Assembly: GCF_900636765.1 (NCBI RefSeq)
Contig: NZ_LR134313.1
Coordinates: 186,001 to 250,000 of the forward strand
Direction of reading: 5' to 3'
Source: Neisseria canis
Lineage (GTDB): Bacteria; Pseudomonadota; Gammaproteobacteria; Burkholderiales; Neisseriaceae
Length of the DNA: 64,000 nucleotides
Part shown: positions 1-64,000 of the stretch, piece after piece
Layout of the letters: every line of letters begins with the position of its first letter
Numbering within the stretch: the stretch's first letter is position 1
The notes under the pieces: generated by a model
What the model saw: only the letters and a program-made list of their open reading frames with translations
What the model was told of the DNA's origin: nothing
The model's database searches: none
Made by a program: the position numbers and the translations under genes

Positions 1-284
1 GTCAGCATTAAAGGAAAATCTTCGTCGCCCAATAACATCAAACGGCAACGTTCGCCTTCCGACCACTTTAACGCCGCATCAGCCGAAGCTTTTGCAAGCT
101 CACGTCCGGTATCCCACTCTTTTGCCGCCTGTTTATGGTGCACCAAGTGCGCAATTTGTTCTGCCGACGCGGCTAAAGCTTGTTTAGCAGAGCCGAAAAA
201 ACGGATAAGGTTTAAAAAACTTTCGGCACCGATGTAAGGCGTGAGTGCCAATTGCACCCAAGCATAGTATTCATAATGATTCAT
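1..284 (-). CDS. dprA: DNA processing protein DprA, N-terminal part
   Basis: The 94 codons present read leftwards from an ATG at 284 and run off the window edge. They begin MNHYEYYAWVQLAL and include TPYIGAESFLNLIRFFGSA and LMLLGDEDFPLML, which match the N-terminal SAM-like part of neisserial DprA as I remember it. DprA loads RecA onto incoming single-stranded DNA during natural transformation. The Rossmann core is outside the window, so function is inferred from the N-terminus and context. A DUS lies just upstream at 304-317. In meningococci dprA also lies near the def-fmt-rsmB-ntrYX cluster, which supports the call. Confidence 0.85.
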   Translation of the reverse strand, partial: MNHYEYYAWVQLALTPYIGAESFLNLIRFFGSAKQALAASAEQIAHLVHHKQAAKEWDTGRELAKASADAALKWSEGERCRLMLLGDEDFPLML

Positions 285-303
285 TATTCCGCCTTGTAAT
301 GTG

Positions 304-317
304 TTTCAGACAGGCAT
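304..317. repeat. DNA uptake sequence, wad dialect
   Basis: TTTCAGACAGGCAT is the reverse complement of ATGCCTGTCTGAAA. It is the first copy of a motif that recurs dozens of times in the window, on either strand, inside genes and between them. It is a 12-mer uptake signal recognised during transformation (family knowledge: ComP binding). A second single copy lies at 453-466, downstream of the LysM-family gene. Confidence 0.85.
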
Positions 318-424
318 TATTACCGGATTAAAATTATTTTCTTAATTACAGTTTCACATGTAGCTCATATACTGTAAAGAACAATTTACAGCAAATACCC
401 ATATCCCCGCCCTCAATAGAAATA

Positions 425-453
425 ATAAAGCACACAAATTTTGTGTGCTTTAT
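425..453 (-). terminator. Putative hairpin terminator after the LysM-family gene
   Basis: ATAAAGCACACAAA is followed after a single base by its inverted copy TTTGTGTGCTTTAT. The hairpin sits about 35 bases beyond the stop of the leftward gene at 486 and is followed on that strand by an AT-rich stretch. The T-run is short, so efficiency is uncertain. Confidence 0.5.
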
Positions 454-485
454 TTCAGACAGGCATTAATTCTTAACCACCAGAA

Positions 486-1601
486 TTAATAGGGATTAAT
501 GTTGCTTCTGTAATTATATTCGTTGTGTTCGGTATCATGAGGATCCTGCGGAACATTTCTCACATGAACCTTATCGCTCTTCATATTATCCAAATCCTGC
601 CCCGATTCCGAAGCCACATCACCGATATTGATATTGGTTAGGCTCTCCAGAATAATAGCCGAAGATAAATTTTGGCTGGTTTTATACACCATTGCCAGGC
701 CGACTTCCTCAGCAGGAATAGACACATATTTCATCATGCTGCGTCGGCCTTTTTTACCTTCGTCAAAATCCATTTTAACCTGTTGGCTCTTTTTATATAA
801 GCTCACTACACTGCCCACATCCAAACCGCCCGCCTCACCTTTATTCAGAGTAATGGTTTGAAACTGGCCTGCTTCGCCTACGCCGTCGAAAATCGATACC
901 ACACGCGCATCAATATGTTGACTGGGCGCATGGGGCTGAATATTGCGATTGAGTGTTTGCAGGTTTTCATCCAACTTCAGCAGATAATCGCCTTTTTTGA
1001 TTTCCGAAATCGCTTCTTCCACTACCATAGGTTGTGCGGTTTTGGTAGGCACTTTAGCCAGCGGATGTAAGCGGGTGTAATATTCGCCGTCCTGCAAATA
1101 TTGGGCATCTTTTTCGCTGCGCGCGTCTAAAGCGCTGTTGGTGTAAGGCAAAGTGCTGATAATGCCGCTGAATACCACTTCCTGACCTAAAAACTTATTG
1201 GTTTCCGGATCGAGAACATCTTTACGCGCACGGTATACCAAATAGCGACCCGGCTCATTGATACCGTAAGCATAAACGCGGTCACCTTTACTATACATTA
1301 CCCGATTGTCCGGGCCTTTAATCAAGCGTGGTGCATTTTGAGTTTCCTTTTGCGGAATCACTTGCGGATGCCGCATAAACATACGGAAAAAATCCACGTT
1401 CACGGCTTGGATACCGTAGCCGGAAGACACTTCGCGCACGCGGGGCGCCAGCTTAACGGTAGGAATGTGTTCACTTTGATTGTAAGTACGGCTGATTTTT
1501 GCTTTGGATGTTTTTTTGGCTTTTACCTTCGATTTAGCCATAGCCGGCGCAGAAATAGCCACGCCAAGCGCACAAAGCAAGGTTATAATATGTTTTTGCA
1601 T
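486..1601 (-). CDS. Secreted LysM-family protein lacking the LysM domain
   Basis: 371 residues with a clear signal peptide (MQKHIITLLCALG...APAMA, about residues 1-22). The body, from about residue 45, contains the block GYGIQAVNVDFFRMFMRHPQVIPQKE and later segments typical of the neisserial 'LysM peptidoglycan-binding domain' protein that precedes def. In that family the signal peptide is normally followed by a LysM module (YxVxxGDTLWxI pattern). Here residues 23-42 are instead a short Lys/Ser-rich linker (KSKVKAKKTSKAK...) and no LysM motif is visible. A good ribosome site (AGGGGAG) precedes the ATG at 1601. The role is probably periplasmic and cell-wall related, but the expected wall-binding module is absent. 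The family assignment rests on remembered homologues. Confidence 0.75.
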   Translation of the reverse strand: MQKHIITLLCALGVAISAPAMAKSKVKAKKTSKAKISRTYNQSEHIPTVKLAPRVREVSSGYGIQAVNVDFFRMFMRHPQVIPQKETQNAPRLIKGPDNRVMYSKGDRVYAYGINEPGRYLVYRARKDVLDPETNKFLGQEVVFSGIISTLPYTNSALDARSEKDAQYLQDGEYYTRLHPLAKVPTKTAQPMVVEEAISEIKKGDYLLKLDENLQTLNRNIQPHAPSQHIDARVVSIFDGVGEAGQFQTITLNKGEAGGLDVGSVVSLYKKSQQVKMDFDEGKKGRRSMMKYVSIPAEEVGLAMVYKTSQNLSSAIILESLTNINIGDVASESGQDLDNMKSDKVHVRNVPQDPHDTEHNEYNYRSNINPY

Positions 1602-1774
1602 GACGAACTCCCCTTGAAATACTTCAATACAGTCATCTATTCGTTTAATTAATTAAAACAAACGAGCCAATTAACTTAACCCGCCCCTAAATACTTAATG
1701 CGGTATTTTAACACCGTTTTCAGTTAATATCCTAGCGTTGAAAGAAAACTGACATTATTGTTATCGAGAGAATT

Positions 1775-2278
1775 ATGGCTTTATTAAATATCTTAAAATA
1801 TCCCGATGAACGGCTGCATATTGTTGCCAAACCGGTTGCGGAAATTGACGGGCGCATTAAAACTTTGGTTGCCGACATGTTTGAAACCATGTACGAAGCC
1901 CGCGGCATCGGTTTGGCGGCAACCCAAGTAGATGTGCATGAACGTGTGGTTGTGATGGATTTAAGCGAAGAGCGCAACGAGCCGCGCGTATTCATCAACC
2001 CGCAAATTACCCATAAAGACGGTGAAACCACTTACGAAGAAGGCTGTCTTTCCGTTCCCGGCATTTACGATAATGTAACGCGCGCCGAAAGGGTAACCGT
2101 TGAAGCGCTTGATGAAAACGGCGAGAAATTTACCTTGGAAGCCGACGGCTTACTTGCCATCTGCATACAGCACGAGTTGGATCATTTGATGGGCAAAGTG
2201 TTTGTCGAACATCTTTCCCAACTGAAACAAAACCGCATCAAAACCAAGCTGAAAAAACGCGCAAAACACGACTTATAA
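1775..2278 (+). CDS. def: Peptide deformylase
   Basis: 167 residues, the usual length. The enzyme removes the N-formyl group from nascent polypeptides. All three family motifs are present: GIGLAATQV (44-52), EEGCLSVP (88-95, metal ligand C91) and HELDHLMG (133-140, metal ligands H133 and H137, catalytic E134). A purine-rich GAGAG site precedes the ATG. It is followed after 24 bases by fmt, the enzyme that adds the formyl group to the initiator tRNA. This is the classic def-fmt-rsmB order. Confidence 0.97.
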
Positions 2279-2302
2279 ACTTTTCAGACAGGCATACCCC
2301 TT

Positions 2303-3226
2303 ATGAACGTTATCTTTGCCGGCACACCCGACTTTGCCGCCACCGCGCTTAAAGCCATTGCAGATGCCGGTTTCCACATCCCTTTGGTATTGACCCAACC
2401 CGACCGCCCGAAAGGCCGCGGTATGCAGCTGCAAGCCAGCCCGGTAAAGCAAGCGGCACAAACGCTCGGTTTAAACATTGCCCAACCGCAAACCTTGCGC
2501 AGTGAAGAAACCCAAGCCTTACTGCGCGAACAAAATGCCGATGTAATGGTGGTTGCCGCTTACGGGTTGATTCTGCCTGAAGCTGTTTTAAGCATCCCCA
2601 AACACGGCTGTCTGAATATTCATGCCTCACTCCTCCCGCGCTGGCGCGGAGCCGCCCCTATACAGCGCGCCATCGAAGCCGGCGATACCGAAACCGGTAT
2701 ATGCATCATGAAAATGGACGCAGGCTTGGATACGGGCGACATTATCAGCGAACACAAATACACCATCCAACCCACCGACACAGCCAATGAAGTACACGAT
2801 GCCCTAGCTGAAATCGGCGCTCAAGCAATCGTGGCAGATTTGCAACAACTCGCTCAATCCGGCCGCTTAACTGCCACTAAGCAAAGCGAAAACGGCATCA
2901 CTTACGCTCAAAAATTAAACAAAGAAGAAGCCAAGATCGATTGGCATCAACCGGCTGCTGCAATCGAACGAAAAATCAGGGCGTTCAACCCCGTACCGGC
3001 GGCATGGACAGTATGGCAGGATGCTCCGTTGAAAATCTGGCAGGCCGAGATCATCAACGAAACAGGCGCACCGGGTGAAGTGCTGCGCTGTGATTCCGAG
3101 GGCTTGGTAGTGGCGTGTGAAGAACAGGCTTTACGCATCACCTCGCTGCAACCCGCCGGCAGCAAACGTATGGATATTGCCGCTTTTGCAGCAGGCAGAC
3201 ACATTGATCAAGGCACCGTATTATGA
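2303..3226 (+). CDS. fmt: Methionyl-tRNA formyltransferase
   Basis: 307 residues. It formylates Met-tRNA(fMet) using 10-formyl-tetrahydrofolate. The N-terminal formyltransferase fold starts MNVIFAGTPDFAA and carries the catalytic triad N106/H108/D144 within NIHASLLPRWRGAAP and MDAGLDTGD. The C-terminal tRNA-binding domain covers roughly residues 205-300. A DUS at 2282-2295 fills the short gap after def, and its AGG lies about 10 bases before the ATG, so it may double as the ribosome site. The stop overlaps the rsmB start by 4 bases (ATGA), indicating translational coupling. Confidence 0.97.
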   Translation: MNVIFAGTPDFAATALKAIADAGFHIPLVLTQPDRPKGRGMQLQASPVKQAAQTLGLNIAQPQTLRSEETQALLREQNADVMVVAAYGLILPEAVLSIPKHGCLNIHASLLPRWRGAAPIQRAIEAGDTETGICIMKMDAGLDTGDIISEHKYTIQPTDTANEVHDALAEIGAQAIVADLQQLAQSGRLTATKQSENGITYAQKLNKEEAKIDWHQPAAAIERKIRAFNPVPAAWTVWQDAPLKIWQAEIINETGAPGEVLRCDSEGLVVACEEQALRITSLQPAGSKRMDIAAFAAGRHIDQGTVL

Positions 3227-4485
3227 GCTTGGCACGCATTCAAACCTTAGCAGCACAAAGCGTCGCAGAAGTTGCACAAGGCAGAAACCTGCAAGATGTA
3301 CTTGCCGATATCCGCTCGGCCAACCCAGACTTAGGCCTGTCTGAAAAAGGTGCTTTGCAGGATATTGCTTACGGCTGCCAGCGTTACGCGGGCAGCTTGC
3401 GTTTTATGCTTGCCCGAATGCTGAAAAAGCCGATTACCCATCCGCAATTGGAAAGCCTGCTGCTGGTTGCACTCTACCAGCTCAACCATACGCGAAACGC
3501 ACCGCACGCAGTTGTCAATGAAGCAGTAGAAGCAATCGCCCGCATCGGCAAAGGCCAATACCGTTCGTTTGCCAACGCCATTTTGCGCCGCTTTCTGCGT
3601 GAAAAAGACAAGCTCAACACACAATGCAAAACTAATATAGTTGCCAAATATAACCATCCCGAATGGTGGGTTAAATATCTGCAAAACCACTATCCGAAAT
3701 ATTGGAACAACATCATCACTGCATCACAAAGCCATCCGCCGCTAACACTACGCATCAACTGCCGCCACACAAATGCCGAACGCTACATAGATGAATTACA
3801 AGAAGCAGGCATTGAAGCCAAACAATTGGGCACCCATGCAGTAAAACTGAAAGAAGCCCTGCCCGTTAGCCAAATTCCCGGATTCAGCGAAGGCAGGGTA
3901 TCCGTGCAGGATTATGGTGCGCAACAAGCCGCATTGATCTTAAAACCGCAAAACGGCGAGCGCATTTTAGATGCCTGTGCCGCGCCCGGAGGAAAAACCG
4001 GCCACATACTGGAATTGGCAGACTGCCACCTCACAGCACTAGACATCGATGAAGCCCGTTTGGCGCGCGTACGCAACAATTTAGACCGTTTAGGCTTTCA
4101 GACAGGCATTGTTATCCGCTGCGCCGACGCACAAGACACGGCATCGTGGTATGATGGGCAAATATTTGATGCCATACTTGCCGACGTACCCTGCACCGCC
4201 TCCGGCGTAGTAAAGCGCAATCCCGACATCAAATGGCTACGCCGCCCCACGGATGCATTCAAAACAGCACGCCAGCAAGAAACATTACTCGATACCCTTT
4301 GGGAGCTTCTCAAACCGGGCGGCCGTATGCTTTTAGCAACTTGCTCCATATTTGAAGAAGAAAACAGCAGCCAATTACAAAAATTCCTAAACCGGCATGC
4401 TGATGCCCAATGCGACGAAACACATGTTTTACTCCCAAATAACAACCAAGATGGCTTTTATTACGCGCTTATTCAAAAGCGGTAG
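3223..4485 (+). CDS. rsmB: 16S rRNA m5C967 methyltransferase RsmB
   Basis: 420 residues. An N-terminal NusB-like RNA-binding domain (about 1-130) is followed by a SAM-dependent RNA methyltransferase domain. SAM-binding motif I reads DACAAPGGKTGHILEL. The two catalytic-region cysteines are C324 in DVPCTASG and C374 in LLATCSIFEEEN; the latter is the usual nucleophile in this family. A DUS lies inside the gene at 4096-4109 and is translated as FQTGIV. The start overlaps the fmt stop, and the 3' end overlaps the next gene by 35 bases. Confidence 0.95.
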   Translation: MSLARIQTLAAQSVAEVAQGRNLQDVLADIRSANPDLGLSEKGALQDIAYGCQRYAGSLRFMLARMLKKPITHPQLESLLLVALYQLNHTRNAPHAVVNEAVEAIARIGKGQYRSFANAILRRFLREKDKLNTQCKTNIVAKYNHPEWWVKYLQNHYPKYWNNIITASQSHPPLTLRINCRHTNAERYIDELQEAGIEAKQLGTHAVKLKEALPVSQIPGFSEGRVSVQDYGAQQAALILKPQNGERILDACAAPGGKTGHILELADCHLTALDIDEARLARVRNNLDRLGFQTGIVIRCADAQDTASWYDGQIFDAILADVPCTASGVVKRNPDIKWLRRPTDAFKTARQQETLLDTLWELLKPGGRMLLATCSIFEEENSSQLQKFLNRHADAQCDETHVLLPNNNQDGFYYALIQKR

Positions 4486-5053
4486 TGCCTTTCTACTGCT
4501 TTTTATAGCCCTTACTGCATTCTTCCCCATTTCCTCCCGGGCAGAAGGCATCAGTGCACTCCGCAGCCAAGCTTACCTAACCGAAAATGGTCAGCTGGCC
4601 ATCAGCAGCCGTTTCAAAAACGAATTGCCCGATCAACTCAAGCAGGCCCTAAGGCAAGGCGTTCCGCTGCATTTCACACTGCAATATCAATTATCCGCAC
4701 CCACCTGGGCAGCTTACAAATTCAAATTCAACCAAATCGTAGGCAGCGACAGCCAAGTTTCCTACAAGCTCTCATATCACCCACTCACCAACCGTTACCG
4801 AATAAGTGTCGGAACGTTCTCCACAGAATACAATAATTTAGAAACCGCTCTTCGCGGGGTCGGCGCCATTTCCGATTGGCGCGTATTGCCATCAGGCGCT
4901 TTATCGGGCGAAACCGCGGAAAGTGTCCGAGCAGAAATCAGATTGGCGCTCAGCACCTCCAAGCTTCCCAAACCTTTCCAGATTAACGCCATCAATTCGA
5001 AAAGCTGGCAACTTGATTCAGGCTGGAAATCACTGAACATCAGCACGGAATAA
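4451..5053 (+). CDS. DUF4390 family exported protein
   Basis: About 200 residues from the ATG at 4451, chosen because it places a signal peptide (MAFITRLFKSGSAFLLLFIALTAFF..) at the N-terminus. A longer open frame starts at 4397 but lies deep inside rsmB. The mature part resembles DUF4390 proteins, which commonly precede ntrY in betaproteobacteria. The function is unknown. It overlaps the end of rsmB by 35 bases and sits 4 bases before ntrY, so all are probably co-transcribed. Confidence 0.8.
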   Translation: MAFITRLFKSGSAFLLLFIALTAFFPISSRAEGISALRSQAYLTENGQLAISSRFKNELPDQLKQALRQGVPLHFTLQYQLSAPTWAAYKFKFNQIVGSDSQVSYKLSYHPLTNRYRISVGTFSTEYNNLETALRGVGAISDWRVLPSGALSGETAESVRAEIRLALSTSKLPKPFQINAINSKSWQLDSGWKSLNISTE

Positions 5054-5057
5054 CGCC

Positions 5058-7172
5058 ATGATCCAGCGCCTGCTTCCACTGATTATTATCACGTCTATCG
5101 CATTGCTTTACCTGCTGACCTTGTCAACCAGAAGCAACAGCGACCTAGCCGATTATTTCTGGTGGTTTATCGTAGCCGCTTCCGTGCTGATTGCCATATT
5201 GTTCGTTGCCGTTATCCGCTACATTTGGTTTTTGACCCAGGCGCACCGAAAAAAAGTATTAGGCTCGCAAATCGCACGCCGCTTGGCTATCATGTTTACC
5301 GTAGTAACCGTTTTACCCGGTTTGTTTGTATTCGGCGTATCCGCCCAATTTATTTCCAACAGCATCAATTCTTGGTTTGGCGACGAAACCGACCAAGCTT
5401 TGGAACATAGTTTGAGCCTGAGCAAATCGGCCCTCAACTTGGCAGTAGACAACTCGTTCGGCCGTGCCGTTAATATGCAAGTGGATTTATTCCGCTCCGT
5501 TTCACGCGGCCGAAGCCTGATGAGTTCATTGGAAAACGCACCTTTAGCCAACCAATTTGAACAATTAGCTCTTTATAATTTGAGCACCAATCAAACCAGC
5601 ACCGAACGCAATCCCAGAAAATTACCGGCCGCCTCCCCTTCTTCGGAAATATTAGACGAGCTTGCCAATGACGGCTCTTCCCGCTCAATAGAAAGCATCA
5701 ACGGTACGTTATATGCACAAGGCTGGCTGGTGCTACCCGAATATAACCAGCAGCAATACGCTTTATTTTTCCGCCAGCCCATTCCAAACAAAGTAGCACA
5801 AGATGCAACCCTAATCGAAAGCGCTCGGGCTAAATATGCCGAGCTCAGTTACGCAAAAAAAGGATTACGTAACTTTTTCCTGATTACCCTTCTGGTTGCC
5901 ACACTCATTGCCATTATGCTGGCACTGAGCATGGCTCTGTTTTTCTCTTACCGCTTTATCGAACCCATCCTCTCTTTGGCCGAAGGCGCACGCGCTATCG
6001 CCCAGGGCGATTTTTCACAAAAACGTCCCGTATTCCGCAACGACGAATTAGGCAGGCTCACCCATTTGTTCAACCATATGACCGAGCAACTCAGCCTTGC
6101 CCAAGAATCGGCAGAGCGCAACCGTTTGCAAACAGAAGCCGCCAGAGATTATTTGGAAACCGTATTAGAGAGCCTGACCGCAGGTGTGGTTACCCTTGAT
6201 CATTCAGGCATTCTGAAAACTTTTAACCAAAGTGCAGAAAAAATCCTCGGTATTCCGTTGGATGATATGCTGGGCAGCAATTGGCGCGAATGGAGCCGGC
6301 AATCACCTCAGCAAGCCATGCTGGCAGAAGTTTTAGAAACCATTTTAGGCACATTGGAAACCGACAAGCCCATACAGATACCTTACACGGCGCCTGACGA
6401 AGCAAGAATTCTACTGGGCAAGGCTACACCTTTGCAGGAAGACGGCTTAGTTATCGTATTCGACGACGTTACAGCCTTAGTCCGCGCCCAAAAAGAAGCG
6501 GCATGGGGAGAAGTGGCCAAACGGCTGGCACATGAAATCCGTAATCCGCTCACACCCATCCAGCTTTCTGCCGAGCGCATGGCATGGAAGCTGCAAGACA
6601 AATTGGATGAGAAAGATGCCCAAATTCTCAACCGCTCGACCAATACCATCATCAAGCAAGTAGAAGCTTTAAAAGAAATGGTAGAAGCATTCCGCAATTA
6701 TGCCCGATCCCCCTCGCTGAAATTCGAAACCATTGATTTAAACGAAATCTGCGAAGAAGTGCTTTTATTATATGAAGGCAGCCCGTGTACATTTACATCC
6801 AATTTGAGTAATATACCCGTTTATATCCAAGCTGATCATGGCGCAATGCGTCAGGTTCTGCACAATATTTTGAAAAATGCAGCAGAAGCCGCCTCAGAAA
6901 GCGACTCCCCCAAAGTTGATTTAAGCATTGGCCGTGATGAACAATATGCCATATTAACCGTATGCAATAACGGCAAAAGCTTCAGCAACGAAATGCTCCA
7001 CAACGCTTTCGAGCCTTATATTACCGATAAACCAACCGGCACAGGTTTAGGCTTGCCGGTAGTTAAGAAAATCATTGAAGAGCATGGCGGACGCATCAGC
7101 ATAAACAATCAAACAACAGGCGGGGCGTGTGTTAAGATCTCCCTGCCGGAATTGGTGGAAAATAAAGAATGA
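5058..7172 (+). CDS. ntrY: Nitrogen-regulation-type sensor histidine kinase NtrY
   Basis: 704 residues. Two N-terminal membrane segments (about 7-22 and 34-60) are followed by a third near 75-100, then a periplasmic-type domain and another membrane segment near 275-300. Next come a HAMP linker (about 300-350), a PAS domain (about 365-465) and the kinase core. The phosphorylated histidine is H492 in AKRLAHEIRNPLTPIQLSAE. The ATP-binding part has NILKNAAEA and GTGLGLPVVKK. It pairs with ntrX, whose start overlaps the stop by 4 bases. In neisserial literature NtrYX influences respiratory enzymes rather than nitrogen metabolism. Confidence 0.95.
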   Translation: MIQRLLPLIIITSIALLYLLTLSTRSNSDLADYFWWFIVAASVLIAILFVAVIRYIWFLTQAHRKKVLGSQIARRLAIMFTVVTVLPGLFVFGVSAQFISNSINSWFGDETDQALEHSLSLSKSALNLAVDNSFGRAVNMQVDLFRSVSRGRSLMSSLENAPLANQFEQLALYNLSTNQTSTERNPRKLPAASPSSEILDELANDGSSRSIESINGTLYAQGWLVLPEYNQQQYALFFRQPIPNKVAQDATLIESARAKYAELSYAKKGLRNFFLITLLVATLIAIMLALSMALFFSYRFIEPILSLAEGARAIAQGDFSQKRPVFRNDELGRLTHLFNHMTEQLSLAQESAERNRLQTEAARDYLETVLESLTAGVVTLDHSGILKTFNQSAEKILGIPLDDMLGSNWREWSRQSPQQAMLAEVLETILGTLETDKPIQIPYTAPDEARILLGKATPLQEDGLVIVFDDVTALVRAQKEAAWGEVAKRLAHEIRNPLTPIQLSAERMAWKLQDKLDEKDAQILNRSTNTIIKQVEALKEMVEAFRNYARSPSLKFETIDLNEICEEVLLLYEGSPCTFTSNLSNIPVYIQADHGAMRQVLHNILKNAAEAASESDSPKVDLSIGRDEQYAILTVCNNGKSFSNEMLHNAFEPYITDKPTGTGLGLPVVKKIIEEHGGRISINNQTTGGACVKISLPELVENKE

Positions 7173-8470
7173 GAAGTAGCGACATCTTAATCGTAGATGA
7201 CGAAATCGGCATCCGCGACTTACTATCAGACATTTTGCAAGACGAAGGGCACACAGTTGCTTTGGCTGAAAACGCCGAAGAAGCCCGTCGTTTGCGCAAT
7301 CAAATCCGCCCGGCGATGGTACTGCTGGATATATGGATGCCGGATTGTGACGGGATTACCTTATTAAAAGAATGGTCGAAAAACGGCCAGCTCAATATGC
7401 CGGTTGTCATGATGAGCGGCCATGCCAGCATTGACACCGCCGTTGAGGCAACCAAAATCGGCGCACTGGATTTTTTAGAAAAGCCTATTGCATTAAAGCG
7501 GCTCTTAGCCACCGTTGAACGCGCTCTAAAATACAGCGAAATGCAGGCTGCATCCGGCTTATCGTTCGACAAACTCGGCAACAGCCCCGCTATTCAAGAA
7601 CTCAACCAAACCCTGGAAACAGCGGCCAAACAAAATGTGCCCGTATTGTTAAACGGCGAATCAGGTTCCCCATTCGAGCTGGTAGCGCGCTATTTTCAAA
7701 AAAACAAAACGCCTTGGGTCGAACCGAACAAAACAGAACATATCGTCGACACACCGATGGAGTTACTGCAAAAAGCCGCCAACGGCATTTTATATTTAGG
7801 CGACATTTCCCAATACAGCCGCAATATCCAACAGGGCATTGCATTCTTAATCAGCAAAACCGACCGCTACAATGCGCGTATCGTCTGCTCTTGCAGCGTC
7901 CCGTTTGAAAACCTGCAGGAAAACAATCCCGACTGCAAACTGGTTTCGGCGCTGGAAAAACACATTATCCATATTCCGCCTTTACGGGAACAAGCCGACG
8001 ATATCGCATTTTTGATTGATACCATCATCACAGAGTTAGCGGAAACCCAAAAAATTCCTCCGGTAAAATTCAGCCCTGCCGCGATAAGCGCCCTGCGCCA
8101 ATATGAATGGCCGGGCAATTACGACCAGCTGTGCAACATCGTTAAAAATCTCGCGTTGACCGCCGAGCAAAATGAAGTGGACGAATCTGCCGTTATGGAG
8201 ATTTTAGGCCAGTTCTCAACCAACCAATCGCCGGAAATCATCGGCGGCTTCAACTTCAACCTGCCTTTGCGAGAATTGCGTGAAGAAGTGGAGCGGCGCT
8301 ATTTTGAATACCATATTGCCCAAGAAGGCCAAAATATGAGCCGCGTTGCACAAAAAGTCGGCTTGGAGCGCACTCACCTTTACCGCAAACTGAAGCAGCT
8401 GAAAATCAACTTCTCCCGCCGCCAAAACTCCGGCAAATCCGATGAGATAGGCGAAAACGGCGAAGAGTAA
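7169..8470 (+). CDS. ntrX: Response regulator NtrX with a degenerate AAA+ domain
   Basis: 433 residues. The receiver domain (1-120) has D54 in LLDIWMPDCDG and the conserved lysine in DFLEKPI. The central domain looks like a sigma-54 activator AAA+ module but is decayed: where Walker A should read GESGSGKE it reads GESGSPFE (about residue 163), and no GAFTGA loop is visible. The Fis-type helix-turn-helix at the C-terminus is intact (MSRVAQKVGLERTHLYRKLK). It probably acts as a DNA-binding phospho-switch without ATP-driven sigma-54 activation. Contrast PilR in the same window, which keeps both motifs. Confidence 0.93.
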   Translation: MRSSDILIVDDEIGIRDLLSDILQDEGHTVALAENAEEARRLRNQIRPAMVLLDIWMPDCDGITLLKEWSKNGQLNMPVVMMSGHASIDTAVEATKIGALDFLEKPIALKRLLATVERALKYSEMQAASGLSFDKLGNSPAIQELNQTLETAAKQNVPVLLNGESGSPFELVARYFQKNKTPWVEPNKTEHIVDTPMELLQKAANGILYLGDISQYSRNIQQGIAFLISKTDRYNARIVCSCSVPFENLQENNPDCKLVSALEKHIIHIPPLREQADDIAFLIDTIITELAETQKIPPVKFSPAAISALRQYEWPGNYDQLCNIVKNLALTAEQNEVDESAVMEILGQFSTNQSPEIIGGFNFNLPLRELREEVERRYFEYHIAQEGQNMSRVAQKVGLERTHLYRKLKQLKINFSRRQNSGKSDEIGENGEE

Positions 8471-8484
8471 CCCTCAAATACGAC

Positions 8485-8513
8485 AATGCCTGTCTGAAAA
8501 CTTTCAGACAGGC
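8485..8513 (+). terminator. Inverted DUS terminator behind ntrX, cut by an IS
   Basis: ATGCCTGTCTGAAAA then CTTTCAGACAGGC forms the usual DUS-pair hairpin, but the closing AT and the T-run (ATTTTTT at 9597-9603) now lie on the far side of the IS element. The hairpin arm is therefore shortened by two bases and separated from its T-tract. Confidence 0.75.
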
Positions 8514-9590
8514 TTAGATTCGAATTTCAAGTGCAACACTCAGGCAGTAGAGGTTGGAACAGATTCAAGAATAAAACACTTGGCGTTTCATAGCCAAGTG
8601 TTTTTCTTGGCCTACGGTTCAGTTCATCTTGAACCCTGCGTATCTCCCGATGGCTGATGTTGCGGAAATCGGTTTGTTTGGGGAAATATTGGCGGATGAG
8701 TCCGTTGGTATTTTCATTCAGTCCTTTTTCCCAAGAACGGTAGGGGCGGCAAAAATAGGTTTCCGCCTCCAATGCTTGGGCTATTCGGATGTGTCGGTAG
8801 AATTCTTTGCCGTTATCCATGGTAATGGTATGTACCCTGTTTTTATGCGCCTTCAATACCTTGATGACGGCGTTGGCAGTGTCTTTGGCTTTGAAGTTCT
8901 TTAACTTGCAGATGATGGTGTAGCGGGTAACCCGCTCGACCAAGGTCAGTAATGCGCTTTTCTGATCTTTGCCGACGACGGTGTCGGCTTCCCAATCGCC
9001 GATGCGGGATTTTTGGTCGACGATGGCGGGTCGGTTTTCAATGCCGACGCGGTCGGGTACTTTGCCTCTGCTCCATGTACTGCCGTAGCGTTTACGGTAG
9101 GATTTGCCGGCTATTCTGAGATGCTGCCGCAAAGTGCCGCCGTTGCTTTTGTCTTGACGCAGATAGCGGTAAATGGTGCTGTGGTGGAGTGTGATTTGGT
9201 GGTGTTTGTGCAAATAGGCGCACACTTGTTCGGGACTGAGTTTGAGTCGGATGAGGGTGTCGATGTGTTGAATCAGCCGGGAATGGAGCTTATAGGGTTT
9301 TCGCTTACGCTGTTTGGTAAGCCGGCTTTGCTGTTGGGCTTTTTCGGCACTGTATTGCTGCCCTTGTGGGCAGTGCCGTTTGATTTCGCGGCTGATGGTG
9401 CTTTTGTGGCGGTTAAGCAGTTTGGCGATTTCGCTGATGCTGTGGTGGCGGGACAGGTATTGGATGTGGTATCGTTCGTCTTGGGTCAGTTGTGTGTAGC
9501 TCATGGCAATCTTTCTTGCAGGAAAGGCCGTATGCTACCGCATACCGGCCTTTTTCTGTTATGGAAAGTTGCACTTCAAATCCGAATCCG
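8514..9590 (-). mobile_element. IS30-family insertion sequence, IS1655-like
   Basis: About 1.08 kb holding one transposase gene. The ends are imperfect inverted repeats: GATTCGAATTTCAAGTGCAAC at 8517-8537 pairs with the complement of GTTGCACTTCAAATCCGAATC at 9569-9589. CAGGC is found on both sides (8509-8513 and 9591-side, reading C AGGC), consistent with a short target duplication inside the DUS; the outer boundary is uncertain by a few bases. Size, gene and ends fit IS1655 of meningococci as I remember it. Confidence 0.85.
8527..9504 (-). CDS. IS30-family transposase
   Basis: 325 residues starting MSYTQLTQDERYHIQYL. The N-terminal helix-turn-helix (SISEIAKLLNRHKSTISREI) is typical of the IS30 family. 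The DDE catalytic residues are visible in GDWEADTVVG, TMDNGKEF and EKGLNENTNG. The frame is uninterrupted from start to stop, so the element may still be active. The stop is only about a dozen bases inside the left end of the element. Confidence 0.95.
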   Translation of the reverse strand: MSYTQLTQDERYHIQYLSRHHSISEIAKLLNRHKSTISREIKRHCPQGQQYSAEKAQQQSRLTKQRKRKPYKLHSRLIQHIDTLIRLKLSPEQVCAYLHKHHQITLHHSTIYRYLRQDKSNGGTLRQHLRIAGKSYRKRYGSTWSRGKVPDRVGIENRPAIVDQKSRIGDWEADTVVGKDQKSALLTLVERVTRYTIICKLKNFKAKDTANAVIKVLKAHKNRVHTITMDNGKEFYRHIRIAQALEAETYFCRPYRSWEKGLNENTNGLIRQYFPKQTDFRNISHREIRRVQDELNRRPRKTLGYETPSVLFLNLFQPLLPECCT

Positions 9591-9612
9591 CCAGGCATTT
9601 TTTATAAACCAA

Positions 9613-11016
9613 CTAATCGGCAACTCCGTCATACAGCACAAGCGTCTTCTTTCTTTGGCTTGAATACTCCGCAACAGGATCGGGATAACCGTTGGTATTG
9701 ATACTGGCTTTCCCGAGCCACGGGGTATGAATAACATCTTTCGGCACATGGGCGAGCTCAGGAACATACCGGCGGATAGTTTGTCCGACAGGATCAAGCT
9801 TTTGCGCCGCGAACACAGGATGCATCATACTCAGCGGCTTTTGTGCACATGCACCCACACCCACAGCATCCTGCCAGCAGCCATTGTTTACGGCCAAATC
9901 AAAATCCAACAATTGTCCGGCAAAGTAAGCTTCCCCCAAACGCCAGTCACACAATAAAACCTGTGACAAAAAAGCCGCAGCATAACTGCGTAAATTGTCC
10001 GGCAAATAGCCTGTTTGATTCAGACACCGCATCGCAGCATCGAGCAAAGGATAACCCGTCCGCCCCTCCTGCCACGCAACAAGATATTGAGGATTGTTTT
10101 CCCAAGCTATATTCCGATATTTCGGATTAAAACCCTGCAGTAACACGTTTGGATAGCGATAAACCAGTCGGTGATAAAATTCGCGCCGCATCAAAGCATT
10201 TAGCAAAACCTCTTCATCCTCGCCCCCCATTCTCTTGATCAAACCAATCAAATAGCGAACAGAAATCACACCAAAACGCAAATAAGGCGAAAGCCTGAAG
10301 TTATCACTCTGCGCAGACAAACCGCGCCCAAGGTGATAGTCCCCCATGCGGCGCATCAATCCAGCCAGCAGCTTATCCGCCGCCCGCTCACCGCCTTCAA
10401 AGACTGAAGCCCCATCCTCCACACCCAATTGCTTTAAAGACGGCAACTCCGGCGCAAAACGTAAATGTTCAGACAGGCCTGTCTGAAGCCCTGTCAAAGC
10501 CGCCCAGTCGTCAGAAGGCTGCCAAACCATTCCGTCCGACGCCGCAAGCCAAGCTTTTCTATAAGCATCGAAATCCGTATAAAGTTTGCCTTCGGAATCG
10601 GCCGAGACAAATTTTGATAACACTGCATCATCATTCACCACCTTAAATTGCCGCCCATCCCCAACCAAGTGCGCCGCAACCACGTTTTCCTGATGCACAG
10701 AGTCCGGCTCTCCCGCTCCCGCACACACCACATAAGCAGCATCCACATCATTTGCAAAAGCAGGCACCTCCCGCTCCGCCGAGCCGATTGCCACAAACAG
10801 CGGCACACCTTTTTCAGCCAACCTGCTTTGAAGTTCAGACAGGCATTGATGCACAAACACCCGCCTCCGCCGACGCCCTTCTGAAACCGGCGCCTCTTCC
10901 GGTTCAAACACATACATACCCACCACAGGCAAACCGAGCCTAACAGCCTCCTGCAAAGCAGTGTGGTCAAACGCCCGCAAATCATAACGGAACCAAACAA
11001 GAGTGGTCTGAAACAT
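9613..11016 (-). CDS. phrB: Cryptochrome/photolyase family protein (deoxyribodipyrimidine photolyase)
   Basis: 467 residues from the ATG at 11016 (MFQTTLVWFRYDLRAFDHTAL); an upstream in-frame extension to 11100 does not look like photolyase and was excluded. The N-terminal alpha/beta antenna domain is followed by the FAD-binding helical domain (FRLSPYLRFGVISVRYL, RREFYHRLVYRYPN, YPLLDAAMRCLNQTGYLPDN, LLDFDLAVNNGCWQD). CPD photolyases repair UV dimers using light. After NNGCWQ the usual run ending in a PYFRIFNP-like motif is strongly altered without any length change, so activity should not be assumed. The stop lies about 20 bases from the IS right end. Several DUS lie within the gene. Confidence 0.85.
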   Translation of the reverse strand: MFQTTLVWFRYDLRAFDHTALQEAVRLGLPVVGMYVFEPEEAPVSEGRRRRRVFVHQCLSELQSRLAEKGVPLFVAIGSAEREVPAFANDVDAAYVVCAGAGEPDSVHQENVVAAHLVGDGRQFKVVNDDAVLSKFVSADSEGKLYTDFDAYRKAWLAASDGMVWQPSDDWAALTGLQTGLSEHLRFAPELPSLKQLGVEDGASVFEGGERAADKLLAGLMRRMGDYHLGRGLSAQSDNFRLSPYLRFGVISVRYLIGLIKRMGGEDEEVLLNALMRREFYHRLVYRYPNVLLQGFNPKYRNIAWENNPQYLVAWQEGRTGYPLLDAAMRCLNQTGYLPDNLRSYAAAFLSQVLLCDWRLGEAYFAGQLLDFDLAVNNGCWQDAVGVGACAQKPLSMMHPVFAAQKLDPVGQTIRRYVPELAHVPKDVIHTPWLGKASINTNGYPDPVAEYSSQRKKTLVLYDGVAD

Positions 11017-11210
11017 AACGCAAACGGCTTCCGTAAATATTTTCGCAACGAATATTCTACCCGATTGCCCCCGCAACTCATTAAAAACTTCACCAATCAC
11101 AACACATCAGTAACTTTTATCCCATATAAAATAATTATTTGTAAAAAAAGCACAACACAGATATTGAACAAATGCAGCAGGTATGGTTTAATACGCCTTC
11201 TTCACACAGC

Positions 11211-11286
<76 letters not shown>

Positions 11287-11288
11287 AA

Positions 11289-11313
11289 AAAACCGCTTAT
11301 GCGGTTATTTTTT
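11289..11313 (+). terminator. Rho-independent terminator of tRNA-Phe
   Basis: AACCGC-TTAT-GCGGTT (11291-11306) is followed by ATTTTTTT, immediately after the CCA end. Confidence 0.85.
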
Positions 11314-11446
11314 ATCCTCATCACTCTTTTTCATTCATCTTCCAAATTCTTCAACCTATTCCACTATTGAACCCCCGCCCTATAAAGAGTATATTTATCC
11401 GATTTTCGGAAATATTAACATCTGCATATTCTTGAGGAGCACATAA

Positions 11447-12565
11447 ATGAAAGTAGGTTTTATCGGCTGGCGCGGCATGGTCGGTTCTGTTTTGATGCAG
11501 CGCATGCAGGAAGAAAACGATTTTGCCGATATCAAAGAAGCCTTTTTCTTCACCACTTCCAACGTAGGCGGCGCCGCACCTGATTTCGGCCAAGCAGTCA
11601 AAACGCTGTTGGATGCCAACAATATCGAAGAGCTGGCGCGCATGGATATTATCGTTACCTGCCAAGGTGGCGATTACACCAAATCCGTGTATCAGCCCCT
11701 GCGCGAAAGCGGCTGGAACGGTTATTGGATTGATGCCGCTTCTGCGCTCCGCATGAATGACGATGCCATCATCGTGCTCGACCCTGTAAACCGCAACGTG
11801 ATTGATGCCGGCCTCAAAAACGGCGTGAAAAACTACATCGGCGGCAACTGCACCGTATCGCTCATGTTGATGGCACTGGGCGGCCTGTTCCAAAACAATT
11901 TGGTTGAATGGGCTACCAGCATGACTTATCAGGCGGCTTCGGGTGCGGGTGCGAAAAACATGCGCGAGCTTATCAGCGGCATGGGAGCCATCCACAACCA
12001 AGTGGCTGACGAATTGGCAGACCCCGCCAGCGCGATTTTGGATATCGACCGCAAAGTTTCCGATTTCCTGCGCAGCGAAGCCTACCCTAAAGCCAATTTC
12101 GGTGTGCCGCTGGCCGGCAGCCTGATTCCGTGGATTGATGCCGATTTGGGTAACGGCCAGTCCAAAGAGGAATGGAAAGGCGACGTGGAAACAAACAAGA
12201 TTTTGGGTAACACCGGCAATCCCACCATTATCGACGGCTTGTGTGTACGCGTCGGCGCGATGCGCTGCCACAGCCAGGCGATTACGTTGAAATTGAAAAA
12301 AGATTTGTCCGTAGCCGAAATCGAACAGCTCCTGGCCGGTGCAAACGACTGGGTAAAAGTGGTGCCGAATGAGAAAGAAGCTTCCGTTAAGGAGCTGACG
12401 CCCGCCTCCGTTACCGGCACTTTAACCGTACCGGTAGGCCGCATCCGCAAGCTGGCCATGGGCGGCGAATACATCAGCGCCTTTACCGTGGGCGACCAGT
12501 TGTTGTGGGGTGCCGCTGAGCCTATCCGCCGCATTTTGAATATTGTGTTGGGCAAACCGCTCTAA
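11447..12565 (+). CDS. asd: Aspartate-semialdehyde dehydrogenase
   Basis: 372 residues. The enzyme makes aspartate semialdehyde from aspartyl phosphate for lysine/diaminopimelate, threonine and methionine synthesis. The N-terminal NADP-binding motif is [18 protein letters not shown]. The catalytic cysteine is C135 in GGNCTVSLM. Length and motifs fit the gamma/beta-proteobacterial Asd class. An AGGAG site lies just before the ATG. The gene is followed by a DUS-pair terminator. Confidence 0.97.
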
Positions 12566-12581
12566 ACGATTTTTGCCAATA

Positions 12582-12627
12582 AAAATGCCTGTCTGAAACA
12601 TTTAAATGTTTTTCAGACAGGCATTTT
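12582..12627. terminator. Bidirectional DUS-pair terminator between asd and tyrA
   Basis: AAAATGCCTGTCTGAA and its inverted copy TTCAGACAGGCATTTT flank a self-complementary loop (ACATTTAAATGT). Convergent genes end on both sides, so it can serve both strands. Confidence 0.85.
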
Positions 12628-12645
12628 GATTAGGTGTTTTACACA

Positions 12646-13527
12646 TCAGCTCTGTTTATCAAGCCAATCATCCCGTGTTGCCTTAGCCTCTTCAAAATAG
12701 CGATACAGGCTCTCAGAATCGCCCGTTTCCAATAAACGTTGAACCGTATCCAACTGGGCGCGCTGCCCCGCAATCAAGTCAAGCAAACCCTGTCGGTTAG
12801 CCAGGCAGATATCCGTCCAGATAGCAGGATGGCTGGATGCGATGCGGGTAAAATCGCGAAAGCCCGATGCGGCAAAATCCAAGTAAAGCTGCCCGTCGGC
12901 ATGGTCTTTGATTTGGTGCACATACGAAAAAGCCAATACATGAGGCATATGCGAAACTGCTGCGAAAATAGCATCATGCTCTTCTGCCGGCATGATAAAA
13001 GTGTGTGCACCCACTGCCTGCCATAAACTTTGCATCAAATCTAATGCAACAGGATTTTGTTGCTCGTGCGGGCACAGAATCAGCTTTTTACCTTCATACA
13101 AGCCAAACTTGGCCGCCAAGGCACCATGCCTGTCTGAACCGGCAATCGGATGCGCGGCCACACAATTGGGCAGATGCGCCGGCAAATAGCGGGCGAACGC
13201 CTGAATCGCCGACTGCTTGGTGCTACCTACATCGCTGACTATGGTTTGTGCGCTTAACAAAGGTGCCAGCTCGGTGCAAATTGCAGGCAAAGTTGCCACC
13301 GGCGTTGCAATCAACACCAAATCCGAGGCGGCTATGCTTTGCGGCTGAATACCTTGAGCCGTTTCATCAATCACTTTGCGTTCAAGCGCGCGCTCAAGGT
13401 TTTGCCTGTTCACGTCCACACCCACCACATGGCGCACCAAACCTTTGCGCTTGAGATCCAGCGCAAATGAGCCGCCGATCAGGCCGACGCCGATCAGAGT
13501 GATTTGGTTCAACGGGGTGGTAGACAT
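12646..13527 (-). CDS. tyrA: Prephenate dehydrogenase
   Basis: 293 residues. It converts prephenate to 4-hydroxyphenylpyruvate for tyrosine synthesis. The Rossmann motif is LIGVGLIGGSFALDLK (about 11-26), followed by GVDVN at the end of beta-2. VSDVGSTKQ, VAAHPIAGSDRHGA and AVSHMPHVLAFSY are conserved family segments; the HPIAGS histidine is part of the active site. Within GSDRHG the DUS at about 13122-13135 is translated as SDRH. There is no ACT or chorismate mutase domain. Confidence 0.93.
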   Translation of the reverse strand: MSTTPLNQITLIGVGLIGGSFALDLKRKGLVRHVVGVDVNRQNLERALERKVIDETAQGIQPQSIAASDLVLIATPVATLPAICTELAPLLSAQTIVSDVGSTKQSAIQAFARYLPAHLPNCVAAHPIAGSDRHGALAAKFGLYEGKKLILCPHEQQNPVALDLMQSLWQAVGAHTFIMPAEEHDAIFAAVSHMPHVLAFSYVHQIKDHADGQLYLDFAASGFRDFTRIASSHPAIWTDICLANRQGLLDLIAGQRAQLDTVQRLLETGDSESLYRYFEEAKATRDDWLDKQS

Positions 13528-13587
13528 AACAATCGGATTTTATTTTGAAAGAATAAAAAACGGCAAACCGGTTCAGACAGGCATATT

Positions 13588-14379
13588 TCACCGCCATGCG
13601 GCCAAAAACTCGTGCCAATGTGCTGCATCTTCCTGTGTTTTCAGATAATTGCGCAGAATACGGATTTCCTGCTCATATTCGTCGCCGTCCAGCGCGCCGC
13701 TCATTAAGCGGAAACGCAGATACATTAAATAAGTGTTGGCCGCATCGGTTTCGCAATAATCGCGGATGGCCTTGAGCATGCCTGTCTGAAAAGCTTCCCA
13801 AACCTTGCTGCCGTCCATGCCTAACTTACCCGGGAAGCCGCAAAGTTTGGCCATATCGTCTAGCGGCACATTGGCGCGCGGCTGATAAAGCGCCAGCAAG
13901 TCCATCAAATCGCAATGGCGGTTATGGTAGCGGCTGATGTAGTTGTTCCACTTAAAATCACGGCTGTCGCCGAAATCGCCCTCTCCCGTATCCCAATAGC
14001 GCGCTGCGGTAATGCCGTGAATCAAGGCGCGGTAATGCAGCACCGGCAAATCGAAGCCGCCGCCGTTCCAGCTTACCAATTGCGGCGTATGCGTTTCAAT
14101 CAGGTCGAAAAATTTGGCAATCACGGTTTCTTCGCTGTCGTGCTCGTCGCCTATCGTGCCGATATGGATTTTTTCCGCTCCCCAGCGCATGCAGCAGGAA
14201 ACCGCCACCACTTGATGCAGATGGTGCTGCATAAAATCATTACCGGTTTGGGCGCGCCGTTTCTGTTGCGCAAAAGCCACCACGTCGTTATCAGGAATGT
14301 CTTCAGGCAAACCGTAAAGCAACCTTATGCCGTGCACATCGGGAATCGTTTCAATATCAAAGGCAAGAATCGGGGTCAT
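13588..14379 (-). CDS. Predicted 3'-5' exonuclease, PolB exonuclease-like
   Basis: 263 residues from the ATG at 14379 (MTPILAFDIETIPDVHG), preceded by GGAA; a longer frame begins at 14415. It matches the stand-alone family related to the proofreading domain of DNA polymerase B. DEDDy residues are visible as DIET near the N-terminus, the ExoII block SWNGGGFDLPVLHYRA and the ExoIII block YCETDAANTYLMYLRF (Y and D spaced as in DEDDy nucleases). It is probably a cytoplasmic nuclease in repair or RNA/DNA turnover; the substrate is unknown. A DUS lies within the gene. Confidence 0.85.
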   Translation of the reverse strand: MTPILAFDIETIPDVHGIRLLYGLPEDIPDNDVVAFAQQKRRAQTGNDFMQHHLHQVVAVSCCMRWGAEKIHIGTIGDEHDSEETVIAKFFDLIETHTPQLVSWNGGGFDLPVLHYRALIHGITAARYWDTGEGDFGDSRDFKWNNYISRYHNRHCDLMDLLALYQPRANVPLDDMAKLCGFPGKLGMDGSKVWEAFQTGMLKAIRDYCETDAANTYLMYLRFRLMSGALDGDEYEQEIRILRNYLKTQEDAAHWHEFLAAWR

Positions 14380-14552
14380 AATGGCGGTTCCATAGTCAAC
14401 AACGGCATTGTGCATGAAGTTTCAGCCTTTGACAAACCTGCTTGTCCACCGGCACAGGTGTGCTAAATTACATAAATTTTCTTGGTGTATCACAATGGTT
14501 TAGGCATAATATCGCACGTTTGAAATTAGATAAGACTGAAAGTTTTAAGCCA

Positions 14553-15359
14553 ATGAATTTATCGAAAACCCTTCTCTCAATCGCCTTTCTGCCGTTGATC
14601 GCTTGCAGCCAGCCTACAGCCAGCAATCCAAACAAAGCCGCCGGCAGCCCTCAAAAGAGCGCATCCAAACCGGCAATCAAAAGCGATGTTCCCGAAGCCA
14701 CGGCAAAAACCATCAGCAGCAAGCTGGAGCAGGCATACGGCCAGCAAAAATTGAAAGTGCAAAGTATCCAGGCCTCGCCGGTAGCAGGCTTGTTTGAAGT
14801 GGTGGTTTCCGGCAATCAGATTGTTTATACCGATGCCGATGCTGATTATATGTTTGTTGGCGATTTAATCGATATTAAAAGCCGCAAGAGCCTCACGGAA
14901 GAGCGCTCTGCCGATATCAGCCGCGTAGATTTCGCCAGCCTGCCTTTGGAAATGGCCATTAAAGAGGTGCGTGGCAACGGTAAGTTGAAAGTAGCCGTGT
15001 TCTCCGACCCCGACTGCCCGTTCTGCAAACGCTTGGAAAAAGAATTCGGCCAAATGAACGACATCACCATCTACAACTTTATGATGCCTATTGCCAGCCT
15101 GCACCCGCAAGCGCACCAAAAATCGGTTCAAATCTGGTGCCAAAAAGACCGCACTGCCGCTTGGGCCAACTGGATGCGCAAAGGTGAGATGCCGCCCGCG
15201 GTTGCAGAATGCGACAATCCGGTAGAGGAAACCACTTCTCTTGGAGAACAACTCGGATTCACCGGCACGCCTGCGGTGATTTTCCCCAACGGCAAAGTAC
15301 AGGCCGGTTATTCGCCTAAAGCCCAATTGGAACAGGCAATCAGAAGCAATCAGAAATAA
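14553..15359 (+). CDS. dsbC: Thiol:disulfide interchange protein DsbC, lipoprotein form
   Basis: About 268 residues from the ATG at 14553, chosen because it gives a lipoprotein signal (MNLSKTLLSIAFLPLIAC, lipobox LIAC). A Lys/Ser/Pro-rich spacer is followed by the DsbC dimerisation domain and a thioredoxin-fold domain with active site CPFC (155-158) in FSDPDCPFCKRLEKEF. The cis-proline loop reads GFTGTPAVIFPNG. It isomerises wrong disulfides in the periplasm. It is followed by a DUS-pair terminator and lies divergent from the exonuclease gene. Confidence 0.92.
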   Translation: MNLSKTLLSIAFLPLIACSQPTASNPNKAAGSPQKSASKPAIKSDVPEATAKTISSKLEQAYGQQKLKVQSIQASPVAGLFEVVVSGNQIVYTDADADYMFVGDLIDIKSRKSLTEERSADISRVDFASLPLEMAIKEVRGNGKLKVAVFSDPDCPFCKRLEKEFGQMNDITIYNFMMPIASLHPQAHQKSVQIWCQKDRTAAWANWMRKGEMPPAVAECDNPVEETTSLGEQLGFTGTPAVIFPNGKVQAGYSPKAQLEQAIRSNQK

Positions 15360-15375
15360 CGGTTTGCCCAAACAA

Positions 15376-15406
15376 ATGCCTGTCTGAAAGGTTTTCAGAC
15401 AGGCAT
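15376..15406. terminator. DUS-pair terminator between dsbC and misS
   Basis: ATGCCTGTCTGAAA, a short loop and TTTCAGACAGGCAT form a strong hairpin between convergent genes. Confidence 0.8.
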
Positions 15407-15418
15407 GTTGTTACACGG

Positions 15419-16813
15419 CTACAAACCCGCTTTCAATTCTTTTGCCCGCTTAGGCAACACAAAACGAATCCGCAAGCCGTTGGGGCTGATGTTGTTGGCC
15501 ATAATTTTGCCGCAATGCTGCTCGACAATATGCTTGGTAAGCGCAAGACCCAATCCTGTGCCTTGCTTGTTGGCGCTGCTGTCCGCACGGTAAAACGCGG
15601 TGAAAATATGCGGCAGCTGGTTTTCCGACACTCCCGGGCCGTTATCCGTGATGTCCACCATCCAATTTTTTGAATCCTGATAAATTTTCACCTTAATCGT
15701 GCTGCCTTCCGGGCTGTAATTCATGGCGTTTCGGATAACGTTATCGAATGCGCGGTAAAGGTAACTTTCATTGGCCAAAAGTTTGGCATCTTCCGGCACT
15801 TTTTCCACCACCAATTCCACGGTTTGATGATTCTTCTCCGCCACAGCTTGGCTGTCTTCCACCAAATGACGCAGAAACGGCACCAGCGCCAGATTTTCTT
15901 TTTCCATGGGGATATTGTCGGTTTCCAAGCGCGAAAGCGTCAGCAACTCACCCACCAGCGCATCCATGCGCACCAGCTCGCTTTCCAGGCGCTGCAAATA
16001 TTCGTCCTGCTTTTTCGGCTGAGTCTGAATCAGGCCGACAATAGCCTGCATACGCGCAAGCGGCGAACGCATTTCGTGCGACACATGATGCAAAAGGTGC
16101 CGCTCTTTTTCCACCAGTTTTTGTAACTGTTGCGCCATTTTGTCAAACTGATCGGCCAATTGCGACAATTCGTCATCGCGGTCTGTCATCTGTTGCGAAA
16201 TGCGTGTTTCCAAATCGCCTGCTGCCAGCCTGTTCATACCCCGGCCTAAAATACGGATAGGCTTGGTAATATTGTTGGCCAGAATATATGCCAATAGCAA
16301 ACCCACCACAAAAATAAAGCTCAAGATAATGATTTCGTGCCACACCGGCTCAAGCGGCAGCCCGGGAATAAACAATGGGCTGATCGGGCGCTGAAGCTGG
16401 CGGTTTTTCCAATCACGCACGAAAAACAGATATTCCTCACCCCATCTGTCATACTCAATACGGGCATTTTCCAAATCAACCTGCTTTACCGCCGCATTGC
16501 GCATCGACTCGACCACTTTGGGATCTATCGGCCTGCCCAGCACATCTTTCCGGTTATCGCCGGTAATCATATACACATTTTTAGAAATAGGATGCTCGCT
16601 CCATTCCTGCAATGTGTCTTTCGCACCTTGCGCACCGCGTGCACGGAAGGCCGAAATCATGCTATTAAGCAGCGTGGTTTCCAATACACGCTGCTGCTTG
16701 AAATGGTTTTCCGCAATGGTGTTCTGCACCACCCAGAAAGAAAAACTCGCCACGAATATGGCGCAGATAATCACGGCGCAAAACGTGGCGAATATACGTT
16801 GAAACAGTTTCAT
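15419..16813 (-). CDS. misS: CpxA-type sensor histidine kinase MisS
   Basis: 464 residues. The N-terminal membrane segment covers about 10-30. A periplasmic sensor region runs from about 31 to 155, with a second membrane segment at about 158-180. HAMP (about 180-235) is followed by HisKA with phospho-acceptor H246 in LLHHVSHEMRSPLARMQAI and an ATPase domain with NVIRNAMNYSPEG, DNGPGV and GTGLGLALTKHIV. MisRS is the neisserial envelope-stress system related to CpxRA; it controls disulfide and envelope genes, which fits the neighbouring dsbC. It starts 17 bases after the misR stop. Confidence 0.93.
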   Translation of the reverse strand: MKLFQRIFATFCAVIICAIFVASFSFWVVQNTIAENHFKQQRVLETTLLNSMISAFRARGAQGAKDTLQEWSEHPISKNVYMITGDNRKDVLGRPIDPKVVESMRNAAVKQVDLENARIEYDRWGEEYLFFVRDWKNRQLQRPISPLFIPGLPLEPVWHEIIILSFIFVVGLLLAYILANNITKPIRILGRGMNRLAAGDLETRISQQMTDRDDELSQLADQFDKMAQQLQKLVEKERHLLHHVSHEMRSPLARMQAIVGLIQTQPKKQDEYLQRLESELVRMDALVGELLTLSRLETDNIPMEKENLALVPFLRHLVEDSQAVAEKNHQTVELVVEKVPEDAKLLANESYLYRAFDNVIRNAMNYSPEGSTIKVKIYQDSKNWMVDITDNGPGVSENQLPHIFTAFYRADSSANKQGTGLGLALTKHIVEQHCGKIMANNISPNGLRIRFVLPKRAKELKAGL

Positions 16814-16830
16814 GAACAGTCTGTTTGCTA

Positions 16831-17508
16831 TTAGTTTTTAACAAATAAATAACCCAAACCGCGTACGGTTTGAATCAGAGAAGCATCACCCAATTTATGG
16901 CGGATGCTGGAAATATGTACATCAATACTGCGGTCAAATTTGGCCAGCTTGCGGTCGAGCGCCTCGATAGACAAGGTTTCTTTACTTACCACCTGACCCG
17001 CATGACGCATCAGCACTTCCAACAGATTGAATTCCGTACTGGTCAATTCCAAAGGCTCTTCACCGATGGTTGCCTGACGCTTGGCCGGATACAGAGTAAC
17101 ATTGCTTACTGAAATGCTGTTAGGCGCTGTGCTTTGTTCGGAAGCACTTTGGGCGCGGCGCAAAATGGCGTTGATACGAGCCAAAAGCTCACGCGGCGTA
17201 CACGGCTTGGGCACATAATCATCCGCCCCCATTTCCAAGCCGATGATGCGGTCGATATCGTCACCTTTGGCAGTAAGCATAATCACAGGAATCGTGCTTT
17301 GCGCACGCACGGTTTTCAACACCTCCAAACCGTTCATTTTCGGCATCATAGAATCCAATACAACCACGTCGTAATTGCCGGACAAAATTTCTTGCACACC
17401 TGCTTCACCATCCGGCACGCTATTTACCGACAAACCTTCGGCTGTGAGATATTCGGTCAGAAGCTCGGTTAATAAAGCGTCGTCATCTACCAATAACACA
17501 TGGCTCAT
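16831..17508 (-). CDS. misR: OmpR-family response regulator MisR
   Basis: 225 residues. The receiver domain has the acidic pocket DDD (8-10), phospho-acceptor D52 in VVLDSMMPKMNG, and K in DYVPKPCTPREL. The C-terminal winged helix (about 130-225) includes LTSTEFNLLEVLMRHAGQVVSK and RSIDVHISSIRHKLGD. It is the cognate regulator of the kinase gene immediately downstream and is transcribed first in the pair. The 200 bases upstream hold no other gene and presumably the promoter. Confidence 0.94.
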   Translation of the reverse strand: MSHVLLVDDDALLTELLTEYLTAEGLSVNSVPDGEAGVQEILSGNYDVVVLDSMMPKMNGLEVLKTVRAQSTIPVIMLTAKGDDIDRIIGLEMGADDYVPKPCTPRELLARINAILRRAQSASEQSTAPNSISVSNVTLYPAKRQATIGEEPLELTSTEFNLLEVLMRHAGQVVSKETLSIEALDRKLAKFDRSIDVHISSIRHKLGDASLIQTVRGLGYLFVKN

Positions 17509-17712
17509 TGCATATTTCCTTATCTGGTTGTCTTTAAAATTTTAAGGATGCCTTCCGTTATGAAGGGGCAAAGCTATCTTAACATGCAAGCCTGTATTTT
17601 TGGTAGCATGTCTGCTCGCCCCTTTGCTCTTTTTTGCACGGAATGTCAAGGGCTTTACATAGCAATACTGTGTCAGCCGCCCCTGCCCGCGCCTTTTCAG
17701 ACAGGCATGTTT

Positions 17713-19512
17713 CTATTGCTTGCAAGGCTTGGCATTCGGATTGATTTTGGCATATTCCGCGCAAGCCTGCTCCCACTCCGGCCGCAAACCGGAAAGATGC
17801 GAAGATTTGTCTATCAGGGAACCGTAATACGGCATCTGCATCGGGTAATACTCATACATCATGCGCATCCACCGGCGCCCTGCCGCCTGATGGCCTGTCC
17901 GGTAAAGATACATACCCACCACATGCGCATTGGCATAAGGGCGGAAGACCATCGCCTCCAACGCAGCACCAACCGCCCACGGCTGAAGCTCGGCATCAGC
18001 AGGCGAAACCCGGCGCATCAAAGAAAGCTGCGCATAATAACGTAACATGGGTTCGGTTCTGGCAATTTTCAACATACCGTTGATTTTTTCCTGCTTTTGT
18101 TCAGCGGTTTCCGTTTTCTCGGTGGTGTTGAACTTGACCAATTCGTGATACACCAAACCCAAGCGCACAATGCCCACGATGATAAACACCGACGCAACCG
18201 CCACGCCCCAATTCAGCCATTTAATCTGATGCCTGTCTGAATCGGCTGTCGGTTCAACATCCTGCATACCCAGCATCAGCCCGACCGGCACCAAAAAGTA
18301 TATATACCACAAAGGATATTCCAGCAAAGAGTGACAGAAAGAAATGGAGAGCAAAGCCAAAGGTAAAAAATTTTCATTGCTTACCGGCTTTTTAAAATAA
18401 GGCCACACCACCCAAAGCAAGCCGCCGAATACCAACAACGCACCCACCAAGCCCATGTCCGCCAAAATCTGCAAAACAATATTATGCGTATGCGTATAAA
18501 GCACGCTGGTTTCATCATTACGCCAGCCGGTAGGAAACACATTGGTTAAAAAACTTTGCAGTGAATACGATTCCCAGCCGTGTCCCCATATCGGAGCCGT
18601 CAAAAAGACATGCCACGCGCGTACCCACTCCACTTCGCGCGGGGAAGCAGCAAAATCCTTGCTGCCCATCCGGTCGAGTGCGCTGAAATAATCAATGCCA
18701 ATCAGTGCCATCAGCTTATCAAACGAAAGCTGCACCACCACCACCATAAGCAAAGCAAACAAAAACACCTTAACCGCATGATTGCCTTCACTGCCTCTGC
18801 GCCAGCGCCAAAATACCGCCAACAAAGCCACCGCTGCCACATAGGCAAACAGGCTGCGGGAATTCACCATGCCCATGATTAGCGCCAAATACACGATCAT
18901 AAAGCAGCCGAACCAATTCGACACCCGCCGCTGCGACCACAGAAAAGCGGCGGCCACCACGCCCCACATCAAGTAATGCCCCAAATGGTTACGTTGCGCC
19001 AGCTGACCCATAATATTATTAATATCGCTATACAGCACATAGCCCTTCAAATGCGAAGCCCAGCCGGTAAACTGAATAATGCAAACCAGCGACTGCAGCA
19101 GCGCACCCGTGACCAGCACCGAAGCAAACACCGTAACCACCCGCTCCTGCCCGACTTCCCGAATCCAGCCCCTGCATGCCCAAAGCATCAGCCCAATCAC
19201 CACAAACGACCAGGCCGCCATATCGCTCATACCCGGATAAGGCAGCTCCATAACCCTTGCCTGCACGGCCCAATAAGCAGCCAAAGCAAAAAAATACACG
19301 CTGCCCCGCGGTATCCGCGCACCCAACATTCCCGAAAGCGCACTGCCCAACACAAAAAACAGCGCGAGCAGCAATGAAGCACTTTCCAGATAAAGGCTCG
19401 ACAACGGCCCCGTCCGCCAAATGGACATAAACGGCACGATACAGACAAACGCCAACCCGCACACCAATAAAGTGGTATCGGTTTTACGGCTTTCCACATA
19501 ATCCAAAATCAC
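17713..19512 (-). CDS. pglL: PglL-type O-oligosaccharyltransferase
   Basis: 599 residues with about a dozen membrane segments. It starts at GTG (19512), overlapping the stop of the upstream DUF2069 gene as GTGA. The Wzy_C/PglL signature is present: GQLAQRNHLGHYLMWG, then in the large periplasmic loop SVLYTHTHNIVLQILADMG with H341 and H343, the region of the essential histidine in meningococcal PglL. In this family the enzyme moves lipid-linked sugars to serine/threonine of pilin and other periplasmic proteins. A C-terminal soluble tail ends in Cys-Lys-Gln. Confidence 0.88.
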   Translation of the reverse strand: MILDYVESRKTDTTLLVCGLAFVCIVPFMSIWRTGPLSSLYLESASLLLALFFVLGSALSGMLGARIPRGSVYFFALAAYWAVQARVMELPYPGMSDMAAWSFVVIGLMLWACRGWIREVGQERVVTVFASVLVTGALLQSLVCIIQFTGWASHLKGYVLYSDINNIMGQLAQRNHLGHYLMWGVVAAAFLWSQRRVSNWFGCFMIVYLALIMGMVNSRSLFAYVAAVALLAVFWRWRRGSEGNHAVKVFLFALLMVVVVQLSFDKLMALIGIDYFSALDRMGSKDFAASPREVEWVRAWHVFLTAPIWGHGWESYSLQSFLTNVFPTGWRNDETSVLYTHTHNIVLQILADMGLVGALLVFGGLLWVVWPYFKKPVSNENFLPLALLSISFCHSLLEYPLWYIYFLVPVGLMLGMQDVEPTADSDRHQIKWLNWGVAVASVFIIVGIVRLGLVYHELVKFNTTEKTETAEQKQEKINGMLKIARTEPMLRYYAQLSLMRRVSPADAELQPWAVGAALEAMVFRPYANAHVVGMYLYRTGHQAAGRRWMRMMYEYYPMQMPYYGSLIDKSSHLSGLRPEWEQACAEYAKINPNAKPCKQ

Positions 19513-19865
19513 ACAGCGGCCTTTCTTTTATTTTTCACAAAAGCCAAACAAGCAATAAAAAACACCACGCTCAACACCAACATCAATGCGGCACACACCC
19601 TGCTCAGCGGCTGCACATCAAACAGGCGCATTACCGCTTCGGCAAAATAAATCAAAATCATCATACAAGACCATTGAAAAGTATAGACCTTTCCTTTCAA
19701 CACTCCGGCCAGCGGCAAGCACAAAGGCAAAGCTTTCAAAGCCATCCAAGAGCCGCCCGCGCGCAAAGGCGCCAACCACAGCTCCCAAGCAACACTCAGG
19801 ATAATCATGCCGATCAGGCTGATTGCGGCAGCCGCTTGCGGCCATTGTTTTTCATAATGATTCAT
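19509..19865 (-). CDS. DUF2069 membrane protein
   Basis: 118 residues with four predicted membrane helices (about 13-31, 40-56, 62-80, 88-110) and a basic C-terminus (KNKRKAAV). It fits the small DUF2069 family of unknown function. It overlaps the pglL start by 4 bases, so the two are translationally coupled. No catalytic residue is evident. Confidence 0.75.
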   Translation of the reverse strand: MNHYEKQWPQAAAAISLIGMIILSVAWELWLAPLRAGGSWMALKALPLCLPLAGVLKGKVYTFQWSCMMILIYFAEAVMRLFDVQPLSRVCAALMLVLSVVFFIACLAFVKNKRKAAV

Positions 19866-20020
19866 TTTGAAATATTAAATAAAGTTATCAAATGCATTAT
19901 AAACAAAAGTTCGCCTGAAACCCCTTCCGACTTCAGACGATTCTTTTTCAATTTAATTCCGTGGTTTGAATGCCTGTCTGAAAACAAGTCCACCGCTCCA
20001 AACACACCATACCGACCAGC

Positions 20021-20764
20021 CTAATCTTCAAATTCCTCGGCCGCACGCTCTATCGGCTTAACCATCCGTGCCAGCACCAAACCCAGCTCGTAAAGCACAA
20101 TCAACGGCACTGCCAGCATAAATTGCGAAATCACATCCGGCGGTGTAATCACAGCCGCCACCACAAACGCGCCCACAATCACATAAGGTCTTGCCGCTAT
20201 CATTTTTTCCATCGAAACCACACCCATTCGGTGCAGCAGAACCACCACTACCGGCGTTTCAAAAGTCGCACCGAATGCCACAAACATGCCCAATACAAAC
20301 GACAGATATTTATCAATATCCGTCGCCATATTCACGCCCTCCGGCGTTACACCGGCCAGAAACTTGAAGATCACCGGAAAAACCAAAAAATAGGCAAACG
20401 CCATACCGCAGGCAAACAAAATCAAACTGGAAAGCACCAGCGGGAAAATCAGTTTTTTTTCATGCTTATAAAGCGCCGGCGCCACAAACGCCCACACTTG
20501 GTAGAGCGTGTGCGGCAGAGTCGCCAAAAAAGCCGCCATCAGTGCCACTTTAACCGGCACAAAAAAAGGCGCAATCACTTCCGTAGCAATCATGCTCGTG
20601 CCTTTCGGCAGATTCGCCATCAAAGGTTGTGCCACAAATGTGTAGAGCTGCTGCGCAAAAGGCATGGCTGTAAAAAATGCCGCCAACATCACCACAACAA
20701 TCCACACCAAACGGCGGCGCAGCTCAATAAGATGTTCGACCAGAGTCTGAGTTTGCTCAGTCAC
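20021..20764 (-). CDS. tatC: Sec-independent translocase subunit TatC
   Basis: 247 residues with six membrane helices. The hallmark N-terminal cytosolic motif (LVEHLIELRRRLVWIV) and the conserved FxxPV and PxxYQ-type segments (VIAPFFVPVKVALMAAFLA, LPHTLYQVWAFVAPALY) are present, with TDIDKYLSFVLGMFVAFG late in the protein. TatC binds the twin-arginine signal peptide of folded export substrates. It lies last in tatA-tatB-tatC, 125 bases after tatB, with a DUS in the gap. Confidence 0.97.
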   Translation of the reverse strand: MTEQTQTLVEHLIELRRRLVWIVVVMLAAFFTAMPFAQQLYTFVAQPLMANLPKGTSMIATEVIAPFFVPVKVALMAAFLATLPHTLYQVWAFVAPALYKHEKKLIFPLVLSSLILFACGMAFAYFLVFPVIFKFLAGVTPEGVNMATDIDKYLSFVLGMFVAFGATFETPVVVVLLHRMGVVSMEKMIAARPYVIVGAFVVAAVITPPDVISQFMLAVPLIVLYELGLVLARMVKPIERAAEEFED

Positions 20765-20889
20765 TTTTTATCCATATAATTTAACAGCCGGATTTCACCG
20801 CTGCTACTGCTTTTATAAACCGAATGACGCGTTAGAAAGTTTTCATTAAGCTATGCCTGTCTGAAACGCCAATACAAAGCAAGACAAAC

Positions 20890-21423
20890 TTACCGCCCTT
20901 GGCCTTTTCTCACACTCAAACGCGGGCGCGTCCGGTATTTCGGGCGCATATCACGCCGCTGCATCATGGCGCGCCGCTTGAGCGACACGGGCGGCGGCGC
21001 ATGGCGCAGGCCATAATCGGAACCGTAATCGTCTGCATCAAAGTCATGCAGATCCACCAACGGCTTGCCCGCTTCGTCCAAACCGAAATCGGCGGGCGTG
21101 CGCTGCTGCGGCAAACGCTCCCAGGCGGGGCGCAAATCCAGCCCGTCGCGTATGGCTTGCGAGCTTTCTTTTACCGAATCGCCTACACTTTGAAAGCTTT
21201 CTTTAAAATCCTTTGCTGCGTCTTCCACATCTTTTTTGACGCTACTCAATTCAGAAGCATCAATCTGGCGCCCCAGCTCGGATTTGACATTGTTCACAAA
21301 ATACTGGATTCTGCCGGCCCACTGCCCCGCAGCGCGCGCCACTTTGGGCAGGCGCTCCGGCCCCAGTACAATCAGAGCCACCACACCGATCAGCAATAAT
21401 TCGCTGAAACCGAAATCAAACAT
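20890..21423 (-). CDS. tatB: Sec-independent translocase subunit TatB
   Basis: 177 residues. A single N-terminal helix with the family motif FGFSELLLIGVVALIVLGPERLPKVARAAG (hinge at GPERLP) is followed by an amphipathic helix and a charged, Arg-rich tail. TatB partners TatC in substrate reception. It starts 2 bases after the tatA stop, which indicates tight coupling. Confidence 0.95.
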   Translation of the reverse strand: MFDFGFSELLLIGVVALIVLGPERLPKVARAAGQWAGRIQYFVNNVKSELGRQIDASELSSVKKDVEDAAKDFKESFQSVGDSVKESSQAIRDGLDLRPAWERLPQQRTPADFGLDEAGKPLVDLHDFDADDYGSDYGLRHAPPPVSLKRRAMMQRRDMRPKYRTRPRLSVRKGQGR

Positions 21424-21425
21424 AA

Positions 21426-21635
21426 TCAGGCTTGTTTGTCTGGATTGCTCTCATCGGCTTTGTGTTCGATCACATCGTCTTTTTTCGCCTCTTCCGAGCC
21501 TTCATTCAAACCTTTTTTAAAATCGTGCACCGCACCACCCAAATCTTTACCGACATTGCGCAGTTTTTTCGTGCCGAACACCAGCACCACAATCACCAAT
21601 ACAATGATCCAGTGCCAAATTGAAAAGCTGCCCAT
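21426..21635 (-). CDS. tatA: Sec-independent translocase subunit TatA
   Basis: 69 residues. The membrane helix ([20 protein letters not shown], about 5-24) ends in the FGTKKL hinge, followed by the amphipathic helix [18 protein letters not shown] and an acidic/basic tail. It forms the Tat pore. It is the first gene of the tatABC run and lies downstream of hinT. Confidence 0.96.
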
Positions 21636-21706
21636 AAGAATTCCTTTTTAATTTAAAGCGTAAATAATCACAATCATGAAATGCGCCAAGCATTTTCAGA
21701 CAGGCA

Positions 21707-22030
21707 TCAAACAGGCCGCCCCATAATATGGATATGCAGGTGAAACACTTCCTGCCCGCCGCCCTTACCTGTGTTGATTTGGGTTTTGAAACCGTTGGCC
21801 AAGCCGTTAGCCTCTGCAATTTGCGGCACTTTCATCATCATTCTGCCCAACAGCGCCTCATGTTCGGGCTTGGCATGCGCCAGCGAATCGAAATGCTCTT
21901 TGGGAATCAGCAGCAAATGCACCGGCGCGGCAGGGTTGATGTCTTTAAAACACAGCATCTCATCGTCTTCATACACCACGCCCGCAGGGATTTGCTTATC
22001 CACAATTTTGCAGAAAATACAGTCAGTCAT
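21707..22030 (-). CDS. hinT: HIT-family nucleotide hydrolase (HinT-like)
   Basis: 107 residues from the ATG at 22030; a TTG one codon earlier is also in frame. The histidine triad reads HLHIHIMG (H97, H99, H101) near the C-terminus and the start is TDCIFCKIVDKQIPA. The family hydrolyses adenosine phosphoramidates. It sits between hisE and tatA, the same order as in other Neisseria. A DUS lies downstream at about 21695-21708. Confidence 0.93.
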   Translation of the reverse strand: MTDCIFCKIVDKQIPAGVVYEDDEMLCFKDINPAAPVHLLLIPKEHFDSLAHAKPEHEALLGRMMMKVPQIAEANGLANGFKTQINTGKGGGQEVFHLHIHIMGRPV

Positions 22031-22119
22031 CAAAAATACTCCGAAACCGTAGGCCGATTGCGCTATTGTATCAGCACACAGCGCCTGCCCATTGAATAAA
22101 TACAGATTTTAATACAAAT

Positions 22120-22443
22120 TCAGCTTTCCTGCCGCGCCGCTTTTTCCGCCAGCCCCGACAAACCCTGCCTGCGCGCCAACTCATTTAACACATCTTCAAC
22201 GCGCAAGCCGTGATGCGCCAGCAATACCTGCGTGTGAAACCACAAATCCGCCACTTCGTAAATCAGATGTTCTCCGCCGCCGTCTTTTGAAGCCATCAGC
22301 ACTTCTCCCGCTTCTTCAATCACTTTTTTCAGGATTTTGTCTTCGCCTTTGTGCAGAAGCTGGGCCACATAAGACGTTTCCGGATCTTGGCCTTTGCGGG
22401 AATCGATAACGTTTTGGATTTGGGTTAAAACTTGGTCGGTCAT
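22120..22443 (-). CDS. hisE: Phosphoribosyl-ATP pyrophosphatase
   Basis: 107 residues, second step of histidine synthesis. The MazG-like all-alpha fold shows [12 protein letters not shown] and [14 protein letters not shown], whose acidic residues bind magnesium. It is preceded by hisI on the same strand after a 59-base gap containing a DUS (22491-22504). Here hisI and hisE are separate genes rather than a fused hisIE. Confidence 0.96.
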
Positions 22444-22502
22444 AGTTAGTATTCTCTTGATTTAATTGAACCGCATGGCGGCATACTGATTTCAGACAGG
22501 CA

Positions 22503-22901
22503 TCAACCGTGCGTATGCCCGTAAATCTCTTTTTCGTCTTTCAATACCGCATCTACAATGTGCCATTTGCCATCGCGCCACACGCGGTAAAAACAGCTTT
22601 CACGCCCCGTATGGCAGGCAATACCGCTGGCTTGGTCTATCAGCATAATCACCGCATCGCCGTCGCAATCCAAACGCAGCTCGTGCACTTTTTGCGTATG
22701 CCCCGACTCTTCGCCTTTCATCCATTGCTTTTGGCGCGAACGGCTGTAATAGTGGGCATAACCCGTTTCGGCGGTTTTTTGCAGCGCTTCGTCGTTCATC
22801 CAAGCCACCATCAGCACGCGCAGGGTTTTCGCGTCTTGTGCGATGGCGCAAACTAAGCCTTTTTCATCGAATTTAACGGCATCCAGCAGTGGGTTCGGCA
22901 T
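22503..22901 (-). CDS. hisI: Phosphoribosyl-AMP cyclohydrolase
   Basis: 132 residues, third step of histidine synthesis. Conserved segments are [31 protein letters not shown] and [32 protein letters not shown]; the cysteines and the acidic DCDGD motif bind zinc and magnesium. It is the first gene of hisI-hisE-hinT-tatABC. Just upstream (22917-22928) is the first DUS of the non-wad dialect, which marks the edge of the imported block. Confidence 0.96.
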
Positions 22902-22978
22902 GTTTGTTACTCCTTTTTCAGACGGCCTTGTTGTTACAGGCTTTCTTATACGACATTTTTAAGGTTGGTAATTTTGTC

Positions 22979-24472
22979 TTATATGGACGGCTGTTTATCC
23001 GCCCACGGTTGAATCTGCTCTAATTGCGCCGCCAAGCGCAGCAGTAAATCTTCCCGCCCGTGTGCTGCGGCAAACTGTGTACCTATCGGCAGCCCGTTGT
23101 GCCAAAACAGCGGCACACTCATGGCAGGATTGCCGCTCATATTAAATGGTGCGGTGTAGCCGATGTATTGCAACGTGCACTCGGCTTCTTTCTCAATCAA
23201 GGGGTTTTGTTTCATCAGCCAGCCTAATTTCAACGTGCCGAACAGCAAACGGATGATCTTTTGCTCGGTTTCAGACGGCATGAGTTCGCCGATTTTCGGT
23301 GTGCTACGCGGGCAAATCGGTGTCATTAAGACATCGTAGCGTGTAAAAAACGCTTCGGCGGCGCGCCCCTGTGTCAGCATCACATCACGCGCCCACGCCA
23401 TTTCGCCTGCACTGATTTGCTGTCCTTGTGAAATCAACGCCCAAGTTGTCGGTTCCAACTGGCTGTGATGCAGTTTTTGCCCCGTTGCCTGTTGATGAAG
23501 ATAAAGCAGTTTTGCTGTTTCACCCATCACCAAGACCCTTGCTGCACGGTTGAGTATTTTAGGCGGGGAAAAATCGGGAGAGGCTTCTTCCAAATGATGC
23601 CCTGCATCTGACAACAATTTCAGGCTGTGGGCAAATGCCGCTTGCGTGTCTGCATCATTTTCTCCGCCAAACCACGGCTTCTGCCAAAAAGCGATTTTCA
23701 GACAGCCTGTGTCGTGTTTGAGGCCGTCTGAAAACGATTCGGCAGGTCGGGGGCAGGCATACAGGGCGTGTGTTTGGGTTTGAGCTGCAATATCGAGAAA
23801 CAGGGCGCTGTCGCGCACGCTGCGGGTCAGCACATGTTCGTTGACCAAGCCTTGCCATGCTTCGCTTTGTAACGGTTCAAAGCTGCTGCGGCCACGGCTC
23901 GGTTTCAAGCCGAAGATGCCGCAATTATGGGCGGGCACACGTATCGAACCGCCGCCGTCGCCGCCATGCGCTGCCGGCACAACACCTGCGGCAACGGCTG
24001 CCGCCGAACCGCCGCTGCTGCCGCCCGGTGTATAGCTTAAGTTCCACGGATTACGGGTAATGCCATAGATTTCTGTTTCCGTTACAGGATACGCGCCCCA
24101 TTCCGGCGTGGTGGTTTTACCGAAAATGCGCAACCCCGCATTTAGATAAGCCTGAGTTAAAGCGCTGTTTTGTTTGGCTACATAATTTTTCATCATGCGC
24201 GAACCAGACCATGTGGGCGTGCCTTCCCAATCGGCGATTAAGTCTTTCAATAGAAACGGCACGCCAACCAAAGGCGCATGGGGATTTTCAGACGGCCTCT
24301 GCCATGAAAAAGCCCGTTCGCGCAAATCATGGGCCAATAAATTCAGCTTGGGATTTACCGCGTCTAAACGGTTTAAGGCCGTCTGAAGTACTTCATCGGC
24401 AGATACTTCGCCTTTGCGGATCAACTCTGCCAAGCCGACGGCATCATATTTTCTGTATTCCTCAAACTGCAT
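22979..24472 (-). CDS. Amidase signature family hydrolase
   Basis: 497 residues from the ATG at 24472, chosen for the strong GAGGAG site just upstream; the frame stays open to 24700 but that part overlaps the neighbouring gene. The Ser-cisSer-Lys residues are K76 ([10 protein letters not shown]), the loop GGSSGGS (150-156) and S176 in [14 protein letters not shown]. The sequence around [13 protein letters not shown] resembles the 6-aminohexanoate cyclic dimer hydrolase branch. It should hydrolyse an amide, but the substrate is unknown. The gene contains five canonical-dialect DUS, pointing to acquisition from another Neisseria lineage. Confidence 0.9.
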
Positions 24473-24531
24473 GATTTCTCCTCGTTGTACAGCAGAGCAG
24501 GCCATCGGAAGAATGCCTGTCTGAAAACCAT

Positions 24532-24996
24532 TCACTGCCCGGGCACAAAACTGCCGGTTTTCGCCAAACCGCAGATTTTCCCTTTGCTGTCGGGATAGGC
24601 TTTGCCGTCGTTGCCGCGCATTTGCAGGCCTTTTTCGTGAGCGAAAAACACCATATTGTCGCCCGTTGCATCCAATTGCAGCAGGCCGTCGTCGCGCCAA
24701 AGGAAGATGCCGCGTTTTTCAGACGGCAATACGCCGGCCACTCTGCCGACGTGTCGGGTAGTTAAGCTGTAATGCAGGTTGTCGCGCAAAACGATGGTGG
24801 CTTCGATGTAATCGCAGTCGGCGCAAGGCAGTTCGCCGCGATAGATGCCGACCCAAGAAGCCGAATCTTTGGCGGCAACCGGTGATAAAACTTCGCGTTC
24901 GGCTTGGAGTTCGCTGCTGCGTTCGGGCGTGCAGGCCGTCTGAAATACGGTTAGGGCAAGCAGAATAAAGCGGTAGGATTTTGTGTTCATGTTCAT
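24532..24996 (-). CDS. NlpE-like copper resistance/envelope lipoprotein
   Basis: 154 residues with a lipoprotein signal (lipobox-like TVFQTAC). The domain GIYRGELPCADCDYIEATIVLRDN matches the NlpE N-terminal family with its CxxC motif. In enterobacteria NlpE signals surface sensing and copper stress to CpxA; here the related kinase is MisS at 15.4 kb, though no direct link is shown. Two possible starts (24996, 24990) both precede the signal. It carries two canonical-type DUS. Confidence 0.82.
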   Translation of the reverse strand: MNMNTKSYRFILLALTVFQTACTPERSSELQAEREVLSPVAAKDSASWVGIYRGELPCADCDYIEATIVLRDNLHYSLTTRHVGRVAGVLPSEKRGIFLWRDDGLLQLDATGDNMVFFAHEKGLQMRGNDGKAYPDSKGKICGLAKTGSFVPGQ

Positions 24997-25036
24997 TAAT
25001 TTATCTTTTGAAATCTGTATTTTCAGACGGCCTCAT

Positions 25037-25795
25037 TTACTTCAAAAACGCCGCGGCCACGGCCACAACCGTCATCACAAACAAAATCGTGCGTAAGGTG
25101 TTGGGCGAGAGTTTTAAGGCAATTTTCACGCCGATCATCGAACCGATGGCATTGCCTGCTGCCAGCACAAGGCCGACATCCCACCAAATCTGCCCCTGTA
25201 CGATAAACACGGCCAAAGCCACGACGGTAAACGCCAGCGTGCACACCAGTTTTAAGGCGTTGGCGCGCAGCAGGTTGTAGTGCAGCACGCCCGCCAGCAC
25301 GGGCAGCAGAATAAACGCGGTGCTGGCCTGCACAAAACCGCCGTAAATACCGACGGCAAACAGCAAAACCGCCGCCCCGCGCGTGTCGGACACTTTGCGT
25401 TCCTGCACGTTTTGCGGCGGCAATAAAAGCTGCGGTTTGAGAAAAGTGAGCGTGGCCACGCCGAGAATACAGACGAGCAATGCGGGTTTCAGAATCTGAT
25501 TAGGCAGAACCGAAGCCAACACGGAGCCGACCAAACCGCCGAATATCATCGGCAGCAAAATGCCGCGCAAATCGTGCGTAGGCAACGCGCCGGCGTTTCT
25601 AAACCCGCGGATACCGGTGAGCGACTGGAAAAAAATGCCGACGCGGTTGCTGGCGTTGGCAATGTCGGGCGGCACGCCGAAGGCCATCAACAGCGGCAGA
25701 ATCAGGTTGGAACCGCCGCCCGCCAAAATATTGATGATGCTGGCAAAAATGCCCAGCACGGCAATCGCCGCATAATGCCAAAGGGTTAAATCCAT
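25037..25795 (-). CDS. TSUP family sulfite/anion exporter (TauE/SafE)
   Basis: 252 residues with about eight membrane segments. The N-terminal repeat contains INILAGGGSNLILPLLMAFG and NASNRVGI, and the second repeat contains VQASTAFILLPVLAG and NALKLVCTLAFTVVAL, the pattern of the former DUF81 family. Members move sulfite, sulfoacetate or other organosulfur compounds across the inner membrane; the substrate is not predictable. A canonical DUS lies just after the stop (25022-25033) and a wad DUS just before the start (25811-25824), so the gene spans the junction of dialects. Confidence 0.88.
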   Translation of the reverse strand: MDLTLWHYAAIAVLGIFASIINILAGGGSNLILPLLMAFGVPPDIANASNRVGIFFQSLTGIRGFRNAGALPTHDLRGILLPMIFGGLVGSVLASVLPNQILKPALLVCILGVATLTFLKPQLLLPPQNVQERKVSDTRGAAVLLFAVGIYGGFVQASTAFILLPVLAGVLHYNLLRANALKLVCTLAFTVVALAVFIVQGQIWWDVGLVLAAGNAIGSMIGVKIALKLSPNTLRTILFVMTVVAVAAAFLK

Positions 25796-25822
25796 GCTGC
25801 TCCGATCTTTTTCAGACAGGCA

Positions 25823-26374
25823 TCAGCGCTGTGCTGCCGCAGTAACGATGCACGAGCCGTGAATCTGCTGGTTGGGCTGCACACTCACTTTGGCAGCATC
25901 CAGCGGCGCGCCGGTATAGCAGGAAAAAGCGTCCATCGAATTTTTCGGCGAACCTTGAATCACTTTATCGCTGTACACCATGTATGAAAACACTTTGCGC
26001 GCGGGGTCGTAATAGCGCATCACTTGCAGGGTTTTGAAAATAAAGCTGGAGCCTTTTTTGAAAATTTTCTGCGGCTTGGCGATTTCGGCTTCGTTGAAAG
26101 TGATTTGCGGTGCGGTCTGAACGCAGGATACGGAAGCGTCGGAAGCATCTTCTTCCAAGTTCACCGTTTCTTTCAGGCCGCCTTTTTTGGCGTAGGAAAT
26201 ATAGCAGGTAACGCCTTTGATTTGCGGGTCGTCGAACGCATGGATTTCAATACGGTCGTTTTTGCCGAGCATGTTGAACACGGTGCTGGCCTCGCCGATT
26301 TTATCGGTACCGTCTCCGCCGCCGCACGCGCCCAATAATGAAGACAACGCCAATATCCCAATCGTTTTTTTCAT
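25823..26374 (-). CDS. CreA-family lipoprotein
   Basis: 183 residues from the ATG at 26374, which gives a lipoprotein signal (MKKTIGILALSSLLGAC). Earlier in-frame ATGs at 26386 and 26398 would push the signal inward. The segments EASTVFNMLGKNDRIEIHAFDDP, GVTCYISYAKKGG and VYSDKVIQGSPKNS match E. coli CreA. The family's function is unsettled. A DUS pair precedes and follows the gene. Confidence 0.85.
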   Translation of the reverse strand: MKKTIGILALSSLLGACGGGDGTDKIGEASTVFNMLGKNDRIEIHAFDDPQIKGVTCYISYAKKGGLKETVNLEEDASDASVSCVQTAPQITFNEAEIAKPQKIFKKGSSFIFKTLQVMRYYDPARKVFSYMVYSDKVIQGSPKNSMDAFSCYTGAPLDAAKVSVQPNQQIHGSCIVTAAAQR

Positions 26375-26484
26375 TTTTATATCCATTTCGTTATTCAATC
26401 GTTTTCAGACAGGCATTCAAGCTAAAACGCTTTCAATTATACAGAGTTCGCAGACAAGTATATCAATAAACATTTGCCGCCCCC

Positions 26485-27363
26485 TCAACCCGCCTGCGTC
26501 AACAGCCACACCTTCACTTGCTGAACCACCGATGTATCCGCATGCCGCTGCGGCTCGCACAACCAGTAAAATTTATCATGCAAACAAGGTTCTGCCGCCA
26601 CGCTTAAAAGCCGCAAATCCAATTCCTCCCGCACCAGCTTCACACTCAGTAAAGCCACGCCCTGCCCCGCAACGGCTGCCTGTATGGCATGGCTGCCGTC
26701 TGAATAACGGATGCCGCTTTGCACATCCGCATGCGGCACTCCCGCTGCATCCGCCCACTTGTTCCAGTCCGCCGCATCATGTGTATCACGGTGCCAATCA
26801 AGATGAATCAGCGGCCAATCCCGCACATTTTTCGATAATTTTGCCAATAAGGCCGGGCTGGCCACGGGCGCAAAACATTCTTGGAACAAAGGCGTTGATT
26901 GCACCTCGGGATAGTGCCCGTTACCGTAGCGCACCGCCAAATCGGCTGCGCCCGATTTTAAATCGGCAGGTTCGTAAGATGCATGGATATGGAGGTCGAT
27001 ATTCGGGAAGGCGGTCTGAAAAGCGGCCAACTTAGGTACCAGCCATTTCCCTGCAAATTCGGGCGTTACCGAAATACTGACCACTTGGCGCACCGGTTCG
27101 CAAATGCGTTCCAACGCGGTCGTGATGACGGCAAAGCCTTGCGCAGCCGCATCAAACAGGATGCGGCCTTCGGCGGTGAGCGACACAGCACGCACTTTTC
27201 TGACAAACAAAGGTTTGCCCAGCTGCATTTCCAGTAAGCGGATACGGTGGCTGATAGCAGTGGCGGTTACATTCAGTTCAGCCGCCGCCGATTTAAAACT
27301 GCCGGTACGCGCCGCCGCTTCAAACGCATAAAGCGCATCAAGGGAACAATTCGGCTTTCGCAT
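26485..27363 (-). CDS. LysR-family transcriptional regulator
   Basis: 292 residues. The N-terminal winged helix-turn-helix is ALYAFEAAARTGSFKSAAAELNVTATAISHRI, with an effector-binding domain from about 90, of the GcvA-like subgroup. It is transcribed divergently from the azoreductase gene across a 113-base gap that holds a palindrome (27434-27451), the usual arrangement in which a LysR protein controls its neighbour. A TGCCGTCTGAA core (canonical dialect) lies inside at about 26694-26704. The effector is unknown. Confidence 0.9.
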   Translation of the reverse strand: MRKPNCSLDALYAFEAAARTGSFKSAAAELNVTATAISHRIRLLEMQLGKPLFVRKVRAVSLTAEGRILFDAAAQGFAVITTALERICEPVRQVVSISVTPEFAGKWLVPKLAAFQTAFPNIDLHIHASYEPADLKSGAADLAVRYGNGHYPEVQSTPLFQECFAPVASPALLAKLSKNVRDWPLIHLDWHRDTHDAADWNKWADAAGVPHADVQSGIRYSDGSHAIQAAVAGQGVALLSVKLVREELDLRLLSVAAEPCLHDKFYWLCEPQRHADTSVVQQVKVWLLTQAG

Positions 27364-27433
27364 GATATAGATGAATTAAATTGACTTATAAATTGAGAAT
27401 ATATCGTTTGTAGCAAGAGCAAACAAGCAAGAC

Positions 27434-27451
27434 AATCAATATACATTGATT
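27434..27451. promoter_or_regulatory. Palindrome in the LysR/azoreductase intergenic region
   Basis: AATCAAT-ATAC-ATTGATT has perfect 7-base arms, located 26 bases before the azoreductase start and 71 bases before the LysR start. Its position and T-N11-A-like form suggest the LysR binding site. This is inference; no binding data. Confidence 0.45.
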
Positions 27452-27476
27452 TTGTTCATCTGAAAGGAAGCTGATA

Positions 27477-28157
27477 ATGACTACCCTACTCCACATAGAC
27501 GCCAGCGCCCGCAGCGGCTTATCCGGCCGCGATCCGCATGGTTCTCACACCCGCCGTTTGAGCGCGCGCTTTGTCGAACAATGGCGCCAACACCTACCGA
27601 ACACCGAAATAATCTACCGCGATGTCGGGCAGCATCCGCCCGCACCGGTAAGCGGCGCATGGATTCATGCCGCTTTCACGCCCGATCAGCAACGCGAACC
27701 GTGGATGCACGATGTTTTGCGCCAAAGCGACGAATTGGTTGACGAGCTGATTCGTGCAGACATCATTGTAGCCGGAGTGCCGATGTATAACTTCGGCCCC
27801 CCCGCCCAGTTCAAAGCCTATATCGACAATATCGTGCGCGTGGGTCGCACATTCGGTTTCGACCGCAGCCACGCAGGCGAGCCTTATTGGCCGCTATTGG
27901 CCGATATGGGCAAGCGCCTGATTATCCTTTCTTCACGCGGCGATTACGGTTACGACAAAGGCGGCAGAATCAGCGCACGCAACCATGTCGAGCCGGCCGT
28001 TCAAACCGCTTTCGGATACATCGGTATCACAAAGAGCCACTGTATCGCGGTGGAGTACGATGAATTTGCCGATGAGCGTTTGGCCGCGTCTATCCGGCAA
28101 GCAGAAAACGAAGTGGATGATTTGGTGAATCGGCTGACAAAAAATTCAGCGCGTTGA
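27477..28157 (+). CDS. FMN-dependent NADH-azoreductase family flavoprotein
   Basis: 226 residues, flavodoxin-like fold. It starts TTLLHIDASARSG, and the FMN-binding loops are PMYNFGPPAQFKAYIDNIVRVGRTFGF and ILSSRGDYGY, as in AzoR. The family reduces quinones and azo compounds by two electrons and protects against electrophile stress. A strong AAAGGAAG site precedes the ATG. Divergent LysR regulation is likely. It is followed by a DUS pair (28172-28215) acting as a terminator. Confidence 0.88.
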   Translation: MTTLLHIDASARSGLSGRDPHGSHTRRLSARFVEQWRQHLPNTEIIYRDVGQHPPAPVSGAWIHAAFTPDQQREPWMHDVLRQSDELVDELIRADIIVAGVPMYNFGPPAQFKAYIDNIVRVGRTFGFDRSHAGEPYWPLLADMGKRLIILSSRGDYGYDKGGRISARNHVEPAVQTAFGYIGITKSHCIAVEYDEFADERLAASIRQAENEVDDLVNRLTKNSAR

Positions 28158-28171
28158 ATTCACACACAAAC

Positions 28172-28215
28172 ATGCCTGTCTGAAAGCAATATTCTCACTC
28201 TTTTCAGACAGGCAT
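28172..28215 (+). terminator. DUS-pair terminator after the azoreductase gene
   Basis: ATGCCTGTCTGAAAG and CTTTTCAGACAGGCAT are inverted around a loop of about 15 bases, 14 bases after the stop codon. Confidence 0.7.
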
Positions 28216-28258
28216 TGATATAATAAGGCTATTTAAATAAAAAACTTGCCGCAGCGCA

Positions 28259-28714
28259 ATGCCGAAAAAACCGCATACCCACTACGACAACCTCAAAGTT
28301 CCCCGCGATGCCGATTTAAAAACCATACGCGCGGCCTATCGTGCGCTCTGCAAGCAATACCATCCCGACCGCTGCCCCGACAATCCCGATGCACACCGCG
28401 TGATGAGCATCATCAACCGCTCTTATAAAGTGCTGACCACGCCGGAAAAGCGGCGCAGGCATGATGAATGGATTGCCCGCCAGTCTGCCTCCGGCACTCA
28501 GGAGCCTGCTTCCCAACGCATTTCCAGCCCGATGCCCAAAGGCTTCCGCCAACCCGAGCAACAGGTTCCCCGTGCGAAATATCTGCTGTGGCTGCTCAGC
28601 GTTGCCCTGCTGATTGCCGCACTCTTTTTCTACACCCAGCACCAACGCTCCGCCGCCGCCAACGACGGGCGCGATTTGCCGGTTAAAACACAGCCGAAAA
28701 CTGCGGGCGAATGA
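28259..28714 (+). CDS. Membrane-anchored J-domain protein
   Basis: 151 residues. The J domain (about 6-70) has the diagnostic HPD in CKQYHPDRCPDNP and ends EKRRRHDEWIARQ. A linker leads to one membrane helix (YLLWLLSVALLIAALFFY, about 105-122) and a short polar tail. It should recruit and stimulate a DnaK-type chaperone at the membrane. It lacks the G/F and zinc-finger parts of DnaJ. It ends at a hairpin built on a DUS pair with unusually long arms. Confidence 0.88.
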   Translation: MPKKPHTHYDNLKVPRDADLKTIRAAYRALCKQYHPDRCPDNPDAHRVMSIINRSYKVLTTPEKRRRHDEWIARQSASGTQEPASQRISSPMPKGFRQPEQQVPRAKYLLWLLSVALLIAALFFYTQHQRSAAANDGRDLPVKTQPKTAGE

Positions 28715-28750
28715 CGCACCGCCAATCAGGAACGGTTTCAACAGCTTCAA

Positions 28751-28794
28751 ACGGTAATGCCTGTCTGAAAAAAGTTTCAGACAGGCATTACCGT
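28751..28794. terminator. Long-armed DUS-pair terminator
   Basis: ACGGTAATGCCTGTCTGAAA (28751-28770) and its exact inverted copy (28775-28794) flank a 4-base loop. It is a 20-bp perfect stem between convergent genes. Confidence 0.85.
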
Positions 28795-28857
28795 TATTAC
28801 ATTTACCGTTATGGCAATACTGTTCTTTTAAATTTATTTGCCATATTCAGGCATTTC

Positions 28858-30852
28858 CTAATGCCTGTCTGAAACCGATTTCTCCGCCTGCTTCTGATAA
28901 GCAGCCGCCATTTTTCTTACCTGTTTCAACCAAGCATGTTGCTGCGCTTGCGTGGGCGGGCGGTCTGCCGTATATTGCCAATTCTCATACTGCTCCAACA
29001 CGCGCTCCAACTGCGCATCCTGCAAACCGTTTTCCCGCATCAGGGTGCGCAATTCGGATGCGGTTACGCCGTAACGCGTTTCGTCTTCCACGCCCAATAG
29101 TGCGTTTTTCAGCAATACAAAACCTTCTTCAAGCGGGTTTTGATCATTTCTGCGGCCTTTTCGCCACCAGAAAAACACGGGAATCAGCGCAAGCGCGCCG
29201 CCAACGCCCAGCACCAGCGCAAAAGCGGCAAAGCCGAATCCGCCCAAGCCGAGTTTGGCAAACAGATTGTTTTGGCGGCTTTGGTCGTAGTTCACCACCC
29301 ATTGCTGCCAGTAATACTGGCCGGTTTCACGCCATTTGGCAAACGCGCCGCCGCCGTTTTGCACCAAACCCTGCTCGTTTTGCGGCAAAGACTGCTGCAA
29401 GCCGCCCGCCGCACGGTTTGACGATACCGCCGCAGTCGGATCCACCCGCAGCCACACCTTTTCTTCCGGCAGCCACACTTCCGCCCAAGCATGCGCGTCT
29501 TTGGAACGAATCTGCCAAAAATCACCTTCGGCAATGTAGTCCGCGCCCAAATAACCGGTTACCACCCGCGCAGGCAAACCGGCGGCACGCATCATCACCA
29601 CAAAACTTTGCGCATAATGCTCGCAAAACCCTTGTTTGGTCTGAAACATAAACGCATCCACGCCGTTCGCACCCTCCGTGAGCGGTGGCTGCAAAGTGTA
29701 GCTGAACGCATTTTTGCGGTAATAAGCCAATACCTTTTGAATAAACGCCTGCGAATCGGCCGATTGCTGCGCCAAGCTTTGCGCCAGCACACGCGAACGC
29801 GTGTTGCCCGGTGGCAGGTAGAGATAATGCTGCAAAACAGCCGGATTGGGCTGATCGGGCAGCCTGCCGCCCAACCGGGCTTGCAGATCAAGGCGGCGCA
29901 AACTTTCGTAGCTGCGCTGCGCCCGCAGCACATTGCCCAAACGGCGCGCAATGCTTTTCGGAAAACTGCCGACCGACTGGTCAAGCGCGGGAATCACGCC
30001 GTTTTGGTCGCGCAAAATGATTTGGTAGGAAACAGTCTCTCCCGGCATATCGTCTGCACGCGCTTCGTCAATCGTGTTATCGGGCTGAGCCTGCCAGCTC
30101 GTGCCGTTGAAATCGGTCATGATAATCGCGCGCCAATACAGCTCTTCGGGCGCAGGTGCATTTCCTTTGAATGTTATATTGGCAACCCATTCGTTGCTCT
30201 GCACCAGATTGCTGATGCTGCCCGGCTGCATGGTGTTGGAAAGCCCGGTTTTGGCCTGATTGCTTTTTTGCGGAATGCCCCACAAAGGCTCGCTTTTACG
30301 CGGCACCGCCACAAACAGCACCACCATCAGCGGCAGCGTCAACACCAAAGCCAGCGCACCTGTTTTGGCCGCATCTTTCAAATACAAACCGCCCAACATA
30401 CCGAAACACACGCTGGCGGCAAACAGACACAGCACGGCCCATACGCCGGTGAGCGGGCTTTGGTCGAACAGCACCCCGCCGCCCATCAGAAACAGCATGG
30501 CCAGCAGCAACACCTGCCAGTCGCGCCGTGTGCTGCTTTCAAAGGCTTTGAGTGCCACCATCAAAAGCAACAGCGAAATGCCGCCTTCCCTACCGATAAC
30601 CGAACCCACCTGCAACCACACCAGCAAGCCCGCACCTACGGCAAGCAGCAACAAAACCAAAGGCGGCGTTTTGTGCCAACCGGCCTGCATCTGCACAAAC
30701 CGCGCCAACAACAATGCGGCAAAAGTAAGCATCACGCCGCCCGGCAGGTTTGCCATCAAAGGCAAAGCCGACATCAGCAGCACGCACAAAATCGCAGCCT
30801 GCACAGCAGGACGCGGCTGCCCGGATAGGAAAGGAGGGTTTTGGATAAACAT
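28858..30852 (-). CDS. TgpA-like membrane transglutaminase-fold protein (DUF3488)
   Basis: 664 residues. Several N-terminal membrane helices (about 20-190) form the DUF3488 region, followed by a periplasmic transglutaminase-like domain with the triad C410 (QGFCEHYAQSF), H454 (KDAHAWAEVW) and D471 (WLRVDPTAAV). One more membrane helix near 570-590 and a DUF4129-like tail follow. In Pseudomonas TgpA is essential, with an envelope role that is not clear. It is the third gene of a MoxR-DUF58-TgpA module. The last four residues, SDRH, are encoded by a DUS that overlaps the stop region. Confidence 0.9.
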   Translation of the reverse strand: MFIQNPPFLSGQPRPAVQAAILCVLLMSALPLMANLPGGVMLTFAALLLARFVQMQAGWHKTPPLVLLLLAVGAGLLVWLQVGSVIGREGGISLLLLMVALKAFESSTRRDWQVLLLAMLFLMGGGVLFDQSPLTGVWAVLCLFAASVCFGMLGGLYLKDAAKTGALALVLTLPLMVVLFVAVPRKSEPLWGIPQKSNQAKTGLSNTMQPGSISNLVQSNEWVANITFKGNAPAPEELYWRAIIMTDFNGTSWQAQPDNTIDEARADDMPGETVSYQIILRDQNGVIPALDQSVGSFPKSIARRLGNVLRAQRSYESLRRLDLQARLGGRLPDQPNPAVLQHYLYLPPGNTRSRVLAQSLAQQSADSQAFIQKVLAYYRKNAFSYTLQPPLTEGANGVDAFMFQTKQGFCEHYAQSFVVMMRAAGLPARVVTGYLGADYIAEGDFWQIRSKDAHAWAEVWLPEEKVWLRVDPTAAVSSNRAAGGLQQSLPQNEQGLVQNGGGAFAKWRETGQYYWQQWVVNYDQSRQNNLFAKLGLGGFGFAAFALVLGVGGALALIPVFFWWRKGRRNDQNPLEEGFVLLKNALLGVEDETRYGVTASELRTLMRENGLQDAQLERVLEQYENWQYTADRPPTQAQQHAWLKQVRKMAAAYQKQAEKSVSDRH

Positions 30853-30882
30853 AATGAATCAAGTCGCAATGTGTGGCGCCGT

Positions 30883-30926
30883 GTTTTCAGACAGGCATAG
30901 GGTATAAAGAATGCCTGTCTGAAAAC
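30883..30926. repeat. Outward-facing DUS pair upstream of the transglutaminase gene
   Basis: GTTTTCAGACAGGCAT (30883-30898) and ATGCCTGTCTGAAAAC (30911-30926) are perfectly inverted around 12 bases. They lie between the DUF58 gene end (31102) and the transglutaminase start (30852), a 249-base gap with no gene. A transcript from DUF58 would have to read through this hairpin. Confidence 0.75.
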
Positions 30927-31101
30927 CTGATTGAGAGCAGCCCAATTAAATTATTGTGTAAAGGTATGGCGCAACCGCCTGCATCGTAGCAGTACCGTCA
31001 TATCCGAGCTTGCCGCGTGCATCTCGGAAAGCTGCCGGATTTAACAATACTCGGCCCAAGCCAGAATATTGGTGTGTATGGCCATTGTTTGGCTTAACCC
31101 G

Positions 31102-32043
31102 CTACAACAAAGCCAACGCTGCCAACGCCATTTCCCGCTGGCCTTTCTGCGGCGGAATCGTACGCTGCGGCAACTCAAGAATATAAGGCAGCTTGGTTTT
31201 TTCCGCTTCCAGCACGCGGTAGCACAGCATGCCCGCCAGCCGGTCTTTATCGGCCTGAGCCGGATAATCCCGATAGGAAATCACCATATTGCGAACAGCC
31301 GCCTGCGGCTCCTCGAAACGCTTGTCCAACATTTCGCCGGTTTTGGCATAAGTTTTCCAAGCTACATGCTGCAACGACATTCCAGGCCGGTGCTCCTGCA
31401 AATAAGCCAATTCGTCACCACCCTGAACGCGCGGGCGTGCGGGGTCTTCTTCTCCGTCCGGCAAAGCCGCGTGCAGCACTTGGTGCTCAATAGGCGCGGG
31501 ATAAACCAACGATTCGGTCTGCCAATGCCACGCCGTTTGCAACATGCTCAACCCGAAAGGCGCGATACTCGCCACTTGCAACTCCGGCACATGTAAATAA
31601 CCGCGCCGCCGCATCACCACCTGCCAAACAAACGGTTCGGGACGCTTCGCATCAATCCGCCAATCAAGCCAGCGCGGCAATGTATTTTCGACAGTCGGGT
31701 TATCCACCCGCAGCCACAACCAACGGCTGCGTCCGCGATGCTCTACAACGTCAAGCGCCAGTTGCGCCTCCGTACCGGCAAACACTTCCTGCGGTACCCT
31801 CAACCCCACCTTCAAAGCCGAAAACTGGCGCATGTTGAGCAACACTGCCACACACACAAAACCCAGCAGCCAAAATGATATGGCATAAGCCAAATTCACT
31901 TGATACTGCAAGCCCACCAGCCAAAGCAGTACCACCGCCGCCAACATCCCGGCACCAAAGCGCGTAGGCCGCAAGCGGAAACGCCCCACAGCCACCGGTT
32001 CCGGCTGCTTTTCAGGCTGAATAGGTTTACGAAACAGCAACAT
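31102..32043 (-). CDS. DUF58 domain protein
   Basis: 313 residues. Two N-terminal membrane helices (about 32-50 and 52-70) are followed by a von Willebrand-like/DUF58 region with DELAYLQEHRPGMSLQHVAWKTYAKTG, matching the family core. DUF58 proteins accompany MoxR ATPases in a widespread module whose function is poorly defined. The start overlaps the end of the MoxR gene by 17 bases. Confidence 0.85.
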   Translation of the reverse strand: MLLFRKPIQPEKQPEPVAVGRFRLRPTRFGAGMLAAVVLLWLVGLQYQVNLAYAISFWLLGFVCVAVLLNMRQFSALKVGLRVPQEVFAGTEAQLALDVVEHRGRSRWLWLRVDNPTVENTLPRWLDWRIDAKRPEPFVWQVVMRRRGYLHVPELQVASIAPFGLSMLQTAWHWQTESLVYPAPIEHQVLHAALPDGEEDPARPRVQGGDELAYLQEHRPGMSLQHVAWKTYAKTGEMLDKRFEEPQAAVRNMVISYRDYPAQADKDRLAGMLCYRVLEAEKTKLPYILELPQRTIPPQKGQREMALAALALL

Positions 32044-32938
32044 GATTAAGCAAACCTTCCAAAATCTGACGGCTGCTGTGTTGCTGCTGCACAGATTGCA
32101 AACGGTGCGCCGCCACAGGCACCCAAACCGCTTTCACATCGTCCGGTAAAATATGCGCCCTACCCTGCATAAATGCCCAGGCCTTAGCCGCAGCAATTAC
32201 CGCCAAGCCCGCCCGCGGGCTCAATCCGGTTACAAAACGTCCCGGCTGGCGGGTAGCCTGCACCAACCTGAACACATATTCTGCCACCGCAGGCGAACAT
32301 TTCACTTCAACCGCCTGCTGCTGCCACTGCACCAAAGTTTCCGCATTACACACCGCTTTGACAGCCGACAAGGTTTGCCGTTTATCCCCCTCCAGATACA
32401 GCCTTTTTTCAGCTTCTTCAGAAGGATAACCCATGCTCAGGCGCATCATAAAACGGTCGAGCTGGGATTCCGGCAAAGGAAACGTACCGAGCTGCTCAAC
32501 CGGATTTTGCGTGGCCACCACCAAAAACGGGCGCGGCAAACGGTAAGTTTTACCGTCCACCGACACCTGTTTTTCTTCCATCGCTTCCAGCAAGGCCGAC
32601 TGCAGCTTGGGCGAAGCGCGGTTTATTTCATCCGCCAGTAAAAACGAATGAAACACCGGCCCGGGATGAAACTCAAACTTACCCTCATCAGGCCGGTAAA
32701 TATTGATACCGAGCAAATCCGAAGGCAGCATATCATTGGTAAATTGCACACGCCGGTAGTTCAAACCCAACACCGCCGCCACGCCATGCGCCAAAGTGGT
32801 TTTCCCCACGCCGGGTACATCTTCCAATAGCACATGCCCGCCCGCCAACACACAGGCCAGCAGCTGCTGCATCACCGTTTCTTTCCCCAAAATCAGCGTA
32901 TTGAGCTGTTCTAATGCATTTTGTATCGAAGGATTCAT
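32027..32938 (-). CDS. MoxR-family AAA+ ATPase
   Basis: 303 residues. Walker A is DVPGVGKTTLAHGVA (GVGKT at 43-47), Walker B lies in FLLADEINRASPKLQSALLEAMEE, sensor 1 in LVVATQNPVEQLGTFPLPESQLDRFMMRLSMGYP, and the C-terminal lid includes VTGLSPRAGLAVIAAAKAWA. MoxR ATPases act as chaperone-like factors for partner proteins of the DUF58/vWA type. First gene of the module; the vWA-containing PilC lies just upstream but is separated by a terminator. Confidence 0.92.
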   Translation of the reverse strand: MNPSIQNALEQLNTLILGKETVMQQLLACVLAGGHVLLEDVPGVGKTTLAHGVAAVLGLNYRRVQFTNDMLPSDLLGINIYRPDEGKFEFHPGPVFHSFLLADEINRASPKLQSALLEAMEEKQVSVDGKTYRLPRPFLVVATQNPVEQLGTFPLPESQLDRFMMRLSMGYPSEEAEKRLYLEGDKRQTLSAVKAVCNAETLVQWQQQAVEVKCSPAVAEYVFRLVQATRQPGRFVTGLSPRAGLAVIAAAKAWAFMQGRAHILPDDVKAVWVPVAAHRLQSVQQQHSSRQILEGLLNHVAVS

Positions 32939-32979
32939 GATTTTCCTTTTTTTCTTTATGAAGTTGTTGATGATACGAA

Positions 32980-33009
32980 ATGCCTGTCTGAAAACTTTCA
33001 GACAGGCAT
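32980..33009. terminator. DUS-pair terminator after pilC
   Basis: ATGCCTGTCTGAAAA-CTTTCAGACAGGCAT lies between the pilC stop (33025) and the MoxR start, insulating the two leftward units. Confidence 0.75.
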
Positions 33010-33024
33010 TGTTTTTAAAGATGC

Positions 33025-36000
33025 TTAAGTCAGTTCACGCCAACTGATGCGGCGGACAAACTGATCGCACAAAGGACCGTCAACTTGCAAACTATACAAC
33101 TCACCTTCAGTCGATTGGAGAACGATACTTTGGTTTTCTTTAGACTTAAAGCAAGTATTAGGCTGCCGTTTGATTGACTCCCCCGGCCCTTTAATAGGCT
33201 TTTCTTCACCGCTTCCTGCATTTTGTCCATCAACAGTCAAGGTATCACCTTTCAACGCAGCAGCCACAGAACCGTTACTTACCAACCCGTTGAATAATTT
33301 TCCGTTGGCAAAATAATTTCCGTCCTCGCCGCCGTCTTTATAAACGACCCGCGCATCTCTTTTGGTTAAAGCACCTCCGTTTGTGCTGTTAATTTGAAGC
33401 AAACGGCTTTTGGCTTCAATAGTATCTTCTGTTTTCTGCACGGCACAGATATCGCCCGAAATCTCATCTTTATTTGAAACGGTGTTTTTCACATAAGCAC
33501 GGGTTTCTATAAGAGCCGTACGCAGCAACATCTTGCCTTGGGTAACCACACGCTCCCCGTTCAAATCGCTCAAATCAATTTTCCAACCTTTATGCTGCGG
33601 TTGAATCTGATTATTGCTCAAATAATAAAACCCCCGTCTCTGTGTAAATTGCTGAGACAACAAATCTGTTTCTTGAGCCGGTAACGAGGGTGTGGTGTTT
33701 ACATCGTCAAAAATACCGTAAACAGATTGGGTTTCCGTGCTGTTGAAATCTTCATCGTATACCTCACTACCCGTACCCACGATAACGATATATTTACCGT
33801 TCGGCCGATAAGAAATGGTAGGCGCAGCTACAATGGGCTTGTTACCGTTACCGGTAAAAATACGTGTTACTTTCCATTCGTTTATCCCGCCGCGCAAATC
33901 GAAACGGTAAAGATTGCCGCCATAATCACCCGCATAAGCCAAGTCATAGATACCGTCAGACTCTATATCCAACAACACCGGCGTTGAAAGGCCGCCCACT
34001 CCGTCTGCCACAACTATTTTTTTCAACAATTGACCCGGTTTACTGCCTGAAACAGGCTGAGCGGTAACCGCATCATGTCCCAGCATATCATACAGGTACA
34101 AAGCTGTTTCGTTCACATTCTCGGAAGAGCCGTTTTTTGCGGGCTTGTTTTTGTAACCGCTGGCCAAAATACCTGCATAGCGTATATCACGGCTGCTGGC
34201 ATCCACCAAAACACGCCCGATACGAGGCGTACCGATGGTAAAGCCCAAATTATTTCCCTCTCCTTTTTCTGTTTCAAATAAAGGAACTTGGCTTTCCCAG
34301 CTTGAAGCTTCTGCATGAATACCGACGGGTCTTCCGGTATGAATATGTTTGCCGCCTACGTTCAAAGCATAAGCCCCCCTGCCGCCCTGCCCCATCGCAC
34401 CAAACATAAAGTAATGTCTGTCACCGTTTTCTTTTTTAGGCGTACCCAAAACAGTAAACCCGCCGTTGATCAAATACCGGTGTGGGTTGGCATCGGTTTT
34501 ACCATACTCTTCGTGAGCTACTTGCTTCAATATTGAAGCAAGATTTTCATTGCTGCGCTCCATTGTTGCAGGAATATAACTTGCCTTCAAATCATAAGGA
34601 TGGTCGCCTTCGGATTTTTGGAAAATATGCACCATGCCGTCGTTAGCCGAAGTAATCAAAAATTCCTGTCTCCCTGTTTCGTTGCTTCCGATGGCTGTAA
34701 CAGGGCTGTCAATAATATCGCCCAAATTGCGCGCTTTACCTTCACGAATACGGTAAGGTTGTGAGTATTTCCGTTGTTCGGCCATGTTTTTAATTGAGTT
34801 GTCATCAGCGGAACGTGCGGTCCACTTCAACAGTGCATCCCGCCATTCATTGGCATCCTGGCCGGTCTGGGTAATGCCAAAAAACTCATTACCCGGTGGA
34901 GACGCATTCAACTTCTCAACAAAATGCGTTCCGTTTCCTACATTAATCAATGTTTTTCGATTTGTATAAGAAGGCTCTTTATAATCTTCACTAAACTCAA
35001 GATTTTTTTTGTCGTTTTTATTGGCTTCATAAAAACGGATTTGGCTGCTCCATGAACCGCTGTCGATAAGCACCGAAATAGCGCCTTCGGCACCGGATCT
35101 ATTGGCCACGATAGCCGGCGCCACCGTTCCGCTGGTTGCGGTAGCCACAACACCGCCCGACTCATTTGCGGATTCGGCTGCCTGCTTAAAAGCGTTTAGC
35201 AATTCTTGCCGGTCGTTGGCGATAAAAAAGTTCTTCTTTCCCCGATATGAGCTGGCACCATTTCTCAAATAGTCCTCACCTCTTCTCGTAATACCGCTTA
35301 AACCGATGGTAAACGTATTAATCGTTTGCTTTTCATATTTACTTTTTGGCTGTTTCGTTTGACGATCTTCCTCAGTAGGATCGACACGGACATCCCCGTT
35401 CCAACTTCTTCCGGTTCTATCGATTCCTTCGGTTTTAAAATCCTTTGTGGCCAATGTGTGGCTGAAAAATTGTAAACCGTTATCAACATCCCAATGTGAA
35501 TCAACTGGGCCGTCATCTTTATTTTCGCACCTACCGGGCTCCCCGGGGCCGAAATAGGGATCGTAAAAATACTTATCCCAACTAATCCAACTCGAACCCA
35601 CATATTGACCATTTTTTTTATAACTGTAGTTAAAAGTTTTGTTACGCCATCTCCCTGTAGTACAACTACTGTTCGCATCACCATCGGTCATTACAACAAT
35701 GAAGTTTTTTTCGCAACGGTATTTAGTCTTATCCCTCATGATATTGGTTACTTCGTAATAACGGCGTGTGGTGGGCGTACCGTCATTCGGTCTGATTCGA
35801 CCCACCCTTTGTTTAACATCCCGCCAATCCGAAGTATAGTCATTCAAATCAGATCTGCCGTTGTTGTGATAAGTTTGCAAACCCCAGTTGAAATTATCTT
35901 GGTATTGATCCAATACTGCATAAAGGGCATCTTGAGTAGCCTTCAATCTGGTTGTGGAATCTCTTCTGTTCACCGGCTCATTCATACTGCCCGAATCGTC

Positions 36001-36174
36001 AATAAGCAGCATAAAATTAGGCTTCACCTTGCTTTGTGCTGTGGTTACCTTATTTTGCAGCCTGAAAGGCGTTTCCGAAATAGTGGCTGCAGAAGCAGAA
36101 TGATATGCGGCCATCAAGGTTAGTGCTCCCAATACACTTTGGCAGATGGGCTTCATGTTTTTTTGTTGAGACAT
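33025..36174 (-). CDS. pilC: PilC/PilY1-type type IV pilus tip adhesin
   Basis: 1049 residues with a signal peptide (about 7-30). The N-terminal von Willebrand A-like domain has the MIDAS pattern D59-x-S61-x-S63 (LLIDDSGSMN) and FIVVMTDGDANSS. The C-terminal half is a PilY1-type propeller with a calcium-loop-like segment (LDIESDGIYDLAYAGD). PilC promotes pilus assembly and adhesion, and is linked to transformation competence in pathogenic species. No poly-G tract is seen in the signal region, unlike the phase-variable pilC genes of gonococci and meningococci. An A7 run (T7 at 36158-36164) sits between two in-frame ATGs, Met1 and Met7. Confidence 0.92.
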   Translation of the reverse strand: MSQQKNMKPICQSVLGALTLMAAYHSASAATISETPFRLQNKVTTAQSKVKPNFMLLIDDSGSMNEPVNRRDSTTRLKATQDALYAVLDQYQDNFNWGLQTYHNNGRSDLNDYTSDWRDVKQRVGRIRPNDGTPTTRRYYEVTNIMRDKTKYRCEKNFIVVMTDGDANSSCTTGRWRNKTFNYSYKKNGQYVGSSWISWDKYFYDPYFGPGEPGRCENKDDGPVDSHWDVDNGLQFFSHTLATKDFKTEGIDRTGRSWNGDVRVDPTEEDRQTKQPKSKYEKQTINTFTIGLSGITRRGEDYLRNGASSYRGKKNFFIANDRQELLNAFKQAAESANESGGVVATATSGTVAPAIVANRSGAEGAISVLIDSGSWSSQIRFYEANKNDKKNLEFSEDYKEPSYTNRKTLINVGNGTHFVEKLNASPPGNEFFGITQTGQDANEWRDALLKWTARSADDNSIKNMAEQRKYSQPYRIREGKARNLGDIIDSPVTAIGSNETGRQEFLITSANDGMVHIFQKSEGDHPYDLKASYIPATMERSNENLASILKQVAHEEYGKTDANPHRYLINGGFTVLGTPKKENGDRHYFMFGAMGQGGRGAYALNVGGKHIHTGRPVGIHAEASSWESQVPLFETEKGEGNNLGFTIGTPRIGRVLVDASSRDIRYAGILASGYKNKPAKNGSSENVNETALYLYDMLGHDAVTAQPVSGSKPGQLLKKIVVADGVGGLSTPVLLDIESDGIYDLAYAGDYGGNLYRFDLRGGINEWKVTRIFTGNGNKPIVAAPTISYRPNGKYIVIVGTGSEVYDEDFNSTETQSVYGIFDDVNTTPSLPAQETDLLSQQFTQRRGFYYLSNNQIQPQHKGWKIDLSDLNGERVVTQGKMLLRTALIETRAYVKNTVSNKDEISGDICAVQKTEDTIEAKSRLLQINSTNGGALTKRDARVVYKDGGEDGNYFANGKLFNGLVSNGSVAAALKGDTLTVDGQNAGSGEEKPIKGPGESIKRQPNTCFKSKENQSIVLQSTEGELYSLQVDGPLCDQFVRRISWRELT

Positions 36175-36179
36175 TTTTA

Positions 36180-36693
36180 TATTCCCCTAGAGTTTAGTCG
36201 GTATATGCTCTTGGTTTAGGTAATTGAAACAACCCGCCCGTCATAACGAACGGATATAAATACATTTTTTAAATTTTATCATACAGGTTGCGGCAAGCTG
36301 CAAATAAATATGGCCTTTACTCTTTCCAAACACATTCATGCTGCAATATCTCCACATTTGCTTCAGCCTGATGACATAAAGAGTAAACAGAATGGAACAC
36401 TTGTTTAATTCATCATTACTTAAGATACGCGGATAAAGAACATAACCAGCGGGTAATATCAATGCCTGTCTGAACAATATTGTCCAGACAGGCATTGATT
36501 AAGCTGAAGTCTGGAACCGAAACAGATTGTTCGATTATCGGGATACATCAAACTTGATGGAAAAACATATTTCCAGCCATTGATACCGCTTATGTTGTAC
36601 TTTTATTGATTTAATATACAATTTGGCATTTTATTCCCTGCCTGCGCTGCAATTCTGTGCTAACGCTTTCAGACAGGCATTTAGGATGGTTAC
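36180..36693. other. Intergenic region between pilC and ampG
   Basis: About 510 bases with no convincing gene; a short open frame on the minus strand at 36241-36495 is AT-rich and shows no family features. A hairpin at 36458-36499 is built from ATCAATGCCTGTCTG and its inverse; one of its DUS has a base change (TGCCTGTCTGGA). A further DUS lies at about 36668-36681 just before ampG. The region must hold the divergent promoters of pilC and ampG. Confidence 0.6.
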
Positions 36694-38226
36694 ATGTCAT
36701 CACATCAAAACAGCTGGGGCAAAGCTTTTGCCAGCTATCTGGACGGCCGCTCGATTACTTTGTTTTTTCTCGGTTTTTCTGCGGGCATTCCCATTTTGCT
36801 TATTTTTTCGAGCCTCTCTTTGTGGCTGCGCGAAGCGGGGGTAGACAGAAGCACGGTTACGATGTTCAGCTGGGCGGCTTTGGCTTACTCGTTTAAATTT
36901 GTTTGGGCGCCTTTGATCGATTCGCTTCAGCTTCCATTATTGGGCAGATTGTTTGGCAAGCGGCGTTCTTGGCTGCTGCTGGCGCAGGTACTTATTGTGG
37001 CGGCAATCTGCTTGATGGCGCTGATCAATCCTGTAGACAAACATGCGCTCACAGTGATGGCCGCCGCCGCCGTGTTGTTGGGTTTTTCTTCGGCAACACA
37101 AGATGTGGTGATTGACGCTTACCGTATTGAAGTGGCTAAAGGGGATGATGCGATGCAGTCTGTAACCGCCGCCACTTATAATGCCGGCTACCGGATCGGC
37201 ATGATTGTGGCCGGGGCGGGCGCTTTGTTTTTGGCTTCGTGGCTGGGTTCTAAAGAAGGTGCTTATCTGTATGAGGCTTGGCGCCACACTTATCTGATTA
37301 TGGCGCTGACTATGGGCGCGGGCATTGTAACGACTTTGCTCTGCCGCGAGCCGGATGTTTCAGACAGGCATTCGGAAGCGCCGCTACGCTCGGGCGATAA
37401 TTTCCGCTTGTTGCTTTTGTTTGTGTTTATGGCTGCGGCATTTGTGGCTGCGTTTGCTTTTTCGGGAACATTCCTGCCGGCCACAGAAAGCGTGCTGGGC
37501 ACATTTTTAATCGAGGCCGTGCGCCTGCTTATCGGCGCCTGCGCGGCGGCGGCGGCTTGTGTGCTGACGGTTAAAAGCGGCCTGGTGCCTGCCGGTTTGG
37601 CCAAAACGACCTGGCTGGATCCTGTGATGGATTTTTTCCACCGCTACGGCAAATCCGCCCTGCTGCTGCTTGCTTTAATCGGCGTATACCGCATTTCGGA
37701 TATTGTGGCCGGCGTGATTTCCAATGTGTTTTATCAGGATTTGGGATTTTCAAAAGAAGACATTGCGGCTGCTGTGAAAACTTTCGGTTTGATTATGACG
37801 ATTGCCGGCGGCTTTTTAGGTGGCCTGTTGGCGCAACGTTTCTCTTTGATGAAAATGATGATGTTGGGCGGTGTTTTGGCATCTGCGACGAACTTGATGT
37901 TTGTTGTTTTGGCCAACCGCGGGCAGGATATGGCTTTGATGTACACGGCCGTGGCGTTTGACAATCTTGCCGCCGGCTTGGCGGGTGCAGTGTTTATTGC
38001 GTTTCTTTCCGCTTTGACCAACATCCGCTTTACTGCCGTGCAATATGCGATATTCAGCTCTTTGATGACTTTATTGCCGAAAGTTTTAGGCGGCTATTCC
38101 GGCACGATTGTGGACAAGGTCGGCTATCAGAATTTCTTCCTGTTTACCGCCATACTGGGTTTGCCCGTTTTGGTTTTGGTTTATTTGGTCGACAAAAAAA
38201 TCTTCCAAAAGCAGATTCGGGATTGA
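36694..38226 (+). CDS. ampG: AmpG-family muropeptide permease
   Basis: 510 residues, major facilitator fold with 12-14 membrane helices. The start SYLDGRSITLFFLGFSAGIPILLIFSSLSLWLREAG and the segments FVWAPLIDS and GFSSATQDVVIDAYRIE are typical AmpG. It imports anhydro-muropeptides for cell-wall recycling. An AGGA site precedes the ATG. A DUS inside the gene (about 37358-37371) is translated as VSDRHSE in a cytosolic loop. It is followed by a DUS-pair terminator. Confidence 0.92.
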   Translation: MSSHQNSWGKAFASYLDGRSITLFFLGFSAGIPILLIFSSLSLWLREAGVDRSTVTMFSWAALAYSFKFVWAPLIDSLQLPLLGRLFGKRRSWLLLAQVLIVAAICLMALINPVDKHALTVMAAAAVLLGFSSATQDVVIDAYRIEVAKGDDAMQSVTAATYNAGYRIGMIVAGAGALFLASWLGSKEGAYLYEAWRHTYLIMALTMGAGIVTTLLCREPDVSDRHSEAPLRSGDNFRLLLLFVFMAAAFVAAFAFSGTFLPATESVLGTFLIEAVRLLIGACAAAAACVLTVKSGLVPAGLAKTTWLDPVMDFFHRYGKSALLLLALIGVYRISDIVAGVISNVFYQDLGFSKEDIAAAVKTFGLIMTIAGGFLGGLLAQRFSLMKMMMLGGVLASATNLMFVVLANRGQDMALMYTAVAFDNLAAGLAGAVFIAFLSALTNIRFTAVQYAIFSSLMTLLPKVLGGYSGTIVDKVGYQNFFLFTAILGLPVLVLVYLVDKKIFQKQIRD

Positions 38227-38260
38227 TATTCGGCAACTGGAATATAGCTAAGGTAACAGT

Positions 38261-38292
38261 AATGCCTGTCTGAAAGAATTCAGACAGGCATT
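38261..38292 (+). terminator. DUS-pair terminator after ampG
   Basis: AATGCCTGTCTGAAA-GA-ATTCAGACAGGCATT forms a hairpin 34 bases after the ampG stop. Confidence 0.75.
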
Positions 38293-38468
38293 GTGTTTTG
38301 GGAAGCCGGTAAAGTTATGGCAAAGCAACTTATTTTTATCTGAGTTTGTTTGTCATAAATATAGCCAATCGAGTTACATAATAACGATACACCGCCATTC
38401 TCGGGCACACTATTCTTGAGTGATTAACTATATTTCTGTGTAAACGGTTAGCAATGCCTGTCTGAAAC

Positions 38469-39641
38469 CTATTTCGAATACTTTTCAAACACTTGCTCAA
38501 TAAGCGTTTCCACCGGTGTCCAATCCACCGTATTCCCCTCCGACGCTTCCGTTTTTCTGCGTGCCGCCGATGCTATTACCGGCCCGCTGCTGTCTATGGT
38601 GCTCACTCGAACCGTCATCGACAAGCCAACCCTAAGCGGATTTTCGGCAAGCTCTTTCGGATCCAAGCTGATGCGCACCGGAACTTGGGTAACCTTGGTT
38701 TGATTTTCAGGATGCTGCTCTTCAATGTCGCGCTGGTTTCTCGTGCCGACTGAAAGCCCGAGCACCTTGCCGTTATACACGACTTTTTTACCGTACATTT
38801 CCGAGGTCATCGTTACAGGCTGACCGATACGCATTTTCCGCAACTGGGATTCCTTAAAATTGGCGTCAACCCATAAATCGTTAAGCGGCACCACCGACAT
38901 CAAAGGCACTCCAACCGCAACCTGTTGCCCGACCTGAACATGACGCTCAGCCACCTGTCCGTCAACCGGGGCGCGTATTTGTGTGCGCTGAAGATTCAAC
39001 CAAGCGTCTTTGATATGGCTCACCGCATTTTGCACGGCCGGCTGCTTACGCAGAGGAATATTTTTGCCCAAAGATGCCAACACTGCTTCTTGTTCCGCTT
39101 CCACCGCACGCAAAGCTGCTTGCGCCTGCACAACTGCCGCACGCGCATGGCTTAATTCTTCCCCTGAAATGGCATCGCTGCCGGCCAAAGATTCCCGGCG
39201 GCGCAAATCGACTTGAGCTTTCGCCAAATCGGCTTTGCGGGCTAAAACTGCAGCCTTGCTTTGCGCGCCGGCCGCTATCTGCTGCTTGTTTTGCCGGATG
39301 GCCTGTATCAACTCGTTTTGCGCGCGTTCGTAAGCGAGCTGGTAATCGCTGTCATCCAAAGTAACCAGCACGAAGCCTTTATTCACAATTTCCGTATCTT
39401 CCGCCGAAACTTGGCGCACCGTTCCGGCAATTTGCGGCGCAATCTGCACGGAGTGTCCTGCCACGCGGGCGTTATTGGTCGTTTGCTCGTGTTGCCAGAT
39501 TAAAAAATACATCATGGCAAAGCCCAAGCCCACCACAATCAGCAGCAAAACCACTAAGGTGATGTTGCGCTTTTTATGGCGGCTGGTTGATGGAACTGTT
39601 TCGTTTTCCGCCGGTAAAGCTTGGTCTTTCGTATTATTCAT
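38469..39641 (-). CDS. EmrA/FarA-type membrane fusion protein
   Basis: 390 residues. A cytosolic N-terminus and one membrane helix (about 27-48, LVVLLLIVVGLGFAMMYFLI) are followed by an HlyD-like periplasmic part: biotinyl-lipoyl half motifs around AGHSVQIAPQIAGTVRQVSAEDTEIVNKG and VDGQVAERHVQVGQQVAVGVPLMSV, with an alpha-helical hairpin rich in Ala/Gln between them. It bridges an inner-membrane pump to an outer-membrane channel in multidrug or fatty-acid efflux. The expected partner pump (EmrB/FarB, 14-helix MFS) is not adjacent; ampG lies next, on the other strand. Confidence 0.88.
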   Translation of the reverse strand: MNNTKDQALPAENETVPSTSRHKKRNITLVVLLLIVVGLGFAMMYFLIWQHEQTTNNARVAGHSVQIAPQIAGTVRQVSAEDTEIVNKGFVLVTLDDSDYQLAYERAQNELIQAIRQNKQQIAAGAQSKAAVLARKADLAKAQVDLRRRESLAGSDAISGEELSHARAAVVQAQAALRAVEAEQEAVLASLGKNIPLRKQPAVQNAVSHIKDAWLNLQRTQIRAPVDGQVAERHVQVGQQVAVGVPLMSVVPLNDLWVDANFKESQLRKMRIGQPVTMTSEMYGKKVVYNGKVLGLSVGTRNQRDIEEQHPENQTKVTQVPVRISLDPKELAENPLRVGLSMTVRVSTIDSSGPVIASAARRKTEASEGNTVDWTPVETLIEQVFEKYSK

Positions 39642-39669
39642 TGTTTATCTACCCGTTATTTCACTCATA

Positions 39670-39709
39670 TTTTCAGACAGGCATTTGAATAACTATGCCT
39701 GTCTGAAAA
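39670..39709. repeat. DUS pair between the efflux fusion and channel genes
   Basis: TTTTCAGACAGGCAT and ATGCCTGTCTGAAAA are inverted around about 10 bases in the 216-base gap between the channel gene stop and the fusion protein start. The pair may reduce read-through. Confidence 0.7.
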
Positions 39710-39857
39710 GACATTTATCCCAAATTGTCATTAAAAACAGCCGCTGGCTGTTCAAACACAAGTTTTTTCAACCACAGCTTCCATAACTGCAGTGTTTTTA
39801 ATATTCCATTATTATATTTTATCTGCTTATAAAAATGCAGAATGAAACTGCCAGTTC

Positions 39858-41261
39858 TCACAAATGCTGTTCTTGCTTAAATCCGCCTCCCAGTTGAACA
39901 TTCAGATTACTCCACGCCGCAAGTGCAGCCGAATGTTTCATCAGGACTACCGCCTGCTGCTGCAACACATCATCTTGCTTGCGGTAATATTCCGCTTTAT
40001 TTGCCAAGCCCGCATTGACGCGCCTTAGTATACTTGCAGAAATTTTACGGGCAGTTGCCGCTGCCTGCTCTGCCTGCGCATGTTGCGCTTTATGATTTTG
40101 ATAGTCTGTTATGGCATCTGCCGCCAGCCGCATCGCATCCAAAACCGTTTGATCGTATACCGCTACCTGTTCATCATATTCCGCATTGCGTTTTGCCAGT
40201 TTCGAGCGCAAAGCACCGGACGTAAAAATCGGCAGATGAACCGCCGGCACCACCCCAAGCATACCCGAATTGCCGCGCACCAAATCAAATGCATCAATAT
40301 GCGATAAACCTGTCAGCAATTTCAGCTCTATATTCGGATAAAAATCCGCTTTAGCTTCCCGAATATTTTGGCTTCGCACATCCAACAATTCACGCTGCAC
40401 CGAGATGTCAGGACGACGGCCTAATATATCGGCTTTCAAACCGCCTACTTTCACATCCGGCACGCCGGACATCGCCGCCGGCTGTTGCTTGTCCAAGCTA
40501 TCCGGTTTACTTCCGGTCAACACAGCCAAAGCATGGCGGGCATGGGCGATTTCTTTATCTAATTGTAATTTTTGCAGCGCCAATTGCTGCTGCATCTGTT
40601 GCTGCTCATAAACAGCAGACGGCGCGGCAAGTTGCGCTTTTACCCGCTCCTGCATCAGCTTTTCGATTTGTTTTGAGTTTTCAATGCGTTGATTCAGAAT
40701 ATCCTGTTGGGCAAGCAGACCCTGCCAGGTAAAATACTGCTCGGCCACCGCATGTGTCAGCAAAATTTCCGCTTGCCTGATTTCATAATAAGCGGCGTTC
40801 CGACGCCCCAGTACAGACGCAATACGCGCTTTATTCTTTCCCCAAAAATCAAACGACCATTTGGCTTGCGCTGAGATGTGCGCAAGCCTGAAATTGCGGT
40901 CAGGCTCAGCAAATGAAGCCGACGGCCTCTTTCCGAGCAAAGCCCCCTTGCCTTCGGCCACAAGGCCTGTCTGAACTTTACTTTCTTCACCCAAAATACC
41001 AAGCTCGGCTTGAAGCTGTTCAAAACGGGCTTGCGCGCTTTTCAGCGAAGGTGCATTTTTTAAAGCTGCGTTAATATAGCGGTTCAACTGCGGGTCTTTC
41101 AAAACCAGCCACCATTGCTCTTGCACTGCAAAAGTTTGTCCGGAGGAAAGTGCATGCTCAGCAGGTGTGTTCACCTTCCCTTCCTTAGGAAACTGCGCAC
41201 AAGCACCGGCCAAACATAAAGCCGCAATTACCACACTATGCCTAATATATTGCATACCCAT
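39858..41261 (-). CDS. Outer-membrane efflux channel lipoprotein (NodT/OprM type)
   Basis: 467 residues with a lipoprotein signal (lipobox LAGACA). Two OEP repeats show ILGRRPDISVQRELLDVRSQNIREAKADFYPNIEL, followed by an alpha-helical coiled part typical of TolC-like lipoproteins. It should form the exit duct for the EmrA-type partner. AGG precedes the first ATG. It is downstream of the MarR-type regulator and an inverted repeat at 41280-41314. Confidence 0.88.
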   Translation of the reverse strand: MGMQYIRHSVVIAALCLAGACAQFPKEGKVNTPAEHALSSGQTFAVQEQWWLVLKDPQLNRYINAALKNAPSLKSAQARFEQLQAELGILGEESKVQTGLVAEGKGALLGKRPSASFAEPDRNFRLAHISAQAKWSFDFWGKNKARIASVLGRRNAAYYEIRQAEILLTHAVAEQYFTWQGLLAQQDILNQRIENSKQIEKLMQERVKAQLAAPSAVYEQQQMQQQLALQKLQLDKEIAHARHALAVLTGSKPDSLDKQQPAAMSGVPDVKVGGLKADILGRRPDISVQRELLDVRSQNIREAKADFYPNIELKLLTGLSHIDAFDLVRGNSGMLGVVPAVHLPIFTSGALRSKLAKRNAEYDEQVAVYDQTVLDAMRLAADAITDYQNHKAQHAQAEQAAATARKISASILRRVNAGLANKAEYYRKQDDVLQQQAVVLMKHSAALAAWSNLNVQLGGGFKQEQHL

Positions 41262-41279
41262 CTCAAACCTATTAATTAA

Positions 41280-41314
41280 GGGCTGTTGCTACGATACTAT
41301 CATAACAACAGCCC
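41280..41314. promoter_or_regulatory. Inverted repeat between the MarR gene and the efflux channel gene
   Basis: GGGCTGTTG (41280-41288) and CAACAGCCC (41306-41314) are perfect inverted copies around 17 bases, 19 bases upstream of the channel ATG. There is no T-run on either strand, so an operator or a leader hairpin is more likely than a terminator. Confidence 0.5.
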
Positions 41315-41341
41315 ATCCAAAACACCTCAGAATCGACGCAA

Positions 41342-41836
41342 TCAAGCCCCCAAACTGGTTAACACTTTACCCAGCAATGCCTGCAACTGGTCAAATTCTT
41401 CTTTGCTGAAATCTTTCCACAATGGCGCATAGCCTTTGCTCATGTGCGGCTGTACTTCTTTGATAAAATCTTCACCGGTTTTGGTTAGTTTCAACACGAT
41501 TTGGCGGCGGTCTTTTTCATTCATGCTGCGCTCAATCCAACCGCGGCCAACCATTTCATCGGAAAGCCTTGTTGCACTGGTACGCGTTAAATCCATCAAA
41601 TCGCTCAAACGCGAAGGCAGGATTTCATGGTTGGGACTGATGTAAACAGACAGAATGGCAAACCACAGATTTTCATTAATGCCGTATTCTTTCAAAAGTT
41701 CGTTTTGGCGGCTGCTCAAACGATCCGAAGTAATACGGAGCAAACGCATCGTATGCGCTTCACGCTCTGAAAAATCGGGCAGTTGCTCGGATAATTGTTT
41801 CAGGGCGTGTTCCAGCCCGGCTTGTGTAAAACTCAT
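41342..41836 (-). CDS. EmrR/MprA-like MarR-family regulator
   Basis: 164 residues. The winged-helix DNA-binding region includes SDLMDLTRTSATRLSDEMVGRGWIERSMNEKDRRQIVLKLT, closer to E. coli EmrR/MprA than to gonococcal FarR as I remember it. It probably represses the channel and fusion-protein genes downstream on the same strand, as EmrR does for emrAB, and is relieved by toxic ligands. It is divergent from queF across an AT-rich gap of about 360 bases. Confidence 0.87.
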   Translation of the reverse strand: MSFTQAGLEHALKQLSEQLPDFSEREAHTMRLLRITSDRLSSRQNELLKEYGINENLWFAILSVYISPNHEILPSRLSDLMDLTRTSATRLSDEMVGRGWIERSMNEKDRRQIVLKLTKTGEDFIKEVQPHMSKGYAPLWKDFSKEEFDQLQALLGKVLTSLGA

Positions 41837-42152
41837 GATGATGTTCTCGTCTTGTATCGGTATTTGGCGGTGCCTTTAAGCGCTTTACAAACTTCACGCT
41901 CGGCGTTATTGATGTAGCGATACTAACTACTGTATATTATTTTTACCAATAATCACGACATACGGTTTTAGTTTTCTTATAAACGGTTTTATCTTTTTTT
42001 AACAAAACCATTAATCTTTTTTATATATCCGTTTATCTAAAAACTTATATATAAATCATCATCTAATAAATTTTTTCAAACAAGTAATTCCAATATCATA
42101 ATAAAAATAATTTTTTGCAAAATCCAATATTTAATCTAAAATACCGCCCTTC
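41837..42152. other. AT-rich intergenic region, MarR gene to queF leader
   Basis: No gene is seen. The stretch 41960-42120 is strongly AT-rich with runs such as ATCTTTTTT repeated twice (about 41990-42020), consistent with promoter/UP-element DNA for the divergent units. Confidence 0.5.
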
Positions 42153-42192
42153 CCTGTGGTTCGCAAACTCCCACATTAAAAAAACTAAGGAA
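42153..42192 (+). promoter_or_regulatory. PreQ1-I riboswitch upstream of queF
   Basis: The stem GTGG-TTCGCAAACTC-CCAC is followed by the A-rich tail ATTAAAAAAACTAAGGA, which is the preQ1 class I pattern. The tail carries the ribosome site AAGGA directly before the queF ATG at 42199, so binding of preQ1 would hide it and block translation. Its genes, queF and the transporter, both belong to the queuosine pathway, which supports the call. Confidence 0.85.
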
Positions 42193-42198
42193 TCAAAA

Positions 42199-42672
42199 AT
42201 GACCCGAGAAATCGAAGAATTGGGCGGCATTACCCTTTTGGGCAGCCGGAAAACCCAATATCCCGCCACTTATACGCCTTCCATTCTGGAAGCGTTCGAC
42301 AACAAACATCAGGGCAATGATTATTTTGTTAAATTCATCTGCCCCGAATTTACCAGCCTCTGCCCGATGACCGGCCAGCCCGATTTTGCCACCATCCACA
42401 TCCGTTATATCCCCGATGTCAAAATGGTGGAAAGCAAATCACTGAAACTCTACTTATTCAGCTTCCGCAACCACGGCGACTTTCATGAAGATTGCGTCAA
42501 CATCATTATGAAAGACCTGATTGCGCTCATGCAGCCGAAATACATCGAAGTATTCGGCGAATTCACTCCGCGCGGCGGCATTGCCATCCATCCTTTTGCC
42601 AATTACGGCCGCTCAGGTACACCGTTTGAAAAACTGGCGCAAGAGCGTTTATTCAAACACGATATGCAATAA
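42199..42672 (+). CDS. queF: NADPH-dependent 7-cyano-7-deazaguanine reductase QueF
   Basis: 157 residues from the ATG at 42199, chosen because of the riboswitch ribosome site just before it; the frame extends upstream to 42115 but that is leader RNA. The catalytic residues C55 ([13 protein letters not shown]), D62 and E97 (NHGDFHEDC) fall at the same numbers as in the short B. subtilis-type QueF. It reduces preQ0 to preQ1 in queuosine tRNA modification. The next gene follows after 11 bases. Confidence 0.97.
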
Positions 42673-42683
42673 GGAAACACTTC

Positions 42684-43373
42684 ATGTATGAATTTTCTCC
42701 TGCGCAACAGCGCAAAGCCTTACTGCGCCTTTCGCTCCTGCATATCGCTATCATTGCCGTCAGCAATTATCTGGTTCAGTTTCCTTTTACCGTAACGCTG
42801 CCTACCGGTTATGAAGTCCATTCAACCTGGGGAGCGCTTACTTTCCCGTTTATCTTCCTTACCACAGATTTAACCGTACGCATTTTCGGCCAACGCTTGG
42901 CCCGGCGGATTATTTTTTGGGTGATGCTGCCTGCTTTATTGCTCTCTTATATCTTATCGGTCGTGTTTCAAGACGGCGGCTGGACAGGCTCGGCCTCATT
43001 GGCCGTATTCAATTTATTTGTATTCCGAATTGCATTGGCCAGCTTCTCTGCTTACGCAGCCGGCCAGATTTTAGATATTTTCGTGTTCAACAAATTGCGC
43101 CGCTTGAAATCATGGTGGATTGCCCCCACCGCTTCGACTTTTGTCGGCAATGCCGTTGATACCCTGTTGTTTTTTGCCATCGCTTTTTACGCCAGCAGCG
43201 ACGAATTTATGGCTGCAAACTGGCCGCACATCGCATTTGTCGATTACTTGTTCAAGCTGGTTATCTGCATGCTGTTTTTCCTGCCGGCCTACGGCTTTAT
43301 CCTAAACACTTTAACTAAGAAGCTGACCGAGCTGCATTTTAACGAACAGCCTGTTGCCATACAGCCCAAATAA
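42684..43373 (+). CDS. Queuosine precursor transporter (YhhQ family)
   Basis: 229 residues with about six membrane helices. Motifs typical of the YhhQ family are FPFIFLTTDLTVRIFG and STFVGNAVDTLLFFAIAF. The family takes up preQ0/preQ1. It is coupled to queF and therefore also under the upstream preQ1 riboswitch. A GGAA site precedes the ATG. It is followed by a DUS-pair terminator. Confidence 0.93.
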   Translation: MYEFSPAQQRKALLRLSLLHIAIIAVSNYLVQFPFTVTLPTGYEVHSTWGALTFPFIFLTTDLTVRIFGQRLARRIIFWVMLPALLLSYILSVVFQDGGWTGSASLAVFNLFVFRIALASFSAYAAGQILDIFVFNKLRRLKSWWIAPTASTFVGNAVDTLLFFAIAFYASSDEFMAANWPHIAFVDYLFKLVICMLFFLPAYGFILNTLTKKLTELHFNEQPVAIQPK

Positions 43374-43415
43374 AGCAATGCCTGTCTGAAAACTGTGTTT
43401 CAGACAGGCATTGCT
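43374..43415. terminator. DUS-pair terminator after the queuosine transporter gene
   Basis: AGCAATGCCTGTCTGAAA and its inverse TTTCAGACAGGCATTGCT give an 18-bp stem. Confidence 0.85.
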
Positions 43416-43462
43416 AATATTGCAGCCGTAAAATTCAGAAGCGGCATTCACACTAACACAAA

Positions 43463-43488
43463 AAACCCTGCTTAAATAAGCAGGGTTT
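43463..43488 (-). terminator. Rho-independent terminator of rplU-rpmA
   Basis: AAACCCTGCTTA-AA-TAAGCAGGGTTT lies 20 bases after the rpmA stop and continues into TTT on the minus strand. This one is not built from a DUS. Confidence 0.88.
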
Positions 43489-43507
43489 GTTTCAGAAATA
43501 TTCCGAA

Positions 43508-43780
43508 TTACTCATCTACGCCGGGGTAAGGGCGAACGCTTACAGTTTTGCGGTTCAAGCGGCCTTTCACGGCGAATTCCACATAACCGTCTACTTTTGC
43601 AAACAGAGTGTGGTCTTTGCCCATGCCTACATTTTCGCCGGCATGAAATTTGGTGCCGCGTTGGCGAACAATGATAGAGCCTGCAGGAATCAGTTCGTTA
43701 CCGAAAGCTTTCACGCCCAAGCGTTTGGCTTCTGAATCGCGACCGTTTTTAGAGCTACCGCCAGCTTTTTTAGTTGCCAT
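43508..43780 (-). CDS. rpmA: 50S ribosomal protein bL27
   Basis: 90 residues. It has the conserved start [24 protein letters not shown] and the block [28 protein letters not shown]. The basic N-terminal tail reaches the peptidyl-transferase centre. It lies 28 bases after rplU, in the standard order. Confidence 0.98.
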
Positions 43781-43808
43781 TTGTGTTTACTCCTAAAATG
43801 TTAAAAAA

Positions 43809-44117
43809 TTAAGCGATTGCCACGATTTCGATTTGGGTGAAATTTTGGCGGTGGCCTTGTCGTTTTTGGTAGTGTTTGCGGCGGCGCATTTTGAAAATGC
43901 GGACTTTCTCGCCACGACCGTGGGCTACCACTTTAGCCGTTACTTTTGCACCTTCGATAAAAGGCGCACCTACTTTTACAGACTCACCGTCAGCAATCAT
44001 CAAAACTTCAGTCAGTTCGATTTGGCTGTCGAGTTCGGCAGGTATCTGTTCTACTTTCAATTTTTCGCCAACGGCAACTTTATATTGCTTGCCGCCGGTT
44101 TTTACGACCGCGTACAT
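43809..44117 (-). CDS. rplU: 50S ribosomal protein bL21
   Basis: 102 residues from the ATG at 44117 ([24 protein letters not shown]); the frame is open to 44159 but bL21 starts at MYAVV. The C-terminal motif [21 protein letters not shown] is conserved. It is divergent from ispB, a common neighbour pairing. Confidence 0.97.
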
Positions 44118-44332
44118 ACTCAACTCCATGAGAATTTGGTTAACAAATGCTGCGCTCACACGCAGAATCGGTAATTCTATTATCTTTATCGGTTTTTGTC
44201 AAAGACTTATCTAAAAACAATCCACCCTTTTCGATTGCTGCATTTCAAGATAGTTACTGATATAATTGCGCGCTGTATTTTTTATCGGCGAACCGCCCTG
44301 CAAGGGCAAACTGCCTGAACAGAAAGTTCATC

Positions 44333-45307
44333 ATGCTCAAAAACCTGCCTTATTTTCAAAAAAACCTCGAAAGCGATTTAGGCCGCGTCAATGTTGTGAT
44401 AAACCGCGCCGTGCAATCGGAAGTGGCGCTGATTTCACAAATCGGCACCTATATCATCAGCGCCGGCGGCAAACGCCTGCGTCCGATCATCACCATTCTG
44501 GCAGGAAAATCTTTAGGTTATGACAACGACAAGCTCTATTCTTTAGCCGCAATGGTGGAATTTATCCACACTTCGACGCTGCTGCATGATGATGTGGTAG
44601 ATGAAAGCGAACTGCGCCGCGGCCGCAAAACGGCCAACAACATGTTTGGCAATGCGGCTGCCGTATTGGTGGGAGACTTTCTCTACACGCGTGCATTCCA
44701 GCTGATGGTCGGTTCGGGCAGCATGAAAATTCTGGAAGTGATGGCGGATGCCACCAATATTATTGCCGAAGGCGAGGTGATGCAGCTGATGAACATCGGC
44801 AACACCGACATTACCGAAGCGGAATATGTTCAGGTTATCCAATATAAAACCGCCAAACTCTTTGAGGCCGCCGCGCAAGTGGGTGCTATTTTGGCAGGCG
44901 CCTCAGCCGAACAGGAGCAAGCGCTGAAAGACTACGGCATGTATGTGGGCACGGCATTTCAGATAATCGACGATATTCTTGATTATTCGGGCGACACGGC
45001 GGAAATCGGTAAAAATGTGGGTGATGATTTGGCTGAAGGCAAGCCGACTTTACCTTTGATTTACCTGATGCGCCAGGGTAGCGCCGAGGCGGCGGAAGAC
45101 GTGCGCACAGCCTTGCATAATGCCGACCGCAGTTACTTTGAAAAAATCCACCATCACGTTACCAACTCGGACGCGTTGGCTTATTCCACCGAACAGGCGC
45201 GGATTGCAGTGCAACATGCGCTGGCTTCTTTGGATAAATTGCCCGATAATGAAGTTACCCTGGCCATGCGCTCTTTAGCCGAGCAATCATTGGCCCGCAT
45301 CTCTTAA
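44333..45307 (+). CDS. ispB: Polyprenyl (octaprenyl) diphosphate synthase
   Basis: 324 residues. The two Asp-rich motifs of trans-prenyltransferases are DDVVD (86-90, with LLHDDVVDESELRRGRKTAN) and DDILD in FQIIDDILDYSGD; GGKRLRP near residue 46 is also conserved. It makes the isoprenoid side chain of ubiquinone. It is followed by tRNA-Arg. Confidence 0.95.
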   Translation: MLKNLPYFQKNLESDLGRVNVVINRAVQSEVALISQIGTYIISAGGKRLRPIITILAGKSLGYDNDKLYSLAAMVEFIHTSTLLHDDVVDESELRRGRKTANNMFGNAAAVLVGDFLYTRAFQLMVGSGSMKILEVMADATNIIAEGEVMQLMNIGNTDITEAEYVQVIQYKTAKLFEAAAQVGAILAGASAEQEQALKDYGMYVGTAFQIIDDILDYSGDTAEIGKNVGDDLAEGKPTLPLIYLMRQGSAEAAEDVRTALHNADRSYFEKIHHHVTNSDALAYSTEQARIAVQHALASLDKLPDNEVTLAMRSLAEQSLARIS

Positions 45308-45327
45308 AGTTTAAAAGTTTGCATAAC

Positions 45328-45402
45328 CTCGCCGTAGTTCAACGGATAGAACGTATGCCTCCTAAGCGTAAAATACAGGTTCGATTCCTGTCGGCGAGGC
45401 CA
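45328..45402 (+). tRNA. tRNA-Arg (CCT)
   Basis: 75 bases. Acceptor CTCGCCG pairs with CGGCGAG, the anticodon stem TATGC/GCGTA encloses loop CTCCTAA with anticodon CCT at 45361-45363, and the T-arm is ACAGGTTCGATTCCTGT. G is the discriminator, followed by encoded CCA. Confidence 0.93.
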
Positions 45403-45419
45403 CTGAATTTTTCAGTTGA

Positions 45420-45451
45420 AAGGCTGTCTGAATGATTTTCAGACAGCCTTT
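45420..45451 (+). terminator. Hairpin of variant DUS (AGGCTGTCTGAA) after tRNA-Arg
   Basis: AAGGCTGTCTGAA-TGAT-TTTCAGACAGCCTT is inverted. The core differs from the wad DUS by GGC for GCC at the 5' side. The same variant pair is found at 61536-61562. Confidence 0.75.
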
Positions 45452-45474
45452 AAAACTTATCCAAGGATGATACT

Positions 45475-45858
45475 TTGCAAGATTTATTAGCCCATCTTAC
45501 CGCTTTGGAATCCGAACTTCACCACAAAGGCATTTTATGTGCCGCTGAGCGCCTGCAGACATTACTGCATCCGCAGTTTCACGAAGTCGGCCGCTCAGGC
45601 ATGCCCTACACGAGAGACACGGTTATCCGTTATTTGACAAATTGTACCGAAGCGCCCCAAACTCGTTCGTTTCACCACCGCCTACAAAGCCTCGGCCCGC
45701 AGCAGGCGCTGCTTACTTATCTTTCCGTTTCCACCGATTCCCACACACCCCTCTACACTTGGCGCTCATCCGTGTGGATACTCGAAGGCGGGCAATGGCA
45801 GCTGCTTTACCATCAAGGCACGCCTGCCTCATCCGAATCCATACACGCACTCTCGTAA
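45475..45858 (+). CDS. DUF4440/NTF2-like protein
   Basis: 127 residues starting at TTG (45475), supported by AAGGA 7 bases upstream; the nearby ATG at 45468 is out of frame. The small alpha+beta protein with FHEVGRSGMPYTRDTVIRYL and WILEGGQWQLLYHQGTP fits the SnoaL/DUF4440 fold. The function is unknown. It ends at a DUS-pair terminator. Confidence 0.78.
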   Translation: MQDLLAHLTALESELHHKGILCAAERLQTLLHPQFHEVGRSGMPYTRDTVIRYLTNCTEAPQTRSFHHRLQSLGPQQALLTYLSVSTDSHTPLYTWRSSVWILEGGQWQLLYHQGTPASSESIHALS

Positions 45859-45870
45859 ACCAAACCTTAT

Positions 45871-45912
45871 AATGCCTGTCTGAAAGCCATTGGCTGCTTT
45901 TCAGACAGGCAT
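45871..45912. terminator. DUS-pair terminator
   Basis: AATGCCTGTCTGAAA and TTTCAGACAGGCATT are inverted around about 12 bases, between the DUF4440 gene and the convergent SDR gene. Confidence 0.75.
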
Positions 45913-45922
45913 TCCTTCAGGC

Positions 45923-46756
45923 CTACTGAAAACAATCTACCGACAAAGGCTTACGCCCCAACAATGCTTCAAATCCGGTTGATTCCGCCACAGAACCTAC
46001 ACGCAAAAGCTTCATGCTGTCTGAGCTTACCATGCCGTTACTGAAGCGCTTGGCAGCATAGGCGGCCAAATCAGCCACCCAAGCCGGTATGGGAATGATT
46101 TTCCGCGTATCTTTGCCATGAATATTCCGGCGCATCACAGCCAGATATTCGGCCAAACTGCATTCGCGCCCGCCCGCCATATCCACCACATCAGAAACAA
46201 CCCGCTTTTCTTCCACCAACCTGCACAAACCTTCCGCCACATCGTCCACATGCACCGGCTGCAAACGGTACGCTCCTCCCTCCGGCAACGGCAGCAGCGG
46301 CAACTTAGCCAACTTGATAAACAACTCACAGCTTGCCCCGCCGCGCCCGAACACCACAGAAGGCCGCGCAATCCGCACGTCCAAGCCGCTTTGCAACAAC
46401 GCCGCGTCACCACGGCCTTTGCTGCCTAAAAAAGCCGTTTCATGATCCTTATGCGCCCCCAAAGCGGAAAGTTGAACAAACCGCCCCACTCCCGCTTCAC
46501 ACGCGGAACGCGCAATCTCAAGCGGCGCAATATGATGCACGGTTTCCAACACATCCGCCCGATACGACATCACACCAACGGCGTTAACCACACAATCCGC
46601 CCCTTGCAGCAAAGGCATGAGCCGATCCTTCTGCGGTCGCAGATAATCAAAATCCACCCGCTGAACGGCCTTTACCCGATGCCCGCGCTCACTCAGCATC
46701 TGCTCCACGCGTTTACCGATAAACCCGCTCCCGCCAAACAACACGATGTTCATCAT
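45923..46756 (-). CDS. Extended SDR / NAD(P)-binding epimerase-like protein
   Basis: 277 residues from the ATG at 46756 with AAAGGA just upstream, partly supplied by a DUS. The Rossmann motif VLFGGSGFIGKRVEQML is close to the N-terminus and VNAVGVMSY follows. The active-site YxxxK pattern is not obvious, which resembles atypical SDRs (NDUFA9-like). Last gene of a DoxX-DUF2269-SDR operon; in some bacteria SDR and DoxX domains occur fused in one chain (recalled), which suggests a joint role. Confidence 0.82.
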   Translation of the reverse strand: MMNIVLFGGSGFIGKRVEQMLSERGHRVKAVQRVDFDYLRPQKDRLMPLLQGADCVVNAVGVMSYRADVLETVHHIAPLEIARSACEAGVGRFVQLSALGAHKDHETAFLGSKGRGDAALLQSGLDVRIARPSVVFGRGGASCELFIKLAKLPLLPLPEGGAYRLQPVHVDDVAEGLCRLVEEKRVVSDVVDMAGGRECSLAEYLAVMRRNIHGKDTRKIIPIPAWVADLAAYAAKRFSNGMVSSDSMKLLRVGSVAESTGFEALLGRKPLSVDCFQ

Positions 46757-46784
46757 CAATCCTTTCAGACAGGCATCGCAATAA

Positions 46785-47255
46785 TCAATAAGGCTTCAAA
46801 ACCATCAAGAAATACACCACCAGCATCGCTGCAAACGCAGGATAACCCAGCAGCTCCCAATACCTTGCCGCCCGCCAATATTCCGGAGGCATGTCGTCTT
46901 TATTTTCCGCCGCAGCCTGCGCCGCCATTTTCGCCATGCGGATTTGCAACACCACCACCGGCAACCAGCAAATTCCGGCCAGCGCATACAGCGCCAACGC
47001 GCCCCAAATCCAAGTAACACTCCACGGCACACCCAGCTCGCGCATCATCCACAAACCCGACAAAGGCTGAAAAATCACCGCCGGCGTAGTAAACCACCAA
47101 TCGGCCCGACACACCCATTTAGCCACCACCGCCTGCGCCGGAACACAGCCGCTGCGGTTGGCAAAAAACAGATAAAACGCCGTACCGAAACCTGTACCCA
47201 CCATCAACGTGGCCGACAAAATATGCAAAGTCTTCACGATCAAATAAGTGTTCAT
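46785..47255 (-). CDS. DUF2269 integral membrane protein
   Basis: 156 residues from the ATG at 47255, whose first bases overlap the stop of the DoxX gene by 4. Four membrane helices (about 8-28, 50-70, 80-102, 135-153) include IVKTLHILSATLMVGTGFGTAFY and FQPLSGLWMM, matching DUF2269. The function is unknown. A longer frame upstream to 47336 overlaps the DoxX gene and was not used. Confidence 0.82.
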   Translation of the reverse strand: MNTYLIVKTLHILSATLMVGTGFGTAFYLFFANRSGCVPAQAVVAKWVCRADWWFTTPAVIFQPLSGLWMMRELGVPWSVTWIWGALALYALAGICWLPVVVLQIRMAKMAAQAAAENKDDMPPEYWRAARYWELLGYPAFAAMLVVYFLMVLKPY

Positions 47256-47638
47256 TTCCCACTCCTTTTCATCAAATAAAACATCAACGCCGCAATCGGC
47301 AGGTTTTTCAATAAAGGTGCAAACGGATGCAGCCAATGTTCAGGCAGGCACAGCCCCACAATCAGGCTGTACACAACCACCACAACCAGCTGCACCGCCC
47401 AAAGCACCGCCCTCCTGCGCAACGGGCTGAAACATGCCAAGCCCAACACAACATCCAGCGCCGAAGCCGTCCGCAACACCGGCATCTGCCAAACCTGCCC
47501 GACACCCACCTGCCCCAACAAATCCAACGACACTTCCTGCGCAGTCAGCAGCGGCTGCACACCGCTCCAAATCCATAAAATTCCGACGGATGCCGCAAGA
47601 TAGGCCGGCGTATCATTCAAGTATTTTTGATTGCCCAT
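47252..47638 (-). CDS. DoxX-like membrane protein
   Basis: 128 residues with four membrane helices. SVGILWIWSGVQPLLTAQ at the start, ALDVVLGLACF and NLPIAALMFYLMK fit DoxX-like proteins. It is the first gene of the operon, and two matching palindromes (47660-47679 and 47871-47898) lie upstream. The function is unproven; family members are linked to redox or membrane-thiol stress. Confidence 0.8.
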   Translation of the reverse strand: MGNQKYLNDTPAYLAASVGILWIWSGVQPLLTAQEVSLDLLGQVGVGQVWQMPVLRTASALDVVLGLACFSPLRRRAVLWAVQLVVVVVYSLIVGLCLPEHWLHPFAPLLKNLPIAALMFYLMKRSGK

Positions 47639-47659
47639 AACCGTTCCAAAATTTCCTTA

Positions 47660-47679
47660 ATTTCTGTCTATGCAGAAAT
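47660..47679. promoter_or_regulatory. Proximal palindrome upstream of the DoxX operon
   Basis: ATTTCTGTCTATGCAGAAAT has 7-base arms and lies 21 bases before the DoxX start. It matches the second copy 200 bases further up at 16 of the 20 core positions or better. A likely repressor site. Confidence 0.55.
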
Positions 47680-47870
47680 ATTGAATTAAAAAATAGAGAA
47701 TACATCTAAACCATGTCGAACCAGCATGTTTCCACATGAAATGTATGGAAGCATTAATACGATTTTCTTAACTGAAAAAGCGCTGTCTTAGCCCGGTTTT
47801 ATTTAAATGCCTGTCTGAACCATACGCCACGCAACAGACTTCATTTCCATGAAAGCTATTTTATACTTTT

Positions 47871-47898
47871 ATTTATTTCTGTCAATACAGAAATAAAT
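47871..47898. promoter_or_regulatory. Distal palindrome upstream of the DoxX operon
   Basis: ATTTATTTCTGT-CAAT-ACAGAAATAAAT has perfect 12-base arms; its core ATTTCTGTC.AT.CAGAAAT is shared with the proximal copy. Confidence 0.55.
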
Positions 47899-48182
47899 AA
47901 ATTTAGTTATTCAAAAAACGGCCTTCACAAAGGTTCATCAATCCAACTAAGAATGTCTAAGTCATACACTCAACCAAACTTGTATAGTAAATCAACTTAA
48001 GAATAGTACGTTCGTCATGCTCGGGCTTGACCCGAGTATCTCCTAAAGTTAGCGGAACTCAAGATATTCGGGTCAAGCCCGAGTATGACGGAAATGCTAC
48101 TAAAATTAAGTGTTTTAACTATATATACATGACAAAAGGAATCTTTTAAGTTGGTTGACTCTATAAAAGCCTCTTCAAAAGC
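47899..48182. other. Gene-free region with a REP-like inverted repeat
   Basis: No gene is seen between the DoxX operon leader and the DUS terminator at 48183. The main content is the inverted repeat at 48013-48090, listed separately. Confidence 0.6.
48013..48090. repeat. REP-like inverted repeat
   Basis: The arm 48013-48041 (core CTCGGGCTTGACCCGAG) and its inverse 48062-48090 match at 27 of 29 positions. Each arm is itself palindromic (CTCGGG...CCCGAG). The 20 bases between hold AAAGTTAGCGGAACTCA. It resembles REP/MITE elements. Confidence 0.75.
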
Positions 48183-48218
48183 AAATGCCTGTCTGAAAAA
48201 TCTTTCAGACAGGCATTT
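48183..48218. terminator. DUS-pair terminator after the glutaredoxin-like gene
   Basis: AAATGCCTGTCTGAAA-AATC-TTTCAGACAGGCATTT gives a 16-bp stem 17 bases past the stop at 48235. Confidence 0.8.
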
Positions 48219-48234
48219 TGAAACACCACGCATC

Positions 48235-48498
48235 CTACTTACCGAAATAAGTCATCAACTCTTCCGGCGAAAACACATAATCTCCGTTTTCCGTAATCAG
48301 CACCGGCACGCCGACCGACAATGTACCCCGGCATGACGCATAGGCATCCGCCGTATCCCTAAGCTGCAAAAAACGTTTCAGATTGGCCATACTTTCGGTA
48401 ATGTTGACTGCCTCACAATCAACACCCAACTCTTGCAAAGCCGCATCAAACGGCGGCGTATCCGGACATAAGCTGCTGTAAAAATAGAGATTCGGCAT
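48235..48498 (-). CDS. Glutaredoxin-like small protein
   Basis: 87 residues with a thioredoxin-like pattern: MPNLYFYSSLCPDTPPFDAAL, then a cis-proline loop SVGVPVLITENGDYVF. The usual CxxC is reduced to CPDT, so only one active-site cysteine remains. It may be a monothiol or a glutathione-binding protein. It lies 2 bases after rsmJ on the same strand. Confidence 0.78.
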   Translation of the reverse strand: MPNLYFYSSLCPDTPPFDAALQELGVDCEAVNITESMANLKRFLQLRDTADAYASCRGTLSVGVPVLITENGDYVFSPEELMTYFGK

Positions 48499-48500
48499 AG

Positions 48501-49259
48501 TTACTCCTGCTGATTAACGGGTTGAAACGGCAAATATACATCAAACCGCGTGCTCTTTCCCGAATATTGGTAGGCGGGCCTCTCATGATTCAAAAAGCCG
48601 CCCAAACGCGGACGTTTGACCACCACCCGTTTTTTGGCTACTTCGCGCGCCATGTGAAGCAAAGCCGCTTCATCATCGGCCATGCCGACCAAATCATGAA
48701 AATAAGCCATTTCTTTTTTCACCGCAGCCGATTTCTGCCGCTCCGGATACATCGGATCCAAATACACCACATCCGGCCTACCCTGCTCTTTGGCCAACTC
48801 AGGCATCAAGGCAACGGCATTGCCGGAATACAAACGAATCCGCCCGGCAACTTCAGAAGTTTCCGCCGACCCGGCAGCCCTTGCCAAGCCATCGGCCAGC
48901 AAGCAGGAAACCACAGGGTTTTGTTCAAACACACAAACCTGCAAACCCAAACCGGCCAACACGAATGCATCACGCCCCAACCCGCCCGTTCCGTCCCATA
49001 CCACGGGATGGGCGCTGTGGTTTACGGCTTTGCCGATCAACTCGCCGCCACCTTTGGTGCGCCGGTATTGTGCCGCACCTCCTGTAAAATCTACTTTTAC
49101 CCGTCCTTTTTCACCAACTTTGCATAAAGCGATACCTTCCGAATCCGCCCGCAAATACAGCCCTGCCTGCGGAGGCTCGGTACAGCCTTGCAAACCGAAA
49201 TCAGCAACACGCTGCTTCAGCAATTCATCGGTATCGTCTCCAAACACCACAGGAATCAT
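48501..49259 (-). CDS. rsmJ: 16S rRNA m2G1516 methyltransferase RsmJ
   Basis: About 252 residues from the ATG at 49259 (MIPVVFGDDTDELL); the frame reads upstream to 49355 through a DUS pair and was trimmed. The SAM-binding motif is VVWDGTGGLGRDAFVLAGLG, and the catalytic-type motif reads VVYLDPMYPERQKSAAVKKEM, both as in RsmJ/YhiQ. It methylates G1516 of 16S rRNA. Confidence 0.92.
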   Translation of the reverse strand: MIPVVFGDDTDELLKQRVADFGLQGCTEPPQAGLYLRADSEGIALCKVGEKGRVKVDFTGGAAQYRRTKGGGELIGKAVNHSAHPVVWDGTGGLGRDAFVLAGLGLQVCVFEQNPVVSCLLADGLARAAGSAETSEVAGRIRLYSGNAVALMPELAKEQGRPDVVYLDPMYPERQKSAAVKKEMAYFHDLVGMADDEAALLHMAREVAKKRVVVKRPRLGGFLNHERPAYQYSGKSTRFDVYLPFQPVNQQE

Positions 49260-49277
49260 AAACGTATTCTTTCTTGA

Positions 49278-49314
49278 TTTTTCAGACAGGCATTTGATGA
49301 TGCCTGTCTGGAAA
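49278..49314. repeat. DUS pair upstream of rsmJ, one site altered
   Basis: TTTTCAGACAGGCAT faces ATGCCTGTCTGGAAA; the second carries G for A at the penultimate DUS position. The 160 bases up to the pilR terminator hold no gene. Confidence 0.7.
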
Positions 49315-49489
49315 CATGTATATCGCCAATCAACCGCATCATATAAAAGTAACAAACCGAAGGCAGTGCAGGCAATATTGAACTGATTTTGTTGCTGCTC
49401 GAGAATTTACAAAATCATTCTTTTTGGGCTAGATGCAGCAACGTTGCCGCAAAAGTAAGTTGGGATTATCTATTCGCACATAAACCAAA

Positions 49490-49513
49490 CGGCCATGCCT
49501 GATAGCATGGCCG
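49490..49513 (-). terminator. Hairpin terminator after pilR
   Basis: CGGCCATGC-CTGATA-GCATGGCCG has a 9-bp stem about 20 bases downstream of the pilR stop, with no DUS. There is no long T-run. Confidence 0.65.
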
Positions 49514-49531
49514 CGCCCATGTCATGTATAT

Positions 49532-51301
49532 TTACTCAATCGCCAAGCGTTCCATACGGTAGCGCATCGAGCGGAAACTGATGCCCAGCAGCTTGGCCGC
49601 CTGTGTCCGGTTGAAACGTGTTTCTTGCAAAGCCTGCAAAATAATGCTGCGCTCCACCTCATCCAGATAATCCTGAATCTGCGTTTGCCCTGTTACAAAG
49701 AGCGGAACTTCCGGCCGGATTTCATGTGCAGAAGCAGCAACCATATTCATGGTCGGCAGATTTGAGGCACCAGATAAACCATCGCCACCGGAAAATGATT
49801 TGAAAATAGCCGCTTCTTCGCTATTGTCTTCAGGCAGAGGCGCTTCTTGGCACACACCGACCGCATGAATCTGCAAATCATCCACCTGAATGATGTTGCC
49901 CACGGTCAACGCAACCGCTCTTTCCAAAATATTTTCCAATTCACGGAAATTACCCGGATAGCTGTATGAAAGCAAAGCATCCTGCGCTTTGGGGCTGAGT
50001 TTGTAAGCCATCTCCCCTACACGGTATTTATTCAGCAAACGGAAAATCAGCGGACCCAAATCCTCGCGCATTTCACGCAAAGGCGGCATATGTAAAGTAA
50101 CCACATTCAAACGGTAGTATAAGTCCTGTCTGAAAGAACCGGCTTCCACCAAAGCTTCCAAGTTCTTATGCGTGGCACATACAATGCGTACATCCACTTG
50201 GGTTTCCTGCGCATCACCAATCCGGCGGACGGCTTTTTCCTGAATCGCGCGCAACAGTTTCACTTGCATGCCGAGCGGCAAATCCGCCACCTCATCCAAG
50301 AAAAGCGTACCGCCGTTGGCATGTTGGAAAAAACCCATACGGTCGGAATCGGCACCGGTAAAGCTGCCTTTTTTATAACCGAAGAATTCGCTTTCCATTA
50401 AATTTTCAGGAATTGCGCCGCAGTTCACCGCGATAAACGGCTGCTCCCTACGCGCAGACAATTCATGAATGCTGCGGGCTGCCTGCTCTTTACCGCTACC
50501 CGACTCACCGGCAATATAAACCGGTACAACACTGCCGGCCAATCTGCGGATCAAATGGCGCACTTCCACCATTTGCGGAGAATTGCCCAGCAGGCGCGGC
50601 ATATCGGGATCACTGCCCAGCTCCTGCACCTGCTGCATTTCCCGTTCGCGCTGAACAGCCCGGGTTTCCGTGGTGCTGAACAAACGTTGGCGCAAAGATT
50701 TCATGCCTTGAGTCACTTCCGAAGGCTTGTCTATCCCGCCCGAAACACCTTTACGGCCCGCCGAAGCAGGCATAGGCGCGCGTGGCATATTACCCGGCAA
50801 ATCCGGCGCTCGTGCAAATTGCCGGGGAGCGGCTGCAGCCGGTTTGGCAGAAGAAGAAAGGGAAGATTTCGATACGGGCTGTTCCGGGACTGGAGCCGGC
50901 GCTGCAACTGCGGCAACCGGCTCATTTACCTTTACCGCCGATTTCACCAATGAGCGCAGCTGCGATAATGTAATCGGTTTTTGCAGGTAATCAAACGCAC
51001 CGGCTTTCAAAGCTTCTACCGCCTGATCGGCATTGCCGAAAGCCGTAATCACCGCCACAGGCGTGTCCAGCATTAATTCGTTAATGTGTTGAACCACCTC
51101 CAAGCCCGAACCGTCCGGCATACGCATATCGGTCAGCACCAGCGAATAATCTTTGTCTTCCAGTTTCGCTTTGGCGTCAACCACACCTACTGCCGTATCG
51201 ACGGACAGACCCATCTTCATCAGGGTCATTTCCATAAGGTCACGGATATCTGCTTCATCATCCACAACCAATACAGGTTGCTGCAAACTATGCTTCGTCA
51301 T
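49532..51301 (-). CDS. pilR: Sigma-54-dependent response regulator PilR
   Basis: 589 residues, longer than the roughly 450 of other PilR proteins. The receiver domain has D58 in VLTDMRMPDGSG. A Pro/Ala-rich linker of about 100 residues (130-240) follows. The AAA+ domain is intact: GESGSGKE (265-272), GSFTGA (312-317, GAFTGA class) and Walker B TLFLDEVADLP. The Fis helix-turn-helix is RTQAAKLLGISFRSMRYRM at the C-terminus. It should activate sigma-54 promoters such as pilin. Its start overlaps pilS by 14 bases. Confidence 0.93.
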   Translation of the reverse strand: MTKHSLQQPVLVVDDEADIRDLMEMTLMKMGLSVDTAVGVVDAKAKLEDKDYSLVLTDMRMPDGSGLEVVQHINELMLDTPVAVITAFGNADQAVEALKAGAFDYLQKPITLSQLRSLVKSAVKVNEPVAAVAAPAPVPEQPVSKSSLSSSAKPAAAAPRQFARAPDLPGNMPRAPMPASAGRKGVSGGIDKPSEVTQGMKSLRQRLFSTTETRAVQREREMQQVQELGSDPDMPRLLGNSPQMVEVRHLIRRLAGSVVPVYIAGESGSGKEQAARSIHELSARREQPFIAVNCGAIPENLMESEFFGYKKGSFTGADSDRMGFFQHANGGTLFLDEVADLPLGMQVKLLRAIQEKAVRRIGDAQETQVDVRIVCATHKNLEALVEAGSFRQDLYYRLNVVTLHMPPLREMREDLGPLIFRLLNKYRVGEMAYKLSPKAQDALLSYSYPGNFRELENILERAVALTVGNIIQVDDLQIHAVGVCQEAPLPEDNSEEAAIFKSFSGGDGLSGASNLPTMNMVAASAHEIRPEVPLFVTGQTQIQDYLDEVERSIILQALQETRFNRTQAAKLLGISFRSMRYRMERLAIE

Positions 51302-52916
51302 TGCTTTCGTCTCTCGGTAAAATCAGTTCGAAACCGTTCATTTCCGGATGGTAATGCAATTGCCCCAAATTGGCATGTGCCAGCTCCCTCGCCACATAAA
51401 GACCCAAGCCGGTACCTGTTTTTTCCGTGGTAAAGAAAGGTTCAAACAAACGGTTGCGCACTTCAGGCGATACACCCGAGCCGTTATCGGCTACCACAAT
51501 GGAAATGTGCATTTTGCCGCTCGGGCGGATCAACACCTTAATCGCTTGCTCATCTTTTCTGCTGTGCCGCCAAGCGTTGTTACACAAATTCCACATAATC
51601 TGCTGAAGGTGCATGGAGTCTGCAACCACCGCTAAATTATTGCCATCCATAGTCATACGCACACAGCCGATTGCATCGGGATTATTCAGCGTGAATTCTT
51701 GTTTGAAGGCCAACCAGAATTTCATTAAATTAATATTTTCGCGGCTGATATTGTCTTTTTTATTCAGCGAGGTAACATCCTCAAGCATTTTATCGATGCG
51801 GCGAATATTGCTGTCTATAATATCATGCAATTTAGCATTGGTCGGGTCCTGCATACTTTCTTGCAATAAGTCATTGGCATGACGGATTGCCGACATCGGA
51901 TTGCGGATTTCATGTGCCAGATTGGCAGTGAGCTGCCCCAAAGAAGCCAATTTGGTCGCCATCGCTTCCGCAGCCACTTCCCGTAACGAACGGATAAACA
52001 GCATTAATAATTCTGTTTTTTCATCACTCTGCACCAAAGGAACTGCGCGCACGCGCATTGAATGCTGATGAAGATGGATATCGGTTTCGAAGCTTTTTTC
52101 AGGAGAGTGTTGCCACTGGCGGATTAAATCACTAAAAATAGTTTCATGGTTATCAATCGCCAAGCTGGGAAAATAGGTTTTCGCCTGGGCATTAAACAGC
52201 CATATCCTTTGATCCATATCCAACACCACAACCGCTTCCTGCACTCTGTTCAACACCAGTTTGTTTAACCCGCTTACCCGGTTGAAAGCCTGTTTGTGTT
52301 TATCGGCAGAATCGGTTGCCGCCTTGAGCCGGTTCACAGAAAGCGCCGTGAGTCCTGCAACCAAATAACTTGCACCAATCAAAAACAAACCGATGATAAA
52401 GGGGCGGACATCCGAACCATTCCATTTTTTATCCAAAATATTGAAGATCAGCTGATCGCTCAAAAGCAGGCAGAAAATAATCAGCAATGTGGCATAGGAA
52501 GCGTAAAGCATCGGATAGCGGCCGTAACTGAGCAGGCAGGATGTGGCCACAAACGGCAACACCAAAGCACCGAAACCCATACCTATACCGCCGGTCATGT
52601 AAACCAACAGCATAATCATAGAAATATCGGCCACTGCCGCCGCGTTCGGCAGCGTCATATTTTGGCGCTGCCACTCAGGTTTGAATAAAGTGAGGATGAC
52701 AATGCCGCCATAAACAGCCGCCCAAGTATAAAACTCAACCGGTTTAAACAGATTCCCCAGTTTGCCTGTATCCATATATAGGTAATCGGAACCTATCTGG
52801 AAAACCAGCAAAGAAATGATGATGGTTACCCTTGCCAGGTTAATCAACACCGGCAAACGCCCCATCTGTTGTTCCCAGTCTTTGCGGGAATATAGCTGCG
52901 CTTTTGCGTAACTCAT
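51288..52916 (-). CDS. pilS: Sensor histidine kinase PilS
   Basis: 542 residues. Six N-terminal membrane helices (about 22-205) are followed by a PAS-like domain (about 215-320) and the kinase core with H335 in NLAHEIRNPMSAIRHAN, N-box WNLCNNAWRHS and DNGSGV...GTGLGLYVARELA. In Pseudomonas PilS senses pilin in the membrane. In gonococci the equivalent locus is a degenerate fusion (recalled from the literature); here both genes appear complete. Confidence 0.93.
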   Translation of the reverse strand: MSYAKAQLYSRKDWEQQMGRLPVLINLARVTIIISLLVFQIGSDYLYMDTGKLGNLFKPVEFYTWAAVYGGIVILTLFKPEWQRQNMTLPNAAAVADISMIMLLVYMTGGIGMGFGALVLPFVATSCLLSYGRYPMLYASYATLLIIFCLLLSDQLIFNILDKKWNGSDVRPFIIGLFLIGASYLVAGLTALSVNRLKAATDSADKHKQAFNRVSGLNKLVLNRVQEAVVVLDMDQRIWLFNAQAKTYFPSLAIDNHETIFSDLIRQWQHSPEKSFETDIHLHQHSMRVRAVPLVQSDEKTELLMLFIRSLREVAAEAMATKLASLGQLTANLAHEIRNPMSAIRHANDLLQESMQDPTNAKLHDIIDSNIRRIDKMLEDVTSLNKKDNISRENINLMKFWLAFKQEFTLNNPDAIGCVRMTMDGNNLAVVADSMHLQQIMWNLCNNAWRHSRKDEQAIKVLIRPSGKMHISIVVADNGSGVSPEVRNRLFEPFFTTEKTGTGLGLYVARELAHANLGQLHYHPEMNGFELILPRDESNDEA

Positions 52917-52984
52917 ATTGGATATTCTCTAATTATTCATAACAACGGTTGCCTGAACCGCTTTATTGCTTCATATTGATTACA

Positions 52985-55285
52985 CTATTCCGTGATACCG
53001 GTTATGCGGCCGGACACATCTAAAATTTTACCTTTCCGCCCGCGCTTGTTTTGGATATCCACAATACGCAGCCGCTCGTTTTTTTCTCCGCCCCTTTTAC
53101 CTTTAATCTGCACGGTAAATTCAGGCTGATTGACAACCGAAACCAAGCTTAGTTTCATGTTTTCAGACAGGCTTATCAGTTGCAGCCCCCTGCCTTTGGC
53201 CATAATCTTCAATTCGCCCAATTCAAACGCCAGCAAGCGGTTGTCTTCCGATACCAGCACCACTTTGCAATCCGGATTAATCAGCGATACTGCAAACACA
53301 GGCAGAGGCTGCAAAACGGTTTCTCCCGCTTCCAAACTCATAACCACTTTGCCTGCTTTAATCCTACTAACCATATCTGCCAGCTTGGTGATAAAGCCGT
53401 ACCCGCCGCTGTTGCTCAATAAATAATGCTGTTCAGACAGGCCTGTGAGCATGGCCACCACTTTGGCGCCGTTTTGCAGCTCAATCAACGAGCTGACAGG
53501 AATACCGTCGCCGCGTCCACCTGGGATTTCGGCGGCATCCAAAGTATAAGAGCGCCCTTGCGAATCAAGCACCACCACCGGCCATACGGTTCTGCCTTCC
53601 AATACCTGCTTCAAACCGTCGCCTTCTTTGAACACGGTCTGGCTCAAATCGAGATTGTGGCCGGCGCGGCTTCTGATCCAACCTTTTTCCGACAAAATCA
53701 GCGTAATCGGCTCGTCAGCAGTAGTTTGCGTTGAAGATGCGCGCTCGGCTTCCTGTATCAGCGTTCTGCGCTCATCACCAAACTGCTTCATATCGGCACG
53801 CATTTCCTGAATGATCTGTTTGCGCTTGGCAGATTCATCGCCCAACAAATGATTCAGCTTGTCTTGCTCTTCTTTCAATTCGGCCAGCTCTTTTTCAAGC
53901 TTGAAGCCTTCCAGCCTGGCCAATTGGCGCAAGCGGATTTCCAAAATATCTTCCGCCTGAATTTCAGACAGGCCGAAAGCCGCCATCAAATCTGTTTTGG
54001 GTTCGTCCGATTCGCGGATAACGCGTATTACCTCGTCAATGTGCAGAAACGCAATCATGCGCCCTTCGAGGATATGGATGCGTTTTTCCACTTGCGCCAA
54101 ACGGTGCTGCAAGCGGCGGGTAACCGTGTGCACACGGAAATCAAGCCATTCCTGAAGAATGGTTTTCAGGTTTTTCTGGGCCGGGCGGCTATCCATGCCC
54201 ATCATCACCAAATTTATCGGCACATTGCCTTCAAGGCCGGTACGCGCCATCAGCGTGTTCATAAAGCTTTCAGGATCAATCCTGCCCGACTTCGGCTCGA
54301 ACACCAGCCGAACGGGATGCTCGCCGTCGCTTTCGTCGCGCACTTTTTCCAGTAAATCCAGCATCAGCTTTTTCGTATTGAGCTGCTCCTGATTAAGCTG
54401 CTTTTTACCGGCTTTAGGCTTAGGATTGGTTTGCTCTTCGATTTCGGCCAGAATTTTTTGGGCGCTCGTACCCGGCGGCAGCTGGGTAACAATGGCGCGC
54501 CATTGTCCGCGCGCCAGCTTTTCGATTTCATAACGCGCCCGCACGCGCACGCTGCCTTTGCCGGTTTCATAAATCTGCAGCATATCGCTTTGCGGCGTAA
54601 TAATCTGCCCGCCACCCGCAAAATCGGGGCCTTTGATATACGCGGTCAGCTCCGCCGTGCCCATGGCAGGCTTTTTCAAAAGCGCAATGGCCGCTTCGGT
54701 AACTTCGCATAAATTGTGCGGCGGTATTTCGGTTGCCATACCTACGGCAATACCGGAAGCACCGTTCAGCAGCACAAACGGCAGCCGCGAAGGCAAAATA
54801 ACGGGCTCTTCAAAAGCGCCGTCATAATTGGGCACAAAATCAACCGTGCCCATATTGATTTCCGAAAGCAGCAATTCGGCTATCGGCATCAACCTTGCTT
54901 CCGTGTAGCGCATAGCCGCCGCGCCGTCTCCGTCGCGCGAACCGAAATTGCCTATGCCGTCTATCAGCGGGTAACGCAAAGTAAAGTCTTGCGCCATGCG
55001 TACCATTGCATCATAAGCGGAGCTGTCGCCGTGCGGGTGGTATTTACCGAGAATTTCCCCCACCACGCGGGCAGACTTAACAGGCTTGGCGCCATACACC
55101 AAACCCATATCTTTCATTGCATACAGAATGCGGCGCTGCACCGGCTTCTGCCCGTCGCCCACATCAGGCAGCGCCCTGCCTTTTACCACGCTCATTGCGT
55201 ATTCGAGATACGCGCGTTCGGCATATTGGCCCAACAATAAAGAATCATCGTCGGCTGGGGCTGTGGCGTTTGGCAGGTCATTCAT
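52985..55285 (-). CDS. parC: DNA topoisomerase IV subunit A
   Basis: 766 residues. The catalytic tyrosine is Y127 in [10 protein letters not shown], and the quinolone region reads [15 protein letters not shown] with S88, S89 and D92. The C-terminal beta-pinwheel begins near residue 500. It decatenates chromosomes together with ParE. The residue corresponding to gonococcal E91 is aspartate. Internal DUS occur, e.g. at about 53160 and 53960. Confidence 0.97.
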
Positions 55286-55498
55286 GTTTTAATTAAGTTC
55301 CGGCACGTTTTTAACAGGTAAAATTGCCCTCTATTGTAATGCAAATTGCCCTTCTTTGCCGAACTTAACAGCCCTAAGTTTATTTTTTCAAACCTTGCTT
55401 GTTGGTTCCGTGCATATTTTAAATTGTTACAATATCCTAACAAATGATTTAAGTTAAACAATATCACTTTACCTTTTTGAAAAATTGAAGAGCCTGCT

Positions 55499-56542
55499 AT
55501 GTACCAACCCATTCAAACGCTGCCGCAAGGCCCTTTAGATATCATCGGCGATATTCACGGAGAATTTGATGCCTTGCAGAAATTGCTCGTCCGCTTGGGC
55601 TATGATGAACACGGCAATCATCCCCAACAGCGAAAGCTGGTGTTTGTGGGCGACTTATGCGACCGCGGCCCCGACAGCCCTGCCGTTTTATATTGGTTCA
55701 GGCAGGCATATGAAGCCGGCAACGCATTTATGGTGTTGGGCAATCATGAGTTGAACCTGTTGGTAGAAGACCCGAAAGACGGCTCCGGCTGGTATTTCCC
55801 CCAACGCGCCGCCAAAGAAAGCCATCTCTATGCGCCTTGGCAGACCATGCCGAACCACGAGAAACCGGCACTTATCAATTGGCTGGCAGATATGCCGCTG
55901 ATTTTGCAACGCAGCGACATACGCATCATCCACGCCGCCTGGCTGCCCGAATCCATCCGCCAAATTCAGACAGGCATTGCCGGCAGAGGCTTAATCAGCG
56001 CCTACCGGCAATGGGATGCCGATTTAAAACAGTCTCTGCAAACAGCCGAATGGTATGCCGATTACGAGCACCAGCAAGCCGATTCCACCCTGCTTGACAA
56101 CCCCGACCACATGCCGCCGATACAGCAGGCGCTGGCCGAATTCGAATACCGCCGCAGCCGCCTGCACCCCGTGCGCGCCCTGACCAGCGGCGTCGAAGTA
56201 TTCGTAGACACCCCGTTTTACGCCGGCGCGCGCTGGCGTTTTACCACGCGCTTCGCCTGGTGGGACGAATATACCGACGACATTCCCGTGGTTATCGGGC
56301 ACTACTGGCGCAGCTGGCAGCCGAAACATTCCGGCCTGCTGCCCGAGCCGCCCAATTCATGGTTCGGCGCCAAACGCAACGTATTCTGCATAGACTACTC
56401 GGTAGGCGCACGCTGGCGCGACCGTCGCGCCACACCGCCCGTTTCGCCCGAGCAATCCGGCTTCAGGCTTGCCGCCTTACGCTGGCCGGAAAATCTGCTG
56501 ATGTTTGATAACGGGGAAACCGCCGCCACCGTTTCCACATAA
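55499..56542 (+). CDS. Calcineurin-like metallophosphoesterase
   Basis: 347 residues. Metal-binding motifs are DIIGDIHGEFDAL (D18, H20), FVGDLCDRGPDS (D52, D55) and VLGNHELNLL (N82, H83), with later IIHAAW. It belongs to the bacterial PPP-like phosphatase group. The substrate (protein, dinucleotide or other) is unknown. It stands alone, divergent from parC; a DUS in it at about 55966-55979 reads IQTGIA. Confidence 0.88.
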   Translation: MYQPIQTLPQGPLDIIGDIHGEFDALQKLLVRLGYDEHGNHPQQRKLVFVGDLCDRGPDSPAVLYWFRQAYEAGNAFMVLGNHELNLLVEDPKDGSGWYFPQRAAKESHLYAPWQTMPNHEKPALINWLADMPLILQRSDIRIIHAAWLPESIRQIQTGIAGRGLISAYRQWDADLKQSLQTAEWYADYEHQQADSTLLDNPDHMPPIQQALAEFEYRRSRLHPVRALTSGVEVFVDTPFYAGARWRFTTRFAWWDEYTDDIPVVIGHYWRSWQPKHSGLLPEPPNSWFGAKRNVFCIDYSVGARWRDRRATPPVSPEQSGFRLAALRWPENLLMFDNGETAATVST

Positions 56543-56630
56543 AGCTAATCAAATTAACTTGATAACCACGGCTTGATCCGGGTATTTGAACACCATCAGC
56601 TAATCCACTTACACGATGACACTACAAACA

Positions 56631-56664
56631 AATGCCTGTCTGAAAACAATTTCAGACAGGCATT
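56631..56664 (-). terminator. DUS-pair terminator after carB
   Basis: AATGCCTGTCTGAAA-ACAA-TTTCAGACAGGCATT lies 24 bases after the carB stop. Confidence 0.8.
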
Positions 56665-56687
56665 CCACTTCAAAAGCATCTAAGCGC

Positions 56688-59600
56688 TTATTTCGTCAAC
56701 CGCGCATGCAGCTCCTGTACGCTGTACACGCCCATGGCGTTCAGGCTCTTCACGCCTTCGCTCATGGCTTCGCCGCCGGCGATGGTGGTGTATTGCGGCA
56801 CGCGCTGGGTAAGCGCGCTGCGGCGGATGCTGTGGCTGTCGGCCACGGCTTGCGGGTCGCTGATGACGGTGTTGACCACCAGCGCGATTTCGCCGTTTTT
56901 AATCGCATCCACGATATGCGGGCGACCTTCCTGCACTTTGTTGACCACCTGCACGCCCACGCCGTACTCTTTCAGGTAGGCAGCGGTGCCGCGGGTGGCG
57001 CACACGCCGTAACCGAGCGATTGGAAGTTTTTCGCGGTTTGAACCACCAGCGGTTTGTCTTCGTCGCGCACGGCGATAAACACTTTGCCCACAGCCGGCA
57101 TGCGTTCGCCCGCGCCGAGTTGGGCTTTCAGGTAGGCTTCGGAGAAGGTTTCGCCCACACCCATCACTTCGCCGGTGGAGCGCATTTCCGGGCCGAGAAT
57201 GGTGTCTACGCCGGGGAATTTGATGAACGGGAACACGGCTTCTTTCACGGCGTAGAAATCCGGAATCACTTCTTTTTCAATGCCTTGCTCTTTCAAGCTG
57301 ATGAGGGCCATGGCGCGTGCGCCCACTTTGGCCAGCGGCACGGAAGTGGCTTTGGAAACGAACGGCACGGTACGCGAAGCACGCGGGTTCACTTCCAGTA
57401 CGAACACCACGCCGTCTTGCACGGCAAACTGTACGTTCATCAAGCCGACCACGTTCAGCGCATAAGCCATCGCTTTGGTTTGGCGGCGGATTTCGTCTTG
57501 AATCTCTTCGGAAAGCGAGTATGGCGGCAGCGAGCAGCCCGAATCGCCCGAGTGGATACCGGCCTGCTCAACGTGTTGCATGATGCCGCCGATCACCACA
57601 TCTTTGCCGTCTGAAACGCAATCTACGTCTACTTCGATGGCGTTGTTTAAGAAGAAATCGAGCAGCACGGGGCTGTCTTCGGAAACCTGCACGGCTTCGC
57701 GCATGTATTTCTGCAACTGTTCGGCAGAATGCACCACCTGCATGGCGCGGCCGCCCAACACATAAGACGGGCGCACCACCAGCGGATAGCCGATTTCTTC
57801 GGCCAGCACCAACGCTTCTTCTTCGTTGCGCGCGGTGCGGTTGGGCGGCTGGCGCAGGCCGAGATCGTTGAGCACTTTTTGGAAGCGTTCGCGGTCTTCG
57901 GCGGCGTCAATCGAATCGGCAGACGTGCCGATGATGTTCACGCCGTTTTCCACCAAAGCGTTGGCCAGTTTCAGTGGCGTTTGGCCGCCGTAATGCACAA
58001 TCACGCCCCACGGGTTTTCGGTGCGCACGATTTCCAGCACATCTTCCAGCGTGAGCGGCTCGAAGTAGAGGCGGTCGGAAGTGTCGAAGTCGGTGGAAAC
58101 GGTTTCGGGGTTGCAGTTCACCATAATGGTTTCAAAACCCGATTCGCGCAGCGCCAGCGCAGCGTGTACGCAGCAATAGTCGAACTCGATACCTTGGCCG
58201 ATGCGGTTGGGGCCGCCGCCGAGAATCATCACTTTGCGTTTTTCAGACGGCCTCGCTTCGCATTCTTCTTCGTAAGTGGAATAGAGATAAGCGGTGTCGG
58301 ATTGGAACTCCGCCGCGCAAGTATCCACGCGCTTGTACACGGGGTGCAGCTTCAAGCCGTAGCGGTGTTCGCGCACTTCTTTTTCGCTTACGTTTAACAA
58401 TTGTGCCAAACGTTTATCTGAAAAGCCTTTGCGTTTCAAACGGCGCAGAGTGGCGTAGTCCAAATCGCTGAGGCTACCTGAAGCCACGGCTGCCTCTTCT
58501 TGAACAATGTCTTCAATCTGCGCCAAGAACCACGGATCAATCGCGCAAATTTCGTGGATGTCTTCCTTGCTGAAACCGGCGCGAAAAGCATCGGCCACAT
58601 ACAGAATGCGCTCTGGGCCGGGGTTGGCCAGCTCGCGGCGGATTTCCGCCTTGTCGGTAGTTTTCGGGTTGAAGCCGCACAAACCGGTTTCCAAGCCGCG
58701 CAGGGCTTTCTGCATCGACTCCTGAATCGTGCGGCCCATCGCCATCACTTCGCCCACCGATTTCATTTGCGTGGTCAGGCGGTCGTCGGCAGCGGGGAAT
58801 TTCTCAAACGCAAAACGCGGGATTTTCGTTACCACATAGTCAATCGAAGGCTCGAAAGACGCAGGCGTGCGGCCGCCGGTGATGTCGTTGCGCAATTCGT
58901 CCAACGTGAAGCCCACCGCCAGTTTTGCCGCCACTTTCGCAATCGGAAAGCCCGTGGCTTTGGAAGCCAGCGCCGAAGAACGGCTCACGCGCGGGTTCAT
59001 CTCAATCACAATCATCTCGCCGTTTTCAGGGTTGATAGCAAACTGCACGTTCGAGCCGCCCGTATCCACGCCGATTTCGCGCAGCACCGCCAGCGAAGCA
59101 TTGCGCATGATTTGGTATTCTTTGTCGGTAAGCGTTTGCGCGGGCGCAACCGTAATCGAGTCGCCGGTATGCACGCCCATCGGGTCGAAGTTTTCAATCG
59201 AACAGATGATGATGCAGTTGTCGTTTTTATCGCGCACCACTTCCATTTCGTACTCTTTCCAGCCGAGCACCGATTGCTCGATCAGCAACTCATGCGTGGG
59301 CGAGGCATCGAAACCGCGTTCGCAAATCGCCAAAAACTCGTCTTTATTGTAGGCAATGCCGCCGCCCGAACCGCCCATGGTAAACGACGGACGGATCAGC
59401 GTAGGAAAGCCTACCTGCTCTTGCGCCGCCAGCGCTTCGTTCATGGTGTGGCACACAAAAGATTTCGGGCAAGAGAGGCCGATTTTTTCCATCGCCTCTT
59501 TAAAGCGGCCGCGGTCTTCCGCTTTATCAATCGCATCTTCCGTTGCGCCGATTAACTCGACGTTATATTTCGCAAGCACACCGTTGCGCGCCAAATCCAG

Positions 59601-59897
59601 CGCACAGTTCAGCGCCGTTTGGCCGCCCATGGTCGGCAGCACCGCATCGGGGCGCTCTTTGGCGATAATCTTTTCCACCGTCTGCCACATAATCGGCTCG
59701 ATATAGGTAACATCGGCCATTTCAGGGTCGGTCATAATCGTGGCGGGGTTGGAATTGACGAGAATGACTTTATAGCCTTCCTCGCGCAAAGCCTTACACG
59801 CTTGTGCGCCGGAATAGTCAAACTCGCAGGCTTGGCCGATTACGATGGGGCCGGCGCCGATGATGAGGATGGATTTTAGGTCGGTACGTTTGGGCAT
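56688..59897 (-). CDS. carB: Carbamoyl-phosphate synthase large subunit
   Basis: 1069 residues with two ATP-grasp halves. The first contains [22 protein letters not shown] and [10 protein letters not shown], the second [21 protein letters not shown] and [18 protein letters not shown]; a regulatory MGS-like domain is at the end. It makes carbamoyl phosphate for pyrimidines and arginine. The partner carA is not adjacent; immediately upstream is an AT-rich foreign gene, 40 bases away. Two uptake sequences inside are of the canonical rather than the wad dialect. Confidence 0.97.
57604..58253. repeat. Canonical-dialect uptake sequences within carB
   Basis: AGGCCGTCTGAA occurs as its complement at 58242-58253, and TTGCCGTCTGAA (one mismatch from AT-DUS) at 57604-57615. 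No wad-type DUS was noticed inside carB. Confidence 0.8.
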
Positions 59898-59936
59898 GGT
59901 GGGTCTTTCTTTTAAGATAATTTAAGATAAGAAAAA

Positions 59937-60806
59937 TTATTTTTCAGAAATTATAATCTTCAAACTTGCGTTATGGGTTATTTTTCCTTTTAAAATAAGT
60001 GTCTTATTAATTTTTTCATCAATAAATTTGATAATATGATTTATAAATATAGAAGTGCCATTTGCACGCAGCAACATACCAAGTAAGACAAAATCTTTAT
60101 TGTTGTCGATGACGAAAACTGGGGAACCACTAAAACCATTCAGCTCAGAATTTAAGTTTTCTTTGCCTATTTTTTTATCATTATTACTATATTTAATTTC
60201 AACCAGATTAAACAAATTTAAATTGTTATTCTCTCGATTTATTTTACCTTGTATTATTTCAAGTCCTAAGGTTTGTTCTACTTTTTGCTCATCATTACAC
60301 AAATCATAGTCATAATCTGGGTGTTCTAGAGGGAAGCCAACACAATAATTTCCTAGATATTTAGATGAAATAATTTCAGTTATTATTTTTTCAAAATTAA
60401 ATTCCAACTTAAATAAAGGTAGCTTAATTTTAATTTCATCAGGTAATTGATTATTCAATTTAATAATTACAAAATCATTTTCATCTATTGGTGCTCCTGT
60501 TTCTTCATGAGTTAGCTCTGAAAAAAAGATATGGTGGAAATGTCTAGGTTCTATTTCTAAATTAAGTATTGGATTGGAAATAAATAGATTTTTCTCATTA
60601 CTAGATATTTTCTCCTTATTTATTCCCATATGCTGAAAATTATGCAGCGTTAAAATAAAATATATACATTCTCTATACAATACAAAAAAACCTGAACCAA
60701 TAGGTCTGGGGGGCTCATTAACTGGATGTATTCTTAAAATAGAAACTAAACTATTAAAAAATTCTATGCTTGTGTTATCAAGATCTACTGTTTGAGTTTG
60801 TTTCAT
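59937..60806 (-). CDS. AT-rich orphan gene, trypsin-like serine protease fold
   Basis: 289 residues, far more AT-rich than its neighbours and rich in Lys, Asn, Ile. I do not recognise a named family, but the layout fits a trypsin-like peptidase: GSGFF at 37-41 then FILTLHNF with H55; D111 in NDFVIIKLNN; and NGFSGSPVFVI with GFSG at 224-227, S226 as nucleophile. There is no signal peptide or membrane helix, so it looks cytoplasmic. No uptake sequence was seen in it. It is inserted between carB (40 bases) and a repeat element. Role unknown; horizontally acquired by inference. Confidence 0.7.
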   Translation of the reverse strand: MKQTQTVDLDNTSIEFFNSLVSILRIHPVNEPPRPIGSGFFVLYRECIYFILTLHNFQHMGINKEKISSNEKNLFISNPILNLEIEPRHFHHIFFSELTHEETGAPIDENDFVIIKLNNQLPDEIKIKLPLFKLEFNFEKIITEIISSKYLGNYCVGFPLEHPDYDYDLCNDEQKVEQTLGLEIIQGKINRENNNLNLFNLVEIKYSNNDKKIGKENLNSELNGFSGSPVFVIDNNKDFVLLGMLLRANGTSIFINHIIKFIDEKINKTLILKGKITHNASLKIIISEK

Positions 60807-60830
60807 AATTTTTCAATAAAAAATGATAGC

Positions 60831-60928
60831 TGTAGGCCAGATACTCGTATCCGACAAACCATTTGAGACCGTCTGAACTATTTTCCTTACATCCCCATTC
60901 TGTCGGATTCAAGAATCCGACCTACATC
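60831..60928. repeat. Inverted-repeat element, copy A
   Basis: The right end TGTCGGATTCAAGAATCCGA (plus CCTACATC) mirrors the left end TGTAGGCCAGATACTCGTAT (plus CCGACA). Each end is itself partly palindromic. The centre carries AGACCGTCTGAA at 60866-60877, one base from the AG-DUS. Confidence 0.75.
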
Positions 60929-60991
60929 TGAATAATTTAAAAAAACCAACCTTAAACATGGCCATATAGTGCCGGTAAAATATTTTACAGA

Positions 60992-61266
60992 TTAACGCGG
61001 CAGCTTGAACACGCCGCGCCCGACTTCCACCACACGCCCGCCCACATAGATATTTTCGGCTTCGTCCACGCGCAAACTGAGGCGGTTGGGGCGGCCGGTT
61101 TGGTCGCCTTGCCGAACGCTGCGCCTAAGCGGAAAAGTGCCGCGCGAAAGGTAGTAGGCTCCGAGATTGGCACAAGCGGAGCCGGTGCCGCTGTCTTCTA
61201 AAATGGTACCGTTTTGTGCGTAAAACATCCGCGCCTGAACGGTGTCGCCTTGTTCGTGCCAAAGCA
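60992..61266 (-). pseudogene. Truncated phzF copy (C-terminal part)
   Basis: The frame 60992-61267 encodes only the last ~90 residues of a PhzF protein (LWHEQGDTVQARMFYAQNG...). It matches the C-terminus of the intact gene at 62272-63114 with few changes (about 94% at DNA level by eye). Similarity ends abruptly at about 61263, where repeat copy B begins at 61270. An internal ATG is unlikely to give a working enzyme because the catalytic N-terminal domain is missing. Confidence 0.85.
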
Positions 61267-61269
61267 AGC

Positions 61270-61374
61270 GTAGGTCGGATACTTGTATCCGACAAAATCA
61301 ATTTAAGGCTGCCTGAAACATTTTTTCTTGCCGTGCCTTTCCTATTTGTCGGATTCAAGAATCCGACCTACATC
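61270..61374. repeat. Inverted-repeat element, copy B
   Basis: GTAGGTCGGATACTTGTATC (plus CGACA) at the left mirrors TGTCGGATTCAAGAATCCGA (plus CCTACATC) at the right. The centre carries AGGCTGCCTGAA at 61306-61317, a DUS of yet another dialect (sim type by my memory). A degenerate right end also appears at 63944-63970. Confidence 0.78.
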
Positions 61375-61675
61375 AGGGCAATCTTAAGTATGCGTTTTTT
61401 ATTTGTGCCGCAAACCTCGACAACCACTTGCGTGCCGTTGGCACACACCCTACCTGTTCTCGTCAATGCCTGTCCGAAAACCCCATCAAGCTGCCCTTTC
61501 CCGTGCATATCGATATGCTGCGTTTATCTTGTAAAAAGGCTGTCTGAAATTCAGACAGCCTTATGTTATGCGCTTCTTTTTTCTGCCTGAGTGGTTTTTT
61601 ATCCGGCCAGGCGGGATTATACGATATTTAACGGCGCTTGATTATGCTTGGCGCAAAAATGTTTTTAAACTCGGT
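61375..61675. other. Gene-free stretch beside the repeat element
   Basis: No gene is seen. It holds a degenerate DUS (TGCCTGTCCGAA at about 61466) and the variant hairpin at 61536-61562. The rest is unassigned sequence that could be decayed coding DNA. Confidence 0.5.
61536..61562. terminator. Hairpin of variant DUS AGGCTGTCTGAA
   Basis: AAGGCTGTCTGAA directly faces TTCAGACAGCCTT with a single-base centre. It is the same variant as at 45420-45451. Convergent with the ICMT-like gene. Confidence 0.65.
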
Positions 61676-62179
61676 TTACCACAAATGGCGCATGGCTTCG
61701 TGTTCTTGGCGGATGCGTATGGCGAGAATCACAAAGTAAGCGGGCAGGCCTACGGCCATGGTTGCCCAGGCGTGACAGAGCAGGCCGATGCCGATGAGTT
61801 CGGGAATGATGTTTAAAAAGTAGTTGGGGTGGCGCACATGGCGGAAGAGCCAGGAGCGGTTGAGGGTGTGCCGGGGGTGGATATAGATTTTCAGCGTCCA
61901 GATTTCGCCAAGCTCGCGGATCACGTAAAACAGCATCGCGAGGGCGAAGGCGGTAACGGCGGTGCCGGCGGTGGAAACGGCATCAAACTGTGCGCCGCGG
62001 ATATGGGATTCGGCCAGGGCGGCGAAGTAATAGGCGATGTGAGCGGCGGCGAGCAGCTTGGAATTTTTTTCGCCGAACTGTTTGGCGCCTTCGGCAATCA
62101 GGCGCTTTTCGTTGCGGATGGAAATGGAAAGGGATACGAGGCGGATGGCGAAAAAGAGGATAAAAATCAGGGTAATCAT
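61676..62179 (-). CDS. Isoprenylcysteine carboxyl methyltransferase-like membrane protein
   Basis: 167 residues with four or five membrane segments. The family motif is WLFRHVRHPNYFLNIIPELIGIGLL, followed by IRIRQEHEAM near the C-terminus, as in ICMT/PEMT-like enzymes that methylate with SAM. The substrate in bacteria is generally unknown. It lies downstream of phzF with 92 bases between. Confidence 0.8.
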   Translation of the reverse strand: MITLIFILFFAIRLVSLSISIRNEKRLIAEGAKQFGEKNSKLLAAAHIAYYFAALAESHIRGAQFDAVSTAGTAVTAFALAMLFYVIRELGEIWTLKIYIHPRHTLNRSWLFRHVRHPNYFLNIIPELIGIGLLCHAWATMAVGLPAYFVILAIRIRQEHEAMRHLW

Positions 62180-62271
62180 TGAGGTGGTTTCCTTATGTTT
62201 GTGAAGTGTTTTGTTTTCAGACAGGCATTGTTAAGTCAATCGGATGCCATACTCGGGTTGGGCCCATGCTG

Positions 62272-63114
62272 CTAAAGCGGCAGCGTAAACACGCCGCGCC
62301 CGACTTCCACTACGCGCCCGCCCACATAGATATTTTCGGCTTCGTCTACGCGCAAACTGAGGCGGTTGGGGCGGCCGGTTTGGTCGCCTTGCCGAACGCT
62401 GCGCTTAAGCGGAAAGATGCCGCGCGAAAGGTAGTAGGCACCGAGATTGGCGCAGGCGGAGCCGGTGCCGCTGTCTTCCAAAATGGCGCCGTTTTGTGCG
62501 TAAAACATCCGCGCCTCTACGGTGTCGCCTTGTTCGTGCCACAGGTAAATCATGGTGCGCCCCGAATCTGCGCAGCAAACGGCATTGAGTTTGGCGTAGT
62601 CGATACGGGCGTTTTCCAGCGCGGCGGCGGTATAAACTTGCAGCAAAAGCTGCGGCGAACCGCTATCCAGCCAATAAGCGTGTTCGGCGATTTGCGCCTC
62701 GGGAATGCCTGCTGCTTCGGCCAATTCGACACGGGAAGCGCTTGAAGGGCGGCAGGTGTAGCCACTGATTTTCAGGGTCATCGTGTTGTTTGAGCCGCTC
62801 AGGCAAACGGGCTTGGCGCGTGTGTTGAGCACAAAGTTTTCAGACAGGCCTTGCCGTTGCTGCAACACGGATGCGCTGCCGAGGATGGGATGGCCGGCCA
62901 GCGGCAGCTCGTGTGCGGGCGTGAAAATCCGCAGGTCGGCGGCGGCGGATTCCGAGGGGAAGGCAAACGCGGTTTCACTTAAATTAAACTGGCGCGCAAT
63001 CTGCTGCATGGCCTCGTCGTCCAGCCCTTCGGCTTGGGGGAACACGGCCAGCGGGTTGCCGCCGAAATGGGTTTCGGCAAACACGTTGACCAAAACAAAT
63101 TCATATTCGCGCAT
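62272..63114 (-). CDS. PhzF-family isomerase/epimerase
   Basis: 280 residues, the normal length. The two-domain PhzF fold shows NVFAETHFGGNPLAVF, catalytic E47 in RQFNLSETAFAF, FTPAHELPLAGHPILGSA, and DSGTGSACANLGAYYLSRG. The family includes the phenazine pathway enzyme, but most members, including orphan copies like this one, have unknown substrates. No other phenazine gene is present. Its C-terminal third is duplicated at 60992-61266. Confidence 0.9.
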   Translation of the reverse strand: MREYEFVLVNVFAETHFGGNPLAVFPQAEGLDDEAMQQIARQFNLSETAFAFPSESAAADLRIFTPAHELPLAGHPILGSASVLQQRQGLSENFVLNTRAKPVCLSGSNNTMTLKISGYTCRPSSASRVELAEAAGIPEAQIAEHAYWLDSGSPQLLLQVYTAAALENARIDYAKLNAVCCADSGRTMIYLWHEQGDTVEARMFYAQNGAILEDSGTGSACANLGAYYLSRGIFPLKRSVRQGDQTGRPNRLSLRVDEAENIYVGGRVVEVGRGVFTLPL

Positions 63115-63165
63115 GGTTTGCTCCTTAAATTTGAAGTGTTCAGGCAGGCATTCCGCGTGCCCGCT

Positions 63166-63816
63166 TTATATCGCGGCCATCCACATTCTCACGGCAAACG
63201 CGGCGAACATCAGCCCTACGGCGCCCATGGCGGCGGCGGATAGTTTATGGTGCCGCCGAAAGAGGCGCGTCATATTGTGTCCGGCGAACACCAGCATGTT
63301 GAGATAAATAAAACTGGTGGCCTGCAAAATCAGCGCCAACACGAGAAACGAAAGCGCGGGGTGCGGGTAAGCGGGGTCGACGAACTGCACGAAAAACGAG
63401 AGGAAAAACAATATGGCTTTCGGGTTGGTCAGGCTCAGCAGCAAGGCGCGTTTGAAAATGTGGGGCGCGGGTCCGGCGGCGGCTTCGGAGCCGGTTGGAA
63501 ATTTAGACGGATCAAGCTGCCATTTTCTTACAGCGCCGCGCAGCAAGTTGAAGCCGATATAGGCCAGATACAGCCCGCCCACCAGCTTGAGGCCGTGAAA
63601 CAGCGGCGGGTAGAGTTTTAATAATGTGCCCGCGCCCAAAACGGTGGCGAGTATCAGGAAGGAATCGCCCAGAATAATGCCTGCGATGGCGCGGTAAGCC
63701 GCTTTTACGCCGTGCTGCGCCGCCATGGAAAGGCAAAACATGGAATTGGGGCCGGGCAATAAAATCACGGCGACCGTGCCGATAATGTAGGTGGTGAGAT
63801 TGATGGTGCCGAGCAT
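63166..63816 (-). CDS. LysE-family amino acid exporter (LeuE-like)
   Basis: 216 residues with six membrane helices. It begins INLTTYIIGTVAVILLPGPNSMFCLSMAAQHG, whose LPGPNS motif marks the LysE/RhtB family; GGLYLAYIGFNLLRG follows. The family exports amino acids such as leucine or homoserine lactone. It is 51 bases upstream of phzF on the same strand. Confidence 0.9.
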   Translation of the reverse strand: MLGTINLTTYIIGTVAVILLPGPNSMFCLSMAAQHGVKAAYRAIAGIILGDSFLILATVLGAGTLLKLYPPLFHGLKLVGGLYLAYIGFNLLRGAVRKWQLDPSKFPTGSEAAAGPAPHIFKRALLLSLTNPKAILFFLSFFVQFVDPAYPHPALSFLVLALILQATSFIYLNMLVFAGHNMTRLFRRHHKLSAAAMGAVGLMFAAFAVRMWMAAI

Positions 63817-63943
63817 GGTTTTCAGACAGGCATTGGGTTTGCGGATAAAGGGCTTGGCATTTTATAACGGATGGCCGGCCTTGCGGTAGGCGGAAATGTT
63901 GCTGGAAATTTATCGGATTCGAGAATGAGACGGACGCAGCAGA

Positions 63944-63970
63944 TTTGTCGGATTCAAGAATCCTACCTAC
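63944..63970. repeat. Partial inverted-repeat element, copy C
   Basis: TTTGTCGGATTCAAGAATCC (plus TACCTAC) matches the right end of copies A and B with one change. A degenerate left part (ATCGGATTCGAGAAT) lies at about 63912. A DUS follows at 63981-63994. Confidence 0.6.
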
Positions 63971-64000
63971 GGTGGCCAATATGCCTGTCTGAAAACATTC

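Follow-up and report, generated by a model that had tools for sequence, protein, structure and literature searches.

A recombination tract probably imported from an AG-dialect Neisseria into the wad-dialect genome of Neisseria canis

The block at positions 22917-25033 of the window (the whole stretch of 64,000 nucleotides of the N. canis genome that was analysed) is, very probably, the AG-DUS-dense core of a recombination tract imported from an AG-dialect Neisseria into a wad-dialect host. The tract appears, from its alignments, to cover about 3.4-3.7 kb, with one end within hisE and the other at the 5′ end of the TSUP gene (Table 1). A wad-dialect Neisseria would have taken up DNA of an AG-dialect Neisseria related to G041, G002 and G045; recombination from inside hisE to the TSUP 5′ end would then have replaced the hisI, nlpE and TSUP alleles, and an amidase gene would have been added between the homologous arms. 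The preliminary description had proposed a transfer between species, and one from an AG-dialect species is strongly supported by a 97% match to G041, a switch at informative sites, dS values and gene trees.

Table 1. Features of the putative imported tract and its edges (window coordinates)
Feature	Position	Strand	Evidence and occurrence elsewhere
Putative imported tract, as aligned to AG-dialect G041	22139..25812		blastn, 96.9% identity; informative-site switch
hisE (PRA-PH), appears to hold the left breakpoint	22120..22443	-	PF01503; last wad-type site 22180, first AG-type site 22405
wad DUS, hisE-hisI spacer	22491..22502	-	also in AG-dialect G041 and G002 and in wad G025 and G040
hisI (PRA-CH), putatively imported allele	22503..22901	-	PF01502; dS; tree
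AG-DUS	22917..22928	-	common to G041 and G027
Amidase-signature protein, 497 aa	22979..24472	-	PF01425; 98.3% DNA identity to G041; apparent gain relative to nearest wad relatives
AT-DUS (ATGCCGTCTGAA)	23270..23281	-	common to G041
AGGCTGTCTGAA, one-mismatch site	23697..23708	-	intact AG-DUS here in G041
AG-DUS	23721..23732	+	common to G041
AG-DUS	24287..24298	-	common to G041
AG-DUS	24376..24387	+	common to G041
wad DUS	24514..24525	+	common to AG-dialect G041 and N. wadsworthii (G040)
NlpE-like protein gene, putatively replaced allele	24532..24996	-	PF04170; dS
TTGCCGTCTGAA, one base off AT-DUS	24718..24729	-	site scan
AG-DUS	24933..24944	+	also in G041, G002, G027, G045 and wad G025
AG-DUS	25022..25033	-	also in G041, G002, G027, G045 and G025; wad DUS in G040
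TSUP (TauE/SafE) gene, putatively imported allele	25037..25795	-	PF01925; dS; tree
wad DUS at right edge of tract	25811..25822	-	AG-DUS at the same place in G041

Dialect sites in the host genome and in the block

The host genome (G000; one contig of 2,569,389 bases) was compared with 45 other genomes of the genus, among them Neisseria wadsworthii 9715 (G040), Neisseria sp. 83E34 (G025) and Neisseria sp. MVDL19-042950 (G027). Counted genome-wide, the host carries 2095 copies of the wad DUS, TGCCTGTCTGAA, and 327 copies of the AG-DUS, AGGCCGTCTGAA, and is thus of the wad dialect; about 0.3 AG sites per genome would be expected by chance at 50% G+C. Four of the 45 other genomes are also of the wad type (G025, with 2119 wad sites; G040, 2100; G028, 1920; G029, 1322), and they hold AG sites as well, 235-272 each in G025, G028 and G040 and 23 in G029. 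The AG-type genomes G041, G002, G027 and G045 have 2549-2886 AG sites and 27-37 wad sites each. The window has 54 wad and seven AG sites, and so uses the wad dialect as a whole, as previously described. Its seventh AG site (58242, minus strand) falls within a large frame at 56688-59897, read by eye as carB. A second candidate patch in the window, at 56.7-62.2 kb, holds no wad and one AG site, and is mostly a single frame of 3.2 kb.

AG sites occur at 2.83/kb in the block and at 0.125/kb elsewhere in the host genome; at the genome rate, six or more of them in 2117 bases would have a Poisson P of 4e-7, for a block picked for its density. Thus, the genome-wide count of the 12-mers found no similar density elsewhere. 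Of the sites first listed for the block, the six copies of AGGCCGTCTGAA, the one AT-DUS, ATGCCGTCTGAA, and the one wad site were all recovered, whereas the one-mismatch sites number two (TTGCCGTCTGAA and AGGCTGTCTGAA) and not one. At the latter, an AG-DUS of G041 is altered by a single base in the host, possibly because an imported site of the foreign dialect has since decayed. The block shows no significant shortage of wad sites (one seen, 1.7 expected), and there is no signal in G+C content (block, 0.526; hisI, 0.526; TSUP, 0.567; window, 0.500). Dialect patches can thus expose imports that are invisible to G+C.

The block is not a singular patch, as AG sites cluster elsewhere in the host and the wad relatives hold 23-272 of them. 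In a sample of 100 of the 171 forward AG sites, taken from the forward strand alone and reaching up to 1.18 Mb, the sites are strongly clustered, forming at least 20 clusters (10-kb linkage), five of which are single sites. Four of five 20-kb control stretches are without an AG site, and the remaining one has four, grouped. Close pairs of unlike DUS in the host stretches examined occur in many orientations, and no rule was seen.

Extent, ancestry and gene content of the tract

Among the 45 other genomes, only G041 matched the whole 2161-bp query, at 97%. The identity between host and G041 given in Table 1 compares, in blastn, with 72-75% in the matched pieces to the left and 89% in the creA piece to the right; the wad relatives G025 and G040 are 82-89% identical to the host in alignments of at least 4 kb. 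We defined as informative a column in which one base is common to all AG genomes present and a different one to all wad relatives present. In tatC, tatB, tatA and hit, the host carries the wad base at 102 such sites and the AG base at four, whereas all 23 of those in the segment running from the hisE-hisI spacer through TSUP are of the AG type (flank versus tract, Fisher P 1e-21); farther left, at 15450-19855, the ratio is 273 wad to 55 AG. Informative sites are scarce within the tract because the wad relatives carry AG-like alleles there too. Counts are 1:1 in hisE and 4 wad to 1 AG in creA. The left end is placed between 22180 and 22405 by a single informative site on each side; hisE itself hardly fixes it, since, with the exception of G045, every genome compared, of either dialect, has a hisE 93-96% identical to that of the host. 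On the right, the tract stops shortly after 25797, close to the DUS at 25811. As the blastn pieces covering creA are 89-92% identical to AG species, and the nearest relative of this gene by dS is G045, the right side may be composite. Thus, hisI and TSUP, which had been taken as host flanks of a 2.1-kb block, would both belong to a larger imported tract.

Comparison of dS values also sets the tract apart. Between the host and AG genomes, dS is 1.0-2.3 in tatC and 0.54-0.57 in hit, against 0.05-0.25 in hisI, 0.135-0.144 in nlpE (four AG genomes) and 0.11-0.28 in TSUP; between the host and N. wadsworthii, it is 0.17 in tatC and 0.06 in hit, against 0.32-0.72 in hisI, nlpE and TSUP. The host hisI is at 0.050 from G002, 0.095 from G041 and 0.315 from G040; its nlpE is at 0.72 from G040; and its TSUP is at 0.109 from G041 and 0.318 from G040. 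In all three genes the host is nearer to AG species than to G040 and G025, an affinity to the other dialect above that to its own relatives and over a low background, with hisE and creA ambiguous. These data bear on the view that the AG sites are relics of an AG-dialect ancestor of the wad lineage, in patches still unconverted, as might be supposed because each of the five wad-type genomes among the 46 contains such sites (23-327). Relics should diverge from AG species as their neighbours do, and neither the contrast in identity to G041 between the tract and the left-hand genes nor the closeness of the host to AG species in hisI, nlpE and TSUP, greater than its closeness to G040 and G025, agrees with this; we regard such an origin as highly improbable.

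In the tatC tree (31 of 46 genomes), the host groups with G040, G025 and G029 (ultrafast bootstrap 99-100), and the fifth wad genome, G028, stands apart. In the trees of TSUP (23 rows, with weaker paralogue matches left out) and hisI (30 of 44), it groups instead with G045, G041 and G002 (ultrafast bootstrap 100 and 95), and G040 is weakly paired with the AG-dialect G027; within the TSUP tree, the host is paired with G002 (83/85). In the amidase tree (16 of 18 rows, G003 and G032 being left out), it is paired with G041 (100). The tract genes thus do not group with the relatives of the host, as the hypothesis of import had predicted, and hisI, suggested at first as the host yardstick for such trees, turned out to group with AG species itself. 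No sampled genome is the donor as such, because hisI is nearest to G002, and the amidase and, by dS, TSUP are nearest to G041. An artefact of assembly or contamination has a negligible probability: the host genome is a single contig, listed as 100% complete with 0.03 contamination, and its allele is exactly matched in none of the 45 other genomes.

The five genes of the tract (hisE, hisI, the amidase gene, the NlpE-like gene and TSUP) belong to ordinary chromosomal families, as assigned with Pfam. Relatives of nlpE among the named genomes scanned came from three Neisseria and one Acinetobacter. In the wad relatives G025 and G040, each of these genes except the amidase gene has a counterpart in the same position, so that, on this gene comparison, the amidase would be the sole gain relative to the nearest wad relatives and nlpE a replaced allele; the preliminary description, which took both as cargo, was correct for the amidase. 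The amidase gene is absent from the site in G002, G027, G045, G025 and G040. Homologous flanks surround the site in G002, G045, G027 and G040, where the hisI-nlpE spacer is short; in G025, about 440 bases lie between the aligned parts of this spacer (L026), where the host has the amidase gene. The order hisI-amidase-TSUP is found in G003, G016, G034 and G038, and in part (contig ends, or without this TSUP) in G030, G033 and G032, and hisI and TSUP lie about 200 bases or less apart, with no amidase gene, in G028, G017, G043, G015, G044, G001, G009 and G042. The hisI-TSUP interval, which holds the amidase gene in more distant Neisseria too, is thus a slot that some species have occupied and others have not. 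Of the 46 genomes, 18 (the host among them) gave amidase-length DNA matches; the protein matches PF01425 and scores under the threshold of every one of the 25 NCBIfam models listed. In and around a related amidase gene of the AG-dialect genomes G036, G013, G037 and G024 (L006, L008, L009 and L011) there are mucDUS sites, possibly another import across dialects.

The replacement of alleles between conserved arms, with one added gene and no mobility gene, fits natural transformation followed by homologous recombination, which is the likeliest mechanism. Delivery by a conjugative element, phage or plasmid would have a precedent in the dialect-mismatched ICEs known in Neisseriaceae (PMC7371117); we consider it very unlikely here, as the tract consists of five chromosomal genes in which homologous alleles were apparently replaced, rather than of a discrete insertion, and none of these five genes, as searched with Pfam, encodes an integrase, a relaxase or a type IV secretion function. 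AG-dialect DNA could have entered through weak recognition, through wad sites on the donor DNA, or without the help of a DUS. The host has two tandem PF16732 (ComP) matches over the cut-off. Its 143-aa ComP candidate, which lies beside a second pilin as the wad-like candidates of G040 and G025 do, resembles by eye those of G040 and G025, and is unlike those of G002 and G027; the candidate ComP of the host may therefore be of the wad type, the entry of AG DNA notwithstanding. Dialect seems to limit gene exchange between species but not to stop it.

Direction of transfer and other AG-rich patches

The transfer most plausibly ran from an AG-dialect to a wad-dialect species, although the direction is not airtight, because G041 and G002 carry wad sites here and the amidase gene could have reached G041 separately. 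The lone wad site of the block, at 24514, is indeed single; it is no mark of the host, being present in the AG-dialect G041 too. G041 thus has two wad sites in its tract, at 22491 and 24514, where 0.05 would be expected, and the second is also found in the N. wadsworthii allele, which is empty of the amidase; both points would suit a transfer from the wad host or a relative of it to G041. That reverse course is nonetheless unlikely, since AG-DUS make up seven of the ten perfect DUS that G041 has in the tract and the TSUP and hisI alleles of the host nest among those of AG species, apart from G040 and G025.

Import into the host was probably not the sole event, and exchange at the locus has probably been repeated, in both directions: the wad sites at 24514 and 22491 in the AG-dialect G041 point to repeated, multidirectional exchange. 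G002 shares the site at 22491. On a count of two wad sites in each genome, the probability of a chance occurrence is 0.001 in G041 and 0.008 in G002. Between N. wadsworthii and the AG-dialect G027, dS is 0.229 in TSUP, against 0.959 in tatC, and the wad-type G025 has AG-DUS in and beside nlpE. Wad species, N. wadsworthii included, carry AG-like alleles at the locus, and the traffic looks two-way.

The host genome seems to carry further imported patches like the tract, and the two other AG-rich patches that were compared look similar to it. One of these, about 345 kb away (G000 556,900-566,100), is 94-97% identical to G045, G002, G041 and G027, except for one G041 piece at 81%; as it is also 91-96% identical to the wad relatives G040 and G025, it shows exchange between the groups and not import into the host alone. 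For an AG-free control stretch, the matches listed that span 380 bases or more show 65-87% identity with the four AG species and 82-95% with the wad relatives. A cluster of wad sites in G002 (78-98 kb) is 89-98% identical to AG-bearing host stretches at 617-657 kb, each side having been selected because it carries foreign sites; 15 of the 20 host stretches compared were selected for AG sites, and those of G002 and G007 for wad sites. At about 623,954-624,013 of the host genome (L162:6954-7013), four DUS on the same strand stand in tandem in the order AG, wad, AG, wad, and G002 has pairs of AG-then-wad sites on the same strand at L179:2350, 7640 and 9672. A long AG-rich region was also seen at 850-930 kb of the host genome (L166-L169), and the large frames of L169 resemble, by eye, Rhs-type proteins in repeated copies.

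It may be asked whether loci that hold sites of both dialects are self-reinforcing hotspots of exchange, where homogenisation would bring identity to about 95% while the background stays at roughly 65-87%. Wad sites on AG-dialect donor DNA would let wad cells take up that DNA, its import would leave AG sites in the wad genome, and AG cells would take these up in turn; if so, the same loci would hold foreign-dialect sites in both groups. We consider this idea doubtful, because of the following results and of statistics that rest on two sites. Wad-bearing stretches of G007 are only 77-88% identical to AG-rich host stretches; L183, which is among them, has 75-79% identity to an AG-free control stretch as well, and another (L182) has no match longer than 400 bases in the host stretches compared. 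The prediction held at one of two places in G041 1,200,001-1,220,000 (L187), one of four stretches taken by position, and picked for its three wad sites. One of these sites falls within a segment of 962 bases whose identity is 94, 93 and 91% to G000, G040 and G025, and 86 and 83% to G028 and G029, and the host has an AG site 24 bases beyond this segment, at 255,629; the two others lie in one place of 77-82% identity, and the other pieces longer than 250 bases are at 66-89%.

Relation to known dialect-mismatched imports

DUS dialects have been proposed as barriers to gene flow between Neisseriaceae, and transformation across other pairs of dialects occurs at levels that track DUS similarity (Frye et al., 2013; PMC3630211); for the effect of the wadDUS on transformation of N. 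wadsworthii, the same paper mentions unpublished evidence. A sharply bounded replacement across dialects, at a locus where both groups carry sites of either dialect, shows a point at which that barrier is leaky, and makes it testable whether a donor fragment must bear the recipient's own DUS for entry. Dialects, dialect-marked islands and the folP case are covered in PMC3630211, PMC7371117, PMC11316581 and PMC3868556; in the literature searched, which includes passages of these four papers, no description of exchange between wad and AG dialects was found, and other papers may contain one.

The folP fragment of N. subflava ATCC 19243, a 7-kb segment with seven mucDUS and one AG-DUS, is missing at the equivalent place in an AG-dialect strain, and the same DUS positions are found in N. 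sicca (Frye et al., 2013; PMC3630211). As in the host tract, the sequence carries DUS of another dialect; the tract differs from the folP case, as reported there, in pairing a wad recipient with AG donor groups, in the evidence of an allele switch, dS and trees, and in that both groups carry sites of the two dialects at the locus. Genomic islands with a mismatched dialect, which reach 36 kb and include ICEs, have also been described (Hughes-Games et al., 2020; PMC7371117). There, too, foreign-dialect DUS mark horizontally acquired DNA and its donor group, whereas the host tract, going by the same account, is distinguished as a short replacement of ordinary chromosomal genes. Imports marked by dialect are thus already known, and the host tract adds to them a wad/AG case.
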